Shown one piece after another: positions 1-64,000 of a DNA stretch of 64,000 nt. The stretch is from Candidatus Cloacimonadota bacterium. Its GTDB lineage: Bacteria; Cloacimonadota; Cloacimonadia; Cloacimonadales; TCS61. How positions within the stretch are numbered: position 1 is the stretch's first letter; each line of letters opens with the position of its first letter. Location of the stretch: contig JASUTE010000004.1 of NCBI GenBank assembly GCA_030445745.1, positions 1 through 64,000 of the forward strand, given 5' to 3'. Under the pieces are notes generated by a model. The model worked only from the letters and a program-made list of their open reading frames with translations. It did no database searches and was not told the origin of the DNA. Both the position numbers and the translations under genes were made by a program.

Positions 1-89
<89 letters not shown>

Positions 90-176
90 TAAACCCTCTT
101 TTTTTTATTTATAAAACAAAAAAAGTTGACAATTTTAAGAGGATTCCAAAATAAAAGTAATAAAAAAGGGGGTGTT

Positions 177-722
177 ATGAAAAGACTATTTTTTGTTATT
201 TTATCAATTTTACTTGTTTCCAGTTTAGCAGCCTTTGAAAAAGGTACAGTGAACATGGGTGGTATGATATCGTTTAACAGCTATAAAATTGATTCCGATG
301 CTGATGCTGTTAACACATTTATGGTTATGCCATATGGTGGTTATTTTATAACAGACAATATCATGGCAGAAGCTATTTTGGCATATAATCATGAAAATTC
401 AGACAGCTATGAGGATCCATATAATGGATTTGGTTTCGGGCTAGGGGGCCGCTATTTCTATAATAATATTTATGGTGGTGTTGGCTTCAAAATTACTAGT
501 GAAGATAATGGAGTCACTGACTATTCAGCAAAGTATCTACAATTCAAAGGTGGTTATCTTTTTAATATTGCCAAAAATGTATATCTAGATCTGGGAGCTG
601 TATATGATATGGGCATAGGTGAATATGGCGGTGATTTGGAAGATTTTGATAACGAGCAATCCGATTTCACAATAGGCTTAGGTATAGAAGTATTTTTGGA
701 AAGAATCGGCTCTTTTTTCTAA
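177..722 (+). CDS. Small outer-membrane beta-barrel protein
   Basis: A protein of 181 residues. The ATG at 177 is chosen over upstream in-frame starts because the signal peptide (MKRLFFVILSILLVSSLAAF) begins there and a GGGGGTG Shine-Dalgarno-like stretch precedes it. The mature part is rich in Gly and aromatic residues in alternating patterns (for example GFGFGLGGRYFYNN), and it ends with a run of short strands and a terminal Phe (IGSFF). That is the usual look of a small OmpA/OmpW-type eight-stranded barrel with a C-terminal aromatic for BAM recognition. The function is unknown. It is monocistronic, between the 5S rRNA and ligA, and is closed by a strong terminator. Confidence 0.8.
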   Translation: MKRLFFVILSILLVSSLAAFEKGTVNMGGMISFNSYKIDSDADAVNTFMVMPYGGYFITDNIMAEAILAYNHENSDSYEDPYNGFGFGLGGRYFYNNIYGGVGFKITSEDNGVTDYSAKYLQFKGGYLFNIAKNVYLDLGAVYDMGIGEYGGDLEDFDNEQSDFTIGLGIEVFLERIGSFF

Positions 723-744
723 ACAAAAACTAGAAGATTTAATA

Positions 745-772
745 AAGGCGACTGTAAAGGTCGCCTTTTTTT
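745..772 (+). terminator. Rho-independent terminator
   Basis: A perfect 8-bp stem (AAGGCGAC at 745-752 with GTCGCCTT at 760-767), a 7-nt loop and a T run to 772. It closes the beta-barrel gene. Confidence 0.9.
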
Positions 773-810
773 GTTGCCAAATAAAAAAAGATTGCTATAA
801 ATGCAATTAG

Positions 811-4120
<3,310 letters not shown>

Positions 4121-4124
<4 letters not shown>

Positions 4125-5209
4125 GAATTTTAGATAGATATATTTTAAAAGAATACATTAAAACGTTTCTGATAATAATAATAGCTTTTTCTGTTATTTT
4201 TTTAGTAGTAGATATATTTGATAGATTACCACGCTTGCTAAGCAAAAGTGCTGCAGCAAGTGACATCGCTATCTACTTTCTTTTAAGGATTCCTTACTTA
4301 TTTGTGCTTACATCGCCAGTTGTAGTTCTGCTTAGCGGACTTTTCCTAATGAACACTCTTTCCAAATACAATGAATCAATCGCTATTCGTAGTGCTGGAA
4401 TTAGCATAGTAAGAATGGTAACCCCACTTTTTTGGTTTGGGCTAATTTTCAGTTTTTTTATAATGGGGGTAGGTGAATTTGTATTGCCGGAAGCGGAAGC
4501 CTATCGAGACTATATCTACAAAGTTAAAATAAAAGGCCAAAAGATAGAAGATAAGAAAATGCGTTCTAACATCTATTATGTCGGAAAAGATAACAGCCTT
4601 TACTATATCGGTTTTTTCGATGGTTATAGAAATTTATTAAAAACTATCGATATTACCAGCTTTGATCCTGAAAATGGCGAAATGACGCGTAAAATAAGCG
4701 CTACTAGTGCTAAATGGGAAAACGGGAATTGGCATTTTGTGAATTGCTATATACGTGATTTTGTGGATGGGAAGTTGTCACTTTCCCAATTTTATGAAAC
4801 CAAGGTGATCCAGCAAGTGGATGTGGAACCGATAGATTTTGTTAAAAGCGCTAAAGATCCAATGGCGATGAACTTTTTCGAGTTAAAAGATTATATCGAA
4901 CGACTTAAAAAGGTGGGAGAAAAGTATAGCAAGGAACTGGTGGAATTATATCACAAGGTAACTTTTCCTTTTGCAAATTTCATTATTTTATTTTTTAGCA
5001 TTCCCTTAGTTTCGACTTCTGCTCGGGGTAAGGGGCGAGGAATTATTTTTGCTATAGGTTTGCTAGTTTGTTTTTTGTATCTTTCAACTCTACGGATTTT
5101 TCAGAGTATGGGTTATAATGAAGTATTTTCCCCTCTTACAGCTGCCCTAGCACCTCATATAATTTTTGCTACAGCAGGATTGTTTTTTGTGATAAAAGCG
5201 GAGATATGA
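4121..5209 (+). CDS. lptG: LPS export permease, LptG (YjgP/YjgQ family)
   Basis: A 362-residue partner permease of the family. It has the same three-helix, periplasmic domain, three-helix plan, with the family motif seen as 'AIRSAGIS' after helix 3. It lacks the long charged insertion of the preceding gene, so the two subunits are clearly asymmetric. Assignment of F and G follows gene order and length; a tree would be needed to be certain. It is translationally coupled by ATGA to both lptF and the downstream glycosyltransferase, so LPS export and surface polysaccharide genes share one transcript. Confidence 0.9.
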
Positions 5210-6396
5210 TGCGAATATTGATGGTGCTAGAAAATGAGTTCCCGCCCGATTCACGAGTAGAAAAAGAGATTATTTCACTGGAAATGACTGGTTACAATGT
5301 AGTTTTACTTTGTTATGCAGACTCCCAACATCCAAGATTGGGAAATTATAAAAATATTAAAATTGAAAAATTGAAGCTGAATAAGCAAATAAAAAAAAAA
5401 TTGGAAGCCTTAAATCTTATTTTTCCATTTTATCGTTGGCTTTGGATTTATAAGATTAAAAAATTAAGAAAAAAATATGAATTTGGTGCTATCCATATAC
5501 ACGATTTACCTCTGAGTAAGGTGGGATATTATTTTAAAAAAAAATATGGTCTTAAATTTGTTTGTGACCAACATGAATTTTATAGTAATTGGATAGTTCA
5601 TACCGCACACTATAACACTTTCCTGGGTAAAATAGTAAAAAAAATGAGCAACTGGCAGCGATATGAAAAAAAATATCTTTCTCTTGCTGATCTTGTTTTA
5701 ACTGTTTCTGTCCCCTTGAAATACAAATATCTGCAAAATTATCCTATCTCACCAGAGAAAATAGTAAATCTTCCCAATACCCCTTCCCGAAGAGTATTCA
5801 ATTCCCAAAACGTTTATCCTAGCATAATTAACAGATTTAAAGATGATTATGTATTATTTTATGCTGGCGGAATTGATAAATTACGAGGACTTGATTTTAT
5901 TCTGGGAAGTTTGCAGGCTTTGAAAAAAACAATTCCTAATATAAAATTCGTAATAGCTGGACGGATTTATAAAGGTTACGATTTGTTCTCATCAATAAAA
6001 CATTTTGAAGTTGAGGATTTGGTGGATTATGTTGGTTTTGTAAATTTAGAAAAGCTTCCCTCCTACATTATGGCTGCAAAGATTTGTGTATTTACTCCAA
6101 ATTTAGGAAGAGAAGAAATTCACAAGACGATCGCTACTAAAATTTACCAGTATTTGGTTATGAAACGTCCAATAATAGTGAATAAAGCTAAAATGATGGC
6201 TGAATTTGTGGAAAATAATAATATTGGGTTTAGTGTTAATGACCAACAGGAGTTTATCATAAGAGTTACACAGCTCTATCATTCTAATTCCAAATATAAT
6301 GAATTGGTAAATAACGAGATGAATATTGCAAATAAATATTATTGGGAAAAAACCGCCAGTAGATTTTTGAAAGCTTATAAAAAATATGTTGGATAG
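5206..6396 (+). CDS. GT-B glycosyltransferase, family 4-like
   Basis: A 396-residue soluble glycosyltransferase. The N-terminal Rossmann half begins MRILMVLENEFPPDSRVEKE, typical of GT4 enzymes that build surface glycans. The C-terminal nucleotide-sugar half shows 'LFYAGGIDKLRGLDFIL' and 'FVIAGRIYKGYD', followed by a region where the usual E-x7-E motif would lie (GREEIHKTIATKIYQYL). Two adjacent ATGs exist, at 5206 and 5209; the first overlaps the lptG stop. The acceptor and sugar are unknown. The next gene is a flippase, overlapping by 11 bases, which suggests assembly and export of a lipid-linked glycan. Confidence 0.88.
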   Translation: MMRILMVLENEFPPDSRVEKEIISLEMTGYNVVLLCYADSQHPRLGNYKNIKIEKLKLNKQIKKKLEALNLIFPFYRWLWIYKIKKLRKKYEFGAIHIHDLPLSKVGYYFKKKYGLKFVCDQHEFYSNWIVHTAHYNTFLGKIVKKMSNWQRYEKKYLSLADLVLTVSVPLKYKYLQNYPISPEKIVNLPNTPSRRVFNSQNVYPSIINRFKDDYVLFYAGGIDKLRGLDFILGSLQALKKTIPNIKFVIAGRIYKGYDLFSSIKHFEVEDLVDYVGFVNLEKLPSYIMAAKICVFTPNLGREEIHKTIATKIYQYLVMKRPIIVNKAKMMAEFVENNNIGFSVNDQQEFIIRVTQLYHSNSKYNELVNNEMNIANKYYWEKTASRFLKAYKKYVG

Positions 6397-7861
6397 AATA
6401 AAAACTACTGCTAAGCACTCTATTATTTATAGCTTCGGAAATCTTTTAACTAAAATTATCGGGCTTATTCTTCTCCCTCTGTATACATCGCATCTTTCGA
6501 CTTCCGATTATGGTATGTTGGGAATATTGGAAGTTACAGCACAATTCCTGATAATAGTGCTGGGTTTGAACATCTACCAAGCAATGATGCGCTGGTATGC
6601 TGAAACACAGAGTGAATTAGAGCGCAAAAGCCTGGTTTTTACTTCGTTTGCCAGTTTATTTGTGCTCGCTGGAATTATTTTATCTTTGCTTTCTCTCTTT
6701 CAAAAACAGGCTGCAATATTATTTTTTGATAACAGTTCTTTTTCTATCTATTTTGCCTATTTATTTATTTGGGTATTTTTGGAAATTTTAAACACAATTC
6801 CACTTAGTTTACTCCGATTAAAGGAAAAATCTTTTCTCTATATTGGGTTTATCTCTTTTAAGTTTGTAGTTGTGCTAAGCTTGAATGTGTATTTTATTGC
6901 CTATAGGAATATGGGAATAAAAGGCATTATTTTGAGTCAGCTCTTAGGAAGCTTGATTCTATTCATAATGAATTTACCGATTTTGCTTAACAATTTTAAG
7001 TTAAAATTTCGTTTCCAGCTATTAAAACAAATGTTTGCTTTCAGTTTCCCGCTAATATTTTCTTCTATTTCTGTTATGTTGTTGGCAATGGGCGACCGCT
7101 TTATTATAAAATATTTTCTAGACTACTCGGAAGTAGGTATATATTCACTCGCCTATAAGATTGCTGGTGTTATCAATGTGTTCATAATAAATTCTTTTAG
7201 TCTAAGTTTTTTACCGATTGCCTACAAAGCTTTCAATACTGAAGGTGCACGAGAATTTTATAAAAAAGTGTTTAAATATTTCTCTTTTATCCTAATTTTT
7301 TCAGCTTTAGCTTTATCGTTATTTGCTAAGGAAATTTTGCAAATTTTTGCTCGTAATCCTGCTTATTGGGAAGCAGCTAATCTGGCTCCGCTGTTAACAT
7401 TAGCTTTCGTTTTCAAAGGAACGCAATATATTTTAGGACTGGGCTTTCATTACATAAAAAAAACAAAGTATAATGCCTACATCGTGATGAGTGGAGTTGT
7501 ACTAAATTTCGGTTTCAATTTTTTATTAATTCCTGTAATTGGAATTTGGGGAGCGGCAGTTGCTACTATTATATCAGGGCTGTATATAACAGTAGTATAT
7601 TATTTTAAATCTAAAAAATACTACGATGTTGGCTATAAATTCGGTAAGGTACTAGAAGCTTTAACTTTAGCAGTTATTATCTATCTGCTATCACTATTTA
7701 TTCCTAACATAGCACTAGGGTGGACGATTTTAGGAAAACTCATATTACTATCGATGTTTCCGCTAATTTTATTAACAATAGGTTTTTATGACAAACAAGA
7801 ATTGGTTTTTATAAAAAAAATTATTAAAAAAAGGCTGCCGAATAAACAGCAGCCTTTATAG
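6386..7861 (+). CDS. Polysaccharide flippase, Wzx/MurJ-like MOP superfamily
   Basis: A 491-residue integral membrane protein with about 14 predicted helices and the N-terminal signature of the oligosaccharide/polysaccharide flippase family (KHSIIYSFGNLLTKIIGLILL). It probably moves an undecaprenyl-linked glycan across the inner membrane. The start lies inside the end of the glycosyltransferase gene (11-base overlap). It is the last gene of the ligA-lptFG-GT operon; its stop sits beside a terminator hairpin shared with the convergent gene. Confidence 0.88.
   Translation: MLDRIKTTAKHSIIYSFGNLLTKIIGLILLPLYTSHLSTSDYGMLGILEVTAQFLIIVLGLNIYQAMMRWYAETQSELERKSLVFTSFASLFVLAGIILSLLSLFQKQAAILFFDNSSFSIYFAYLFIWVFLEILNTIPLSLLRLKEKSFLYIGFISFKFVVVLSLNVYFIAYRNMGIKGIILSQLLGSLILFIMNLPILLNNFKLKFRFQLLKQMFAFSFPLIFSSISVMLLAMGDRFIIKYFLDYSEVGIYSLAYKIAGVINVFIINSFSLSFLPIAYKAFNTEGAREFYKKVFKYFSFILIFSALALSLFAKEILQIFARNPAYWEAANLAPLLTLAFVFKGTQYILGLGFHYIKKTKYNAYIVMSGVVLNFGFNFLLIPVIGIWGAAVATIISGLYITVVYYFKSKKYYDVGYKFGKVLEALTLAVIIYLLSLFIPNIALGWTILGKLILLSMFPLILLTIGFYDKQELVFIKKIIKKRLPNKQQPL
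7830..7857 (-). terminator. Bidirectional terminator hairpin
   Basis: A perfect 9-bp stem (AAAGGCTGC at 7830-7838, GCAGCCTTT at 7849-7857) with a 10-nt loop. Read on the minus strand it is followed at once by a long T run (A-rich 7824-7832 on the plus strand), so it serves mainly the convergent secreted-protein gene. It lies within the last codons of the flippase. Confidence 0.85.
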
Positions 7862-7871
7862 TATTTTTGTT

Positions 7872-10800
7872 CTATTTCATCAGAAGCATTTTCTTAGTAG
7901 CAGTGTAGGTTCCGGCTTTCATTTTGTATAAGTACATTCCTGAGCTAACTTTAGTACCTGAGTTGTTGGTACCTTCCCAAGTTACTGAATTTACCCCTGC
8001 ATGGGCAATTTCCTGGAAAGATTTTACCAGCTCACCCTTAACGTTGTAGATTTCTATGGTAACTGGTGTGTTATTTTCTTTCACGGTATAGCTTATGGTA
8101 GTAATAGGGTTAAAGGGATTGGGATAATTATTACCCAGAGAGTAGCTTGCTGGATTCAAACCCAGATCATTGGCAACTATCAGGTCGCTATTTAAGTTCA
8201 AGGTAATTTCAAAATCACCAATTTGGGTAGAAATATCCAGGATATCGGTTAATATATCTGTGTTTGCTCGCACAGGTAGCCCTACAGCTACTACAAAGCT
8301 TAGCTCTTCTCCTGCTGTCATCTCATAAGGTGTTTCAAAACCATCGGGAACTTCAACAGACCAGGTAGCTTGTTCATCAAAGTTGCCTTCAGTTTCCATA
8401 CTGTTTATGGTTACTGGGTTGTAGGAATCGTTGGTGATAGTAAATGTTAGTCCTACGACATCATCATAATCCATGAAGTCTAAAGTAGTAGGATCGATCG
8501 TGAGCTGGTAATAACCAACTATCGAGAATACATCATCGCTACTGTCATAGGGGTCACCAGGCTCTACACCTTCTACAGTAATTATATAGGAATCACCAAT
8601 AGCTTCATCTTCTGGGATAGCCCATTCCCACAAGCCATCATTTTCTGTAGATTCAACCAGAACTTCGCGATTTTTGCTAAGATCTTCCAAAACTATAGAA
8701 ACATTGCCAGCAAAATCCTGGGAAGTCCAGGTAATATTGCGAATTTCACCCTGCATCCATTCTTCGCCACCATTAGGTGAGGTAACGGTAATAGTTGGGT
8801 TAGGTTCTGGAATTATCGAGAATGGATTATCACTGAAATCTTCGGGCTCACCATCTTCAGAATCAGAGATCTGAATAAGATATATATCACCAGTTTCTAT
8901 GTCAGTAGGAATTGCCCATCCCCAGCTGCCATCGTTAGCAGTTTCTTCTACCAAAACAGTAGACCCAGCTTGTATATCGAATAGTGAAATATCCACAAAA
9001 TCGCCTACATTGGCCGATTCCCAAATTATTTCATGGGTTGTGCCCACTAACCATTCTTCTCCACCATTAGGGCTTATCACAGAGATATATGGTTCTACAT
9101 CAGAAACGATAACAAACGGCTCATCGCTAGTATCCATTGGTTCGCCATCAGTTGTATCCGATATTTTAATAAGATAGTTAGTTCCTGGTGTTTGATCATC
9201 GGCTATGGTCCATTCCCAGCTGCCATTATTTTCTATGTTTTCTGCTAAAATTTCACGATTTTTGTCTGCAGTTATTAATTCAATATTCACGTTTCCGTTA
9301 AAATATTCACAAGTCCATGAAATAGTATGGGTTGTACCTTGCATCCATTCTTCGCCACCATTAGGGGAAGTTACAGTAATGATCGGTGTTATTTCGTTTA
9401 TGTCATCTGCATCTCTTGGTTCCAGTTTGACGTTACCATAGGAATAGTAACGCGGAGCTGTGACTTCGTAGTAATTTCCTAAAGTCGGTTCTATCAGATA
9501 GCCCATATCATCTACCCGTAAAGAACCGCTACCGTCGTTAAAAGACCACTCACCGTAATCTTCTGGAGCATCTGGGTTCTCACTATCACATTGGGCATAG
9601 GTATAAACCAAAATTCCATCCCACTGTGAATCTAAAATAGCACCGGTTGTTAGGATTTCAGGTTCAGGAAGTGTGTTTCCGGAACTGTAAATTTCATAAT
9701 CGGCAGCAGTGATAAGTGAAATGTCATCATCTGGAACTCCTGCTATTGTTCCGATTACGTTTACTTCGTCGCCTAAGGTAAAAGCGGTTGCATCACCTTC
9801 TACCCAAATGCCATTATAAGCACCAATTCCGTTCTGCAAGGTATAATACCCAGAATAGATACCGGTAACAATTCCAGTTGTCGAGATGAATTCACTATCG
9901 TGTTCCTGGGTTTGCAGCTGATATATAGTGTAGGCGGTAGGGTCTGGTTGTTCTGAATTTGGCTGTCCTGGGGTACCTTCTACCGGTTCAGTTTGGAAAG
10001 TAAGATGCCAATTTTCATCTATAGTACCGTCATCACCAGGGTTATTTTTTTCCCAAACTTGTCTGTTCCAGTCTATAGTTTCGGAAGTAAGGTCTATTAT
10101 GTTAGCTCCAGCATCTTCCAGTTGGAAATAATAGTCATATTTTATATAAACTCCAGTTCCTGTAGTAGATTCTGGAATAGGAACAATGCTGCTATCTACA
10201 TAATCACCATAATCAGCTAAGAATTGATCACGAACACGAGTAGCAATTATGTAGCCATCGGGCTGAATTAGAGTATTGGCAGGAAACACAAAGCTGGAAG
10301 TTGCTTTACCGGAAATATTATAGCTCCATAGTGTCCAGCCACTAATGTCTATTGGATTTTCGGTTGTATTGTAAAGTTCAATATAGCTATCTCCCCAGAT
10401 ATTGGGCATTTGGTAGGGTTCACCTACTTCGTTTATCACTACATCACCTTCATTTACCGGTTCAGTATAGCTAAAGTTCATGGAAATATCTACCGCTGCA
10501 TTACCAGCTAAGTCTTCCACGCCATTTACGGTAAGGGTGTAGTTTCCTACTACCATACCGCTAACAGCTAAAGTAACGTTAGTATCATCTTCCGGATTCA
10601 GAGTGGCTGTATCGATTGTAACGTCACGGGTGGTGATAGCGTAATTAGCAGTATTTTCAGCAGTTGTCTGGTCTACTGGTTCATTGAAGTAAACCTCAAC
10701 AGTTGCTGCATCAATCGCTACTACATCTTCAAGTTGTGGTGGATTAGTATCGGCATCTGGAACCACGTCATCAGCACTACGAGGATGGAGCCCGTATTCA

Positions 10801-11405
10801 TCATAGCTGTAATCAACTAATCCAGTTATTTCTATAAAATTATCACCAATTACTGGAGCAGGATCAACCTGATAAATGCCGTCATCAATTTGGCATTCTC
10901 CACTGCCATCATCTACGTACCATTCACCATAGCTATTTGGAGCAGCAGTAACACTTACGCTACTTATTTTTACCAAAACGCCTTCATAAGCTTCGCTTGT
11001 TGCCAATTCATTAGTTGTTAGACTGGTAACAGCTGGAAGTGGATTTCCCGAACTAAGCACAGTAACTGTAGCACCTTCAGCAAATTCAGTATAGCCATAG
11101 AACTCAATAATAGTACCTGCTACCTCTACTTCATCTCCAACTGCTACGTCTGTTTCGGTAGCAGCATTGTAAACATAAACACCATTCCAAGCTCCACTGC
11201 CATCTTGTATACAAAAATTATTGTTATAGCCATTAAAACCAATACCAGTTACAATACCGGTGGTGGTAACTGTTTGACCATCATAAGGTGAGGGATAGGT
11301 TCCATCACCGGCGTCTTCAGTATATTGGATATCATAAATACTGGTTTGTGCGAATAAAATTCCTATTATACTTATAAATAGAAATGTTAAGGATAACTTC
11401 TTCAT
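7872..11405 (-). CDS. Large secreted multidomain protein with OB-folds, lamin-tail domain and sorting domain
   Basis: A protein of 1177 residues. The start at 11405 is chosen because a signal peptide (MKKLSLTFLFISIIGILFAQ) begins there after AGGAGG. Visible modules, in order: an OB-fold domain of the type found in secreted nucleases ('TGIVTGI...IQDGSGAWNGVYVY', about 20-215); a Big_5-like Ig domain ('VEVYFNEPVD', about 220-315); a lamin-tail domain ('GDVVINEVGEPY...SYIELYN', about 318-480); a second OB-fold (about 490-670); three tandem ~95-residue repeats each starting SPNGGEEW (about 680, 778 and 876); an Ig-like segment; and a C-terminal FlgD-like sorting domain with NNYPNPFNP (about 1087) ending KKMLLMK. 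No catalytic motif was recognised, so a surface or matrix role is an inference. It has its own terminator. Confidence 0.88.
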   Translation of the reverse strand: MKKLSLTFLFISIIGILFAQTSIYDIQYTEDAGDGTYPSPYDGQTVTTTGIVTGIGFNGYNNNFCIQDGSGAWNGVYVYNAATETDVAVGDEVEVAGTIIEFYGYTEFAEGATVTVLSSGNPLPAVTSLTTNELATSEAYEGVLVKISSVSVTAAPNSYGEWYVDDGSGECQIDDGIYQVDPAPVIGDNFIEITGLVDYSYDEYGLHPRSADDVVPDADTNPPQLEDVVAIDAATVEVYFNEPVDQTTAENTANYAITTRDVTIDTATLNPEDDTNVTLAVSGMVVGNYTLTVNGVEDLAGNAAVDISMNFSYTEPVNEGDVVINEVGEPYQMPNIWGDSYIELYNTTENPIDISGWTLWSYNISGKATSSFVFPANTLIQPDGYIIATRVRDQFLADYGDYVDSSIVPIPESTTGTGVYIKYDYYFQLEDAGANIIDLTSETIDWNRQVWEKNNPGDDGTIDENWHLTFQTEPVEGTPGQPNSEQPDPTAYTIYQLQTQEHDSEFISTTGIVTGIYSGYYTLQNGIGAYNGIWVEGDATAFTLGDEVNVIGTIAGVPDDDISLITAADYEIYSSGNTLPEPEILTTGAILDSQWDGILVYTYAQCDSENPDAPEDYGEWSFNDGSGSLRVDDMGYLIEPTLGNYYEVTAPRYYSYGNVKLEPRDADDINEITPIITVTSPNGGEEWMQGTTHTISWTCEYFNGNVNIELITADKNREILAENIENNGSWEWTIADDQTPGTNYLIKISDTTDGEPMDTSDEPFVIVSDVEPYISVISPNGGEEWLVGTTHEIIWESANVGDFVDISLFDIQAGSTVLVEETANDGSWGWAIPTDIETGDIYLIQISDSEDGEPEDFSDNPFSIIPEPNPTITVTSPNGGEEWMQGEIRNITWTSQDFAGNVSIVLEDLSKNREVLVESTENDGLWEWAIPEDEAIGDSYIITVEGVEPGDPYDSSDDVFSIVGYYQLTIDPTTLDFMDYDDVVGLTFTITNDSYNPVTINSMETEGNFDEQATWSVEVPDGFETPYEMTAGEELSFVVAVGLPVRANTDILTDILDISTQIGDFEITLNLNSDLIVANDLGLNPASYSLGNNYPNPFNPITTISYTVKENNTPVTIEIYNVKGELVKSFQEIAHAGVNSVTWEGTNNSGTKVSSGMYLYKMKAGTYTATKKMLLMK

Positions 11406-11551
11406 CTTACCTCCTATTTTTAAATTAATTTTAACTTTCAAAAATTGGTTCAATCTCTGGGAGTGTCAAATAAAAACATCTGCAACAAATAAGAAACTTC
11501 GGTAGTTTGTTTTTTAAATATTTGTACTGAATCCTCTGGTTGTTGTTAATG

Positions 11552-11910
11552 CTAAAATTTAATATTTTTAGGGGCTTTCTCTACATGTTTCATCAGTGTT
11601 TTAGAGGTAACAGTAGCTCCGGTGACAGTTTCTAGTTTCGGCGATTGTTGTTGTATTATTTTCTTTATAACTTTTATGCTTCCCTGAGCATATTTTCAGT
11701 TCCATTTTCTAAGATTTCCATTTTCTCTATTCTTCCATCTTTTACTTTCACATGATATAAGAAAATTTCCATTAATGGAAATTTTCCTTCATATTCTCCG
11801 TTTGAAATTTCTGAAATTTCAATATCAGCTATCTACTTAACTCTTTCTATTTCATTTTGATTACAGCGCAGCAAAAAGAGCACTAAAATACAAAAGATAT
11901 GAAATCTCAT
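11552..11910 (-). pseudogene. FMN-binding-domain protein, broken by a stop and a frameshift
   Basis: On the minus strand an ATG at 11910 opens a short signal-like sequence (MRFHIFCILVLFLLRC) and 25 codons, ending at a TAG (11835-11833). Reading on in the same frame gives 'IADIEISEISNGEYEGKF' and 'VKVKDGRIEKMEILENG', the classical N-terminal part of the FMN_bind domain. Near 11680 the frame must change by one base; the new frame then gives 'IIQQQSPKLETVTGATVTS' followed by 'KTLMKHVEKA' and a stop at 11552. The TGAT-containing motif is where related NqrC/RnfG-type domains attach FMN to Thr. Two independent lesions in a recognisable ~118-codon gene point to a decayed small electron-transfer lipoprotein or secreted protein. 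Confidence 0.82.
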
Positions 11911-11976
11911 ATTTATTTTCCTATTTTTCACCAGATTAAATTCTTTTTTGTAAACAAATTTATACTGACAAAAGCA

Positions 11977-12003
11977 AAAACCCTGGTAATGAACCAGGGT
12001 TTT
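11977..12003 (-). terminator. Rho-independent terminator
   Basis: An 11-bp stem (AAAACCCTGGT at 11977-11987, ACCAGGGTTTT at 11993-12003) with a 5-nt loop. It lies just downstream of the stop of the 12026-13720 gene, with a T-rich tract on the minus strand. Confidence 0.87.
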
Positions 12004-12025
12004 GAGCAGAAATCTCAATTTGATA

Positions 12026-13720
12026 CTATTTCAAAAGTATCATTTTCTGAGTATAAGAATGTGATGGCGAACTAATTCGATAGAAATATATTCCAGAAGT
12101 TACTTTTTCTTCAGCATCATTTTTTCCATTCCAAACAAGCTCGTGGCTACCAGCATTCAAATAGCCATTGTACAGGGTAATTACTTTTTCACCTTTTATA
12201 TTAAAAATAGTAACTGCTATGTGGGAATTTTGTTTAGTTTGGAAGCTGATAGTGGTTTCCGGATTGAAAGGATTGGGGTAGTTGGCCACTTTACTAATTT
12301 GGGGAATAGTTACTTGTGAATTAGAATTACCAAAGTCAAAATCATCATCGTTTCGTGGTTCGAGTTTATAGGTGCCATAAGAGTAATCTACAACGCCGGT
12401 GAGTTCAACAATTACGTCATCTTGCACAGGCTCGTATGTGTAATCTCCCATATCATCTACCACACAAGCTCCACTGCCATCGTCTACTTCCCATTCACCA
12501 TAACCCAGGTCGGGGTTAGTTACTGTAACATTCTGTAAGCTTATCAAAACTCCTTCATAAGCCTCTTCGGAAGACAGGGCGGCTGTAGAAATGGTAATTG
12601 GCGCAGGTAATTCGCCAGAGCCGGTAACTTCTAGATTTGCCAGCTCACCTAATTCTGTTTTATCATTATATTCTAATACAGTAGCTTCCAAATATATTTC
12701 ATCTGCTATATTCAGCATCGACGTATCGTAGTCTTCCGGATATACATTTATACCGTTCCAGGCGCCACTGCCATCTTGAATAAAGAAACTAGAGGGGAAA
12801 ATAGCTGTAACTATACCTGTAGTGGAAACCCGTTCTCCTAAATGCGGCGAATCACCGCTGGGATCTTCTGTGTATTGAATTTCATAGATGGTATAGGGAG
12901 TTACCGGTATTGGTTCGATTATGCTAAATGGAGCATCACTATCGTCCCATGGGTCTGTGCCATTGGCATTGGAGATTATAATTTTATATTCTCCCAAAGC
13001 TTGTTCAGCAGGAATTTCCCATTCCCAAGTGCCATCATTTTCGGTGTCAGCAATCAAAATTTCTCTATATTTATCTACTGTTTCCAGTTCAATTGTTACA
13101 TTGTCTTCAAAATTTACCGAAGACCATTCAATGTTATGCGTGCTACCTTGTTCCCACTCTTCGCCGCCATTTGGTGAAATAACGCTTATGGCAGGCTCGG
13201 AGCTGAATCCAGTTATCTCAGCATCATCTACATAAAACAGCGCATCGCCATCCCAGCCAGCATTCAGATCATAGAAACGGAATCCAACTTGTAGGGCGGT
13301 GGCACCTTCGGGAACTGTTCCCGAGTAACTTATCTGCTGCCAGCTATCCATATCTTCAGAATACTGATTTGTCCAGGTAGAGCTGGCACCTTCCCAGTGC
13401 AGCACTATGCTAACTCTTCCGGCTGGGTCATTATCGTATACCCAAGCCGAGTAGGTATAATCTACTCCCGGGGTAACTGGGAAAGCTGTGTTTTGAGTGT
13501 CAGTATCAGCCTGATTTTGGGTTGTTAAATTAACTTTTAAGCTATAATCACCTGAATGTACTTGCTCGGTTCCTTGCTCTACAGTAATTCCGTCCTCGAT
13601 TGTCCAATCATCTGGTTGTCCTGCTGTCCAGTTTTCAAAACTGGGATTGCTAATCATATTTTGGGCGTAGATCATAGTAGTAGTGAACACTAATAAAATT
13701 AAAATATAAGTTCTCTTCAT
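12026..13720 (-). CDS. Secreted protein with carbohydrate-binding-like, NGGEEW and OB-fold modules
   Basis: A 564-residue relative of the 1177-residue protein downstream. A signal peptide (MKRTYILILLVFTTTMIYAQ) is followed by a jelly-roll, carbohydrate-binding-like domain ('NPSFENWTAGQPDDWT', about 22-170). Then come one SPNGGEEW repeat (about 180-270), one OB-fold domain ('STTGIVTAIF...IQDGSGAWNGINVY', about 275-465) and the C-terminal sorting/FlgD-like domain (VANYPNPFNPETTISF to KMILLK). The start follows GAGGAGGG, and a TTGACC/TAAATT promoter lies just upstream. The shared modules show that the two proteins arose by domain shuffling. Binding to polysaccharide or cell-surface material is inferred only. 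Confidence 0.87.
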   Translation of the reverse strand: MKRTYILILLVFTTTMIYAQNMISNPSFENWTAGQPDDWTIEDGITVEQGTEQVHSGDYSLKVNLTTQNQADTDTQNTAFPVTPGVDYTYSAWVYDNDPAGRVSIVLHWEGASSTWTNQYSEDMDSWQQISYSGTVPEGATALQVGFRFYDLNAGWDGDALFYVDDAEITGFSSEPAISVISPNGGEEWEQGSTHNIEWSSVNFEDNVTIELETVDKYREILIADTENDGTWEWEIPAEQALGEYKIIISNANGTDPWDDSDAPFSIIEPIPVTPYTIYEIQYTEDPSGDSPHLGERVSTTGIVTAIFPSSFFIQDGSGAWNGINVYPEDYDTSMLNIADEIYLEATVLEYNDKTELGELANLEVTGSGELPAPITISTAALSSEEAYEGVLISLQNVTVTNPDLGYGEWEVDDGSGACVVDDMGDYTYEPVQDDVIVELTGVVDYSYGTYKLEPRNDDDFDFGNSNSQVTIPQISKVANYPNPFNPETTISFQTKQNSHIAVTIFNIKGEKVITLYNGYLNAGSHELVWNGKNDAEEKVTSGIYFYRISSPSHSYTQKMILLK

Positions 13721-13754
13721 TTTTCCCTCCTCATCGTTTTTAATTTCGGAACAA

Positions 13755-13782
13755 AATTTATTCTTTCATTATTTCTGGTCAA
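13755..13782 (-). promoter_or_regulatory. Probable housekeeping promoter of the 12026-13720 gene
   Basis: On the minus strand TTGACC (13782-13777), 16 bases, then TAAATT (13760-13755), about 35 bases ahead of the start codon. The same -35/16/-10 pattern is found ahead of hrcA. Confidence 0.5.
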
Positions 13783-13809
13783 TTATGTTTTAAATTTTCA
13801 AATTATAAA

Positions 13810-13831
13810 AGCTCTGCCTAGAAGCAGAGCT
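13810..13831 (-). terminator. Rho-independent terminator
   Basis: A perfect 8-bp stem (AGCTCTGC at 13810-13817, GCAGAGCT at 13824-13831) with a 6-nt loop and a short T-rich tail on the minus strand, downstream of the DUF6765-like gene. Confidence 0.75.
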
Positions 13832-13846
13832 AAAATAGAGTAAAGG

Positions 13847-14848
13847 TTACCATTCTTTAATTTCAAGTTGTTCTAATAACGGTGTTAGTTTTACTGTAGC
13901 ACGGCGTTGATATTCCTTAACTGCTTCTTGGAATTTGAACCAATGTGAATTTTTATAATTTTTTTTGAATTTATATTTATCCTTTACCGGGTCAAATTTA
14001 ATTATCTGGTCGTTAAACAATTTTACATCTTGTTCTACACTGTCTGCAAACCATTTTTGGGGATCATAGTCGGAAGCACCGTCAAAATTATCTAGTAGTT
14101 CCTTAATTTTATTTATTCGTTGTTCTTTTTGTTTTGGAAATAAATCCAGTTGTGTTTCATTAATTGGTTCTCCAATAACCTTATCAATATTTGTTTTAAT
14201 TTGATTCCAATTATTTTCCCACGAAGTTAGAAAGAGGAAATTAGAATAAAGCTTTTTGGCTGCTTGGATCAAGCGTTCCTTATTATCTATTATGGCATTT
14301 TCTTCGATCAGGCGAGGATCGTGCCAGGTAAGGTTGGGAATATCAGGTTTCACACCAGCATCGGCATGACCAATATTTGGTGAAAGTGTTTCCCAAACTC
14401 CTTGCATAGCGTTTATTTCATCGTAAGTTCCCACAAAATTCTGGTGGGCAAAAGTATCGGCAAGCATATGCGAGGCTATACCCAATGAGTATAAATTGTC
14501 ATCTTTTACTGCTTCAAAAAATATACCACTGGCATAGTTGCTAGCAGGGCTGGTCATAAGAAGATGCATTTTCCCATCTTTTCTACGTAATTTAGAACTG
14601 GTAGGGGTTCCTGGCATAAAGTGAAAGAGCACATAGATACGCATAAGTGATTTTTTAGGTTTCAAAATGTTCATTGTCTGAGAAATATAGTTTTCATATA
14701 TTTCACCTTCAGGTTTTTCTATTTGGAATTGCACGCAATTATCATCGGTATATTGGGAAGAATAAGCAATAGTTTCTGCTTCATCATTTTCAAATCCAGC
14801 TTCTAGTGCTAAATATTTAGTAAGGTAATAATGAAATTCTAAATTCAT
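13847..14848 (-). CDS. DUF6765-like protein (zinc phospholipase C/nuclease-like helical fold)
   Basis: A protein of 333 residues that begins MNLEFHYYLTKYLALEAGF and continues 'ETIAYSSQYTDDN', the pattern I associate with the DUF6765 family. Further on, 'SLGIASHMLADTFAHQNFVG' carries the His/Asp spacing of the zinc-dependent phospholipase C / S1-P1 nuclease-type helical fold. There is no signal peptide at the chosen start. An enzymatic role is plausible from the metal-ligand-like residues but is not shown. It is monocistronic, with its own terminator and AAAGGA ahead of the ATG. Confidence 0.75.
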   Translation of the reverse strand: MNLEFHYYLTKYLALEAGFENDEAETIAYSSQYTDDNCVQFQIEKPEGEIYENYISQTMNILKPKKSLMRIYVLFHFMPGTPTSSKLRRKDGKMHLLMTSPASNYASGIFFEAVKDDNLYSLGIASHMLADTFAHQNFVGTYDEINAMQGVWETLSPNIGHADAGVKPDIPNLTWHDPRLIEENAIIDNKERLIQAAKKLYSNFLFLTSWENNWNQIKTNIDKVIGEPINETQLDLFPKQKEQRINKIKELLDNFDGASDYDPQKWFADSVEQDVKLFNDQIIKFDPVKDKYKFKKNYKNSHWFKFQEAVKEYQRRATVKLTPLLEQLEIKEW

Positions 14849-14946
14849 AAAGCATCCTTTAATTTAATAAAAATAATTTCAGTGTTAATAATTCCTCATT
14901 TTTGCTGATTGTCAACTAAATAATAATTAACTGGTATATTTACAAG

Positions 14947-14977
14947 AAAAAAGCCTGTCAAAAAAACAGGCTTTTTT
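14947..14977 (-). terminator. Rho-independent terminator of glyA
   Basis: A 12-bp stem (A-rich arm plus GCCTGT at 14947-14958, ACAGGC plus T run at 14966-14977) with a 7-nt loop, immediately after the glyA stop on the minus strand. Confidence 0.9.
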
Positions 14978-14994
14978 CTGATTTTTATTATTTT

Positions 14995-16296
14995 TTATCT
15001 TCTCAATAGGTTTTCATAAATAGGAAATTTTTGGCAAAAATTTTTAACGTTATTTTTAATTTCAGCCAGTTTTTCTTCATCTTCATAGTTGTCGTAAACT
15101 TCTTTTATGAAATCTGCTATTTGTTCCATTTCTGGTTCTTTCATTCCTCTGGTAGTAACAGCTGGAGTGCCCAAACGAATACCAGAAGCAACAAAAGGTT
15201 TACGTGTGTCGAAGGGAACAGTATTTTTGTTAGCTGTGATGCCAGCTTTATCTAAAGCACCTTCCATTTTTTTACCAGAAGGTCCACCGGAATCTTTGTC
15301 GCCCAGGTTTATCATCATCAGATGATTATCGGTACCACCGGAAACTAGGTTAAATCCATTTTTCATAAGAGCCTTTGCTAATGTAGCTGCATTCTTTACT
15401 ATCTGCTTCTGGTAATCTTTGAATTCAGGAGTTAAAGCTTCTTGGAAAGCGGCAGCTTTGGCAGCAATAATATGCATCAGCGGGCCGCCTTGTACGCCTG
15501 GAAAAACTTGTTTATCTACTTCTTTGCGATATTCTTTTTTGCAAAGAATCAATCCACCACGAGGACCACGCAAAGTTTTGTGAGTGGTGGTAGTAACTAT
15601 ATCGGCATAGGGAATAGGAGAAGGATGTTGGCCTGTTGCTACTAAGCCAGCTATGTGTGCCATATCCACTACCAAATAAGCATTAACTTCATCAGCGATT
15701 TCACGGAATTTTCTGAAATCAATTTCACGTGGATATGCGCTAGCACCAGCTAAGATCATTTTTGGGTTCACATCTTTGGCTATCTTTCTTATTTCATCAT
15801 AATCGAAAGTTTCAGTTTCTTTATTAACACCATAGGAAGCTATGTTGTATAATGATCCAGAAAAACTTAGCGGGTGTCCATGAGTAAGATGACCCCCATG
15901 GGATAGTTTTAAACTAAGAATAGTATCACCAGGTTTTACCAGGGTAAAATAAGCAGCCATATTTGCCTGGGAACCAGAATGTGGTTGCACATTGGCATGT
16001 TCTGCACCAAATAGCTCTTTAGCACGTTCTATGGCCAGTCTTTCTACCTCATCGATATATTCACAACCACCATAGTAGCGTCCATAAAGTTTGTATTTAG
16101 GTTCACCCGTTTTACGGCTGTAACGGTAAGGATAACCTTCAGCGTATTTATTGGTCAAAACGGAACCAGCTGCTTCCAATACAGCTTCCGATACAAAATT
16201 TTCTGAAGCTATCAATTCCAGATTTTCGCATTGGCGCAGCAACTCGCTGTGCATAGCTTCATAAAGTTCACGATCTTGTTGTTTGATAATTTCCAT
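14995..16296 (-). CDS. glyA: Serine hydroxymethyltransferase
   Basis: A 433-residue PLP enzyme interconverting serine plus tetrahydrofolate with glycine plus 5,10-methylene-tetrahydrofolate. Family blocks are intact: [13 protein letters not shown], the PHSGSQAN block, DMAHIAGL, and [11 protein letters not shown] with Lys240 as the PLP lysine. After YAEGYP there is an unusual insertion of about 14 residues ([16 protein letters not shown], roughly 57-72) before the conserved RYYGGCEY; E. coli-type enzymes have only about two residues there. The start follows AAAGGAG. It is last in a ptb-rpiB-glyA unit with a 14-base gap to rpiB. Confidence 0.97.
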
Positions 16297-16310
16297 AATC
16301 GCTCCTTTTA

Positions 16311-16754
16311 TTATTTATTATCAAATTTTTCTATTTTCCCAACTCTACGCTGGTGACGACCACCTTCAAATTCGGTTTTCAGCCAAACTTTTATTATATC
16401 GTAAGCTAAATATTTAGCTATAAATCTGCCAGCTAATACCAGAACATTGGCGTTATTATGACGACGAGAAAGTTCGGCTAGTTTTTCTGTATGACACAGA
16501 GCGGCTCTTACGCCTTTAACCCTGTTACCAACCATGCTCATTCCCAAACCACTGCCACAGATCAAAATTCCACGGTCACAATCTTGATTGGCAACTGCTT
16601 GGGCTGCTTTGAATCCATAATCGGGGTAATCTGCAGGTTTGTTTTCAGAAATACCATAATCAATAAATTCAATAGTTTTGTCGTTAACGAAATATTCCAA
16701 AATATTCTGCTTTAATTCAAATCCAGCGTGGTCTGATGCTATAGCAATTTTCAT
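16311..16754 (-). CDS. rpiB: Ribose-5-phosphate isomerase B
   Basis: A 147-residue RpiB/LacAB-family isomerase converting ribose-5-phosphate and ribulose-5-phosphate in the pentose phosphate pathway. It begins [15 protein letters not shown], with the substrate-binding Asp8-His9. The catalytic Cys66 lies in '[12 protein letters not shown]', and 'NVLVLAGRF' follows. The length is typical. It sits between ptb and glyA, 9 bases after ptb; pairing with glyA is common in bacteria. Confidence 0.96.
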
Positions 16755-16763
16755 AATTATTAC

Positions 16764-17669
16764 CTAATTAGCCATCAAACAGCACAGGGCTATTGAATAT
16801 AACTTGCTTTTTTCATTATCGCCGCGCGAAGGCAAAATTGTGGGAACTCTGCTACCGGCAACATAGGTAGCCATAGTTGCACCAGCTAATTTGGTCATAG
16901 TTTTATAGAAAACATTGCCTGCTTCCAAGTTGGGGAAAACTAAACAATCAGCTTGTCCTTTCACACAGCTTTTTAGTTTTTTTATTTTAACACTTTCGGG
17001 ATTGATAGCTACATCTAAAGCTAAAGGGCCGTCGATATCAACATTCTTTAGCTGACCTCGATCTCCCATCTTAGCTATTATAGCAGCATCAATAGTAGAG
17101 CAAACTTTGGGATTAGCTTTTTCTGTGAAGGAGATCAGAGCTACTTTAGGGCGATCGATGTGCAATTCGCGGGCCGTGTCTATAACGTATTTGGTGATAG
17201 CAATTTTTTGGTTAATATCTGGTTGAGGTATAAAGGCGCAATCGGAAGCAACCAGAAGTTTATTATAAGCAGGAGCTTCAACTAAGGTGATATGAGTGAG
17301 GGTAGCTTTGGGTATCATCAGGCCTTCTTGTTTATCTAAAATGCACTTCAAATACTTATCGGAACTAATAAGGCCTTTCATCAATATATCACCTTTACCT
17401 TCATTGATAAGTGAGACTGCTTTTTTGCCAGACTTCCATTCATCTGGTTCATGTACTATTTCAAAACTATTTGGGTCAATATCCAATTCTACACATTCTT
17501 GCTTGATTACTTCTTCATCGCCCACCAAAGTAACTTTTACCAGCTTATTATCAATAGCTTCTTTTACCGCATGAATAGTGTATTTATCTTGCCCGTAGGC
17601 AACCACTAAGTGCCGAGTGGGTTTTTGCTTTGCTAATTCAAAAAGTTGATCTAGCTTTTTGATACTCAT
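16764..17669 (-). CDS. ptb: Phosphate butyryl/acetyltransferase family protein
   Basis: A 301-residue member of the PTA/PTB family, which transfers an acyl group between CoA and phosphate. The size and the absence of an N-terminal extension fit phosphate butyryltransferase rather than long Pta. Family features include 'GDILMKGLISSDKYL', 'ITLVEAPAYNKLLVASDCAF' and 'DGPLALDVAINPES'. The acyl specificity cannot be read from sequence, and no butyrate or acetate kinase lies beside it. A promoter lies about 25-50 bases upstream of the start, and the ATG follows TTGGAGGA. First gene of ptb-rpiB-glyA. Confidence 0.88.
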   Translation of the reverse strand: MSIKKLDQLFELAKQKPTRHLVVAYGQDKYTIHAVKEAIDNKLVKVTLVGDEEVIKQECVELDIDPNSFEIVHEPDEWKSGKKAVSLINEGKGDILMKGLISSDKYLKCILDKQEGLMIPKATLTHITLVEAPAYNKLLVASDCAFIPQPDINQKIAITKYVIDTARELHIDRPKVALISFTEKANPKVCSTIDAAIIAKMGDRGQLKNVDIDGPLALDVAINPESVKIKKLKSCVKGQADCLVFPNLEAGNVFYKTMTKLAGATMATYVAGSRVPTILPSRGDNEKSKLYSIALCCLMAN

Positions 17670-17692
17670 CTATTCCTCCAATTATTTTTGCC

Positions 17693-17720
17693 AAAATATG
17701 CAAGTTTCGCTAATTGTCAA
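17693..17720 (-). promoter_or_regulatory. Probable promoter of ptb-rpiB-glyA
   Basis: On the minus strand TTGACA (17720-17715), 16 bases, TATTTT (17698-17693). It starts directly after the stop of the aminotransferase gene, so ptb-rpiB-glyA can be transcribed independently of the upstream genes. Confidence 0.5.
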
Positions 17721-17722
17721 GC

Positions 17723-18925
17723 TTAGTAGCTTATCATAGCTGAATATTTTTTCAAACCTTTTCGCAATAGTTTCATAGCTGCGACCAGATCGTCTTCATT
17801 TAAAACATAAGCTATACGTATTTCATTCTTTCCCATGCCTGGTGTAGCATAAAAACCTTCAGCTGGAGAAAACATAACAGTTTCTTTATTTTCTGAAAAT
17901 TCTGCTAACATCCATTTAGCAAAATCTTCTGCATCTTCTATAGCAGTTAATTTGGCAATAACATAAAAAGCGCCTTTAGGTTTGTGGCAAACGATTCCAG
18001 GTATTTTCTGCAGTTCCGAAAACACAATATCTCTTCTTTTTTTGTATTCAGCCAAAGTAGGTTGGAAATACTCCGCTTGCAGTTTGGTAGCAGCGCTAGC
18101 GGCCAGCTGTTCTATGGTAGGCGGGCATAAGCGGGCCTGAGCAAATTTTAAGGTAGCCGCCATTAACTCTTCATTTTTAGAGATCATGCAGCCAATACGA
18201 GCGCCACAGGCACTGTACCTTTTGGAAATGCTGTCTACCAATACAGCTCTATCGGCGATATTTTCTAATGTTAATATACTGGTATGGGAAAGCCCATCGT
18301 AAACAAATTCACGATAAACTTCATCCGCAATTACAAATATATCGTGCTTAATTGCCAGTTGGGCAATTCTTTCCAAATCTTGTTTACTATAAACAGCACC
18401 AGTAGGGTTACCCGGATTACACAGCATGATTGCTTTGGTGTTCACGTTTATTAGTTTTTCGATTTCTTCGTTTGGGGGTAAGGCAAATTCTTGTTCAGCA
18501 TGAGTGGTAAGTGGAGTTATTTTGGCGCCAGCCATTTTAGCAAATCCATTGTAGTTGGTATAAAATGGTTCTGGAATAATAATCTCATCACCAGCATCAC
18601 AAATAGCCATCATCGCAAAGATGATAGCTTCTGAACCAGCAGTTGTAACTATAATATCATCAGTGGATATGTGAATATCGTATCTAGAGTAATAATCTAC
18701 TAAATTTTGTCGATATTCCAACAACCCCTGGGAAGGGCCGTAGGCCAATACTTTGTCCTGGTAATTTCTGTAAACATCGATCATAACTTGGGGTGTTTCA
18801 ATATCGGGTTGGCCGATATTCAAGTGATAGATCTTTACACCCTTAGCTTTTGCTTCATCTGCAAAAGGCATTAGCTTCCTAATGGGAGAAGCCTGTACCT
18901 CTACTGCTCTTTTGGATAATTTCAT
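17723..18925 (-). CDS. Class I/II PLP aminotransferase (aspartate aminotransferase-like)
   Basis: A 400-residue fold-type I aminotransferase. Visible are NIGQPDIETP near the N-terminus, the AYGPSQG segment, NPGNPTG (about 170-176), ADEVY (Asp201, which contacts the PLP pyridine nitrogen) and SISKRYSACGARIG with Lys235 as the PLP Schiff-base lysine. It belongs to the broad AspC/AAT-I group; the amino acid substrate cannot be fixed from sequence. The start follows GAGGTGATA. It is 4 bases downstream of the DUF374 acyltransferase gene and probably cotranscribed with lpxB. Confidence 0.92.
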   Translation of the reverse strand: MKLSKRAVEVQASPIRKLMPFADEAKAKGVKIYHLNIGQPDIETPQVMIDVYRNYQDKVLAYGPSQGLLEYRQNLVDYYSRYDIHISTDDIIVTTAGSEAIIFAMMAICDAGDEIIIPEPFYTNYNGFAKMAGAKITPLTTHAEQEFALPPNEEIEKLINVNTKAIMLCNPGNPTGAVYSKQDLERIAQLAIKHDIFVIADEVYREFVYDGLSHTSILTLENIADRAVLVDSISKRYSACGARIGCMISKNEELMAATLKFAQARLCPPTIEQLAASAATKLQAEYFQPTLAEYKKRRDIVFSELQKIPGIVCHKPKGAFYVIAKLTAIEDAEDFAKWMLAEFSENKETVMFSPAEGFYATPGMGKNEIRIAYVLNEDDLVAAMKLLRKGLKKYSAMISY

Positions 18926-18929
18926 ATTA

Positions 18930-19535
18930 TCACCTCACTCTATTTTTTTCTTCTAAAATCTTAAACTTATTTTGAACAACACTTAGCTTGGTTTTTACTT
19001 CTTCCTTTGTTTTTATAGGAATCGGATCACCATAGGTTATGTTTATTTTTGTAAACAATTTTGGCAACCTGAATTTATCCCAAGAATTGAAAACATGTTC
19101 TTTTTTTATATCAACAGCTACGGGTACTATGGGAAGTTTACTTTGATAGGCTAAATATAACAAACCTTCTTTTATCTTCTCGGCTGGGCCTTTGGGACCG
19201 TCTGGAGTGATAGCTAAGGAATGGTCTTTTGCCAATTTCAGCATTTTCTTCATGGCTGCCAGGCTTCCTCGGGAGGAAGAGCCACGTGGTGTACGATAAC
19301 CTAAAAGGTTTACAGGGCCAGCGATAAATTCACCGTCTTGCGAAGGCGAAACCATAATCGCGACACCTTGTTTCCTGTGTAAATAAGCCAAAGGAATAAT
19401 GTTACGATGCCAAAATGCATAGATAACACGTTTATCAGGTATATTGCCAAAACATCTAAAACGCAGGGTTTTCCCAATAACTAATATTAAAAAAGCCCCC
19501 AGATATTTTTCTAAAAATAACAGAAATTTATTCAT
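18930..19535 (-). CDS. DUF374 lysophospholipid acyltransferase-like protein
   Basis: A 201-residue protein of the DUF374 branch of the PlsC/LPLAT acyltransferases. It shows 'YAFWHRNIIPLAYLH' (the degenerate family counterpart of H-x4-D), 'VSPSQDGEFIAGPVNLLGY', 'RGSSSRGSLAAMKKM', the 'AITPDGPKGPAEKIKEG' block and 'LPIVPVAVDI'. A hydrophobic N-terminal helix anchors it to the inner membrane. It probably acylates a lipid A or phospholipid intermediate, consistent with ATGA coupling to lpxB. Confidence 0.9.
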   Translation of the reverse strand: MNKFLLFLEKYLGAFLILVIGKTLRFRCFGNIPDKRVIYAFWHRNIIPLAYLHRKQGVAIMVSPSQDGEFIAGPVNLLGYRTPRGSSSRGSLAAMKKMLKLAKDHSLAITPDGPKGPAEKIKEGLLYLAYQSKLPIVPVAVDIKKEHVFNSWDKFRLPKLFTKINITYGDPIPIKTKEEVKTKLSVVQNKFKILEEKNRVR

Positions 19536-20641
19536 AACAGCATCTTTTTGATAATTTTAGCAGTTGCCAGTGAAGCAGAACGCTTTTCCATTAACTGATG
19601 AATTTCTTGTAGTTGGTTTTTCATAGCTGCATATTTTTTGGGATTTTCTAGATATTTTTTAATCCAACGAGCAATATTATCGCCATTAGCTTCATTCTGA
19701 ATTAGTTCTGGCACTATCTTCTTCTGCATCATTATGTTAGGTAGTCCAATTTTATCTATTTTCACCAGTTTTTTGCCTAAAAAATAGGAAATAGCACTGG
19801 TTTTATAGACGATGACAAAAGGTGTACCGATATATGCAGTTTCCAAACTTGAAGTTCCGGATTTTACCACCAGAAAATCGCAATATTTCATTAGTTCATA
19901 ATTATAATCACTAATAAATTGAAGTTTAGAATCATGAGGGAAGATATTTTCTGGCAAAGAATGAGCCCTAGAAATTAAAAACTCATATTTTTCTGCGGGA
20001 AATTCTCTGATGGCTCGATAAAATTGCGGTAATAGCTTTTCGACTTCGTTTATTCTGCTGCCAGGGAAAAAACCTAACCATTTTTTATTTATATTTAAAT
20101 TAAACTTTTCAGCAAACTGTTCTTTTGTTAAGCGAATCTTCACTTGCTCGGCAATAGGATGCCCTACAAAAGTAGAAGGTATTTCATATTTTTCAAAATA
20201 CTCTTTTTCCAACGGCAAAATGTAGGCTATGTGATCGGTATATTTTTTTAAATGATGAATGCGTTTTTGTTTCCATGCCCAAAATTGGGGAGAGATGTAG
20301 TACAAAACTTGTATTTGATATTTTTTTGCCAATCGTGCGATTCGCATATTCAAACCTGGGTAATCTACCAATACTACCAGATCTGGTTTGCTATTTTCAT
20401 TTTGAAAGATCTGTTTTATTTGTTTTTGTACTTTTATAAAAAAGAATAAGTGTTTCAAAACTTCCCAAAAACCCATAACAGCGAAGCGTTCAAAGGGATA
20501 TAGCTGCTGCAGTCCTGCTGTCTTCATTTTGGGACCACCAATTCCGAGGTGTTGGTATTGGGAATTTGGCAAATGTTTTATAACATGTGCAGCATGTAAA
20601 TCTCCCGAGTTTTCTCCAGCTATCCAGAATATCTTTTTCAT
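19532..20641 (-). CDS. lpxB: Lipid-A-disaccharide synthase
   Basis: A 369-residue GT-B enzyme (family GT19) that joins UDP-diacylglucosamine and lipid X to form the lipid A disaccharide at the inner membrane. It shows 'WIAGENSGDLHAAHV' at the start, 'GIGGPKM', 'VLVDYPGLNMRIA', 'YYISPQFWAWK', 'FVGHPI', 'FFPGSRINEV' and 'VKSGTSSLETA', all LpxB blocks. The ATG at 20641 is used because it overlaps the upstream stop (ATGA) and follows GAGG; an in-frame ATG five codons earlier is less likely. With lptFG at 2.8-5.2 kb it shows that the organism makes LPS. Confidence 0.96.
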   Translation of the reverse strand: MKKIFWIAGENSGDLHAAHVIKHLPNSQYQHLGIGGPKMKTAGLQQLYPFERFAVMGFWEVLKHLFFFIKVQKQIKQIFQNENSKPDLVVLVDYPGLNMRIARLAKKYQIQVLYYISPQFWAWKQKRIHHLKKYTDHIAYILPLEKEYFEKYEIPSTFVGHPIAEQVKIRLTKEQFAEKFNLNINKKWLGFFPGSRINEVEKLLPQFYRAIREFPAEKYEFLISRAHSLPENIFPHDSKLQFISDYNYELMKYCDFLVVKSGTSSLETAYIGTPFVIVYKTSAISYFLGKKLVKIDKIGLPNIMMQKKIVPELIQNEANGDNIARWIKKYLENPKKYAAMKNQLQEIHQLMEKRSASLATAKIIKKMLL

Positions 20642-21111
20642 TCTATGTCCTCGCACAGATCATCGATCTCGTTCAGCATATTTTCAGCGACGGTAAAATT
20701 GATGTAATCAGCAAAAGGCAGATGAAATTTTACCACTGGTTTTAATTTGGTCAGTACAGGACAGCCACTGCTTACCAGGAACATTCCTAACATTGAACTC
20801 ACACCACGCTGAATAGTGGTATCTTTAACATAATTCCTATTTTTACTTTCCACCTTCATTGTAATTTTTTCATAGGAAGCAGAAGCTTGGAAAAAATCGA
20901 TAACTTCTACAATGGAACCAGCAATCGGGCAATATTTTACCTTGGAACTGTGGAGGGGACAATTGAAACACTGATGGTTTTTTAATTTTGTCCATTCCGG
21001 TAATTGAGGAGGAATATTTTGCTGCAGACTCAAGGAATTGGCAGCCAATTTTATGTTGGAACAATTTTTTTTCTTGTTCTCATTTTCAAAAATATAATAT
21101 ATCTCTTTCAC
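20638..21111 (-). CDS. Conserved cysteine-containing protein of unknown function
   Basis: A 157-residue soluble protein with no signal peptide. After a variable N-terminus it has a Cys cluster, 'CFNCPLHSSKVKYCPIAGSI', then 'YVKDTTIQRGVSSMLGMFL', 'SSGCPVLTKLKPVVKFHLPF' and a short acidic tail. The four or five Cys residues suggest metal binding or an Fe-S cluster, but no named family is claimed. I have the impression of similar proteins in delta-proteobacteria and FCB genomes. It is coupled to lpxB by ATGA and lies 2 bases after yjbQ. Confidence 0.7.
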   Translation of the reverse strand: MKEIYYIFENENKKKNCSNIKLAANSLSLQQNIPPQLPEWTKLKNHQCFNCPLHSSKVKYCPIAGSIVEVIDFFQASASYEKITMKVESKNRNYVKDTTIQRGVSSMLGMFLVSSGCPVLTKLKPVVKFHLPFADYINFTVAENMLNEIDDLCEDIE

Positions 21112-21113
21112 TA

Positions 21114-21515
21114 TTATCTCTCTTCGGAACTATAAATATACAATTTTCTGGTACGAGGCCCGTCGAACTCACAGAAAAATATACCTTGCCAGGTTCCTAA
21201 AACCATTTGGCCATTTTCAACCAAAATATCTTGACTACAACCAACTAAGGTACTTTTTATATGAGCATCAGAATTGCCTTCTGCATGATGATATGCACTT
21301 ACATTAGGTGCGATTTTCCCTAAACCGAAAATAATATCGTGTGGTACATCGGGATCAGCGTTCTCGTTTATAGTAACAGCAGCTGTGGTATGGGGCACAA
21401 AAAGTGTTATTTTACCGTGGTTTAGATCAATTTTTGCAATATATTTCTTTATTTCAGAAGTTACATTTATCAATTCTTCTCTTTTTACAGATTTCACCTT
21501 TATCATTTTTAACAT
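21114..21515 (-). CDS. yjbQ: YjbQ/UPF0047 family protein
   Basis: A 133-residue protein of the YjbQ (UPF0047) family, annotated elsewhere as secondary thiamine-phosphate synthase. It has the family core 'LFVPHTTAAVTINENADPDV', 'YHHAEGNSDAHIKSTLVG' with the conserved His residues, and 'LGTWQGIFFCEFDGPRTR'. The ATG at 21515 is chosen because of the strong AAAGGAGG ahead of it; a longer reading frame to 21611 would run through a promoter-like region. It is first in a yjbQ/Cys-protein/lpxB/DUF374/aminotransferase run. Confidence 0.93.
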   Translation of the reverse strand: MLKMIKVKSVKREELINVTSEIKKYIAKIDLNHGKITLFVPHTTAAVTINENADPDVPHDIIFGLGKIAPNVSAYHHAEGNSDAHIKSTLVGCSQDILVENGQMVLGTWQGIFFCEFDGPRTRKLYIYSSEER

Positions 21516-21527
21516 AACTGCCTCCTT

Positions 21528-21548
21528 TAACTCCTTTTTTAGAGTTAA
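21528..21548 (-). promoter_or_regulatory. Small hairpin just upstream of the yjbQ ribosome binding site
   Basis: An inverted repeat TTAACTC...GAGTTAA (21528-21534 and 21542-21548), a 7-bp stem with a 7-nt loop, lies next to the AAAGGAGG of yjbQ. It could be a leader hairpin affecting translation, or chance in AT-rich DNA. Confidence 0.35.
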
Positions 21549-21586
21549 AAATACGAATTTAGATTTTGTGTCAATCTTTAACCAAT

Positions 21587-21650
21587 CTGGTATACCCCAA
21601 AATTTTTTCAATATAATGACAGGCCTGGTTGCATCTTAAGTTTATACTTG
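21587..21650 (-). repeat. Shared upstream element, copy A
   Basis: A ~64-base block on the minus strand, starting CAAGTATAAACTTA and continuing with GCAACC, GCCTGTCATT, TATTGAAAAAAT and GGTATA. A second copy lies upstream of rpsU at 41945-42006 in the same orientation relative to the gene and at a similar distance from the start codon (72 versus 84 bases). In both, TTGACA follows the block after about 15-20 bases. Confidence 0.75.
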
Positions 21651-21899
21651 ACTAAGTATCAAGATAGCCTGGATTATAAGATAAAACAGGTTTTGCTTTA
21701 ATCTTGAAAGTCAACTAATCTTGCAAATCGTAGTGCTGACGCAGAAGAAATAGGAAGTTGCTCCTACTATTTTTTCTTATCTTTACCTACCGGCTGAAGC
21801 TGATTGTTAATCTCAATAGAAAGTACATTACTTTTGAAATTTCTAATTATTTTATTGATGAAACTGTTAGGTAACTGGATTAAACTAAACGACTGCCTA
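21651..21899. other. Non-coding stretch, nothing recognised
   Basis: Together with the upstream region of yjbQ this makes a ~380-base stretch without a gene. Apart from the shared element and hairpin listed separately, only weak AT-rich inverted repeats are seen (for example TAGGA...TCCTA near 21752). Confidence 0.6.
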
Positions 21900-24800
21900 C
21901 TAAAAATCTGGCAAAAGACTGAAATAAACTGTTGGTTTACTGGTTCTGTTTAGGTTACTGTTCCAGGCGATATCCAGTTTCAGCACAAAATAGCCCATAT
22001 TAAAGCGCGGACCGAAACCAAAGCCCAGTTTCAGGTCATTTAGTTGTTCATCTTTGTACAAATCCAGGTTACTGTTTTGCCACACAGCGCCAGCATCCAC
22101 AAAAACACTTCCGCGAATGTTCCTAAATTGCAGTGGTAAGGGGAAAGAAATATCCAACTTATCCACAAAAGGATAGCGTAACTCCAAGGAGGCTACTGCT
22201 TTACGGTTACCCTGCAGATCATCGTTTTCGTAGCCGCGGACACCATCGAACGGATCCAATTCGAAAACAGTATTCGTTTCACCGAAAATGCCACCACCAA
22301 AAATTCTTCCAGCCAAGGCATAGCGCTTGGCAAAGAACTTGTAAGAACGAATATCAGTAAATATTATGGAACTAGGCTTTTCCTCAGAAAAAGTTTTACT
22401 GAAAAGAGCTGTACCGCGCCATCCCGAAATAGGACCAGTAGAGCCAAACAACACGTTATCATGAGTTATACTAAGTTGTGGGGTGTAGCTAAAGTAGTGG
22501 TTGTAAGTTTTCAAACCCAGAAATGCTGGTAATTCTTCTTCCAGCCACTCACCATTTGCTTCATCCCACCAATCGCGGCGAATTTCGTTATGGCGCACAT
22601 AGTTTTCCAAATCGAGGCGCCAGAACTTATTAAAAGGATAACGTAAAATAGAGTAAATCCCATATTCACGGAACCGTTTACGATAATAATCAGAATTAAA
22701 AGAATTTTGATAATTAATTTGATAGATGTATTCATTGTTTAGATAAAAAGCACCAAATCCATAGTCTATCCGCTTTGCCAAATAGAGGTAATTGAAGACA
22801 AAGTTAGAGTTATCCAATTCACCAGAAATGCCTAATACAGTTCCTATAGCATGATTTCTCATTAAGTCGCTTAGTGCAAATTGGAAATAGGCATAAGTGC
22901 CGCCTGAAGGGGAGTAAGACATACCGCCCCAGAAACTATCTAAAAGAAATTTGGTTTTGTAAGCTTCTATTTCGGGAACATTTTCTTTGGTTGGTTTTTC
23001 ATCAATCTTGCGGTTATGCTCCTCGTACAAGCTATCCAATTTCATCAGTTGGTCGAGATTGCGAATTTCTCTAAAATTTTGATCAATAGATTTAAACTCA
23101 CGTTTCTTTTTACCATAGTAGCGGTAGCGGGTAGCATCAAATTTTTGGAAAAGATTATTTTTGAATTCCACTATTTGAGGTTGACGATAATTTTTGTATT
23201 CGATGTTGGCAAAAGGATTATCTGCCACATAAATATCCCAGCCACTCTCATGGAAAGCAGAAAAAATCAACTTTTTGCCTTCTTCATCTAAACTACCGGT
23301 AAAAACTCCTCCAATAGTGTGGGTTATGGCTCCTCTTTTACCGTTTTCAATATTAATTGTCTCGAAGTTGGAGCTGTATTTTTTTTCACTAATAAAAATG
23401 ATATTCTGTGAATTTTTGCTCCAAATAGGATTAGTATTGTCGTAAGCATCATGAGTAACTTCGTAAAACTTTTTCTTGGCTAGGTCGTAGTAGTAGATAT
23501 CGTAACTTAGAGTGCCGAAGATATGAGGTCGGACAGTGGAAAGGTTAGCGTTTCTTTCCGAGCTAAAAACTATTTTGGAGTCATCATGCGACCACACAGG
23601 CTGCTGATCAGCATATTTGTCGTTAGTTATTTGCTTAATTTCGTCGTTTTCCAAATTGTAGATATAAATATCGGAAGCCATATTTTTCTGGCCAGAGAAA
23701 ACAATTTTTTTGCCATCATGGGAAAAATCGATCTCGTAAATAGCATCGAATTCAGGTAGGAAAATTTCTCGGGCAACTTCTTCTTTTTCTAAGTTGTATA
23801 TATAAATTTTATCACCATTAGAAGTCTTGGCCACAAAAGCAAAATGGACACCATCTGGTAGCCAGGTTAGGTTATTTCTTTGGAAGTGAAACTCTTCAAA
23901 TTGGCCAGTAGCTTCACCTTTTACAATTAATTCTTGTTTCTTTTTTGGTTCTAAAAGCGAAACTTTCCAAATACTATTGCGTAAATTTTTATCGGAAAAG
24001 TAGAGAAATTCCTGTTTCCCAGACACAAAAATGGGTGCATAATTGTAAGTAGAGCCATCTTCGCTGTGAAATGTCTGCTTATGATATTTTTCATAGGGAA
24101 GTTCATAGTCTTCTATTAATGGAAAATATTCTCGTTTCAAAAAATTGTGCCATTGTTTTTGGATTTCTTCCGATTCGACACCAAAAACTTTTTTAAAGGC
24201 AGCATCAGTAGAACGAGTTATACGCAGGGCATAGAAAAGTTCCATCATTGTATTTCTATCGTATTCATCAGCCAGATAAGTTAGGAAAGCTTCGCCGAGG
24301 CGATAAGCATAGTAGCCACCGATATTGTTCAGATTGGGTAACTGTTGATTCAGCACCAGATCGATTATGAACATATTGTTGTAGGTATCTTCGCCACCTA
24401 CAGATTCAAATTCAGGTAAACCTTCGCTAAACCAAAATGGCAAGCTTCCAGTTTGCAACATAGAAAAACTGGAACCGCTTAATTCGTTTACATAGGCATG
24501 AGTTAACTCGTGAACAAGAGTTTTTTCCATCTTTTTATAGCTGCCGTTAAAAGGCAACACAACTCGGTTGTGCAAAGATTCAGTAAAACCACCCACACCT
24601 TCAGATAACAGTGATGAAATGATGTTAGTAGTCTGAAAAGCTTGCTGAGCCGGATAGAAAATAATAGGAATTCTATCTTTTACCGGTCTTTTGAAATCTT
24701 GCTTCAGGTAATAGTAAGATTCCTCCGCCATCAAAGCAGCCAATTTCCCAAATTCATTATTTGCTTTCGCGAAGTAGATATCAAAATGTAGGGTAGCAAT

Positions 24801-24908
24801 GTGGTTCCATTCCAATTTATTTGACTGAACCTTGTTTTTACCAAAGCTATAAGCTAATAGTGTACTAAGAATAAGTGTCAGAAGTGCTAAACTTATTATT
24901 TTTTTCAT
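21900..24908 (-). CDS. Secreted gluzincin protease / TolB-like propeller / C-terminal beta-barrel protein
   Basis: A 1002-residue three-part protein. A signal peptide (about 1-20) precedes a peptidase-MA-like domain with HELTH (His133, Glu134, His137) and a third-ligand candidate, Glu162 in WFSEGLPEF. The middle (about 285-600) holds TolB/WD-type blades such as 'IDFSHDGKKIVFSG', 'PVWSHDDSKIVFSS' and 'PIWSKNSQNIIFIS'. The C-terminal ~330 residues resemble an outer-membrane barrel of the BamA/surface-antigen type: 'FGETNTVFELDPFDGVRGYE' matches the conserved VRGY motif, and the chain ends in Phe. The start overlaps the stop of the MCE gene (TAATG), so it belongs to the MCE/ATPase operon. It is probably surface or periplasmic; the substrate is unknown. 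Confidence 0.88.
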   Translation of the reverse strand: MKKIISLALLTLILSTLLAYSFGKNKVQSNKLEWNHIATLHFDIYFAKANNEFGKLAALMAEESYYYLKQDFKRPVKDRIPIIFYPAQQAFQTTNIISSLLSEGVGGFTESLHNRVVLPFNGSYKKMEKTLVHELTHAYVNELSGSSFSMLQTGSLPFWFSEGLPEFESVGGEDTYNNMFIIDLVLNQQLPNLNNIGGYYAYRLGEAFLTYLADEYDRNTMMELFYALRITRSTDAAFKKVFGVESEEIQKQWHNFLKREYFPLIEDYELPYEKYHKQTFHSEDGSTYNYAPIFVSGKQEFLYFSDKNLRNSIWKVSLLEPKKKQELIVKGEATGQFEEFHFQRNNLTWLPDGVHFAFVAKTSNGDKIYIYNLEKEEVAREIFLPEFDAIYEIDFSHDGKKIVFSGQKNMASDIYIYNLENDEIKQITNDKYADQQPVWSHDDSKIVFSSERNANLSTVRPHIFGTLSYDIYYYDLAKKKFYEVTHDAYDNTNPIWSKNSQNIIFISEKKYSSNFETINIENGKRGAITHTIGGVFTGSLDEEGKKLIFSAFHESGWDIYVADNPFANIEYKNYRQPQIVEFKNNLFQKFDATRYRYYGKKKREFKSIDQNFREIRNLDQLMKLDSLYEEHNRKIDEKPTKENVPEIEAYKTKFLLDSFWGGMSYSPSGGTYAYFQFALSDLMRNHAIGTVLGISGELDNSNFVFNYLYLAKRIDYGFGAFYLNNEYIYQINYQNSFNSDYYRKRFREYGIYSILRYPFNKFWRLDLENYVRHNEIRRDWWDEANGEWLEEELPAFLGLKTYNHYFSYTPQLSITHDNVLFGSTGPISGWRGTALFSKTFSEEKPSSIIFTDIRSYKFFAKRYALAGRIFGGGIFGETNTVFELDPFDGVRGYENDDLQGNRKAVASLELRYPFVDKLDISFPLPLQFRNIRGSVFVDAGAVWQNSNLDLYKDEQLNDLKLGFGFGPRFNMGYFVLKLDIAWNSNLNRTSKPTVYFSLLPDF

Positions 24909-25807
24909 TAAAATACCTTTACTTTAAAATATCTACCTGGATTTTCTTTTATATCTTTTAGTAGAGAATCTAATCTAGCAGATATTTTTAGCAAATTATC
25001 ATAAAGTTCTTCTTCAGCAATCATTTTTCCTATACTGCCCTGGCCAGCTTGGGTTGGTTGCAGTATTTTGTTTAGGTTGGAGGCTAGTTGATTAAATTCT
25101 TGCACAGCGTTATTTAAATTGTGCATAGTTGTATCGGCAGTGGCAATTCCCGAGTCTAATTTGTCTCGATTTGTTTCCAAAAAACTATTTAAATCCTCTA
25201 CCAAATTTGCCAATCCGGAAATTGCTATATCCAATTTATCCTCGTTTTTTTGGTAGGAATTATCCAGGTTTTTCACAAAATTTTCAGTAGAATTAAGGAT
25301 ATTTTTCACTTGCGGAAGCATCTGTTTATCACTCTCAAGTTTATTTGCAAAATCCTGTATTTTTTCGGTTAAATTATTTAATTTTACAACCAGGTTAGAA
25401 ATACCGAAACTCTTCTGTCCGATTTGCACTTGATTGTAATCCATTTTTTTCTCAGAAGTTCCGGGAATTATATCCACGCGTACACTTCCCATAGCATCCA
25501 TCTCTTTTATATAGAATTTGGAATCAGCTGGCAGAGGTAGGGGAAGGTCTACTAAAAGATCCGTAACCACGCCGTCTGGGGTAAGTTGAATCTTATCCAC
25601 TTTTCCTCTTCTTAATCCGCGCACAGAAACAGTACTACCTTTTTCTATTTTTCCTATATTTTCGAATTCTACCTGCAAGGTAGTGTACTTCTTATGTTCC
25701 AGTAACTGCATGAACCACATATAGCCTAATATTAGGATTACCAGAGCTAATAGGGTGAAAATTCCTACTTTAATTTCCAAATTTGTCTTGTTTTCATAAA
25801 ATTTCAT
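24908..25807 (-). CDS. MlaD family (MCE domain) lipid-transport protein
   Basis: A 299-residue protein: one N-terminal helix ('VGIFTLLALVILILGYMWF'), then an MCE domain ('LQVEFENIGKIEKGSTVSVRGL', 'GKVDKIQL', 'IKEMDAMGSVRVDI') and a long helical tail with many Asn/Leu heptads. It is the substrate-binding, inner-membrane-anchored part of an ABC system that moves phospholipids or other lipids between membranes. The ATG at 25807, one base after the ATPase stop and behind GAGG, is preferred to an upstream start inside the ATPase gene. The next gene encodes a protease/barrel protein, an unusual partner. Confidence 0.92.
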   Translation of the reverse strand: MKFYENKTNLEIKVGIFTLLALVILILGYMWFMQLLEHKKYTTLQVEFENIGKIEKGSTVSVRGLRRGKVDKIQLTPDGVVTDLLVDLPLPLPADSKFYIKEMDAMGSVRVDIIPGTSEKKMDYNQVQIGQKSFGISNLVVKLNNLTEKIQDFANKLESDKQMLPQVKNILNSTENFVKNLDNSYQKNEDKLDIAISGLANLVEDLNSFLETNRDKLDSGIATADTTMHNLNNAVQEFNQLASNLNKILQPTQAGQGSIGKMIAEEELYDNLLKISARLDSLLKDIKENPGRYFKVKVF

Positions 25808-25808
25808 T

Positions 25809-26534
25809 TTATTCCTCTTTTTGTAGAAATTTGCGTACGATTGGTTTATTTGAATTGATAAATTCATCATATTTTCCAGTAAATACAATTTTTCTATCGT
25901 GCAGCATAGCTATATTACCTTTAACTTTGCTAATACAGTCCATATCGTGGGTAATAATTATAGAAGTTAGCTGGTAGGAATTTTGTAGTTTTAAGATTAG
26001 CTTGGTTATCTCATCGGAGATGATAGGATCTAGACCAGTGGTGGGCTCATCGTAGATTATGTAGCGGGGTTGACGAATAATAGCGCGGGCCAAAGCGACC
26101 CGTTTTTTCATACCACCACTAAGCTCAGCTGGCATGTTATTCAGGGCAGTTTCCAAACCAACCAATCTCAGGTTTTCTCTTACCAATTTTTCTATTTCTA
26201 TTTCTGTTTTCTGCTTGGCTTCATACAACGGTAAGGCTACATTTTGGAATACATTCAGTGAATCCAAAAGAGCAGATTCCTGAAATAGCATAGACATTTT
26301 TTGACGAATTTGGTTTAATTTACTTTTACTTAATTTAGTTATCTCGGTATCATCTATCCAAATTTTACCACTATTGGGTTTATAAAGCCCTTCGATCGTC
26401 TTCATCAGCACACTTTTCCCAGAACCACTTTGTCCTACAATGGTGGTTATTTGGTTATTTGGTAGCTGCAGGTTTATATTTTCCAAAATAAGCTTTTCGC
26501 CAAAGCCTACGTTAAGATTTTCTATTTTTATCAT
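25809..26534 (-). CDS. ABC ATPase, MlaF-like
   Basis: A 241-residue ATPase with Walker A GQSGSGKS, a Q-loop (MLFQESALLDSLNV, typical of MlaF), signature LSGGMKKRVALARAI, Walker B YIIYDEPTTGLDP and the H-loop ITHDM. 'LSGGMKKR' is characteristic of MCE-associated importers. It drives the system formed with the MlaD protein coupled to it. No MlaE permease gene is adjacent on either side, so the membrane subunit must be encoded elsewhere. Confidence 0.94.
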   Translation of the reverse strand: MIKIENLNVGFGEKLILENINLQLPNNQITTIVGQSGSGKSVLMKTIEGLYKPNSGKIWIDDTEITKLSKSKLNQIRQKMSMLFQESALLDSLNVFQNVALPLYEAKQKTEIEIEKLVRENLRLVGLETALNNMPAELSGGMKKRVALARAIIRQPRYIIYDEPTTGLDPIISDEITKLILKLQNSYQLTSIIITHDMDCISKVKGNIAMLHDRKIVFTGKYDEFINSNKPIVRKFLQKEE

Positions 26535-26557
26535 ATTTTTATTTCCAAATAAAATTA

Positions 26558-27649
26558 TCAGCTATCAGTCAATGAATATTTTTCGTAGAATGGTAAAATA
26601 AGCTGCTCGGTTCTATTTTTCCAAACCAGGTTGGAAACACTAATGCCCAGTAGGCGTACCTTTTTCGTAGAATTTAAATGCTGTTGCAATAAATTTTTGG
26701 TTGTAGAATACAACAGGTTTGCCGAATCGACCGTATGGGTAAAACTAACACTACGTGTATTTATGGTAAAATCGGCATATTTTATTTTTAGAGTAACAGT
26801 TTTGGCTTTTACTTCTAACTGTTTCATTTTTTCAGCAATTTGCTTGCTACAGCTTTTTAAATATTTGTTCATCTCTACCAGCTCTTCTAAATCATAGGAA
26901 AATGTATTTTCCTTGCCAATCGATTTTCTAACTCTTTCTGTTTTTACTGGCCGCTTGTCTATTCCGCGCACCACATTATAGAAATAATTGCCCATTTTGC
27001 CGAAATGACGAATTAGGTCTGGCAGTTGCCATTGTAATAAATCTTTACCATTGTTTATTCCCAATCTCTGCATTTTTTGCTGGGTGGCCTGGCCAATACC
27101 ATGAAATTTTCCAATTGGTAACTCTTGTAAAATCTTAGCTGCTTTGGAAGGTGGTATTACTACCAACCCGTCTGGTTTTTTCATATCGGAAGCTATTTTA
27201 GCTAAAAATTTATTGAACGATACGCCAGCAGAAGCTGTCAGTTTGGTTTTGGCATATATATCTTGCTTAATTTGTTTGGCAATTTTGGTAGCAGATGGGT
27301 TAGCACTGCTGGTGACATCCAAATAAGCTTCATCTAGACTCATCGGTTCTACCAAATCGGTGTATTGAAAAAAGATATCCAAGATTTGCTCGGAAGCTTC
27401 TTTGTAGGCAGCGAATCTAGGCCGTACAAAAATAGCATGTGGGCAAAGGCGATAGGCCATAGCTGCACTCATGGCTGAGTGAATGCCAAATTTACGAGCT
27501 TGGTAGGAACAGGTGGAAACTACTCCCCTGCTTTGGGGATCACCTCCAACTACAACTGGTTTGCCACGCAGTTTAGGATTATCGCGCATTTCCACTGCAG
27601 CAAAAAAAGCATCCATATCGATGTGAATAATCTTTCGTATCTTTTCCAT
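26558..27649 (-). CDS. dinB: DNA polymerase IV (Y family)
   Basis: A 363-residue translesion polymerase. It has catalytic motifs 'IIHIDMDAFFAAVEMRDNP' and 'PMSLDEAYLDV', 'RGVVSTCSYQARKFG' in the fingers, 'KFLAKIASDMKKPDGL' and 'KFHGIG' in the thumb, and a C-terminal little-finger domain. It replicates past damaged bases with low fidelity. The start at 27649 begins the conserved MEKIRKIIHIDMD; a TTG-started extension to 27685 is possible, and the Shine-Dalgarno is weak in either case. It precedes the lipid-transport genes by 23 bases. Confidence 0.96.
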   Translation of the reverse strand: MEKIRKIIHIDMDAFFAAVEMRDNPKLRGKPVVVGGDPQSRGVVSTCSYQARKFGIHSAMSAAMAYRLCPHAIFVRPRFAAYKEASEQILDIFFQYTDLVEPMSLDEAYLDVTSSANPSATKIAKQIKQDIYAKTKLTASAGVSFNKFLAKIASDMKKPDGLVVIPPSKAAKILQELPIGKFHGIGQATQQKMQRLGINNGKDLLQWQLPDLIRHFGKMGNYFYNVVRGIDKRPVKTERVRKSIGKENTFSYDLEELVEMNKYLKSCSKQIAEKMKQLEVKAKTVTLKIKYADFTINTRSVSFTHTVDSANLLYSTTKNLLQQHLNSTKKVRLLGISVSNLVWKNRTEQLILPFYEKYSLTDS

Positions 27650-27749
27650 TTGTTTTAAATGTTTATTTAGACTAAAAAACGTCAAACAAATTCCAATTCA
27701 CTTGACAGGAAAAGTGTTAGTTTTGTGATTTATACAAAGAGTATACGAT

Positions 27750-28292
27750 ATGAATTTGAATAAATTTTCGGCTGAAGAGCTGCTTTATATTGCTGTATTT
27801 AGCGCTTTGGGCTTGGCTACCAAACCCATTATAACACCGATAGTGCATCTGGTTTCTACACCATTGCTAATACCAGGCGGTTCACTAGCTGGTGGATTTT
27901 ATATGATGTGGATAGTGCTGGCAGCTGTAGTAGTTGATAAATTAGGAGCAGCGCTTTTAGTAGGTGTAGTACAGGCTATTGTAATCCTATCTTTAGGATT
28001 TTTTGGCAGCCATGGAGCTGTCTCACTACTCAGCTACACTGTTCCAGGTGTGATGGTGGAATTAGCTCGACTATTATTCAGGAACAAAGAAGCAGTGTTT
28101 GCACAAGCTTTTATGTGCTCTGTTGCTAATATTAGCGGAGCTTTAATAGTAACCTTGCTAGTGATGCGGCTACCTTTAATTCCATTAATTATATCTCTAC
28201 TGGCAGCTGCTATTTCGGGCATTATAGGTGGTTTAGTTAGCTATAATATAACTAAGAAAATGAGAAAATTTGGTATAATAGAGGTAAGATGA
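27750..28292 (+). CDS. ECF transporter substrate-binding (S) component
   Basis: A 180-residue membrane protein with about five or six helices, in the style of ECF S components; the 'GGSLAGGFYMMWIVLAAVVV' block and 'DKLGAALLVGVVQA' recall the YkoE branch (linked to thiamine precursors in Bacillus). The S component binds the vitamin or metal substrate and docks to EcfT. The substrate here cannot be named, and no TPP or other riboswitch is visible in the ~100-base upstream gap. TTGACA at 27702 is a possible -35. It is coupled by ATGA to the next gene and leads a 14-gene run. Confidence 0.82.
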   Translation: MNLNKFSAEELLYIAVFSALGLATKPIITPIVHLVSTPLLIPGGSLAGGFYMMWIVLAAVVVDKLGAALLVGVVQAIVILSLGFFGSHGAVSLLSYTVPGVMVELARLLFRNKEAVFAQAFMCSVANISGALIVTLLVMRLPLIPLIISLLAAAISGIIGGLVSYNITKKMRKFGIIEVR

Positions 28293-29161
28293 AGAAGCTT
28301 TTTATATTTTTGCTCTTAACTTGGAATATAGTGGCTTTTGCTTTACAAATTATTAATAACGAAAATGTACAGCAACTGGATTTACACAAAATTGATTCTC
28401 AATATTTGAAAACAGTTTCCACTATGCGTGAAAACCAAGCAGAGACCTGGCGTGGAGTGCCCTTGAACTACATTTTACCAGACAGTATAGAATTCAGTAA
28501 AATTGTACTAAGTTCTCCCGATGGCTATCAGGTAGAGTTGGCAAAAGAGGAGGCAGCTACAGCTATCTTAGCATTATTTGAAGATGAAAGAAAGTTGGAA
28601 TATGAAAACCGTTTGGTGGTACCTAGAAAAAGGGAGATGTTTTGGATAAAAGAAGTAACAAAAATAGAATTGAAGAATAAAGCAGTACAGCCACCTTTGC
28701 GATATATCACTATTGCCGAAAACTGGTTAAAAAATTTTTCCCAACCTCATGCTTTGCCACCTTTTGTGAAAGATACTGGTTATTACTTCCAAGAAGTAGC
28801 TAAATCTGTGTTGCTGTTTACCAGAGCGGAATATCTACTGATCGCTAGTGATGGGGTTCAACACAATTTAAGTTATCAGAATTATCTGCAAAATGCTATT
28901 TTAAGCCAGAACGGCAATGGTTTTGATATGAAAAGTCCCGATATGCCAAGCGGCATGTGGTTAAAAAAAATTGGCTATATTAGAACATACGATAGGGCAA
29001 TGGTGTTTGTGAACCAATTGCAAAATTGGCAAGATCTGCAGCAGTTAACAAAGTTGCCTAAAAAGCCGAAAAGAGTTGTAGTAGATGGCAACAGCTTTAG
29101 TTTTGAACAATTCAAGGATTTATCATGGGAAAATTGCGCATTTATACAATTATTTTATTAA
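28289..29161 (+). CDS. Exported protein with molybdopterin-oxidoreductase-like fold, lacking the Mo-ligand Cys
   Basis: A 290-residue protein with a signal peptide (MKKLFIFLLLTWNIVAFALQ). 'ETWRGVPLNYILPDS' and 'IVLSSPDGYQVELAKEEA' resemble the W-x-GVPL-x-x-[LI]L ... DGY pattern of the sulfite-oxidase/YedY molybdopterin domain. The only Cys lies near the C-terminus (WENCAF), so the usual Mo-coordinating Cys is absent and catalysis as a Mo enzyme is unlikely; the fold may have been reused for binding. The C-terminal part is not recognised. It sits between the ECF S component and a lipoprotein, overlapping both (4 and 37 bases), which suggests it works with the transporter on the outside of the inner membrane. 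Confidence 0.65.
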   Translation: MKKLFIFLLLTWNIVAFALQIINNENVQQLDLHKIDSQYLKTVSTMRENQAETWRGVPLNYILPDSIEFSKIVLSSPDGYQVELAKEEAATAILALFEDERKLEYENRLVVPRKREMFWIKEVTKIELKNKAVQPPLRYITIAENWLKNFSQPHALPPFVKDTGYYFQEVAKSVLLFTRAEYLLIASDGVQHNLSYQNYLQNAILSQNGNGFDMKSPDMPSGMWLKKIGYIRTYDRAMVFVNQLQNWQDLQQLTKLPKKPKRVVVDGNSFSFEQFKDLSWENCAFIQLFY

Positions 29162-29652
29162 TTTTTGCAACTGCCTGCAGTCCTGAAGGTTGGAAATTAA
29201 TCGATAGAGAAACAACAAAAATCAATCAATCAGGTAATTTAGCTGCTATTTTGGCTAAAGATACACAAATTCAATATGCATTATTGATTTCTGAAGATGG
29301 CTTGGGAATAGTTGTTTCCAAACCAAATTTTCAAAATATAAAGATCATAAATAAGAATGGTTGGCAGCTGCAAGCTCCACAATTGCCACCGAGTGCTAAT
29401 ATAAAAAACTTACAAAAGATTTGTGTGTTTTCAGATAATTATATTGAAATTTTCCAAGAAAATAAAAAATTTCTGCTTAGTCCTTTCCAAATTTATTTGC
29501 AGAATATGAAATTTGAAGGTGAAGCTTCGCAAAATGGCAATTTTATTAGGAAATATAGGAAAAGTAAGGAAGTGAATTTTAACGCAGACTCCATCTTTAT
29601 AAATTCACAGAAAATTAGCTGGGAAAGTTTAAGAAAGAGGATAGATCTATGA
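29125..29652 (+). CDS. Lipoprotein of unknown function in the ECF operon
   Basis: A 175-residue protein with a lipoprotein signal, LIFATACSPEGW, placing a lipidated Cys at about residue 18. The rest is a small, mostly beta-rich domain with no family I recognise. Its first 37 bases overlap the end of the preceding gene in another frame, and its stop overlaps the next start (ATGA). Position suggests a membrane-anchored accessory or binding protein for the ECF transporter; no direct sequence evidence supports a particular ligand. Confidence 0.72.
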   Translation: MGKLRIYTIILLIFATACSPEGWKLIDRETTKINQSGNLAAILAKDTQIQYALLISEDGLGIVVSKPNFQNIKIINKNGWQLQAPQLPPSANIKNLQKICVFSDNYIEIFQENKKFLLSPFQIYLQNMKFEGEASQNGNFIRKYRKSKEVNFNADSIFINSQKISWESLRKRIDL

Positions 29653-30074
29653 AAAATATTTTAATTGTTTTACTGGTTCTGATACTGCTTCTGGCTGCTA
29701 TGCTGGTAGTACGAAATATCAATCGTAGTGATTTTAACGGATTGAAGGTAGCTTATTTGGGCAGGGAATATCTTTTACAAAAAGACCACATCAACCAGCT
29801 TGAACTGCAAGTTTTATGGGCAGATAATCAGAAATTCCAAGCTATAAGCATAGATGAAGTTCTTAAATATTTTTCTTTGCACCCGAAAGATATTCGTACC
29901 ATTACCTTTGTATCGGCTGATGGTGGTGCCTTGAATTTGAAATCTGAAGAAATACATAAAGCTTTTTTAGCTTTACAGCGAGAAGGTAAACAGCAATACT
30001 TTCGGTTAATTATCCCCGAAGATGAATTTCGGCAGCGCTGGCTGAAAAGAGTGGTGGAACTGCAGGTTCGTTGA
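29649..30074 (+). CDS. Membrane-anchored small domain resembling the molybdopterin-oxidoreductase fold
   Basis: A 141-residue protein: one N-terminal helix ('ILIVLLVLILLLAAMLVV') and a ~110-residue outside domain. The pattern 'SIDEVLKYFSLHPKDIRTIT', then 'FVSADGGALNL', 'FRLIIPEDEF' and 'VVELQV' follows the order of blocks in the sulfite-oxidase-type Mo domain (E-V-L, S-x-DG, R-L-x-x-P, final strand). It contains no Cys at all, so it cannot hold Moco in the normal way. It appears to be a second, reduced version of the domain seen two genes upstream. Coupled by ATGA to the lipoprotein; its TGA abuts the EcfA1 start. Confidence 0.6.
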   Translation: MKNILIVLLVLILLLAAMLVVRNINRSDFNGLKVAYLGREYLLQKDHINQLELQVLWADNQKFQAISIDEVLKYFSLHPKDIRTITFVSADGGALNLKSEEIHKAFLALQREGKQQYFRLIIPEDEFRQRWLKRVVELQVR

Positions 30075-30721
30075 TGCTGAAGCTGGTTGACGTTAGTTTC
30101 GCTTTCGGAAAAAACCAACTACTCCATCATCTAGATTTGCAACTATTGCCAGGTGAAGCTGTATGGCTTCAGGGGCCTAATGCAAGTGGTAAAACAACAC
30201 TTTTAAATATTATAGCTACTATTATTCCCCGATTTATTCACGGTAACTTTTCAGGGCAGGTATTTTGGCAAGATACCAATTTGCATGAACTGAATTTCCC
30301 TCAAATAGCAACTGTATTAGGCTTTTTGCGTCAACATCCACAGCAGCAACTATTTTTTCCTAAAGTAGAACAAGAGTTGGCTTTTGGACCAGAAAATTTA
30401 CGAAAACCAGCAGAAGAGATTTTAGCAACTATGGAAGAAGTTTGCAATCAATTGCAAATAAACAGTTTATTGCAGGTTGAAACAGCTAAGCTCTCTTTTG
30501 GCCAAAAAAAGTTGGTGGCTTTGGCTGCCAATCTAATGCTGAAAGCACCAATATTACTTTTAGATGAACCAGCTGTGGGAATTTCCACAAATAATTTGCA
30601 TTTGATAAAACAGGTTTTGTTAAAGGAAAAAGAGAGAGGCAAAATACTTGTGATAGCGGATCATTTACCTGTATGGTATGACTTAGCAGACAGAATTTTA
30701 CCAATGAGTGAGCTGAGATGA
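30074..30721 (+). CDS. ECF transporter ATPase 1
   Basis: A 215-residue ABC ATPase, short for EcfA (about 270-280). It has Walker A GPNASGKTT, Q-loop region 'LGFLRQHPQQQLFFPKVEQELAFGPEN' typical of ECF ATPases, an altered signature LSFGQKK (from Leu140), Walker B ILLLDEPAVG and an intact H-loop His197 (IADH). The ATG at 30074 overlaps the upstream TGA; a TTG one codon earlier is less likely. It should pair with the next gene product. The degenerate signature matters because its partner has the opposite defect. Confidence 0.9.
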   Translation: MLKLVDVSFAFGKNQLLHHLDLQLLPGEAVWLQGPNASGKTTLLNIIATIIPRFIHGNFSGQVFWQDTNLHELNFPQIATVLGFLRQHPQQQLFFPKVEQELAFGPENLRKPAEEILATMEEVCNQLQINSLLQVETAKLSFGQKKLVALAANLMLKAPILLLDEPAVGISTNNLHLIKQVLLKEKERGKILVIADHLPVWYDLADRILPMSELR

Positions 30722-31356
30722 TAGAATTTAAAAATTTTAGCTTCAGTTTTCCAGAGCAGGAGATTTTTCGCGGGGTAAACCTGCGCTTTCCTTTGAAAAA
30801 ACCTGTTTTAATACAGGGAGATAATGGCAGTGGCAAAACTACCCTAGCACGCATCATCTCCGGGCTAATACCAGATTATTCCGGAGAAATTTTACTGAAG
30901 AAAAAGAAATTGGCGGATTTTACTGAAACCGAGTTTGCAGATAAGATTATCTACATAAAACAGGAAGCTGAGCAAAACTTTGTGGCAGCAACATTAGAAG
31001 AGGATCTGCAAATATGGCAGCATGGATTTTCTCAAATCGAGAAGGTGGGTGAGGAAAGATCGCGTAAAAAAACTTTCTCTAAATTAAAACTAACTGAAAT
31101 TTCCCAGCGCTTGATTTGGCAACTTAGTGGTGGCCAAAGAAAACGGGGTAGCTTAGCGCCGTTACTTTTGCCAAATAACAAAATCTGGTTGCTAGATGAA
31201 CCTGCTGCTGGCCTCGATGCACTATCTGTAAAGATATTATTGCAACTTTTAAAAGAAAAAAGGGCAATTATTTTTAGCAACAGAAAATCTATTTATGAAA
31301 GTTTAAACCCGCTTGAAATGGAGATAGTAGAAAAAAAAATAATTAGAATAAATTAA
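30718..31356 (+). CDS. ECF transporter ATPase 2
   Basis: A 212-residue ABC ATPase with Walker A GDNGSGKTT, Q-loop 'YIKQEAEQNFVAATLEEDL', canonical signature LSGGQRKRG (from Leu136) and Walker B IWLLDEPAAGLD. The H-loop reads IIFSNRKS, so the switch His is replaced (Asn188). With ATPase 1 this predicts one complete ATP site (A1 Walker/His plus A2 signature) and one degenerate site. ATPase 1 and 2 are coupled by ATGA. Confidence 0.9.
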   Translation: MIEFKNFSFSFPEQEIFRGVNLRFPLKKPVLIQGDNGSGKTTLARIISGLIPDYSGEILLKKKKLADFTETEFADKIIYIKQEAEQNFVAATLEEDLQIWQHGFSQIEKVGEERSRKKTFSKLKLTEISQRLIWQLSGGQRKRGSLAPLLLPNNKIWLLDEPAAGLDALSVKILLQLLKEKRAIIFSNRKSIYESLNPLEMEIVEKKIIRIN

Positions 31357-31456
31357 AATGCTTGCAAGATAGATGAAGATTTCTAAAAATATGTAGCAAC
31401 TTAGAAGGAGATAGCGAGATGTTGTTTTCGTTTAAAATTAGCTGTTCTGAGGTAGA
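31357..31456 (+). other. 100-base gap inside the ECF operon
   Basis: The only sizeable gap in the 27.7-37.5 kb run. No terminator or promoter with good -35/-10 boxes was seen; a GAGGTAGA ribosome binding site for ecfT lies at its end. Confidence 0.5.
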
Positions 31457-32188
31457 ATGAAGATTAATCTAAGAACGATACTTATCATTATTATTTTGCT
31501 TACTACCATCTCGTTACTATTTCAACAAGTTTTAGTTCAACTCTATCTAGTGCTAATTTCACTTGGCCTTATTCTGCTAAGTTCTCATCGAAAAAAAAAT
31601 ATGAAAAGTTTACAACAGCGTTTCCAAGGTTTAATAAAACTTTTTGTCATTCTGTTTTTGATGCAGATTATCTTTCGCAATGAAGGAAATGTTTATATGG
31701 AATGGGGCATTGTGAAAATAACAGACCAAGGTGTGAATTATGGGCTTATTTCCACATTGCGGATAACTTTAATAATATTGCTGGCAGCACTTTTGTTTCA
31801 ACGTCCCTTTTATGACTATCTACTGGCTTTTCATAGCTGGCATTTTCCCTATGAAATTTCTTTTCTTATAGCTTCTGTTATCAATTTTATTCCAACCTAC
31901 CGTTCCCAGTTTCTAACTATAAAGGAAAATTTGTATTTACGTGGCATATATTTTAGGAAATTAACGCTTTTTCAGCGTTTTCGAACTGTTTCTCAGTTAA
32001 TTTTTCCGGTACTCTCGCGCGCACTTTTACAAGTAAAAGACAGAGCTATAGCCTTGGAATTAAGAGGTTTTCGGTTATACAAAAATAGAACTTTTATCTA
32101 TGAACATAAATTAGCAGTTTGGGATTGGCTAATTCAGCTTTTCTGCCTGCTGCTTTTGGTATTTATTGTGAAAGGACAAATATTATGA
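31457..32188 (+). CDS. ECF transporter transmembrane (T) component
   Basis: A 243-residue membrane protein with N-terminal helices ('ILIIIILLTTISLLF', 'LVLISLGLILL'), two more in the middle and a C-terminal helix. The cytoplasmic coupling region carries the two x-R-G motifs expected in EcfT: 'NLYLRGIYF' (about 160) and 'ALELRGFRLY' (about 205), which dock into the ATPases. It completes the S-A1-A2-T set. The TGA overlaps the ATG of the AlaX gene (ATGA). Confidence 0.85.
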   Translation: MKINLRTILIIIILLTTISLLFQQVLVQLYLVLISLGLILLSSHRKKNMKSLQQRFQGLIKLFVILFLMQIIFRNEGNVYMEWGIVKITDQGVNYGLISTLRITLIILLAALLFQRPFYDYLLAFHSWHFPYEISFLIASVINFIPTYRSQFLTIKENLYLRGIYFRKLTLFQRFRTVSQLIFPVLSRALLQVKDRAIALELRGFRLYKNRTFIYEHKLAVWDWLIQLFCLLLLVFIVKGQIL

Positions 32189-32910
32189 ATCCACGGTTAT
32201 ATCAAATAGATAGTTACATGCGTGAATTTAATACGGAAGTGGTGGAGCACGACGCTGAGGTGAAAGCTTTAGCTTTAGCGCAAACGGCATTTTATCCAGG
32301 TGGGGGTGGACAACCCTGCGATACTGGTTGGCTTATATTTCCTAATAAAAAACTTCGTATTTGGCAGGTTAAAGTTCAGAATAGAAAGATTTGGCACTAT
32401 TATAAAGAAGATTTTCAATTAACCGATATACAGGTGCAGGGGAAACTGGATTGGGCGCGACGTTATGATTTGATGAGGACTCACACGGCTATGCATATTC
32501 TAAGTGCCGTAGCTTGGCAAGATTACCAGGTGCAGGTTACCGGAGGCAATATGGATGTTTTGCAGGGACATTTGGATTTCGAGTTTGAAACTCTTTCGGC
32601 TGAATTGATAGAGTCTTTAGAAATGAAGATAAATCAGGAAGTGAAAGAAGCACGTAGGATTGAAGTGAAGTTCTTAACCCGCGAGCAGGCAGAGAAAATT
32701 CCCGATCTTATTCGCACCAAGGTGAATTTATTACCAGCTAATTTGCAAAAGATACGAGTTGTAGAGATAGAGGGCTTAGATTTGCAGGCAGATGGTGGCA
32801 CTCATGTAAAAAATACTGCTGAGGTAGGCCAAATAGCTATAACCGGATATAAAAGTAAAGGAAAGAATAATAAACGTATTAAAATCGCTTTGAAAGAGGA
32901 GAAAATATGA
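32185..32910 (+). CDS. alaX: Alanyl-tRNA editing protein, AlaX type
   Basis: A 241-residue stand-alone editing domain that deacylates Ser- (or Gly-) tRNA-Ala. It shows the N-terminal AlaRS-like segment 'TAFYPGGGGQPCDTG', the zinc pair HTAMH (His100, His104) and 'LDLQADGGTHVKNTAEVG', where the usual CGGTH Cys is Asp, a variant I recall from other AlaX proteins. It lacks the catalytic domain of AlaRS. The start at 32185 overlaps the ecfT stop and follows AAAGGA; a longer frame starting at 32119 lies inside ecfT and is rejected. It is coupled by ATGA to the DUF6754 gene. Confidence 0.92.
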   Translation: MNPRLYQIDSYMREFNTEVVEHDAEVKALALAQTAFYPGGGGQPCDTGWLIFPNKKLRIWQVKVQNRKIWHYYKEDFQLTDIQVQGKLDWARRYDLMRTHTAMHILSAVAWQDYQVQVTGGNMDVLQGHLDFEFETLSAELIESLEMKINQEVKEARRIEVKFLTREQAEKIPDLIRTKVNLLPANLQKIRVVEIEGLDLQADGGTHVKNTAEVGQIAITGYKSKGKNNKRIKIALKEEKI

Positions 32911-34010
32911 GGAAATTTCTAATTTTTCTATTTCTGTTCTCTGCGGTGTTATGGGCGCAAAATTTAGATTTTACAGCAGAAGACAACCCCAATGATGACG
33001 GCAGTGCAATTTTGTTAAAATGGAATGCTGCTGAAATTGGAGCTGCTACTTTGCGCATAACAAAATTGGAAGAGAATGGTGATACTACCTTGGTTTATTT
33101 AAGTAGCGATGTAATTGGCCAATATATTCTAGGTGATGGCATTCAACCTAAAGTACCAGCTAATTTTAGGTTGCAGGCATTAGATGTTACTGGAAATATA
33201 TTAGCTGAAAAAGAGGTGACAGCTGTTGCTAAAGCCCAGTGGTTCAATACCAATAAAATCTCGTTGCTTATAATGGCTATTATTTTAACCGCTGCTATTG
33301 TTTACTATATCTTTTCAGCGCGAAGCGGTAAGGAACTTTACATAAGAAAAATAGCCGGTTTGGAATCAATCGATGAATCGGTGGGACGAGCTACTGAAAT
33401 GGGTCGGCCGATCTTGTTTATACCAGGCACATTGGATTTGGATGATATGCAAACTATTTCCGGACTTTCAATTTTAAGCAAACTAGCACAACGTGCAGCA
33501 GAATACGAAGCCAGATTGATTGTGCCGGTATGTCGTTCCATGGTTCTTTCCACAGCTAAAGAAGTGGTAAAAGAAGCATATTTGCGAGCTGGCCGTCCCG
33601 ATGCTTACGATCCGGATGCGGTGTTTTATCTTACTGATGACCAATTTGGCTTTGTGGCTGGGGTAGATGGAATTATAGTGCGTGAAAAACCAGCAGCTAA
33701 CTTCTTTTTGGGAGCTTTTTATGCGGAATCATTAATATTGGCTGAAACTGGTTTTGCCAGCGGTTCTATTCAAACTGCTGGAACCGCTATGCCCAGTCAG
33801 CTGCCTTTCTTTGTAGTTGCCTGCGATTACACCCTTATTGGTGAAGAGTTATTTGCAGCATCAGCCTATCTTAGCAAAGAACCGCATCAATTAGGAAGCC
33901 TGAAAGGTCAGGATTTAGGTAAAGCTATCTTTCTGGTAGTGTTAACTTTAGGAATTTTCCTGGAAATTATTGGTGTTCATTTCCTGAAAGATTTCCTAAC
34001 CATACATTGA
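32907..34010 (+). CDS. FnIII-like/DUF6754 membrane protein
   Basis: A 367-residue protein: a signal peptide (to about WAQ19), a short fibronectin III-like domain ('DNPNDDGSAILLKWN', about 25-105), one helix (about 118-135), a large alpha/beta domain, and a C-terminal helix ('AIFLVVLTLGIFLEIIGVHF'). The alpha/beta part, with 'GRPILFIPGTLDLDDMQTI', 'EARLIVPVCRSMVLSTAKEV', 'FGFVAGVDGIIVREKPAANF' and 'SGSIQTAGTAMPSQLPFFVV', matches what I know as DUF6754. No biochemical function is known. It heads four membrane genes that look like a complex. Confidence 0.78.
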   Translation: MRKFLIFLFLFSAVLWAQNLDFTAEDNPNDDGSAILLKWNAAEIGAATLRITKLEENGDTTLVYLSSDVIGQYILGDGIQPKVPANFRLQALDVTGNILAEKEVTAVAKAQWFNTNKISLLIMAIILTAAIVYYIFSARSGKELYIRKIAGLESIDESVGRATEMGRPILFIPGTLDLDDMQTISGLSILSKLAQRAAEYEARLIVPVCRSMVLSTAKEVVKEAYLRAGRPDAYDPDAVFYLTDDQFGFVAGVDGIIVREKPAANFFLGAFYAESLILAETGFASGSIQTAGTAMPSQLPFFVVACDYTLIGEELFAASAYLSKEPHQLGSLKGQDLGKAIFLVVLTLGIFLEIIGVHFLKDFLTIH

Positions 34011-34018
34011 GGTAGAAT

Positions 34019-34714
34019 ATGAAAAGAAATATACCACTTATAATTACTTTTTTAGTTGGGATTACCGTTATATTTTCCGAATTTATACCGCATTATCCTT
34101 TTGGAATGCTGAGTGGTGAGCTAGAAAATTGGTTTTTAATCATCTCAGGTTTTGCTATTCTTCTAGGACAACTCAGTCTATTTAAAGTAAATATCTTAAA
34201 AATTAAGTTCAAAAAAGAAAATTGGCAATATTCAGTTATCACATTGATAAGTGTGGTAGTTATGATAGGCACCGGTTTACTTTGGGGAACCAAAGATAAT
34301 ACTGGAATCTTGGGAAATGGTGATCAAATTATTGCTGTAATGGGTTCTAAGCCTTTTGATTATCTTTTTGATAACGTTTATCAGCATCTGCAAGCAACTA
34401 TGTTCAGCCTTTTAGCATTTTTCATCGCTTCAGCTGCCTACCGTGCTTTTATTGCCAGAACTACCGAATCCAATTTGTTGTTGATAGCTGCTATTTTAGT
34501 GATGCTAGGTAATACAAGTTTGGGTAGTTTTCTTACCAGTTGGATACCAGAAGCGATCAGTTTTCTACATTTGCCCAAATTAGCTGAATTCATAATGAAA
34601 TATCCTACAACAGCTGGGCAACGAGCTATAATGATTGGAGCTGGTTTAGGAATTATCGGTAGTTCACTAAGGATAATTCTGGGTATCGAACGTTCCTATT
34701 TAGGAGGTAAGTAA
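34019..34714 (+). CDS. Multi-pass membrane protein of the DUF6754 cluster
   Basis: A 231-residue integral membrane protein with about six helices (segments near 7-25, 36-52, 72-90, 125-143, 152-172 and 200-217). No catalytic motif or known transporter signature was seen. It lies 8 bases after the DUF6754 gene, behind GAGGTAG, and its TAA overlaps the next ATG (TAATG). It probably forms a membrane subunit of the cluster's complex. Confidence 0.75.
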   Translation: MKRNIPLIITFLVGITVIFSEFIPHYPFGMLSGELENWFLIISGFAILLGQLSLFKVNILKIKFKKENWQYSVITLISVVVMIGTGLLWGTKDNTGILGNGDQIIAVMGSKPFDYLFDNVYQHLQATMFSLLAFFIASAAYRAFIARTTESNLLLIAAILVMLGNTSLGSFLTSWIPEAISFLHLPKLAEFIMKYPTTAGQRAIMIGAGLGIIGSSLRIILGIERSYLGGK

Positions 34715-35541
34715 TGGCACAAAAAACTATAGATAGACGCTGGATATTTCTTTTGATCTTTATTGGAGTAGCGCTGCCGCTAATATTTATTATCGGATTA
34801 CCTATTGAAACCACAGAAAATGTGCGTATGGTGTACGAGATGGTAGAAAATACACCCCCGGGTTCTACAGTGCTTATCTCTTACGATTTCGATCCTGCTA
34901 GCCGACCAGAATTGTATCCCATGGGACTGGCATTGGTAGAGCATTGTTTCCAAAGAGATATCAAGGTTATTTTTACTGCCCTGTGGCCGATGGGCGTGCA
35001 GATGGCAGAGGATGTTTTGGATGTAATGCGCCAAAAATTTCCTAACAAAGAATATGGAGTTGATTATGTAAATGTAGGTTTCAAAGCAGGCGGAATTGTT
35101 ACGGTGCAGGCAATGGGTAAAAATTTTAGAGAAGTTTATCCTTCGGATATGAATGGCACACCAATTTCGGAAATTCCTATGCTGAGAGGTGTGAAAAATT
35201 TTGATAATTTAGCTTTTCTATTCTCGTTATCAGCAGGCTCTCCGGGTATTAAAGAATGGGTACAAATAGGGCATGATACTTATGGCAGACCTACCTCGGG
35301 TGGTGTAACCGGTGTTAGCGCTCCTTCTATTTTACCATATGTGAATGAACAGCAACAGCTTACGGGGCTACTAGCTGGCTTGAAAGCAGCAGCTGAATAT
35401 GAATTTTTAATGGATTCGCCTGGCTTGGCCACTAGTGGTATGGATGCACAATCGATTGCTCACCTTATCATTATAATTTTTATCATTATTGCTAATGTGA
35501 ATTACTGGCGCGCTAACAAAGCAGAGAAGGGAGGTAAATAA
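34714..35541 (+). CDS. Membrane-anchored alpha/beta protein of the DUF6754 cluster
   Basis: A 275-residue protein anchored at both ends (helices about 10-28 and 245-262), with a ~215-residue alpha/beta domain between them: 'PPGSTVLISYDFDPASRPEL', 'DIKVIFTALWPMGVQMAEDV', 'YGVDYVNVGFKAGGIVTVQA' and 'VQIGHDTYGRPTSGGVTGVS'. The arrangement echoes the alpha/beta part of the DUF6754 protein, so the two may be paired subunits. The family is not recognised. Coupled on both sides by TAATG. Confidence 0.75.
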   Translation: MAQKTIDRRWIFLLIFIGVALPLIFIIGLPIETTENVRMVYEMVENTPPGSTVLISYDFDPASRPELYPMGLALVEHCFQRDIKVIFTALWPMGVQMAEDVLDVMRQKFPNKEYGVDYVNVGFKAGGIVTVQAMGKNFREVYPSDMNGTPISEIPMLRGVKNFDNLAFLFSLSAGSPGIKEWVQIGHDTYGRPTSGGVTGVSAPSILPYVNEQQQLTGLLAGLKAAAEYEFLMDSPGLATSGMDAQSIAHLIIIIFIIIANVNYWRANKAEKGGK

Positions 35542-36182
35542 TGGTACATTTTTTCGAAGTATTGGGAATTTGGATAGGAGCATTGCTTACCTTTGCTATT
35601 TTTAGTTTTTTGTACAAAGATAATCCCTTTTACAAAGTAGCAGAACAGATTTTTGTTGGTCTCTCAGCCGGATACTGGTTTGTTTATACCATCTTCTTCA
35701 TTTTGTTGCCAAATATGTATAACCCTTTAACTGAAAATTTTGCAGCGAACTGGATAAAACTGATTCCAGCGTTATTAGGTGTGATGATGTTGATGCGGTT
35801 AATTCCCTCCATAGAATGGGTCAGTCGCTTTCCTATCGCTTTGGTAATAGGAACAACATCAGGTGTTTTCTTCTTACGCTATTTGAAATCAGATGTAATA
35901 AATCAGCTTACAGCCACTATTATGAATCCATTTTCTGGGAATAATACGGTGATGATTGTGGGGCAAATCTTGTTGGTAATAGGAACTTTTACGGGTGTAG
36001 TCTATTTCTATTTTAGTAAAAAGCATGAAGGTGCTTTTGGCGTAACTGCACGAATTGGAATTTATTTTCTAATGATTAGCTTTGGAGCAGCTTTTGGCTA
36101 CACGGCTATGGCACGTATATCTTTGCTGATTGGTCGTTTGCAGTTCCTGCTAGGAGATTGGCTGGGAATAATTCAACCTTAA
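35541..36182 (+). CDS. Multi-pass membrane protein, last of the DUF6754 cluster
   Basis: A 213-residue protein with about six or seven helices ('IWIGALLTFAIFSFLY', 'GYWFVYTIFFILLP', 'IALVIGTTSGVFFLRY', 'VGQILLVIGTFTGVVYFYF', 'IGIYFLMISFGAAFGYTAMA'). No signature motif was seen. It overlaps the previous stop by one base and ends 9 bases before the MobB-like gene. Function unknown; co-occurrence with the three preceding genes is the main clue. Confidence 0.75.
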   Translation: MVHFFEVLGIWIGALLTFAIFSFLYKDNPFYKVAEQIFVGLSAGYWFVYTIFFILLPNMYNPLTENFAANWIKLIPALLGVMMLMRLIPSIEWVSRFPIALVIGTTSGVFFLRYLKSDVINQLTATIMNPFSGNNTVMIVGQILLVIGTFTGVVYFYFSKKHEGAFGVTARIGIYFLMISFGAAFGYTAMARISLLIGRLQFLLGDWLGIIQP

Positions 36183-36191
36183 GGAAAAAAT

Positions 36192-36947
36192 ATGAAAGTT
36201 TTTAGTGTTGCCGGCTATCATCATACAGGTAAAACTGCTGTTGTAACCTCTTTGCTAAAAGAATTGGGAAAGCGTGGTTACAGCGTTTCTTCCATTAAAG
36301 ATATTCACAATGAAGAATTTTCGCTGGAAAAACCAAACTCTAATAGTTGGCAACACTGGCAAGCTAGTGGGGGTGTTGTATTTGCCCGCGGAAAAAAGGA
36401 AACTTATCAGATTTGGCATCAGCATCTTAGTTTGAACCAAATGTTAAGACATTTGCAAACAGATTATGTAGTAATAGAAGGTATGAAAACAGCTGCTGTA
36501 CCACATATTATTTGCGCAGAAAATTCCATAGAACTAGACGAATTAGTAGATGAGACTACTTTTGCTATTTCTGGCAAGTATGCCAATGGCCACCAGAAAT
36601 ATAAAGATCTGCCCGTAATAAATGCAAAGCATGAAATAGAACATTTGGCAGATCTGGTAGAAAATAAGGTATTTGCTGTTTTACCACTAGCAGACCCCAA
36701 ATGTTGTCAGGCTTGCGGTATGAGCTGTTATCAGATGACTGGAGCTATATTGCGGGGTGAAAAAAGACGTTCTGATTGTGTTTTAGATAATTCATCTAAA
36801 CAAATTGTACTTAAAATTGATGGTCGTGAAGAAAAGGTAGTTCCATTTGTACAAAATTTGCTAAAAGACGCCATAACTTCATTGGTTCGTAATTTAAAAG
36901 GCTGTCAACATGGTAAGATCGAGATAGAGATACAAGATGAAGACTAA
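36192..36947 (+). CDS. mobB: MobB-like GTPase with a C-terminal cysteine cluster
   Basis: A 251-residue protein. The N-terminal ~165 residues are a MobB-type P-loop domain ('VFSVAGYHHTGKTAVVTSLL', Walker A GYHHTGKT at 8-15; 'YVVIEGMK', about 92-99), the family that assists insertion of guanine nucleotide into molybdopterin. After it come five Cys residues (171, 172, 175, 179 and 196) in 'DPKCCQACGMSCYQMTGAIL' followed by GEKRRSDC, an arrangement that could bind an Fe-S cluster or metal and that I associate with some archaeal MobB-like proteins. No other Moco gene is in the window, so a role outside Moco maturation is possible. Confidence 0.8.
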   Translation: MKVFSVAGYHHTGKTAVVTSLLKELGKRGYSVSSIKDIHNEEFSLEKPNSNSWQHWQASGGVVFARGKKETYQIWHQHLSLNQMLRHLQTDYVVIEGMKTAAVPHIICAENSIELDELVDETTFAISGKYANGHQKYKDLPVINAKHEIEHLADLVENKVFAVLPLADPKCCQACGMSCYQMTGAILRGEKRRSDCVLDNSSKQIVLKIDGREEKVVPFVQNLLKDAITSLVRNLKGCQHGKIEIEIQDED

Positions 36948-37554
36948 AATTTTGTTCAAGAAAGAAGCAGGCGAGGTTATAAAAATTTGTAATTCTCCTG
37001 CTGAATTTCAGAAAGAAGTGTATATCTACCAGAAAAATTTGGATTTTACTCCTAAACTTATTGACCACGATGGTCGCATAAAACTTATTTTACAGTTTAT
37101 TCCAGGTGAAACTATTGCCCAGATAAAAAATCCAGATTTTTCCGAATTAGCAAAGTTATTTTTGCAATTACATAGATTGGAGCAACGAGATGGTAAGGTT
37201 ATCTGTCATATCGATACTAATCCCAGAAACTACATAAAGTGGCAACAGCAATATTATATGCTAGATTTTGCCGAATGGCAATGGCAATTACCAGAGGTTG
37301 ATTTAATAAATTTTCTCCTGTTTTATGCTTCGGAACAGCAAAAAGACCAGTTTCGTAAAACTTGTGAAAGTTTTCTAAGGACTTATCATGAGGAAAGTAC
37401 AATAAATGTGATAGAGTGGGAATTACTCCTAGCAGAATTGATCTTAAAATTTGACAGACGCCGTAAAATTTTTTGTAAAAAAGAACATAGTTTAAGTTCG
37501 GATGTAAATATAAACAGGAATTTTTTAAAAGATATCAATCAAATTTTGTATTAA
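36937..37554 (+). CDS. Small APH/protein-kinase-fold phosphotransferase
   Basis: A 205-residue protein with a reduced kinase fold: Lys16 in 'GEVIKI' as the candidate ATP lysine, the catalytic loop 'VICHIDTNPRNYI' (His91, Asp93, Asn98) as in aminoglycoside/choline kinases, and 'MLDFAEWQW' (Asp110) in the DFG position. Its small size and context argue against antibiotic resistance; the substrate is unknown. It overlaps the MobB-like gene by 11 bases and ends the 14-gene run at a bidirectional terminator. Confidence 0.75.
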   Translation: MKTKILFKKEAGEVIKICNSPAEFQKEVYIYQKNLDFTPKLIDHDGRIKLILQFIPGETIAQIKNPDFSELAKLFLQLHRLEQRDGKVICHIDTNPRNYIKWQQQYYMLDFAEWQWQLPEVDLINFLLFYASEQQKDQFRKTCESFLRTYHEESTINVIEWELLLAELILKFDRRRKIFCKKEHSLSSDVNINRNFLKDINQILY

Positions 37555-37558
37555 AAAA

Positions 37559-37580
37559 GCCGGAACTTTGCGGTTCCGGC
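37559..37580. terminator. Bidirectional terminator between convergent operons
   Basis: An 8-bp GC-rich stem (GCCGGAAC at 37559-37566, GTTCCGGC at 37573-37580) with a 6-nt loop. It is flanked by an A run on the left (a T run on the minus strand) and by TTATATATTTTTT on the right, so it can stop transcription from both sides. Confidence 0.9.
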
Positions 37581-37592
37581 CTTATATATTTT

Positions 37593-38390
37593 TTATTTTG
37601 AATACCAGGTGGTAATTTCGGAAGCAAGTTTATATAATTCATCCACTTGCCCTTTGTTGTAAAAACCATCTTCGGAAGAAAAGATAATCTCTTTTATCTT
37701 TTTAACATTTTCCAAAGATTTTTGGAAGTATTCCTTGGATTTTAGTTCTTCATCACTTAGATTAGGTAGGTCGTGCATCAGTGCTGTTATAATGGTTTTA
37801 TTGGCTAGCTGTTTAGTAGCTTCTTTATTATAGTTCAAATCATTAATAATTACATTACTTACATCTTCTAATCCACGCATCCAACCGCCATATTGAATCA
37901 AGATGACCGAGTCGAAACTTTCCATATTATAAAGTTCATCGAGTATTTTTGTTTTATAGGATTCCAGTTTCTTTTCGATTTTATTCCATTCACCCTTATT
38001 CAGCATTATGCTTAAAGAATCGGACAGCATTAGAAATTCTTTGCTTACCCCTAATACTTCAGCATAATTGGTAAGCTCATTAGTTATTTGCACTAGGCTA
38101 TTCTTATTTTTACCTTGCAAGCTCACCAAGGCATCGGCAATTCCGGAGCCCATATTGAAAGCTATTTTATCTATAGTGTCACCAGCTGGCTTGGTTCTTT
38201 CATTCAAAATGCGGGTGTAGTTAACATTGCCAAGGGCATTCAATTGTGAAAGTACCATGGTAAGGGGAACTGGCTGTGTATAATAAACTTTCACTGTAAC
38301 TTTTTCCTTACTTTCAGCTTTTTCTCCGTTTTTGCCACATGCAAAAAAAATCATGAGAAATAGTAATAATAGTATGAAATATTTTTTCAT
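37593..38390 (-). CDS. Lipoprotein of unknown function
   Basis: A 265-residue protein. The start at 38390 has GGAGGATATA ahead of it, and the lipoprotein signal is 'FLMIFFACGKNG', lipidated at about Cys18. The mature part is largely helical and charged ('IADALVSLQGKNKNSLVQIT', 'LSDSLSIMLNKGEWNKIEKK'). No known family was recognised. It lies 12 bases downstream of the large ABC transporter gene and probably serves the same system. Confidence 0.75.
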   Translation of the reverse strand: MKKYFILLLLFLMIFFACGKNGEKAESKEKVTVKVYYTQPVPLTMVLSQLNALGNVNYTRILNERTKPAGDTIDKIAFNMGSGIADALVSLQGKNKNSLVQITNELTNYAEVLGVSKEFLMLSDSLSIMLNKGEWNKIEKKLESYKTKILDELYNMESFDSVILIQYGGWMRGLEDVSNVIINDLNYNKEATKQLANKTIITALMHDLPNLSDEELKSKEYFQKSLENVKKIKEIIFSSEDGFYNKGQVDELYKLASEITTWYSK

Positions 38391-38402
38391 TATATCCTCC
38401 AT

Positions 38403-41400
38403 TTATTTCTTTATTCTAAAATAATATTGAATAGAGAAATATGTCAATAAATTAATCAAAATCCAGAAAATAAACAAAATGATTACACTTAAATTGTAGG
38501 TATTACATTGCCAACCCATCACACTTTTTTTACTAGCAAGGAAAAAGTTACGATGATTATTGTAAAATTTTCCATCCATATAGTTTACAGCTGTATCGAT
38601 GTTGTTGTTTACATACTTTTCCCGGGGATATTTCCTAATAATATCTGTCTTGGCTTCTGCTATCTGTTTGCGAATTTGTCGAAATTCTTTACTTCTTATT
38701 TGGAAATTTTTTCGTTCTTGGTGTAATTTTTCTGCTTTTTGGTTCAATTTTCTTAAGCCTTTAGAATATGGGTTCAATTTTGCTTGGGAGACAAAGAGAC
38801 CTTCGAATAGCCAGCGTGAGGGTATAATTTGTACAACTTCTGGGATAACGTTTTCTGGATTTAGTTTGAAATTTTGGTTCATTTTTTCGAATTCTATCAC
38901 TGCTCCACCAAAAATTATCTGTGGTATCAAAACTAAGGGTAGCACATTTATGATAGCTTTTTTATCTTTTATAAGAGAGGAAGCCAGCAAACCCAAAGAA
39001 AATCCGATTATAGCTGATAGTAACAAATAAGAGATGTAGCTGAACCACATACCTCTTATTTCCAAGATAAAAGCAGCTATTACGTAGTATAACATAGCTT
39101 GAATGAGGGCAAATACGCAAAGTGTGATATTTTTTGTAAGTAAATAAAGTGAAGATTTAATGTTCATCTTGTTTTCACGTAAGATTATTCGTTTTTCTGC
39201 GATAATTTCGTCTAAGCTGTTAGATAATCCTAAAAATATAAAAATAATAACAGAAATAAAAATAAAAATTTTGATATTAACGTTTTGCGCAAAAGTGTAG
39301 GGAGTATCAGCAACAGAATAGCGCAATATAAAAGCTACAATAATAGCTAGGAGCGGTGCGGCCAGGAAAGTAACATACAAATTGGAAGGATTGCGCAATT
39401 TATTTTTTACATTTCGCAATAATAGGTAATAAAATTGGATACAGTTTTCTTTGAAATTCAACTTGCGGTGAGAAAATTTCTTCTTTTCTCTTTCCGAATC
39501 GTCATTATATTCCTGTTGTTTTTTATCTGTGGTGGTTATAAGCTCGTATATCTGATATTTCTTGAACTTGGTCTTCCAATATTCTGGTGAATATTGTCTC
39601 TGTTCTTCAAATATATCTGCATCTTCAGGATTTTGTTTGTAAATCGGGTTGCCAGCGCTATCTAATAGAGGGTATTGCAGCACATCAAAAAGATATTCTG
39701 CCATCTTCAATTTCTTTTTCCTAAGAAGTTTATCTTTGCCATAGACCATATTCTCTAGTTCATCATCGAAATAGTCGAATACTTCATTAGTACTGCCAAA
39801 AAATACTTCAGTACCATTGTTATCCATTAATAGTAATTTATCGAACTGCTGCATCATGTCCGGATTTGGTTGATGAATGGTAGCTATTATCATTTTACCT
39901 TGATCTTTTAGTTCGTTTAGCATATCAATTATTTTTTCGGAATCTTTGGAAGATAGACCAGAAGTTGGTTCATCTAATACAACTATTATAGGATCGGAAA
40001 GTAGTTCTAGTGCAATATTTAGCCGTTTTCTTTCTCCACCACTCAGTTTTTTATCTAACACTGTACCTACGACTAAATTGCGCTTTTCATATAACCCCAC
40101 CTGAATAAGAATATTTTCTATTTTTTTCTTAATAATTTGCTTATTTTTGATATGTGAAAGTCGCAATCTACCACAGTAGTAAAGGTTTTCGTACACGGTT
40201 AAGTTATCGAAAAGCAAGTCATCTTGCGGCACATAGCCAAAATATTCTTTCAGATAGGAAAAATTATTGTACAAATCGTTGCCATCAATTTCAATTTGCG
40301 CTTTCCAGGGAATTAGTTCACCTATCAGAGTTTTAAGTAGGGTAGTTTTGCCACAGCCGCTTGGCCCCATAATAGCTAAAAATTCATTTTTTCTAACATC
40401 AAAACTTAAATCGTCCAAGGCAATAGTGTTATCATCGCGAAAACGGTGGGTTAGATTATTTACCTGTAGGTGTGAAATCTCCAAATCTACCTTTATTAAA
40501 TCGAAAAATTTATTTATTCGAAAGCTATGCTGGCCAACAGTTATTATGTCACGATTCAAAACAAATTTCTCTTCGTGGGTCAAAGGTTGGTGATTCAGCA
40601 AGATAGCAGGTTTTTTTATCAGAGCTTCAATGGAATAGCAGTTATCTTCGTAAAATATTTTAGCTATAGATTTTGCAGTCTCGTGTTCGGTTATATGGAA
40701 AAAATCTTCTGAAATATTTATATAAAATTTGTTTAATTTACGCTCTTTTCGAAACATTAAGTTTTCTGTAAGAATATCCAAAGGGCTGAATTCCAAAGCG
40801 TCGTTTATTATAATAAAATCATTGATTGCAATTTCATATTTACGTTCCGGGAGTAAAGTATTTCTTCCTAAAGTAATTTTGCCGCGAATGGGTTTAAGAC
40901 TGATGCGGTTGCTTTTCTGATATATATCAAAGCCAAAGTTCTCTTTGGTATTTTTTATTACTCGTATTGTTTCATCTTTTTTGTTATCGTAAAGCTTCAT
41001 TATATCTTCGTAGGAAAGTGTGAAATTACTATGCTCATTTTCAGGATTTTCAAATGAAATGGTTTCATCTTTTTCTAGTTTGTATAGACGGTTTATAACC
41101 ATCTCAGTTTTACCAATTTTGAATGATTTATCTACATAAGTACCCGCTAAAATAAAATCCTCTATAATCAATATAAACAAGCTATAGGATTTGTTGCTTC
41201 GTAAAAATATATCGCTTCTGGCGTTGCTTCCGAATAATAAGAAATTTGAGAAAATAGTATCACTCAAGTATTGAAGGAAATAGCTTAGTTTAATATCGAT
41301 ATGATTGCTTTTTTTTTCTATCAAGTCGTTTATCTGGTGGTAGAGTTGGATATCTATTTCCAACATTTCCACAATTTCCAAGATATCGTTTCTTTCTGCT

Positions 41401-41705
41401 GAAGAAAACTCTTCATCCATATAGGCAATCAATAGCAGGTTCATAAGTAGTTTAACTTTATCAGGATAGGTAAGATAGCTCTTTATTATCTCTGTTGCCT
41501 GCTGCAATGGACAGGGGTTATCGATGAGTTTTTTTATTTGATGAGTGGGGGGTATATCTTTTTCACTAAAAGTCGCTTTTATTATATTGTAAACTATGTC
41601 AACTTCTCGCTTACCGATATTTTCCATATCCAGGCGCAGTAAATTAAGATATAAAGCAACCACTGCGTTTATCAAGGTATCCAAATTTTTCTTTTTCTTC
41701 TGCAT
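38403..41705 (-). CDS. ABCG-like ABC transporter with N-terminal TerB-like and FHA-like regions
   Basis: A 1100-residue ATPase-permease fusion. Residues ~1-140 are helical and TerB-like ('LLLIAYMDEEFSSAERNDIL'); ~240-400 hold one or two degenerate FHA-like beta domains ('PAILLNHQPLTHEEKFVLNR', 'DIITVGQHSFRIN'). The ABCG-type ATPase (~420-650) has Walker A MGPSGCGKTT, signature LSGGERKR, Walker B IVVLDEPTSGLSS and ATIHQPN. The C-terminal ABC2-type domain has about six helices and a large loop before the last one. Such proteins are known in many bacteria but their cargo is generally unknown. The start at 41705 follows AAAGG; a start ten codons upstream has no ribosome site. Cotranscribed with the lipoprotein. 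Confidence 0.85.
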   Translation of the reverse strand: MQKKKKNLDTLINAVVALYLNLLRLDMENIGKREVDIVYNIIKATFSEKDIPPTHQIKKLIDNPCPLQQATEIIKSYLTYPDKVKLLMNLLLIAYMDEEFSSAERNDILEIVEMLEIDIQLYHQINDLIEKKSNHIDIKLSYFLQYLSDTIFSNFLLFGSNARSDIFLRSNKSYSLFILIIEDFILAGTYVDKSFKIGKTEMVINRLYKLEKDETISFENPENEHSNFTLSYEDIMKLYDNKKDETIRVIKNTKENFGFDIYQKSNRISLKPIRGKITLGRNTLLPERKYEIAINDFIIINDALEFSPLDILTENLMFRKERKLNKFYINISEDFFHITEHETAKSIAKIFYEDNCYSIEALIKKPAILLNHQPLTHEEKFVLNRDIITVGQHSFRINKFFDLIKVDLEISHLQVNNLTHRFRDDNTIALDDLSFDVRKNEFLAIMGPSGCGKTTLLKTLIGELIPWKAQIEIDGNDLYNNFSYLKEYFGYVPQDDLLFDNLTVYENLYYCGRLRLSHIKNKQIIKKKIENILIQVGLYEKRNLVVGTVLDKKLSGGERKRLNIALELLSDPIIVVLDEPTSGLSSKDSEKIIDMLNELKDQGKMIIATIHQPNPDMMQQFDKLLLMDNNGTEVFFGSTNEVFDYFDDELENMVYGKDKLLRKKKLKMAEYLFDVLQYPLLDSAGNPIYKQNPEDADIFEEQRQYSPEYWKTKFKKYQIYELITTTDKKQQEYNDDSEREKKKFSHRKLNFKENCIQFYYLLLRNVKNKLRNPSNLYVTFLAAPLLAIIVAFILRYSVADTPYTFAQNVNIKIFIFISVIIFIFLGLSNSLDEIIAEKRIILRENKMNIKSSLYLLTKNITLCVFALIQAMLYYVIAAFILEIRGMWFSYISYLLLSAIIGFSLGLLASSLIKDKKAIINVLPLVLIPQIIFGGAVIEFEKMNQNFKLNPENVIPEVVQIIPSRWLFEGLFVSQAKLNPYSKGLRKLNQKAEKLHQERKNFQIRSKEFRQIRKQIAEAKTDIIRKYPREKYVNNNIDTAVNYMDGKFYNNHRNFFLASKKSVMGWQCNTYNLSVIILFIFWILINLLTYFSIQYYFRIKK

Positions 41706-41944
41706 ATCGAACCTTTCCAGATTCTTAAAAATCATATCTATTCATATGTGTCAATATTTAAACGCCTGACCCAAGAAAAGCAGATTTATGATAATATAAT
41801 CTATTGCAAAGCAGCGGAATAGTCTTAATGAAAATCGTTAAAAAGTAGTTGCAAAGAAAAGCTACTTATTAATTATAATAAAAAAAAGGATCATTTCAAT
41901 GCGGTTCACAGAAAAAGTTATGATTATAAATTAGCAATGATTAC
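41706..41944. other. Non-coding stretch, nothing recognised
   Basis: Between the divergent ABC transporter and rpsU genes lie ~380 bases without a gene. On the minus strand TTGACA near 41752 could serve the ABC gene. A weak hairpin AAGTAG...CTACTT lies near 41846-41870. The right half holds the shared upstream element listed separately. Confidence 0.55.
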
Positions 41945-42006
41945 CAAGTATAAACTTAGAACGCAACCGTGCCTGTCATTCTATTGAAAAAATCGAGGTA
42001 TAACAG
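41945..42006 (+). repeat. Shared upstream element, copy B
   Basis: Second copy of the ~64-base block found upstream of yjbQ: identical over CAAGTATAAACTTA, then GCAACC, GCCTGTCATT, TATTGAAAAAAT and GGTATA with a few substitutions and small gaps. It is oriented toward rpsU, 84 bases from its GTG, and is followed by TTGACA at 42023. Confidence 0.75.
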
Positions 42007-42089
42007 CTAGTTCAATTCGTACTTGACAATAAAATATAATTAAAATTTTTTGACAAATACTTAGTTAGATAATTAGGAGGTGAAATTAA

Positions 42090-42296
42090 GTGCCAAAAGT
42101 GAAAGCTAGAGAAGGTGAACCTTTCCCAGTATTGTTGAGAAGGTTTAAAAAAGCATGTGAAAAGGCTTCTCTTTTAAGTGATGTAAAAAAGAATAAATTT
42201 TACATTAAACCAAGCAAGCAGCGCCGCGAAGAAGCTAAAGCTGCAAAAAGAAAAATGCTGAAACAGGCAAGGAAAAAAGCCAGATACAACAGATAA
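42090..42296 (+). CDS. rpsU: 30S ribosomal protein S21
   Basis: A 68-residue basic protein with the S21 core 'FPVLLRRFKKACEKASLL' and a Lys/Arg-rich tail with 'PSKQRREEAKAAKRKM'. It begins with GTG at 42090, seven bases after a perfect TAGGAGGTGA anti-SD match, the best ribosome binding site in the window. S21 takes part in initiation on the 30S subunit. It heads a cluster that also contains dnaG and rpoD, as in the classical macromolecular-synthesis operon, with three extra genes in between. Confidence 0.96.
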   Translation: MPKVKAREGEPFPVLLRRFKKACEKASLLSDVKKNKFYIKPSKQRREEAKAAKRKMLKQARKKARYNR

Positions 42297-42299
42297 TCT

Positions 42300-42737
42300 A
42301 TGTTAAAAAAATTAGATCAGGATATCAAAAAAGCGCTTAAAGCTGGAGAAAAGAAGAAGCTAATGGTTCTTCGTTCGCTGAAATCTGCTTTAAAAAATCA
42401 AGCCATCGATAGGGGCCAGGAATTAACAGAAGCGGAAGAGTTTAAGGTTCTAAAAAAGCAGGTTAAAGCGCGAAAACAGGCTATAGAACTGTATGAAAAA
42501 GGAAATCGCCCTGAATTAGCAGCTCAGGAGCAACAAGAGATCGAGATAATTCAGAGCTATCTTCCCCAACCGCTAACTGAAACTGAGATGGAGCAAGAAG
42601 TAGATAAAGTTATTTCGGAACTAGCAGCTGAAACTATGAAAGATATGGGCAAAGTAATGAAAACCTTGAAGGATAAACTTGGCACTCGCGCCGATGGAAA
42701 AATATTGAGTCAACTTGTTAGAACTAAATTGCAATAA
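42300..42737 (+). CDS. yqeY: GatB/YqeY domain protein
   Basis: A 145-residue YqeY-family protein, homologous to the C-terminal domain of the GatB amidotransferase subunit. Family blocks are visible: 'LKAGEKKKLMVLRSLKSALK', 'EEFKVLKKQVKARKQAIELY', 'EIEIIQSYLPQPLTETEME' and 'MKDMGKVMKTLKDKLGTRAD'. The exact role is unsettled; a tRNA-binding function is often suggested. It lies 3 bases after rpsU, a pairing conserved in many phyla, and is followed by a terminator. Confidence 0.94.
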   Translation: MLKKLDQDIKKALKAGEKKKLMVLRSLKSALKNQAIDRGQELTEAEEFKVLKKQVKARKQAIELYEKGNRPELAAQEQQEIEIIQSYLPQPLTETEMEQEVDKVISELAAETMKDMGKVMKTLKDKLGTRADGKILSQLVRTKLQ

Positions 42738-42772
42738 TTCGAGTAAACTTGGCAATGAAATTATAAAAAAGA

Positions 42773-42798
42773 GGGAGATAACTTAATCTCCCTTTTTT
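42773..42798 (+). terminator. Rho-independent terminator after rpsU-yqeY
   Basis: A 7-bp stem (GGGAGAT at 42773-42779, ATCTCCC at 42786-42792), a 6-nt loop and six Ts. It separates rpsU-yqeY from cvpA-mutS2-dnaG-rpoD, perhaps as an attenuator that keeps S21 levels above those of DnaG and sigma. Confidence 0.85.
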
Positions 42799-42821
42799 AA
42801 GTTAATAAGAAAGAAGGTTTT

Positions 42822-43343
42822 ATGGAAGCTGCCAATATTATCGATGTAATTTTGGGTATCTTTCTTTTCATTTTTTTTATTATCCATCTTCGTAGAGGCT
42901 TGGTTGCCAGCGTGCTACATCTGGTAGGACTAATTTTAATTGTAGTTTTAGTACATCATATTGGCTATAGTGTAAAGCAAATGTTTATTGCTAAATTCCA
43001 ATTAAGCAATACCTTATCCACGATATTAGCTTACATTCTGATTATACTTGTGGTAATGCTTATAACTAAAATAGTCATTTACATAATTCAGAAAGTAGTA
43101 TCTTTTTTAAATCTCAGTGCGCTCAATAAAATTTTAGGCGGTGTATTTGGAGTGGCAAATGGGATTTTAGTTATCTCAATTTTGCTTATTGTCATCGATA
43201 TCTCTCCCTTCCTAAAAAACGTAAGGCCTGTAGTGAATAAATCTTCTATTGTGCAGTTTACCCGCCAAGTTACCGGTAGTGCTAAAGAGAATATTCCTCA
43301 ACTAAAAGAGGCAGAAAAAACTCTTAAGGAAACATTAAGATAA
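42822..43343 (+). CDS. CvpA family inner-membrane protein
   Basis: A 173-residue membrane protein of the CvpA family (colicin V production in E. coli, a poorly understood envelope protein). It has about four helices; 'IIDVILGIFLFIFFIIHLRR' followed by G is the typical N-terminus, and 'LNKILGGVFGVANGILVISI' the conserved core. It sits directly upstream of mutS2 (9-base gap), a common neighbour in other phyla. Confidence 0.88.
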   Translation: MEAANIIDVILGIFLFIFFIIHLRRGLVASVLHLVGLILIVVLVHHIGYSVKQMFIAKFQLSNTLSTILAYILIILVVMLITKIVIYIIQKVVSFLNLSALNKILGGVFGVANGILVISILLIVIDISPFLKNVRPVVNKSSIVQFTRQVTGSAKENIPQLKEAEKTLKETLR

Positions 43344-43352
43344 AAATTTCTA

Positions 43353-45683
43353 ATGAATCAATTACAGCAGTTAGAATTTTCTAAAGTCAAGCATTTAATA
43401 AGCTTGGAGTGCCATAATGCTCTGGGTGCCAAACTAGCTATGCAGCTCACTCCGAAACATGATAAAGCTGAAATAGAAGCAAAGCTAAACACATTTTCGG
43501 AAGTGCTAGCCTTATTGCGCCAGGGAGTAGATTACAATTTTAGTGCTGTAAGTAAGTTGGAAAAAATATTGCTGGAATTCGAGCATCAAGTTTATAATTA
43601 TGAAGAATTCAAGCAAATAATTGGGAATCAGGAATTGGCAAATTCTCTTGCTGCTGAAAAATTTGAAGAAAAACCACATCTGCAAGAAATTTTCTCGGCT
43701 CTGGTAATACTTCCTGAAATTGTAGAACGATTTTACGAAATCTACAATAGCGACGGTGATGTAAAAGATACTGCTTCCCAGAAACTGCAATCTATTCGTA
43801 ATCGTAAACGTAATTTGCGCAAAACTATCATGAGTGCTTTGAACAAAAAGGTAGAACAATTTCAGCAAAATAACTACTTGCACGACAAAATAGTAACGCA
43901 GCGGGATGGTCGCTACGTAATACCTGTAAAAGAAGGATCAGCAAATTTTGTTAATGGAATTGTACATGCCCGTTCCAGCAGCCGTTCTTCGATTTTTATG
44001 GAACCCACCGAAATAGTTAGTCAAAATAATGAACTGGAAATGATGTTAGGCGAAGAAAAACGCGAAATTTTCAGAATTCTACAAGAATTTACCCAACAGA
44101 TAGTAAATGTAAAAACGCAAATCTTAGAAAATTCACAAATTTTAGGCAAGCTGGATTTTATTTTTGCTGTGGGACGTCTTTCTCAAAAGTGGCACTGCAA
44201 CGTTCCTACCATAAAAGATAAACCTTACCTGAAATTGAAACGGGCCCGCCATCCCTTGCTTATAAATTCCTATGGAGATATAAAAAAAGTTATTCCCTTC
44301 GATGTGGAATTAGGTAAAGATTTTAGAATACTTCTGATTTCTGGTCCTAACACTGGCGGAAAAACCGTAACACTAAAAACAATAGGTCTGCTCGCGATTA
44401 TGGCACAAAGCGGTCTGCCAATACCTGCCGATATCGACAGTCAAGTAGGAATTTTTGATAATTTTTTTGCTGATATTGGCGATGCTCAATCCTTAGAAAA
44501 CTCACTCAGTACATTTTCTTCGCATATTACTAATATAGATAAAATGCTAAAATATGGAACCGATAAAAGCTTGGTACTGATTGATGAAATTGGCGCTGCT
44601 ACCGACCCAGAACAAGGCTCTGCCCTGGCTCAGGCAATTTTGGAAAATCTCACCGCCCAAGGTGTTACAGCTGTTATAACTACCCACTACACCGCCCTGA
44701 AGGTTTTCGCAGAACAATCTCCTAATTGCTGTAATGCAGCTATGCAATTCGACGCTAAACTACACTCACCTACTTACCAATTCAAATTAGGCTTGCCCGG
44801 CAATAGCTTTGCTATCGAGGTGGCTTCTAAGCTGGGCGTAAACCCCAAATTGATAGATAGAGCCAAAGCCCTGTCTGGTAATCAGAATATCGAACTTACC
44901 GAGCTTATTTCCAAGATGGGTGCGGAAAAAGCTGCTTTAGCCCGCAAAAATTACGAATTTGACCTGAAAACTTCACTTTTGAAACAAAAAATTGACGAAT
45001 ATGAACAAAAATTAGCTGAATTTGAAACAGAGAAAAAAGAGATTAAAAAACGTTCTGTTAAGCAGGCGCGTAGCTTCCTAACAGACCTGCAAAAAGAGCT
45101 TACCAGCGAAATTTCCCAAATAAAAAAAGCAGATAAGAGCAAACACAAAAATCTTATGCAAAAATCACTGCGAAAAGTAACTAACTTGAATCAGGAGTAT
45201 GGCGAGGTAGAAGATTCGTTGGCAGAATCCAGGGAACCTGTTCAAAACCCACAAATAGGGCAACAAGTTTGGGTCAAAGACCTGGATACAGAGGGCGAAA
45301 TTGCCGAGATCAACGGCAACAAGATAAAAATCGATATGGATGGCTTCTTTTTCACAACAGACCAGAAAAAGATCTATCATAGTGCTCGAAAGAAAAGTCA
45401 GCAACAGGTTGCCACCATTAAAACTCCCCAAAAGACAGCCAAAATGGAGCTGATGCTTCTGGGAAATACCTTCGAGGAAGCGCTGCCCAAGCTTGATGCT
45501 TTTATAGATGATGCTTTGTATGCAAGCTTGAAAAAAGTGCGAATAGTGCATGGTAAAGGCACAGGAGCTTTGCGTAGCAAAATAAGAAATCATTTAAAAC
45601 ACGATAAACGAGTAAAAAGTTTTCATACTCCGCCACCAGAAGCGGGTGGTTCCGGTGTAACTATTGCCGAATTGGCAGGATAA
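43353..45683 (+). CDS. mutS2: MutS2 family ATPase/endonuclease
   Basis: A 776-residue MutS2, a family that suppresses recombination and, in some bacteria, rescues collided ribosomes. It has a core/clamp region with 'LHDKIVTQRDGRYVIPVK', Walker A GPNTGGKT (about 330), 'SLENSLSTFSSHI', Walker B SLVLIDEIGAATDPEQG, 'ITTHY', a coiled coil (about 510-620), a KOW-like segment and a C-terminal Smr domain with HGKGTGALRSKI and 'GGSGVTIAELAG'. The Smr LDLRG motif is replaced by 'MELMLLGNTFEEAL', which may affect nuclease activity. A 1-base gap separates it from dnaG. Confidence 0.95.
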   Translation: MNQLQQLEFSKVKHLISLECHNALGAKLAMQLTPKHDKAEIEAKLNTFSEVLALLRQGVDYNFSAVSKLEKILLEFEHQVYNYEEFKQIIGNQELANSLAAEKFEEKPHLQEIFSALVILPEIVERFYEIYNSDGDVKDTASQKLQSIRNRKRNLRKTIMSALNKKVEQFQQNNYLHDKIVTQRDGRYVIPVKEGSANFVNGIVHARSSSRSSIFMEPTEIVSQNNELEMMLGEEKREIFRILQEFTQQIVNVKTQILENSQILGKLDFIFAVGRLSQKWHCNVPTIKDKPYLKLKRARHPLLINSYGDIKKVIPFDVELGKDFRILLISGPNTGGKTVTLKTIGLLAIMAQSGLPIPADIDSQVGIFDNFFADIGDAQSLENSLSTFSSHITNIDKMLKYGTDKSLVLIDEIGAATDPEQGSALAQAILENLTAQGVTAVITTHYTALKVFAEQSPNCCNAAMQFDAKLHSPTYQFKLGLPGNSFAIEVASKLGVNPKLIDRAKALSGNQNIELTELISKMGAEKAALARKNYEFDLKTSLLKQKIDEYEQKLAEFETEKKEIKKRSVKQARSFLTDLQKELTSEISQIKKADKSKHKNLMQKSLRKVTNLNQEYGEVEDSLAESREPVQNPQIGQQVWVKDLDTEGEIAEINGNKIKIDMDGFFFTTDQKKIYHSARKKSQQQVATIKTPQKTAKMELMLLGNTFEEALPKLDAFIDDALYASLKKVRIVHGKGTGALRSKIRNHLKHDKRVKSFHTPPPEAGGSGVTIAELAG

Positions 45684-45684
45684 A

Positions 45685-47394
45685 ATGGATAAGAGTCAAA
45701 TTAACGAGATCATTAGCCGCAACAATATCGTGGATGTAATATCCAGCTACATTCCACTGAAAAAGAGTGGCAACAATTATAAAGCTCGTTGTCCCTTTCA
45801 TGACGAAAAAACAGCTTCTTTCATAGTAAACGAAAGTAAACAGATTTTCAAATGTTTCGGCTGTGGCAAAGGTGGCAATGTAGTTACATTTTTAATGGAT
45901 TATGAGAAAATTTCCTTTATTGAAGCTATGAAGCGTTTGGCACGTCGAGTAGGAATGAGCGTGCAAGTGTCACCAACTTCCAAATACAAAAATAGCAAAC
46001 GAGACTTAATTTACAAGATCTACCAGCTGGCAAATGCCCATTTTCAGGAGAATTTGAAAAACCATGGCGGTTTGGCACAACGATATCTGCAACAGAGACA
46101 ACTTTCCCAGCAAACCATAGATGAATTTCAGCTGGGATATGCGCTGGATAGTTTTGGTGCTTTAAGGTCGTATCTTTTGAAGAACAATATAAACTCAAAG
46201 ATCTTGGGGCAAACTGGCCTGTTTGGAAGCGGTAGCAACGGTTTTTACGATCTATTCAGGCAGCGGTTAATGTTTCCCATTCACTCATCTTCGGGAAATG
46301 TAATTGCCTTTGGCGGTAGAGTGCTAGATAGCGAGCAGCCAGGTGGAAAATACATCAACTCGCCCACCACCGATATCTACCAAAAAGGAACTGAGCTTTA
46401 TGGATTGTTCAAAACAAAATATGAGATTTCCAAACTGGATTATGTCTTAGTTAGCGAAGGCTATATGGATTTTCTTAGATTGTACGAAAATGGCTTTCAT
46501 AATGCGGTAGCTTCTTTAGGAACAGCACTTACTGATCAGCAGATAAAATTATTAAGCAGATTCAGCCAGAAAATCTACATACTCTACGATGGTGATATGG
46601 CTGGCCGAAAAGCAGCCATAAAAGCTGCCGGAAATGTGCTAAAACAAGGTTATGAAGCCAAATTGATAATTTTACCTCCCGAACATGATCCCGATTCCTT
46701 TTTGAAAGCCTACGGCAAAGAAAAGTTGGAAGAACTCATCGCGCGCGCACCTACTCTTATAGAATTTCTTCATAAAGACAAAAGTATGGAAATGAGCCGC
46801 AAGGAAAAATTGGAATTCCTGATAGAAGTTTTGAAAAAAGTTGAAGATGACTTAAGTAAGGAACTGCTTGCGAAAGAGATAGCCGAAACTTTTGGTATTA
46901 GCCAGGCTACAATAACATCCAAAGCTCGAACCAGAAAAAGAAATAATTTTTCTCAGCAGCAGGAAAAACCGGAAAACCTCTATTCTGAAGAGCGACTTTT
47001 GCTAAAGTTATTGATTTCTGAACCTAAGAATATAAAAAATGTTGCTCAAACCTTGAAATCAGATTACTTTCTTTCAGAAAAATATAGAAAAATATATGAG
47101 TTACTGATCGACAAGATGTTTGAAATTGATAATATTAATGTTTTGATAGGCGAAATGGAAGATGAACAAATAAGAAATACATTAACCGATATTTTACTAG
47201 AGGAAATGCCTAACACCTCTATCGCGGAAGTTACTTCTTCTCTTAAAATAAGGCAACTTAAGAAAGAGTTGCAGCAAATCAACCTTGAGCTGCAAAATGG
47301 AGATATGAACGAAAACTTGCTAAAAAGAAAAGCCGAAATAAAAAAAGAGATTATAAAATTTGGGAAAAAGATAGTCACGAGAATATTATATTAA
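45685..47394 (+). CDS. dnaG: DNA primase
   Basis: A 569-residue primase that lays RNA primers at the replication fork. It has an N-terminal CHC2 zinc finger (Cys36, His39, Cys57, Cys60), the basic RNA-polymerase domain and a TOPRIM domain with 'LVSEGYMDFLRLY' (about 256) and 'ILYDGDMAGRKAAIKA'. A C-terminal helical part (about 435-569) should bind the DnaB helicase. The ATG at 45685 is used; a TTG extension inside mutS2 is rejected. It is followed 9 bases later by rpoD. Confidence 0.97.
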   Translation: MDKSQINEIISRNNIVDVISSYIPLKKSGNNYKARCPFHDEKTASFIVNESKQIFKCFGCGKGGNVVTFLMDYEKISFIEAMKRLARRVGMSVQVSPTSKYKNSKRDLIYKIYQLANAHFQENLKNHGGLAQRYLQQRQLSQQTIDEFQLGYALDSFGALRSYLLKNNINSKILGQTGLFGSGSNGFYDLFRQRLMFPIHSSSGNVIAFGGRVLDSEQPGGKYINSPTTDIYQKGTELYGLFKTKYEISKLDYVLVSEGYMDFLRLYENGFHNAVASLGTALTDQQIKLLSRFSQKIYILYDGDMAGRKAAIKAAGNVLKQGYEAKLIILPPEHDPDSFLKAYGKEKLEELIARAPTLIEFLHKDKSMEMSRKEKLEFLIEVLKKVEDDLSKELLAKEIAETFGISQATITSKARTRKRNNFSQQQEKPENLYSEERLLLKLLISEPKNIKNVAQTLKSDYFLSEKYRKIYELLIDKMFEIDNINVLIGEMEDEQIRNTLTDILLEEMPNTSIAEVTSSLKIRQLKKELQQINLELQNGDMNENLLKRKAEIKKEIIKFGKKIVTRILY

Positions 47395-47403
47395 GGAGAT
47401 CAA

Positions 47404-49143
47404 ATGCTTAGTTACAACGAATGCTTAAAGAAATTGATCGATCTTGGTAAAAAAAATAAAAGTCTGCTTACTTTTAAACAGATAAATGATATTTTACCGA
47501 ATAACCCGATCTTTCTGGATCGTATCGACGATATTATTTCTGAGCTTACTGAATCTGGTATAGAGCTTATTGATGAAACCCAAAAACGGGTAACTAAAAA
47601 GCGCGTAGCTGTGAAAAAGAAAACACCGAAAAAATTCAAAAATCGCCGCTATTACGATGATCCGGTAAGAATGTATCTGGGTGAGATGGGGCGTGTACCG
47701 CTGCTAGACAGAGAAGGCGAAGTAAGAATTGCCAAAAAAATAGAAAGTGGCCAAAAATATATCAACAAATTTGTATTTATGTCTGGTAGCACTCTGCGTG
47801 AAATGGAGAATTTCCTCTATCGCTACAATGAAAAGCGTGTAAAGATAGAACATATTTTTAAGATCGAATACGGCACCTGGATGGATAAGTCTCAGGAAGC
47901 TACCCTGATAACCAAATTTACTGAGAATATTTCCAAAGCAAAACAAATTTTTGAAGAAATAGGTGAATTATTGGATAACAGCGAAAGTGACGAACAGGGA
48001 AATTTGCTGGAACAACCTACCATCGATAAAAAACGACAAGAGATAGTGGAAATATTCGATTCGCTTAACTACAATGAAAAGCTTCTGAAAAGAATGGTTT
48101 ATCGAATTCGCAGTTTGGTAGACAGGATTAAAGACAGCCAAAAAACCATCAAACAGCTTTCCAAAATTAGGAAATACACTATTGACGAGATCTGTACATT
48201 TGGCCGCAAAGCAAATAAATCGGAAGAAGAATACAAGCAGGTTTATGAAGAGACCAATATCGAGCCCAGCTTATTCATCGAAACCCTGCGCAAAATAAAA
48301 AATGCTCGTAGGAAGATACGCCGGGTGGAACTGGAAACCAGAATGCGTGCAGATGAGATGGTCGATCTGTTAGCCGAGATTGAGCGCGGTGAAAAGATGA
48401 AGGAACGCGCCAAAAACGATATGATCGAAGCTAATGTAAGATTAGTTGTAAGCATAGCTAAGCGTTATAATAATCGAGGTTTAGATTTCTTGGATCTAAT
48501 TCAGGAAGGAAATACTGGTTTAATGCGAGCTGTGGAAAAATATGATTATCGTAAAGGCTACAAATTCAGTACCTATGCCACCTGGTGGATCCGACAGGCT
48601 ATCACCAGAGCTATAGCCGACCAGGCACGCACTATCCGTATCCCTGTGCATATGATCGAATCGATCAATAAGGTGAAACGTGCCAGCCGGAGATTGTTGC
48701 AAAAGTTAGGCCGCGATCCTTATCCAGATGAAGTGGCACAGGCCTTGGATCTACCAGTTGAAAAGGTAAGAAATATCTTGGCTATTACCAAAGAGCCTGT
48801 ATCGTTAGATAAACCTATTGGTCACGAAGACGAAGACAGCTTGTTGGGTGATTTTATCGAAGATAAAGGCACAATTTCACCAGAACGTATGGCCGAGCGT
48901 ACTCTGCTGAAAAAACAGGTAGATGATGTTCTGAAAACACTGACAGATAGAGAACAGCGTGTTATTCGCCTGCGTTTTGGCATAGATGATGGTTACCACA
49001 GAACTTTGGAAGAAGTTGGAAATATCTTTAACGTAACTCGTGAGCGCATAAGACAGATAGAAGATAAAGCCCTGACTAAATTAAAACATCCCACCCGCAG
49101 AACGATTTTACAGAAATTCATCGACAATTTCAATGTAAAATAA
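47404..49143 (+). CDS. rpoD: RNA polymerase primary sigma factor
   Basis: A 579-residue sigma-70. It has a region 1.1-like N-terminus (to about 75), region 1.2 '[20 protein letters not shown]', a non-conserved spacer (about 130-310) and region 2 with '[20 protein letters not shown]', '[20 protein letters not shown]' and '[20 protein letters not shown]'. Region 3 and region 4 follow, the latter with '[20 protein letters not shown]'. AAGGAGA precedes the ATG. The -35 recognition helix is canonical, consistent with the TTGACA-type promoters seen in the window rather than the TTTG type of Bacteroidetes. Confidence 0.98.
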
Positions 49144-49216
49144 AAGTTCCTTGACATCAAATAGAGATATTTAGTTTTTAGCACACTTCCTCTTTGATAA
49201 ATAAAAATGAAGCAGC

Positions 49217-49292
49217 GGGCCTATAGCTCAGTTGGTAGAGCTTCCGGCTCATAACCGGACGGTCAGAGGTTCGACTCCTCTTGGGCCCACCA
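49217..49292 (+). tRNA. tRNA with CAU anticodon, probably tRNA-Ile2 (lysidine type)
   Basis: A 76-nt cloverleaf: acceptor GGGCCTA/TGGGCCC, D arm GCTC...GAGC, anticodon stem TCCGG/CCGGA with loop CTCATAA (anticodon CAT), T arm AGAGG/CCTCT with TTCGACT, and an encoded CCA. G1-C72 pairs normally, so it is not the initiator. The C4-G69 and C5-G68 pairs are those recognised by TilS, and the loop resembles Bacillus tRNA-Ile2, so isoleucine identity after lysidine modification is favoured over elongator methionine. TTGACA at 49151 may be part of its promoter. Confidence 0.95.
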
Positions 49293-49297
49293 TTTAT

Positions 49298-49323
49298 AGC
49301 CCCGTGTTATGCGGGGCTTTTTT
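49298..49323 (+). terminator. Rho-independent terminator of the tRNA
   Basis: A perfect 7-bp GC-rich stem (AGCCCCG at 49298-49304, CGGGGCT at 49312-49318), a 7-nt loop and TTTTTT, five bases after the tRNA CCA. Confidence 0.93.
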
Positions 49324-50728
49324 ATAACTTTTTTAGATTGTATTTTCTTATTTTTTTATATACAGTGGAACGATCTAATCCAATATTTTTGGATAGATTG
49401 GTAATGTTGTTATCGTTTCTTTCCAACTGACATTTCAGGTAAATTCTTTCAAATTCTTCCAAGGCGGAATTAAAATTTTCTAAAGCCAAAAATTGTTCAA
49501 AGTCTGCTATTTCATTAGCTATGCCACCACCTCTTTTTTTACTGTTAACTTCATTAGCAATAACTTCATTGGTGATTTTATCGTACATAACAAAAAGATA
49601 TTCACAAAACTTTTCTAATTCGCGTACATTACCTGGCCACTCATAGTTTTCCAAACTACGCTGGGCAATACGGAAATCTACATCGATAATTCTATCGTTA
49701 TATTTTTCCAATAATTTTTCGAAAAAATAGCGCATAAGTAAAACGATATCATTACCTCTTTCCTTTAGAGGTGGAAGCTTGATGACATTGCCATCTAATC
49801 TGTAAAATAGATCCTTACGAAATTTTTTCTGACGAACCAATGCTTTTAAATCTTTGTTACTCGCAAAAAATAGCCGTACATCTACTTTTTTTATTCTACC
49901 ACCAAGAATTCTTATTTCGCGGTTTTCAATTGCCCGTAAAATTTTGGCTTGAGTGTCTAAGTTCAAGTTGGAAATTTCATCTAAGAACAAAACACCGCCA
50001 TCTGCTAATTCAAAACAGCCCTTATGATCTTCAAAAGCGCCGGTAAAAGCTCCTTTTTTATGTCCAAATAACTCAGAATTGACCAAAGTGTCGGTGAATT
50101 CACCTGCATTACGCTTAATAAAAGGTCTTCCAAACTGTTTTGAATTCCAAAATAAATTATGCGCTACGATCTCCTTACCAGTACCAGTTTCACCCGCTAT
50201 CAAAATATCCACATCGGTTTTGGCATACTTTTCTATCTTGTCTCGTAATCGTTTAATGGCATCACACTCGCCTACAAAAGGCTTGCTTTGAATAAGCTCC
50301 TGCCGCAGATTTTCTTTTTCTTGCTGCAATTTATAATTATTTAGCTCTTGCTGATATAATAAAAATGCTTGGTGAACTTCATTCAGGAATTTATCTATAC
50401 TAAACTCGCCTGTTTTTTCTATAAAACTGAAAGCACCCATCTTCATAGCTTGAGCTACCTGCTCTCTTTTGGCAGCTCCTGAAAGCATAATTGCTTCGCA
50501 AATAGTATTTTTCTTCTTCAGGATTTTTTTCAATACACCAATTCCATCCAATTTACTGTTAGGTAAAAGAATATCTAAAAGTACTACTTGCGGCTTAAAC
50601 TGTTGGAATTCATCCAAAAAAGTGTCGCTTTCGTGCGACATCTTCACTTCATAATCGTGTTCTTCTAAAACTTTTGCATAGAATTTAGCTAATTTTACAT
50701 TATCATCCAAAATTAAGATTTTTCCCAT
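49322..50728 (-). CDS. Sigma-54-dependent response regulator (NtrC type)
   Basis: A 468-residue three-domain regulator: a receiver (about 1-120; phosphoacceptor Asp52 in 'VVLLDILLP'), an AAA+ sigma-54 activation domain with Walker A GETGTGKE, the GAFTGA loop, 'GGVLFLDEISNLN' and 'WPGNVRELEKFCEYL', and a C-terminal Fis-type helix-turn-helix ('NLSKNIGLDRSTVYKKIRKY'). It activates sigma-54 promoters when phosphorylated by the kinase encoded just upstream. The start at 50728 follows AAAGGTGG, 11 bases after the kinase stop. Its target genes are not apparent. Confidence 0.94.
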   Translation of the reverse strand: MGKILILDDNVKLAKFYAKVLEEHDYEVKMSHESDTFLDEFQQFKPQVVLLDILLPNSKLDGIGVLKKILKKKNTICEAIMLSGAAKREQVAQAMKMGAFSFIEKTGEFSIDKFLNEVHQAFLLYQQELNNYKLQQEKENLRQELIQSKPFVGECDAIKRLRDKIEKYAKTDVDILIAGETGTGKEIVAHNLFWNSKQFGRPFIKRNAGEFTDTLVNSELFGHKKGAFTGAFEDHKGCFELADGGVLFLDEISNLNLDTQAKILRAIENREIRILGGRIKKVDVRLFFASNKDLKALVRQKKFRKDLFYRLDGNVIKLPPLKERGNDIVLLMRYFFEKLLEKYNDRIIDVDFRIAQRSLENYEWPGNVRELEKFCEYLFVMYDKITNEVIANEVNSKKRGGGIANEIADFEQFLALENFNSALEEFERIYLKCQLERNDNNITNLSKNIGLDRSTVYKKIRKYNLKKL

Positions 50729-50739
50729 TGTAGCCACCT

Positions 50740-53313
50740 TTACCACGTATTTGGTAATATAATTTCTGCTCGCAATATTCCCTCTAGAAGATAAAAATTA
50801 AGTTTTCCCTTATGATTTTTAATAATTTCTAATGCAATTGGTATTCCAATTCCAGAGCCATCAGATTTGGTAGTGAAACCAATATTTTTAAATTTGTTCA
50901 CAACATCTTCACTTAAATTAGCCGGATTTTCTATAATTATATAGTGGTTTTCAATATTTTCTTTAAAAATAACTCGCACAAATCCATCCACATTATCAAC
51001 TGCTCGTAAAGCGTTATTTATCAGATTTTTAATAGCAATTTCCAATAACTTTTTATCCACATAAAAATGCTCAGAATGACAACGATTTTCAAAACTAAGC
51101 AATTCGTACTTATCATCGTTTAGATACAAAGCTTCCAAATTTTGGATAAAATGCGAAATTTTTATCTCTTCTTTGTACATTTTATTAATGTGCATAAAAT
51201 TGGAAAGCATTATAGCTGCTTTGGAAATATCTTCTGCTGTTTGCATTATTTCTTCTGCTTTTTTGTCTTCTTTTTCTTTGATAAAATTTTGAATCTGTAT
51301 CTTATGTAATAAAATGTCGTTTTTCAAATCGTGGGTAAGAACTTGAATAATTTGTAAGGCTTTTAAAGTACTTAATTCATACACCTTATAATTAAACAAT
51401 ATGTAGTTTTGGGAGTAAATTAACCGATGCTCTTTAGATAGTCCATGTAAAATATCATATCCGACTTTTACATTAAAGGCAAATTTTTTGGGAAGTTTAT
51501 AATAATGTCTTGCATCTCCCTTTATTTGCCAATAATACAATTTACCTAAAAATCCATAAATTACAAAATAACTGTGATTGGCAGAATTATATGGAATTTT
51601 TATAAGATAAACAACAAGAAGGGAGATAAGAAACAAAATTATCTCCAGCAGTAATAATACAATAGCCCATGGATTAAGCTCAGTTTTTGTATTGAAACTA
51701 GCGATAGAAAGCTTGTCATTTTCATTATCTATAAAAATAAGTTTGTTATCATAAGTTTGCGGGGAAGAGATACTATTTACCGCAGTAGAAACCAAATTCA
51801 AATTATTATCCAAAATCATCATGTTATCCAAAACAATATATTTCTGCCCTTTTATAAGAATTTCACCTGGTATTATTCTTGAAACTTTTTTCCCTATATT
51901 GGTTTTACTTTCTTCTACTATCTCTAAATTTTTATTTATACGTATCCTCTTTAAAATACCTCCATCCAAATTATATAACTCAAGCATATTTTCATGCTTT
52001 CTTATATCGATAACATTTGTATAATTGATATCTGTAGTAAATTTTTCCCCAGTTGCTAAATCAATTACTTCCAATTTTTTATTAGAAAAGTCGCTTACTG
52101 TTCGCATTGCTAAAAATATTTTATTCCATTCCGGCATGAAGTAACTATTATATTTATAGTATCCTTTTTTCTTATAATGGTAGTTTTGGAGATTATCTTG
52201 AACAGTTTTAATTTCACCATCATTCGCTAAAATCATGAATTGTGTTTGGGTGGTGTAGCCAAACTCTTTGGGGTTCTGAAACCATTCTACCGGCATTTCT
52301 GAACAGGGAGAGTAATAATTTACCAAAATCTCTTTTTCACCATCATTTTCTAAATCAACTATCTTGCTAAAGTTATCGTAAATATATAGGCTAGATCTCC
52401 TCCTCCAGAGAATTTTTTCATTTTTAAAATCGTATAAGAGTATTTCTGAAGCTATCCAGCGGTCATTCCTTTTCGCAATTAGGATATCATTAATACCATC
52501 ACCATTGCCATCTAAGCTGCCCAAAACTACATACTTAAGCAATCCAGAATCTTCATATTTATTTCTGTGATAAAACCTAGCTTCGTAATATTGTTTTCGC
52601 CTAAATCTATTTATTAACTCCCAGATTTCTCTTTCAGAAAATTCAGTTGAAAAATATTTGGAAAAATAATCGGTGAGATCTTTATAGCTTTTATTATTGA
52701 TATTTTTTTTCGGGAACCACTGGTCGTTATTCAATTTTTCCCAAAAATCGGTAGCGAAATATACGATATACTTACCATTTTTCATCTCGATTTTAAAATC
52801 ACGCTCCAGATACTTTCTTAAGACAATATCAGAAAAGATAAAATCTCGTAAATAATACTCATCGGCTGTTAATTCATAAAAAAGTGAATCTGTTCTTAAA
52901 AATTTGGAACTATAATTAAAATTTTCGTCAATACTACAAACTAAAAATTCGTGATTATTATTTACACCTATGAAAAAAACCTTATCCCATTGCTCGTCAT
53001 AAATACAGGTAGCACGAGTGGAAATGGTAGAATTTAGATTTTTCCCGGTAAATTCTTTATATTGGATATTATGTGTTTTATTATTATACATTTGTGCAAA
53101 AATCCTGTTCTGAAGCATATGACCGTAAATAAAAAACAAATCGTAATCCCAATGATTTGGTAGAACAGTAAAACCACTACACATATCGATTTGTTCGATA
53201 TCATAGCTCACATGTTTATAATTATGAAAAAGCAAACTCGGGAATAATAGAAATGCTATTAATGTTAAAAAAAACAGATATATAAAGAAATATCTAAACT
53301 TAAATTTTTCCAC
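50740..53313 (-). CDS. Sensor histidine kinase with a large extracytoplasmic domain
   Basis: An 857-residue kinase. After an N-terminal helix (about 8-27) comes a ~550-residue outside region with beta-propeller-like strands and two VCBS/FG-GAP-like calcium loops ('VVLGSLDGNGDGINDILIAK', 'IVDLENDGEKEILVNY'). A second helix (about 580-602) leads to the cytoplasmic part. The phosphoacceptor is His661 in VLTHDLKND; the ATPase shows 'NLINNALRAVDNVDGFVRV' (N box) and 'GFTTKSDGSGIGIPIALEII' (F/G boxes). No PAS or HAMP was recognised. The signal is unknown; the propeller suggests a polymer or protein ligand. It pairs with the downstream NtrC-type regulator. Confidence 0.9.
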   Translation of the reverse strand: MEKFKFRYFFIYLFFLTLIAFLLFPSLLFHNYKHVSYDIEQIDMCSGFTVLPNHWDYDLFFIYGHMLQNRIFAQMYNNKTHNIQYKEFTGKNLNSTISTRATCIYDEQWDKVFFIGVNNNHEFLVCSIDENFNYSSKFLRTDSLFYELTADEYYLRDFIFSDIVLRKYLERDFKIEMKNGKYIVYFATDFWEKLNNDQWFPKKNINNKSYKDLTDYFSKYFSTEFSEREIWELINRFRRKQYYEARFYHRNKYEDSGLLKYVVLGSLDGNGDGINDILIAKRNDRWIASEILLYDFKNEKILWRRRSSLYIYDNFSKIVDLENDGEKEILVNYYSPCSEMPVEWFQNPKEFGYTTQTQFMILANDGEIKTVQDNLQNYHYKKKGYYKYNSYFMPEWNKIFLAMRTVSDFSNKKLEVIDLATGEKFTTDINYTNVIDIRKHENMLELYNLDGGILKRIRINKNLEIVEESKTNIGKKVSRIIPGEILIKGQKYIVLDNMMILDNNLNLVSTAVNSISSPQTYDNKLIFIDNENDKLSIASFNTKTELNPWAIVLLLLEIILFLISLLVVYLIKIPYNSANHSYFVIYGFLGKLYYWQIKGDARHYYKLPKKFAFNVKVGYDILHGLSKEHRLIYSQNYILFNYKVYELSTLKALQIIQVLTHDLKNDILLHKIQIQNFIKEKEDKKAEEIMQTAEDISKAAIMLSNFMHINKMYKEEIKISHFIQNLEALYLNDDKYELLSFENRCHSEHFYVDKKLLEIAIKNLINNALRAVDNVDGFVRVIFKENIENHYIIIENPANLSEDVVNKFKNIGFTTKSDGSGIGIPIALEIIKNHKGKLNFYLLEGILRAEIILPNTW

Positions 53314-53633
53314 TATTCCTACTTCCCCTGATTATTCTATTTTCATAATATAAACTAATAAATTTTAGAAAATATCACTCCATTGCAGTGTCAATATTTT
53401 TTTTAAATCTGATATATCCAGAGTCAAGTCCAAAAAAGTGTAAATTCCTCATAAATGGTTTAAGCACTTTTTAGCTTCTTTTCATTTTTTTTTTAATAAA
53501 AAAGGGAAAAATGAATTTGAGATTTGGTATTGAGAGCATTAGATAAATTAATTTGAAAAAAAACTTGTATAAATTAATAGAATTTTAGTTATTGCACACG
53601 TAGCGAATTAAATAGCTAATTGGAGGATATTAT
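53314..53633. other. Intergenic region between sensor kinase and PpiD-like gene
   Basis: About 320 AT-rich bases. On the minus strand TTGACA near 53393 could be a -35 for the kinase gene. A long-loop inverted repeat AAAAAGTG...CACTTTTT (around 53435-53475) is visible but of doubtful meaning. No gene was seen. Confidence 0.5.
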
Positions 53634-55415
53634 ATGTTAGAAGGAATGAGAAAGAACGCAAAAATAATAATCTACATCGTTGCTTTTGTATTTGTCGTAA
53701 GTATGGCGATCGGGGGGGTTAGCGGAGCTTTTTCTTCTGCACCCAAAGTAGGAGTTATCGATGGCGAGAAAATTTCGCGAGCCCAGTTCCGTGAATATTT
53801 AGAGCAGGCTTATAGCCAGTATGCTCAACAAAATCCCGATAAAGAGATAGATGAACAGGTTTCCAAACAGATCAATAACCAAGCGTGGAATCAACTGGTG
53901 GATGATATCCTGATAGGTAAACAGATCAAAAAATACAAAATTAAAGTTACCGATGAAGATGTGGCAGCAAAGTTAGCAGATCCCTATGATCAGATCAAAA
54001 ATTTTGAACAATTTCAAACTGAGGGCAAATTCGATAAAGCTAAATATGATGAAATGTTGATTAATAACCCGCAATTTGCCAATTGGTTAGAAGGAATCAT
54101 CAGACAGAATTTACCTCGTGAAAAATTATTTGCTAAAATAAGATCGGAAGTTACTGTAACCGAAGCCGAAGTGAAACAACAGTTTATAGAAGAGAATAAT
54201 AAAGCTGATGCCCAAATTATCTATTTTGATTACCAAAACATAGATGATTTCGAAATCACAGAAGAAGAAGTAGAGCAATATTACGAAGCACACAAGGAAG
54301 ATTACAAACGTGATCCTTCTTGTACTCTCAAATTCGTTCGTATTGAACCTCAACCCAGTGAAGCAGACAAAAATAGAGCTAAAACCAAAATAGATTCTAT
54401 CTACCAAATTGTTATGCAGAGAGATGATTTTGCCGAAGTTGCTAAGCAATACTCAGAAGGCCCTAGTGCTTCCAAAGGTGGCGATTTGGGCTATTTTACG
54501 GCAGACAGAATGGTACCAAAATTTTCAGAAGTAGCTTTCCAATTAAAAGATGGAGAAGTAAGCGAACCGGTTTTAACCCGCTTTGGTTGGCATATTATCA
54601 AGAAATTCGATAGTCGTAAAAATAATGAGGGAAAAACTGAGATAAAAGCAAGCCATATTTTGGTAAGAACCGAGCCTTCCCAGAAAACTTTGGATAACTA
54701 CAAAGTGATTGCTGAAGATATTCTTGCCAAAGCAAAAGAGAAAGGTTTGGAAAAAGCAGCTGCAGAGATGGAATATGAAGTTGAAGAAACACGCGAATTT
54801 TATGAAAATACCAGCTACATTAGTGGAATTGGCCGTAATCCTGAATTGGTAGAGTTTGCTTTCGATGGTGATGTTGGTGATGTCAGCGAATTGATAGAAC
54901 TACCTGGTGATAAATATGCTATCGCCGAGATTGCTTCCCAAAAAGGCGTACATTACCGTCCTTTGGAAGAGGTAGAAGAGAGGATCAGGAAAGAGATCCA
55001 GCACGAAAAGAAATTGGCAGCTGTACAACAAGATGCCCAGAAATTTATGGATGCATATCAGCCTAACCAATACCTTAGCAAAGCTAAAGCTGACGGCTGG
55101 CAAATTATAGAAGCAAAAGATATTACGATTAATAAGTCTTTGCCAGAAATTCGGAAAGTAGAAGGTTTAAACGAAGCTATTTTGGATACTGAAGAAGGTA
55201 AATTTACCCAGCTGGTAACCAACGATAAAGGCGCTTTCCTGGCTTTTGTGAATAAACGAGTTGAACCAGATATGGAAAAATTCGCCCAGCAAAAACAAAA
55301 ATTGCTGCAAGAAGCTCAGGAAAAGGCTGAAAATGAACATCTAAACGAATGGTATCGCAACTTGCGTGAAGATGCTGAGATTGTGGATAACCGCACAGAA
55401 TTCTTTGATCTGTAA
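53634..55415 (+). CDS. PpiD/SurA-like periplasmic peptidyl-prolyl isomerase
   Basis: A 593-residue chaperone with one N-terminal membrane anchor (about 10-32), a SurA_N-type helical region, a parvulin domain (about 225-325; 'DFAEVAKQYSEGPSASKGGD', 'LGYFTADRMVPKFSEVAFQL', 'FGWHIIKKF'), a second, degenerate parvulin-like segment beginning 'IKASHILVRTEPSQ' (about 340), and a helical C-terminus. Overall this is the PpiD layout (about 620 residues in E. coli). It helps fold exported and outer-membrane proteins. TTGGAGGA precedes the ATG; a strong terminator follows. Monocistronic. Confidence 0.92.
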   Translation: MLEGMRKNAKIIIYIVAFVFVVSMAIGGVSGAFSSAPKVGVIDGEKISRAQFREYLEQAYSQYAQQNPDKEIDEQVSKQINNQAWNQLVDDILIGKQIKKYKIKVTDEDVAAKLADPYDQIKNFEQFQTEGKFDKAKYDEMLINNPQFANWLEGIIRQNLPREKLFAKIRSEVTVTEAEVKQQFIEENNKADAQIIYFDYQNIDDFEITEEEVEQYYEAHKEDYKRDPSCTLKFVRIEPQPSEADKNRAKTKIDSIYQIVMQRDDFAEVAKQYSEGPSASKGGDLGYFTADRMVPKFSEVAFQLKDGEVSEPVLTRFGWHIIKKFDSRKNNEGKTEIKASHILVRTEPSQKTLDNYKVIAEDILAKAKEKGLEKAAAEMEYEVEETREFYENTSYISGIGRNPELVEFAFDGDVGDVSELIELPGDKYAIAEIASQKGVHYRPLEEVEERIRKEIQHEKKLAAVQQDAQKFMDAYQPNQYLSKAKADGWQIIEAKDITINKSLPEIRKVEGLNEAILDTEEGKFTQLVTNDKGAFLAFVNKRVEPDMEKFAQQKQKLLQEAQEKAENEHLNEWYRNLREDAEIVDNRTEFFDL

Positions 55416-55434
55416 AAGATAAACTTAAATAGAT

Positions 55435-55464
55435 AAGGGCAGAATTTCGGTTCTGCCCTTTTTT
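55435..55464 (+). terminator. Rho-independent terminator
   Basis: A perfect 10-bp stem (AAGGGCAGAA at 55435-55444, TTCTGCCCTT at 55451-55460) with a 6-nt loop and a T run, downstream of the PpiD-like gene. Confidence 0.93.
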
Positions 55465-55648
55465 GTACCTACCACTTTGCCAGAAGTTTGGCGAACTCAA
55501 TTGAATTCGAGTGCGAGTTTGTGGACTGGAGTTCACGTTTGCGTGGGTTTCAGGATACATTTTATTAACATTTTTTCGTCTCAAGTCCACCCTCGCTGTG
55601 TTCAGACCTGTTTCGTCGGTTTATCAGCCGGAGGTCTGGCGAAGGCTG

Positions 55649-55712
55649 GTAGCCCTGGTCACCTTTGGTGCTGCCATAGGCAGGTAAACTTTAGAGAAGA
55701 TGGAAGAATCTA
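55649..55712 (+). repeat. Imperfect repeat unit R2, copy 1
   Basis: Starts GTAGCCCTGGTCACCTTTGG and runs through CTGCCATAGG and AAACTTTAG to GAAGAATCTA. Copy 2 is at 56195-56258 in the same orientation, roughly 80% identical. Confidence 0.8.
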
Positions 55713-55780
55713 AATTATAGCACCAATGTTAGATTTGAAACTTCTATTCTTACAATGAGATATCTCCACTACGGTCGATA

Positions 55781-55869
55781 TGACAATTTAGTTCTCAAGA
55801 AACCCCTCTGCTCTGCTACGCATAGCTCGCAGAGCTTCTCCCCTTAAAAGGTGAGCAAAAAATGCTGTC
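55781..55869 (+). repeat. Exact 89-bp direct repeat R1, copy 1
   Basis: From TGACAATTTAGTTCTCAAGA through CTCTGCTACGCATAGCTCGC to AATGCTGTC; identical base for base to 56089-56177. Confidence 0.93.
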
Positions 55870-56088
55870 TTCCTGAGGAATTCTCCGAACTCGATCGACG
55901 AAGAATCTAATAAGGGCATTAAGTCTTAAATTACAGATTTATGCGCTGTAAGCAGATTGCTTCACCCATAAAGGGTTCGCAATGACGGTATTTTTTTGTC
56001 ATTTCGAATAAGCGTAGCGCATGGAGAAATCTCTTTTTCTCTTAAAACTCTTATGAGATCTCTCGACTCCACTTCGTTCCGCTCGAGG

Positions 56089-56177
56089 TGACAATTTAGT
56101 TCTCAAGAAACCCCTCTGCTCTGCTACGCATAGCTCGCAGAGCTTCTCCCCTTAAAAGGTGAGCAAAAAATGCTGTC
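56089..56177 (+). repeat. Exact 89-bp direct repeat R1, copy 2
   Basis: Identical to 55781-55869, same orientation, 219 bases further on. It is flanked by other members of the same repeat style. Confidence 0.93.
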
Positions 56178-56194
56178 ATTCTGGCTGCCTGGTC

Positions 56195-56258
56195 GTAGCC
56201 CTAGTCGCCTTTGGCGCTGCCGTAGGTAGGCAAACTTTAGCGAAGGCTAGAGTAGATT
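56195..56258 (+). repeat. Imperfect repeat unit R2, copy 2
   Basis: Starts GTAGCCCTAGTCGCCTTTGG; partner of 55649-55712. The order along the DNA is R2, R1, linker, R1, R2. Confidence 0.8.
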
Positions 56259-56262
56259 ACAA

Positions 56263-56296
56263 AAAAGGCAGGCTTGGTTAGCCAGGCCTGCCTTTT
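56263..56296 (-). terminator. Rho-independent terminator of the TPR gene
   Basis: An 11-bp stem (AAAAGGCAGGC at 56263-56273, GCCTGCCTTTT at 56286-56296) with an inner TGG/CCA pairing. On the minus strand it is followed by a T run, 20 bases after the TPR gene stop. Confidence 0.9.
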
Positions 56297-56316
56297 CTAA
56301 CTATAAACTATGGTGT

Positions 56317-57900
56317 TTAAAAGAAACTTGATTTAGTTGCTTCCAGCAATTGGTTCAGTGATTTTTCCCTGGAATCTACTTCTCGTAAAGCGGATTTACT
56401 TTCGGTTCTTGCTTTAACTTTTTGCAGGTATTCCATTGCTTGGTTAAAATCGCTGTGGGCAGCATCTCTTTGACTATCCCGCTCGTTTACCAACCTATCA
56501 GCTTCCTCTCCATAAGCTTCTTTTGCTTTCTCTTCCAATTCCAAGTAGTTTTCATATTTCTTATAGCCAATTTGCTGATACATTTTGGCCATTGTAAGGT
56601 ATGGTCTGTAATTACTGGGTTCTTTTTGGATAGCTATTTGTGCATTATTTTCTGCTTTATCATAGTTTTTCAAGGCGATATGCGCTTCTGCTAAATTGAT
56701 ATACACAGAAATATTATCTGGTTCTAATTCTTTTAGTTTATTCAAGGTTTCTACTGCTTTCTGATAATTGTTCAAGGTAGCATATGCATTAGCCAGATTC
56801 ATGTAGGCGCGTGTATTTTCTGGTTGTTCTGCTATCAGAGATTTGTACTGCTCAATTGCGCTATCTAACTTTCCGGTTCTTAAATAGCAGCTTCCTAATT
56901 TTTTGGAAAGTTCCTCATCATCTGGAAATCTCTTCACCGCTTCTTCCAAAGGCGTTATAGCTTTATCGTAAAGTTCCTGATCGTAGTACATTAGTCCTAG
57001 TTGCTTGTAAGCATCAGCATATTCCTTATCAAGTTCTATTGCTTTTCGATAAGCTTCTGCCGCATCCTCGTAGTATTCAATCTTGGTGTAAGTATCACCA
57101 ATTTGCAACCAGGTTTCTTTTGTTTGTTGTACTTCTGCCAATTTATGCAGGATATCGACTGCTTCTTCATATTTGAATTGTTGTAGATAGGTTTTGCTAA
57201 GCTGATCCAAAATATCAGCGTTTTGAGGGTCCAGTTCTAAGGCTTGCAAATAATATTCTTCTGCTTTTTCGTAGTTTCTGTTGAAATAATTAATGTAGCC
57301 CAGATAAAAATGAGCCATAACGTTGGTTTTATCGATCTCGATCACTCTTTCAAAAGCTTCCTGAGCAGATTGATAGTTTCTGCTATTAAAGTGCTGCATT
57401 GCTATATTAATAGCTTCCTGCAACTCGGTTGAGATCAATCTTTCCAGACGACTTATGAGGTTTTTATCCACACTTTCGCGACGGCTTTCAGTATCTTTTT
57501 GGGTTAAGAAGTTTAGGGCTGTCACACTACCAGAGCGCATACTATAAATTTTCACACTAATTTTGAAATCATTTGAATCGACTTCTTGTACAGTACCCCA
57601 AACTAGGTAATCGGCATCCAATTTCTGTCCCAGTTCTGCCAATTTTTTGCTTCCCAGAGCAGAAATATTGGTATAGCCAGATTCTTCTAGTACATTCTCT
57701 ATTTCTTTTAAATCGATAAGCTGAAGGTTTTCGTAATTTTCAAACAACTTTTCGAAATCTCTACTTAAAAGCATTTTCACCACGTAATCGCTTTTACGAT
57801 CCTGTTTTTTTAATTCCAAGATCGCAACTTTCTCAGCTGCAGCAAACAGAAAACTGCTTATCATCGTAAAGGTTAGTATAAGGAAGATCGTCTTTTTCAT
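56317..57900 (-). CDS. Secreted CsgG/FlgO-like plus TPR repeat protein
   Basis: A 527-residue protein with a signal peptide (MKKTIFLILTFTMISSFLFA). It has a CsgG/FlgO-like alpha/beta domain (about 23-145: 'KVAILELKKQ', 'LQLIDLKEIENVLEESGYTN', 'LDADYLVWGTVQEV'), then about eight TPR units (about 160-450, for example 'AHFYLGYINYFNRNYEKAEE', 'AYMNLANAYATLNNYQKAVE') and a charged helical C-terminus. It probably acts as a periplasmic scaffold for an envelope complex; partners are unknown. TTGGAGGA precedes the start. Confidence 0.87.
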   Translation of the reverse strand: MKKTIFLILTFTMISSFLFAAAEKVAILELKKQDRKSDYVVKMLLSRDFEKLFENYENLQLIDLKEIENVLEESGYTNISALGSKKLAELGQKLDADYLVWGTVQEVDSNDFKISVKIYSMRSGSVTALNFLTQKDTESRRESVDKNLISRLERLISTELQEAINIAMQHFNSRNYQSAQEAFERVIEIDKTNVMAHFYLGYINYFNRNYEKAEEYYLQALELDPQNADILDQLSKTYLQQFKYEEAVDILHKLAEVQQTKETWLQIGDTYTKIEYYEDAAEAYRKAIELDKEYADAYKQLGLMYYDQELYDKAITPLEEAVKRFPDDEELSKKLGSCYLRTGKLDSAIEQYKSLIAEQPENTRAYMNLANAYATLNNYQKAVETLNKLKELEPDNISVYINLAEAHIALKNYDKAENNAQIAIQKEPSNYRPYLTMAKMYQQIGYKKYENYLELEEKAKEAYGEEADRLVNERDSQRDAAHSDFNQAMEYLQKVKARTESKSALREVDSREKSLNQLLEATKSSFF

Positions 57901-57973
57901 TTTTCCTCCAAATGAATATTTAATTTTTTTCCATTTTTTCTTTTTGAAATTTTAGAGCAAGATATTTTTATAG

Positions 57974-59065
57974 TTATTTCACTTGTTTATTTATAAATTT
58001 TGAATTCATAAGGCGAGCCACAGCCATGTAATTGGGTTTAAAGGCTATTTTATTTCCGACTTTATATTTCAATCTTTGTGAACGATTTATATTAGCACCT
58101 AAATTGTACACAGTCATATCGGAAGTAGTGCCAATAAATTGTACATTTTTATCTTTAGCTTCTATTTCGTTAACATCGACATCTAAAATGCCAAAATCCA
58201 AAATAGCGCGATATGTTTTTTTATGTTTTTCATCTGGTTCTTGAATATGTCCAATACTAGCTTCACTGATCACACCATCTGGATTGCTCTCTTTTTCTTC
58301 CATCTCTATGATATTTGCATCGTATTCGAAGGTGTCGGTAGAAAGATTGCGGAATTTTTTGTTGTTTAAGGGTGAAGTTCCTAAAAAAGCTGCTTCGCCA
58401 ATGCGAAAATGATTTACTGCCTTTGGAATCTTCTTTTTACTAATAAGAGGGAGAGTTATGGAGCTTCCACCAGAAATTAGTTCTAACTTTTTATTGAATT
58501 TGGTTTCCAAAAGCTGTTCATATAAACAAAGCTGGATAAGTTTGTCATAAGTGGGTTCTACACCATACATACAACCTAAATTAGTACCTAAGCCAATAAC
58601 TTGTAGGTTGGGAAGGTTGAAAATTCGCGAGTAGAAATCGACGATATTTTCACGGATAACACCCTCGCGCAGTTCACCCATTTCTACCATAATTATCACA
58701 CGGTGTATCTTACCTTGCCTTTCAGCTTCTTCGTTCAAAGCCACTAAAGTGGAATAGGAAGAGTTTACAGAAATGTCAGCATATTTGATTACTTTTGGGG
58801 CACTTTGAATAGCTGGTGGCTTAATGTACATGGTAACAATATCTGGTCGAATATCTTTTATCACTTTTAAGTTGGAAAGTCTGGAATCGCCCACTGAATG
58901 TAGATTTTTTATCGCAGGATCGTGCAAAATTTTTTCTAAAGTACCACGATGTCCAGATAGAATCTTAGCTACCAAAGTCCACTGAATGTTGTTGTTAGCA
59001 AGATATTCGTTCATTTTCTTGATATTTTTTAAAATTTTTTCAGTTTTTATTACTAATTCTGCCAT
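57974..59065 (-). CDS. Alanine/ornithine racemase family PLP enzyme
   Basis: A 363-residue fold-type III PLP enzyme related to alanine racemase. The N-terminal barrel carries the PLP lysine, Lys34 in 'WTLVAKILSGH'. 'VIIMVEMGELREGV', 'VIGLGTNLGCMYGV' and 'ELISGGSSITLPLI' fit the Orr-like branch that racemises ornithine or other amino acids rather than cell-wall Alr. The substrate cannot be fixed. It lies 9 bases after the GNAT gene, suggesting that a racemised amino acid and an acetylation step belong together. Confidence 0.88.
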   Translation of the reverse strand: MAELVIKTEKILKNIKKMNEYLANNNIQWTLVAKILSGHRGTLEKILHDPAIKNLHSVGDSRLSNLKVIKDIRPDIVTMYIKPPAIQSAPKVIKYADISVNSSYSTLVALNEEAERQGKIHRVIIMVEMGELREGVIRENIVDFYSRIFNLPNLQVIGLGTNLGCMYGVEPTYDKLIQLCLYEQLLETKFNKKLELISGGSSITLPLISKKKIPKAVNHFRIGEAAFLGTSPLNNKKFRNLSTDTFEYDANIIEMEEKESNPDGVISEASIGHIQEPDEKHKKTYRAILDFGILDVDVNEIEAKDKNVQFIGTTSDMTVYNLGANINRSQRLKYKVGNKIAFKPNYMAVARLMNSKFINKQVK

Positions 59066-59074
59066 AATAATATC

Positions 59075-59521
59075 CTATTTATTTTCAAAACGCATTTCAG
59101 CATATTTACTTGTAAAACCCAATCTTTCATAAAGCCTTTTGGCAGGGTTATGATATTCCACATGCAGGGCGATATCGCCATCGCAGAGTTCTTTTGCTTT
59201 TTCTATTATTTGGGAACCCAGTCCTTTGCCACGCTGATTAGCATGTACTGCTACATATACTAAAATATTTTTAGGAATATATTGTGTCATTCCTGTAAAA
59301 TTCATCACTAAGCCGCCTACCAGCTTCTTGTTTTCATATGCGGCTAATAGATAACCTCCCTTACCCTCTTCTTCAGAAAAGGCATAATCAATAGAAGCCG
59401 ATATTGCTTCTTTCTTATCTCCAAATTCACCCAATTGATTATAAAGAAAATCTATAAATTCCTGTTTGTTTAAATTATTGCCAAAATCTTCCGGTTTCCG
59501 TATTACTTGAATATCTAACAT
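59075..59521 (-). CDS. GNAT family acetyltransferase
   Basis: A 148-residue single-domain N-acetyltransferase. The acetyl-CoA binding motif A reads 'VHANQRGKGLGSQIIEKAKE' (R-x-x-G-x-G/A type), and the C-terminal 'YHNPAKRLYERLGF' is the usual motif B. The substrate is unknown; possibly the amino acid product handled by the racemase-like enzyme coupled downstream. The ATG follows GGAGGA. Confidence 0.88.
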   Translation of the reverse strand: MLDIQVIRKPEDFGNNLNKQEFIDFLYNQLGEFGDKKEAISASIDYAFSEEEGKGGYLLAAYENKKLVGGLVMNFTGMTQYIPKNILVYVAVHANQRGKGLGSQIIEKAKELCDGDIALHVEYHNPAKRLYERLGFTSKYAEMRFENK

Positions 59522-59708
59522 CTATTCCTCCTTAAGGTTGGTTGTAAACTATATTTATAATTGCTTGCATTTTGGTTATCAATTTTATTTTTATTTTTCA
59601 TTATTTTAGACAATTTACAAATTAACCTTATTTGTGCAAGTGTTTTTTAGTATACTACAACCATCAGACAAAGCCAAATTAGGAGAAACCAAATGGTTTC
59701 CAATAAAA

Positions 59709-59717
59709 TTAGCACTC
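59709..59717 (+). promoter_or_regulatory. Perfect isolated CIRCE half-site
   Basis: TTAGCACTC, identical to the consensus left arm of CIRCE, placed 12 bases ahead of the hrcA -35 box. No right arm follows at the normal 9-base spacing. Confidence 0.6.
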
Positions 59718-59728
59718 TGAGTTTTAGT

Positions 59729-59756
59729 TTGACAATTTTCCTAAATGAATTAAATT
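59729..59756 (+). promoter_or_regulatory. Promoter of the hrcA operon
   Basis: TTGACA (59729-59734), 16 bases, TAAATT (59751-59756). The position fits a housekeeping-sigma promoter with transcription starting close to the CIRCE operator. Confidence 0.65.
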
Positions 59757-59765
59757 GTCTCACGA

Positions 59766-59792
59766 TTAGCGGTCTAAGATAAAGAGTGCTAA
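59766..59792 (+). promoter_or_regulatory. CIRCE operator (HrcA binding site)
   Basis: TTAGCGGTC, nine bases, GAGTGCTAA: the right arm is perfect, the left arm differs from consensus TTAGCACTC at two bases. It ends where the AAGGTGAG ribosome binding site of hrcA begins, so HrcA bound here should block the operon; as the family name implies, hrcA is autoregulated. Confidence 0.9.
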
Positions 59793-59802
59793 GGTGAGAA
59801 AA

Positions 59803-60861
59803 ATGAAGAAAAATGAGATAAGAAGAAGAAGAGTTTTAAAGAATTTGGTAGAAGAATATATCAGTTCTAGCGAGCCTGTGTCATCAAAACTGATATGCGA
59901 TAAGTATGAACATAACAACAGTCCAGCTACAATTAGAATAGATCTAAACAAGCTGGAGAATGAGAACTATGTCTTTCAGCAACATACTTCTGGCGGAAGA
60001 GTTCCCACAATAAAGGGTTATAGAAGATATATCCAGATGATATCTTCGGAAATCATCGATGATACCTACAAAAATGCCGATATATTGCGTAGTATTCTTA
60101 TTAAATACTACGATGACACGCCACTAGCATTGCACTACATAATGCGTTATCTTGCTAAAGAAACCGATCAGCTTAGTTTTGTGGCTGAACCAGAAGTATC
60201 CTACGGATATCTGAATAAATTGGATGTTTTCAAGATTAGCAAAAATAAGCTTTTGTTTGTTGTCAGCTTAGATTCTGGAATCGATAAAACTGTTATTCTA
60301 AATTGCGATTACGGAATTAATGAAAAGCAATTGCGCACAATTGTCCGCTATGTGAATGAAGAGCTGGTTGGTAGACGCATCTATGATATTCAACATAAAT
60401 ATCTTAATGAGATCGCTGCTAAGGTAAGCGAAGAAAACAAAATATTAAAATCTTTTATGGAAGAGCTGCAGAAAGCATTAATCGAGATCAGTAAGTATTA
60501 CATTCATTTCGATGGCAATATTAGTTTTTTGGAGCAACCAGAGTTCGACGAACGTACGATGATTCTAAAATTTTTGGGATTTATTCAGCGACAGGATCAT
60601 TTGGTAAGCCTGATGCAAAAGTGCAAGGGCGACAGGCCATACTACTATATCATGGGTGAAGATTTAGGGGAACCGGAACTATCTAACTATACTCTGCTTT
60701 TTGCTAAGTATAAGATATTTGGAGTTCCTGGTTATTTGGGAGTTTTAGGACCTTCACGTATGAACTATCGACGCAATATTACACTTATACGCGACTATGC
60801 AAAAATTATTACAAATACTACAAATAAAGGAGTGGTGGTAAGTAAAAATGGCAAAAAATAA
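59803..60861 (+). CDS. hrcA: Heat-inducible transcription repressor HrcA
   Basis: A 352-residue repressor that binds CIRCE and is kept active by GroEL in studied bacteria. It has an N-terminal winged helix ('EEYISSSEPVSSKLICDKYE', 'SPATIRIDLNKLENENYVFQ', 'SGGRVPTIKGYRRYI') and the C-terminal GAF-like dimer region with 'FSGPSRMNYRR'-type ending seen as 'LGPSRMNYRRNITLIRDY'. The ATG at 59803, behind AAGGTGAG, is chosen over a GTG at 59794, which would place CIRCE bases at the start codon. First gene of hrcA-grpE-dnaK-dnaJ. Confidence 0.95.
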   Translation: MKKNEIRRRRVLKNLVEEYISSSEPVSSKLICDKYEHNNSPATIRIDLNKLENENYVFQQHTSGGRVPTIKGYRRYIQMISSEIIDDTYKNADILRSILIKYYDDTPLALHYIMRYLAKETDQLSFVAEPEVSYGYLNKLDVFKISKNKLLFVVSLDSGIDKTVILNCDYGINEKQLRTIVRYVNEELVGRRIYDIQHKYLNEIAAKVSEENKILKSFMEELQKALIEISKYYIHFDGNISFLEQPEFDERTMILKFLGFIQRQDHLVSLMQKCKGDRPYYYIMGEDLGEPELSNYTLLFAKYKIFGVPGYLGVLGPSRMNYRRNITLIRDYAKIITNTTNKGVVVSKNGKK

Positions 60862-61489
60862 AATAGAAAATGCAAAAGATGTGAAAGAAGTTAAAGAAAA
60901 AAAAGAGTTTAAACAAGAGCAGGAAAAAGAAAAAAAGAAAAAAACAGAGGTGAGTATTGAAGAGCAAAATAAGAAGCTACAGGAAGAGATTGAAAAGTTA
61001 AAACAGGAAGTGGAAAAATTAAATGAACGGCGAATTCGTACTGCTGCTGAATTTGAAAACTTCCGGCGGAGGAGCAATAGTGAAAAATCGAACTGGATAA
61101 AAAATGCAACCGAGAGATTAACACTGGAAATATGTGAGGTTCTGGATAACTTCGAACGAGCCTTAGCTCCTGAAAAAGAGTTTGAGGATATAGCTTCTTT
61201 CCGAAAAGGAATAGAACTTATCTACCAGCAGCTGCAAAATATATTGAACAGAGAGGGAGTGCAAAAAATAGAAGCAGTTGGCAAAGACTTTGATCCCAAT
61301 TATCACGATGCTCTAGCACATATTCCTTCTGAATTGGAAGAGAACAAGGTGGCTGCTGTTATTCAAAATGGCTACAAAATGAACGATAAGGTTATAAGAC
61401 CGGCAAAGGTGGCGGTTTCCAATGGAGAAAAACCGCAAACCAAGCAAGAAAATAAACAAGAAAAGCAGAAGAAAGATAAAAAACAATAA
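60848..61489 (+). CDS. grpE: GrpE nucleotide exchange factor
   Basis: A 213-residue co-chaperone that releases ADP from DnaK. A long Lys/Glu-rich coiled coil (about 15-75) leads to '[20 protein letters not shown]' and the beta-wing domain with '[19 protein letters not shown]' and '[20 protein letters not shown]'. A Lys/Gln-rich tail closes it. It overlaps the end of hrcA by 14 bases. Confidence 0.96.
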
Positions 61490-61503
61490 AATTGGAGGAA
61501 ATT

Positions 61504-63480
61504 ATGGGAAAAATTATAGGAATTGATTTAGGAACCACTAACTCATGCGTAAGCGTAATGGAAGGTGGTAAACCGGTTGTTATCCAAAATGCAGAAGGTG
61601 CTAGAACTACCCCTTCTGTAGTCGCTTTCACCAAAGATAAACAGCGTCTTATCGGCCAATTAGCCAAAAGACAATCGGTTACCAACCCTAGTAATACAAT
61701 ATATTCTATCAAACGTTTCATGGGTCGTCAGCTAAATGAAGTTGGCGATGAGATCAAGAATGTGAACTACCAAGTAAAAGGCGGTAAATATGGTGAAGCT
61801 GTGGTTCATGTAGATGTGGAAAACAAAGATTTTTCTCCTCAGGAAATTTCAGCAATGATTCTTACAAAAATGAAGGAAACAGCCGAATCTCACTTAGGCC
61901 AGAAAATAACTGAGGCAGTTATTACCGTGCCAGCTTATTTCAACGATGCTCAAAGGCAGGCTACCAAAGATGCAGGTAAAATTGCAGGATTAGATGTAAA
62001 AAGAATTATCAACGAGCCAACAGCAGCAGCTTTAGCCTATGGGTTGAATAACAAAAAAGAGGAAAAAGTTGCAGTATACGATCTAGGTGGTGGTACTTTT
62101 GATATCTCTATTTTGGAAGTAGCTGAAGGTGTTGTAGAGGTACTTTCTACCAATGGCGATACCCACTTGGGTGGAGATGATTTTGACCAAAAAATAATGG
62201 ACTGGCTTATCAAAAAATTCAAAGATGATGAAGGAATTGACCTTTCCGGCGATAAAATGGCAATGCAGCGTATTCGTGAAGCTGCTGAAAAAGCTAAAAT
62301 AGAACTTTCTGGAACTCAAACCACAAATATTAATCTGCCTTTCATAACTGCAGATGCTTCTGGCCCCAAACACCTGAGTTACGATCTGAGTAAATCTGAA
62401 TTTAACAGAATGACAAGTGATCTAATAGATCGTTCAATTGAACCCTGTAAAATGGCTTTGAAAGATGCTAAATTGAATGTTGGTGACATTGACGAGATCA
62501 TTTTAGTGGGTGGAAGTACCAGAATACCCGCTGTTAAGGAAGCTGTGGAAAAATTCTTTGGTAAAAAACCAAATCAAAGTGTGAATCCAGACGAAGTAGT
62601 AGCAGTAGGAGCTGCTATTCAAGGTGGAATTCTTTCCGGAGATGAAAATCTGAATGATATTCTGCTTTTGGATGTAACTCCTCTCTCTTTGGGTATAGAA
62701 ACCTTAGGTGGAGTTATGACAACTCTAATCGAGAGAAATACAACTATCCCAACCAAGAAGAGCCAAGTATTCTCGACAGCTGCCGATAACCAGCCTACAG
62801 TTTCTATACATGTACTACAAGGAGAGCGTCCTATGGCTCAGGACAATAGAACTCTGGGACGCTTTGATCTAACCGGAATTCCACCAGCTCCACGCGGAGT
62901 ACCTCAAATCGAGGTTACCTTCGATATCGATGCTAATGGTATCTTGCATGTTTCTGCAAAAGACAAGGGTACCGGCAAAGAACAGTCTATCAAAATAGAA
63001 AGAACCGGTTCTTTGAGTGAAGAAGAGATCGAAAAAATGGTAAAAGATGCCGAAGCACATTCCGAAGAAGATAAGAAAAAGCAGGAAATAGTAACTGCAA
63101 AAAATGAACTAGATAACCTGATCTTCTCAACCGAAAAGAGCTTGAAAGAACATGGCGATAAGCTTTCCGATGAGGAGAGAAAACAGGTGGAAGATGCTAT
63201 CAAAGAGGCTAAAGAAAAATACGAAAAAGGCAATAGCAAACAGGAATATGAAACTGCTAAAGAAGAACTGGCAAAAAAAGCTCAAAAGATCGGTGAAATA
63301 ATGTACGCTGAAATGCAAAAAGAACAACAACAGCAGGGCGCAGCAGGTGGCGGTGCTCAGAACATGAACCAAGCTGATTTCGATTCTAGCAAAATGAACC
63401 AAGAAAAGGAAGATAAATCGGAAAAAGATGAAGGACCGGTTGATGCCGACTTCGAAGTAGTTGATGACGACGAGAAATAA
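61504..63480 (+). CDS. dnaK: Chaperone DnaK (Hsp70)
   Basis: A 658-residue Hsp70. The nucleotide-binding domain begins [20 protein letters not shown] and has '[20 protein letters not shown]', '[18 protein letters not shown]' and '[19 protein letters not shown]'. The substrate-binding domain has '[20 protein letters not shown]' and '[20 protein letters not shown]'. A Gln/Gly-rich linker precedes the acidic end [20 protein letters not shown] precedes the ATG at 61504; a TTG four codons earlier is not used. Confidence 0.98.
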
Positions 63481-63489
63481 ATAAAAAAT

Positions 63490-63517
63490 ACTTGCGGAGA
63501 TTTCCCTCTCCGCAAGT
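63490..63517 (+). promoter_or_regulatory. Strong hairpin between dnaK and dnaJ
   Basis: An 11-bp perfect stem (ACTTGCGGAGA at 63490-63500, TCTCCGCAAGT at 63507-63517) with a 6-nt loop. Only a short TTTATCTT follows, so it may act as a weak terminator or an mRNA-stabilising/processing hairpin that sets the DnaK to DnaJ ratio. Confidence 0.75.
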
Positions 63518-63548
63518 TTATCTTAAATCTTCTTAAAGGAATTTCAAT

Positions 63549-64000
63549 ATGGCAAAACGTGATTATTATGAAGTACTCGGAGTTGACAAAAATGCTTCTG
63601 CGAGTGATATAAAAAGAGCATATCGCAAATTGGCGATGAAATATCATCCTGATAAAAATAAAGATGACAAAGAAGCTGAAAATAAATTCAAAGAGGCTTC
63701 CGAAGCTTATGAAGTACTTAGTGATCCGCAAAAACGTCAGAAATATGATCAGTATGGGCATGCGGGTGTAGAAGGCTCATTTAGCAATGGTGGCTTTAGC
63801 TGGGATGATTTTACCCATGCCAGTGATTTTTCCGATATTTTCGGAGAAGGTGGCTTGGGTAGTATCTTTGAAAGTTTCTTCGGTGGATTTGGCGGCAGTG
63901 GAAGACGTTCTGCCAGACAAAACAACCGTGGTGAGGATTTGCAAATATCGCTTTCCCTAACTTTGGAAGAAATTGCCAAAGGAGTAGAGAAAAAGATAAA
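63549..64000 (+). CDS. dnaJ: Chaperone DnaJ, N-terminal part
   Basis: The first ~150 codons of DnaJ; the gene runs off the window edge. J domain: '[20 protein letters not shown]' and KYHPDKNKD with His33-Pro34-Asp35, which stimulates the DnaK ATPase. The G/F-rich segment follows ('[20 protein letters not shown]'), and the window ends at the strand before the zinc-binding repeats. AAAGGA precedes the ATG at 63549. Confidence 0.97.

Follow-up and report, generated by a model that had tools for sequence, protein, structure and literature searches.

The closest described counterpart of the proteins considered here is PruR, a single-domain periplasmic protein that has the SUOX fold, lacks the Mo-ligand cysteine, binds pterins (PMC13259868) and talks to the DcpA/DTB signalling proteins (PruR-DcpA signalling). 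The PruR review considers the truncated site of this protein unlikely to accommodate full Moco (PMC13259868). Moco RNA (RF01055) is found upstream of genes for Mo/W uptake, cofactor synthesis and enzymes, and aptamers without stem P3 have been linked to the tungsten cofactor (Regulski 2008, PMC2408646). The prevailing view is that cells needing Moco must each make their own, the known exception being the nematode C. elegans, which obtains Moco in protein-bound form from the bacteria it eats, by an unknown route (PMC9793310). No description of a bacterial transporter for Moco or molybdopterin was found in the literature searched. Group I ECF transporters with a PF09819 S component (YkoEDC type) are encoded in a single operon with genes for S, a pair of ATPases and T, as is the cassette described here. 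To our knowledge, ECF importers described so far lack extracytoplasmic binding proteins, a receptor and a Moco riboswitch, and in this the cassette differs from them.

The window, a stretch of 64,000 nt from a Candidatus Cloacimonadota contig, carries seven tightly packed ORFs on its + strand in the order S-M1-Lp-M2-A1-A2-T, with the coordinates that a sequence-only reading had given. They encode a complete ECF importer and three exported accessory proteins. The S component (27750..28292, 180 aa) is a membrane substrate-binding subunit of the YkoE type (PF09819, E 2.5e-14, 53.9 bits against a cut-off of 25.2) that shares 39-66% identity with 26 orthologues. The ECF ATPases A1 (30074..30721; PF00005, E 3e-21) and A2 (30718..31356; E 1e-24) have intact Walker A and signature motifs (GPNASGKTT and LSFGQ in A1, GDNGSGKTT and LSGGQ in A2), and the T component of the CbiQ family (31457..32188; PF02361, E 1.4e-17, 64.5 bits against a cut-off of 25) contains an ALELRGF motif, read in the sequence. 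Enclosed by these genes are M1 (28289..29161, 290 aa), with a signal peptide, the lipoprotein Lp (29125..29652, 175 aa), with a lipobox (FATAC), and M2 (29649..30074, 141 aa), with an N-terminal membrane anchor, all three export signals being read from sequence. ATGA overlaps join S to M1, Lp to M2 and A1 to A2, the M1/Lp overlap is 37 nt, and M2 and A1 share 1 nt when the ATG at 30074 is taken as the A1 start, the listed TTG at 30071 being less likely. The sole uncoupled junction is the 100-nt gap between A2 and T (31357..31456), the site at which many relatives have a gene for a TonB-dependent receptor. The sequence-only reading, which had S, A1, A2 and T enclosing three coupled genes with start/stop overlaps at nearly every junction, is borne out, A2/T being the one junction without coupling. 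It overlooked the receptor, the upstream lipoprotein UpL and the pyrophosphatase domain of the relatives, the Moco riboswitch and the absence of cofactor biosynthesis genes.

We consider this cassette an uptake system for the pterin-based Mo/W cofactor (Moco/Wco or metal-free molybdopterin) that replaces biosynthesis, with a probability of about 0.68. The accessory proteins are the first line of evidence. In the structure prediction and fold search that the sequence-only reading had named as one way to refute its own claim, the models agree with the Mo (SUOX) fold. M1, modelled with AlphaFold2 at a pLDDT of 90.9, contains two domains in tandem, at about residues 19-138 and 150-245; its best Foldseek matches are the sulfite dehydrogenase SorA (2.4e-6) and then PruR pterin-binding proteins (PDB 7KOM, 7RKB and 7KOS; 3e-6 to 9e-5, with target-normalised TM-scores of 0.61-0.68). 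PF00174 matches 30 of 34 M1 orthologues, each searched on its own, one of them scoring 38.8 bits where the cut-off is 24. Since these matches begin at about model position 55-69, the segment that bears the Mo-ligand cysteine in the enzymes is left unmatched. The M1 and M2 alignments contain no conserved cysteine, M2 having none and M1 a single, non-conserved one near the C-terminus. M2 found no match in a profile search of solved structures; it is homologous to M1, with an hhalign probability of 98.1 (E 7e-14) against M1 domain 1. Lp (pLDDT 89.0) finds its top structural matches among enzymes with the SUOX fold (Foldseek E 0.03-0.1, probability up to 1.0) and aligns weakly with M1 and M2 in hhalign (E 0.002-0.4), so its assignment rests on structure comparison; judged by the models, Lp probably shares the fold of M1 and M2. 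The resemblance to a Mo domain without the Mo-ligand cysteine that had been claimed for two of the three proteins is therefore real for M1 and M2, probably extends to Lp, and needs amending for M1, which has two such domains.

Members of the sulfite oxidase family (SorA, SoxC, YedY/MsrP) give the top-scoring fold and profile matches, but the accessory domains are half-size, lack the segment with the Mo-ligand cysteine and are not expected to be enzymes. With PruR, M1 shares a cysteine-free SUOX fold outside the cytoplasm, a similar size per domain and one aligned tyrosine. As for the Tyr and Trp expected of a PruR-type pterin site, the PruR tyrosine pairs with the invariant Tyr80 of M1, and M1 also has an invariant Trp119, which lies beyond the reach of the PruR alignments. 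That the fold may bind the substrate, as had been suggested, has become the best-supported interpretation. Because the PruR site is probably too small for full Moco, M1 and M2 might bind a smaller pterin or part of the cofactor. It is possible on these grounds that the cassette imports another pterin or a precursor, such as a reduced pterin or cyclic pyranopterin monophosphate, for cofactor synthesis or folate; PruR binds small reduced pterins, and a riboswitch that reports cofactor status would be compatible with precursor import too. We regard this as unlikely, since MoaE and MoeA, which lead from the cyclic precursor to Moco, are absent, and since a nucleotide pyrophosphatase and MobB are more in keeping with the completed cofactor in a nucleotide form.

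The S component matched no solved structure, with the single sequence or with a profile, and its substrate therefore cannot be read from a relative. Its family, PF09819 (YkoE), is otherwise linked to thiamine precursors, which counts against the cofactor reading and raises the possibility of a thiamine/HMP-type importer with decorative accessory proteins. We hold this to be very improbable, as such an importer leaves the SUOX/PruR domains and MobB unexplained, the second ECF set of the window's genome is free for such a role, and the loci scanned yielded no TPP riboswitch but repeatedly a Moco riboswitch.

Comparison with relatives argues that the cassette is not a chance arrangement, since 72 of 125 Cloacimonadota genomes have M1 and the gene order is conserved; in the survey of gene neighbourhoods, which could likewise have refuted the sequence-only reading, accessory and ECF genes occur together phylum-wide with an unchanged order. 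The relatives' cassettes add three elements: a TonB-dependent receptor of 628-648 aa, encoded between A2 and T in many of them; UpL, a further lipoprotein related to the accessory proteins; and a nucleotide-pyrophosphatase domain fused to Lp. In this long form, an N-terminal part as in the window's Lp is followed by an ENPP-type domain (PF01663) whose motifs DG, YPSKT, HSVDDxxH and SDHG align to those of ENPPs. An orthologue of mobB directly adjoins T in L024/L064 and L035 and lies downstream of T on the same contig in L058. The MobB-family protein of the window (36192..36947, + strand), which belongs to molybdopterin dinucleotide metabolism, scores 383 bits with an HMM of the T-adjacent orthologues, matches PF03205 (E 1.2e-18) and exceeds the cut-off of the NCBIfam mobB model.

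These cassettes go beyond PruR, with one to two domains per protein, up to four proteins and a coupled ECF importer. The role of PruR itself in signalling suggests a scenario in which the accessory proteins are redox or PruR-like pterin sensors regulating an ECF importer of an unrelated vitamin. This seems highly unlikely: no dcpA/DTB regulator gene or other signalling partner was seen in the relatives' cassettes, a gene order conserved phylum-wide couples the domains to the S, A and T genes, and the operon is under cofactor control. The receptor recalls BtuB/TonB cobalamin and haem systems, in which a plug-domain outer-membrane receptor also adjoins a dedicated importer, as it does in many relatives; here, however, the importer is of the ECF and not the BtuCDF type, and the ligand of the receptor barrel is not assignable by sequence. 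Cobalamin import, prompted by a BtuB-like plug match and one cobalamin riboswitch, was rejected, as this riboswitch (L092) lies on the strand opposite the cassette and, unlike the recurrent Moco riboswitch, was met only once. Haem or siderophore import drew on generic plug-domain matches only, had no further support and was set aside.

The position of the Moco riboswitch upstream of the cassette is the strongest new evidence. For 41 RF01055 matches the downstream gene could be placed; 29 of these, from 26 genomes and above the gathering score, immediately precede the cassette, counted as preceding UpL, S or the receptor. Stem P3 is absent from 18 of the 19 aptamers among those displayed. M1 and the riboswitch co-occur, with a riboswitch in 31 of 35 genomes with M1 versus 7 of 24 without (Fisher p 4e-6, phylogeny ignored). 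As in known RF01055 regulons, the riboswitch precedes Mo/W-related genes; unlike there, its target in most of these genomes is an import cassette and not moa/moe genes.

A further line of evidence is what the hosts lack. Families of Mo/W-cofactor enzymes are encoded in 56 of 59 genomes, AFOR in 45, XDH-type (xanthine-dehydrogenase-type) enzymes in 47 and strong formate-dehydrogenase-type (FDH-type) matches in 21. Among the same 59, MoaC was found in three, MoeA in two, a MoaA-like C-terminus in two and MoaE in none, and both MoaC and MoeA are absent from 53 of the 56 enzyme-bearing genomes. These bacteria use the Mo/W cofactor yet, going by the absence of the known families, seem to lack the means of making it. 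M1 co-occurs with AFOR or FDH (34/35 versus 15/24, Fisher p 0.0008, phylogeny ignored) and is absent from all three MoaC genomes, an anticorrelation in the expected direction (MoaC in 0/35 with M1 versus 3/24 without, p 0.06) that rests on few MoaC genomes. Counting against the cofactor reading, neither MoaC nor a cassette was detected in ten genomes with AFOR or FDH, and M1 is also missing from several whose only such enzymes are of the XDH type (e.g. G035 and G056); incomplete MAGs explain at best some of these cases. Two genomes without MoaE, G002 and G041, resemble cofactor makers, so the phylum may use unrecognised enzymes.

In two of the three MoaC genomes, the riboswitch controls tungstate uptake. 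It precedes tupA in G002, followed by transporter genes and moeA-moaA-moaC-mogA, and wtpA in G041. Such control of TupA and WtpA in genomes without M1 would suit a cassette that imports the metal, as tungstate or molybdate attached to a carrier or chelate, the pterin being made by an unrecognised route, and receptors paired with ECF importers are known for metals. Metal import is nonetheless quite improbable: with MoaA, MoaC, MoaE and MoeA jointly missing from almost all genomes, metal by itself would be of no help, the accessory fold is a pterin-binding one, and S belongs to PF09819 and not to the CbiM/NikM metal family.

Taken together, the receptor, UpL and pyrophosphatase of the relatives, the Moco riboswitch and the missing biosynthesis genes point to the cofactor as the substrate, and we infer the following route. 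The TonB-dependent receptor would carry the cofactor, perhaps in a dinucleotide form given off by other microbes, through the outer membrane. The ENPP-type domain of the long Lp could cut off the nucleotide. The cysteine-free domains of UpL, M1, Lp and M2 may bind the pterin non-catalytically and hand it on to S, with A1, A2 and T driving import, after which MobB and related proteins would re-attach a nucleotide inside the cell. The riboswitch is expected to turn the operon on when the cofactor is scarce. Free Moco is unstable, and the transported form is uncertain for this reason. We give slightly better than even odds to the broader proposal that receptor, pyrophosphatase lipoprotein, PruR-like carriers, ECF importer and riboswitch control form a putative complete bacterial salvage pathway for the intact Mo/W cofactor, which would then be a vitamin for most of the phylum. 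Such a pathway would explain how a phylum of anaerobes runs W and Mo enzymes without the biosynthesis genes, and would make the cofactor a shared good, exchanged between microbes in anaerobic communities. With it, a new ECF branch would gain a substrate, the role of the PruR fold would widen from sensing to transport, and a set of carrier proteins would become available for direct testing.

The window's own copy is a reduced one, which weighs against the cofactor reading. It keeps S, M1, a short Lp, M2, A1, A2 and T, with mobB nearby; the riboswitch, the adjacent receptor, UpL and, by alignment, the pyrophosphatase domain were either lost or never present. The stretch between dinB and S (27650..27749) holds no detectable Moco riboswitch, and none was detected elsewhere in the window or its genome; the relative G009 (L033), which has the divergent dinB in common with the window, has the riboswitch between dinB and S. 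Searches of the window's genome with relatives' proteins found no UpL and no homologues of MoaC, MoeA, MogA, AFOR or Mo/W-binding proteins, a TupA-like match being PstS and not a tungstate-binding protein. FDH-type enzymes are likewise absent. Even so, the genome encodes two Mo enzymes of the XDH type, which supports a need for the cofactor, and its second ECF set has weak similarity to the S and T proteins of the cassette.

The cassette lies on contig C6 of a 2.04-Mb genome (99.3% complete), which we compared with its relatives in the Cloacimonadota. Its seven forward-strand genes are S (27750-28292, Pfam PF09819), M1 (28289-29161), Lp (29125-29652), M2 (29649-30074), the two ATPase genes A1 (30074-30721) and A2 (30718-31356), both matching PF00005, and T (31457-32188, PF02361). 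The Pfam matches bear out the ECF importer proposed in the sequence-only reading, and start/stop overlaps do join every pair of neighbours except A2 and T. With a signal peptide at the N-terminus of M1, a lipobox at that of Lp and a membrane anchor at that of M2, all three accessory proteins should face outwards, as had been supposed.

The same reading held that two of these proteins share a Mo-domain-like fold without its Cys, and proposed structure prediction and fold search as the check; both results agree with it. PF00174 matches the window's M1 weakly (E 0.006) and 30 of 34 orthologues searched individually, one of which scores 38.8 bits where 24 is the cut-off, and the SorA and SoxC models match too. 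The PF00174 alignment begins at model position 55-69, thus leaving the segment of the Mo-ligand Cys uncovered, and alignments of orthologues contain no conserved Cys in M1 or M2. An AlphaFold2 model of M1 (34 sequences, pLDDT 90.9) finds among solved structures SorA sulfite dehydrogenase on top (2.4e-6), the pterin-binding PruR proteins (7kom, 3.2e-6, TM-score 0.68 on the target; 7rkb, PruR with neopterin, 1.6e-5), and YedY after these. M2 is homologous to the first domain of M1 (hhalign probability 98.1, E 7e-14; weaker to the second, E 1.4e-5), and UpL, a lipoprotein encoded upstream in relatives, is related to M2 (probability 88.6, E 2.7e-6). For Lp of the window the model reaches pLDDT 89.0, and its first matches are nitrate reductase, sulfite dehydrogenase and YedY, with probabilities up to 1.0; the E values of 0.03-0.1 make its membership in the SUOX-like fold likely but leave some doubt. 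PruR, a periplasmic SUOX-fold protein without the Mo-ligand Cys, binds reduced pterins in a site reportedly too small for full Moco (PMC13259868). Elsewhere in the window's genome, a full-length PF00174 protein (L231:6176-6838, contig C15) has TSVTRWS at the expected place of the Mo-ligand Cys, apparently without the Cys.

A profile search of 125 Cloacimonadota genomes found M1 in 72, and a scan of named genomes returned Cloacimonadota records only, plus one cassette-bearing record titled Armatimonadetes (L072, JABMPU010000011.1), probably a mislabel. The neighbourhood survey that had been suggested revealed a conserved order, UpL-S-M1-Lp-M2-A1-A2-TB-T, at many loci, TB being a TonB-dependent receptor whose plug domain (PF07715) resembles those of BtuB and the colicin I receptor. 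At L024, L033, L035, L047 and other loci Lp is long (420-449 aa), with a second domain that matches PF01663 in the three tested (L024, L033, L035); a profile built from long Lp proteins finds ENPP enzymes, whose catalytic motifs it preserves, and MobB adjoins T in L024 and L035. Family f10, which includes Cloacimonas-type genomes, has a split cassette, S-M1-A-A-T standing apart from UpL-TB, and other genomes, such as G030 and G040, retain S, A and T without M1.

The Mo/W cofactor riboswitch RF01055 occurs in 38 of 59 relatives. Among the 41 matches whose downstream gene could be located, 29 (26 genomes) lie upstream of UpL, S or TB, in f10 with the UpL-TB part, and Rfam scans of loci recover the riboswitch as well; the remaining matches stand before genes for AFOR, an aldehyde dehydrogenase or tungstate-binding proteins, or before one of a small number of other genes. 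Stem P3 is missing in 18 of the 19 aptamers displayed, a type tied to the tungsten cofactor (Regulski et al., PMC2408646). M1 and the riboswitch co-occur (31/35 versus 7/24, p 4e-6, in a test that ignores relatedness). RF01055 stands directly upstream of AFOR genes in L154, L155 (with small ThiS- and ThiF-family genes downstream), L156 and L162. It also precedes an aldehyde dehydrogenase family gene (L151:5376-7001, G043; PF00171, E 4e-101) and look-alikes judged by their N-termini (L158:4538-6208, G050; L159:3980-5605, G053; L160:4196-5875, G036), possibly a cofactor-free stand-in for AFOR under cofactor scarcity.

Cofactor enzymes are widespread: AFOR in 45/59 genomes, XDH-type MoCoBD_1 in 47/59 and strong FDH-size PF00384 matches in 21/59, several of the last (e.g. 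in G008, G011, G012, G014, G017 and G019) with one in-frame TGA that probably encodes selenocysteine. MoaC was found in only 3 of the 59 genomes, MoeA and the MoaA C-terminal family in 2 each and MoaE in none; the search itself works, since 11 of 14 control genomes gave matches to all four families. MoaC and MoeA are both missing from 53 of the 56 genomes with at least one Mo/W enzyme family. M1 accompanies AFOR or FDH (34/35 versus 15/24, p 0.0008, relatedness again ignored) and is absent from all three MoaC genomes (G002, G015, G041). In G002 the operon behind the riboswitch opens with TupA (tungstate) and transporter genes and continues with MoeA, MoaA, MoaC, MOSC and MogA; in G041 the riboswitch heads WtpA (tungstate) with transporter genes. 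The riboswitch target therefore follows the capacity for synthesis: metal uptake and synthesis where the cofactor can be made, the cassette where it cannot. MoaE is missing even from probable producers; G002:C17 (L148) and G041:C124 (L153) hold MoaA, MoaC, MoeA and MogA, with MoaE not found by Pfam. Six genomes (G010, G018, G035, G045, G046, G056) have XDH-type families, with neither MoaC/MoeA nor M1 found.

The most likely reading is that the cassette imports an intact pterin cofactor in place of biosynthesis. The receptor would take the substrate across the outer membrane, the long Lp, where present, would strip a nucleotide, and the Cys-free SUOX-like domains would capture the substrate and hand it to S; A1, A2 and T would then drive its release inside with ATP, where MobB may help to re-modify it. 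The composition, the fold, the place of the riboswitch and the lack of synthesis genes come from computation; the substrate, the sequence of hand-over steps and what the pyrophosphatase domain does are inferred. With MoeA missing too, a cofactor that arrives with its metal already in place is a more economical guess than metal-free molybdopterin.

The window's own copy is reduced. Neither the window nor its genome holds RF01055, no receptor gene lies between A2 and T, UpL was not found in the genome, and Lp has no pyrophosphatase domain; three TonB receptors elsewhere in the genome resemble TB weakly. G009, of the same family, shares the divergent dinB and keeps a riboswitch between dinB and S, so the element was probably lost in the window's lineage. 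The genome has no AFOR and two XDH-type enzymes in one cluster, which resembles the selenium-dependent purine cluster. Queries with G002 and G041 proteins found no MoeA, MoaC, MOSC, MogA or Mo/W-binding protein there, a TupA-like match being PstS. Across the relatives, ten AFOR/FDH genomes, some incomplete, have neither MoaC nor a detected cassette, and XDH-only genomes without M1 occur (e.g. G035, G056). Because of these exceptions, the small PruR site, the reduced window copy and the absence of MoaE, room must be left for unrecognised enzymes in the phylum.

The ECF core belongs to a known class, and PruR is a precedent for the accessory fold; the literature searched, which left many subscription journals and preprints outside, held no description of the combination, its Moco-riboswitch control or the proposed substrate. 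A second ECF set in the window's genome (L258:6036-12844, contig C33), perhaps of the thiamine/HMP type, comprises S, fused ATPases and T, with an opposite-strand TonB receptor gene nearby. In the window, a four-gene block (32907-36182) beginning with a DUF6754 gene lies between alaX and the mobB orthologue (36192-36947), and its first two genes also occur downstream of T in several relatives.
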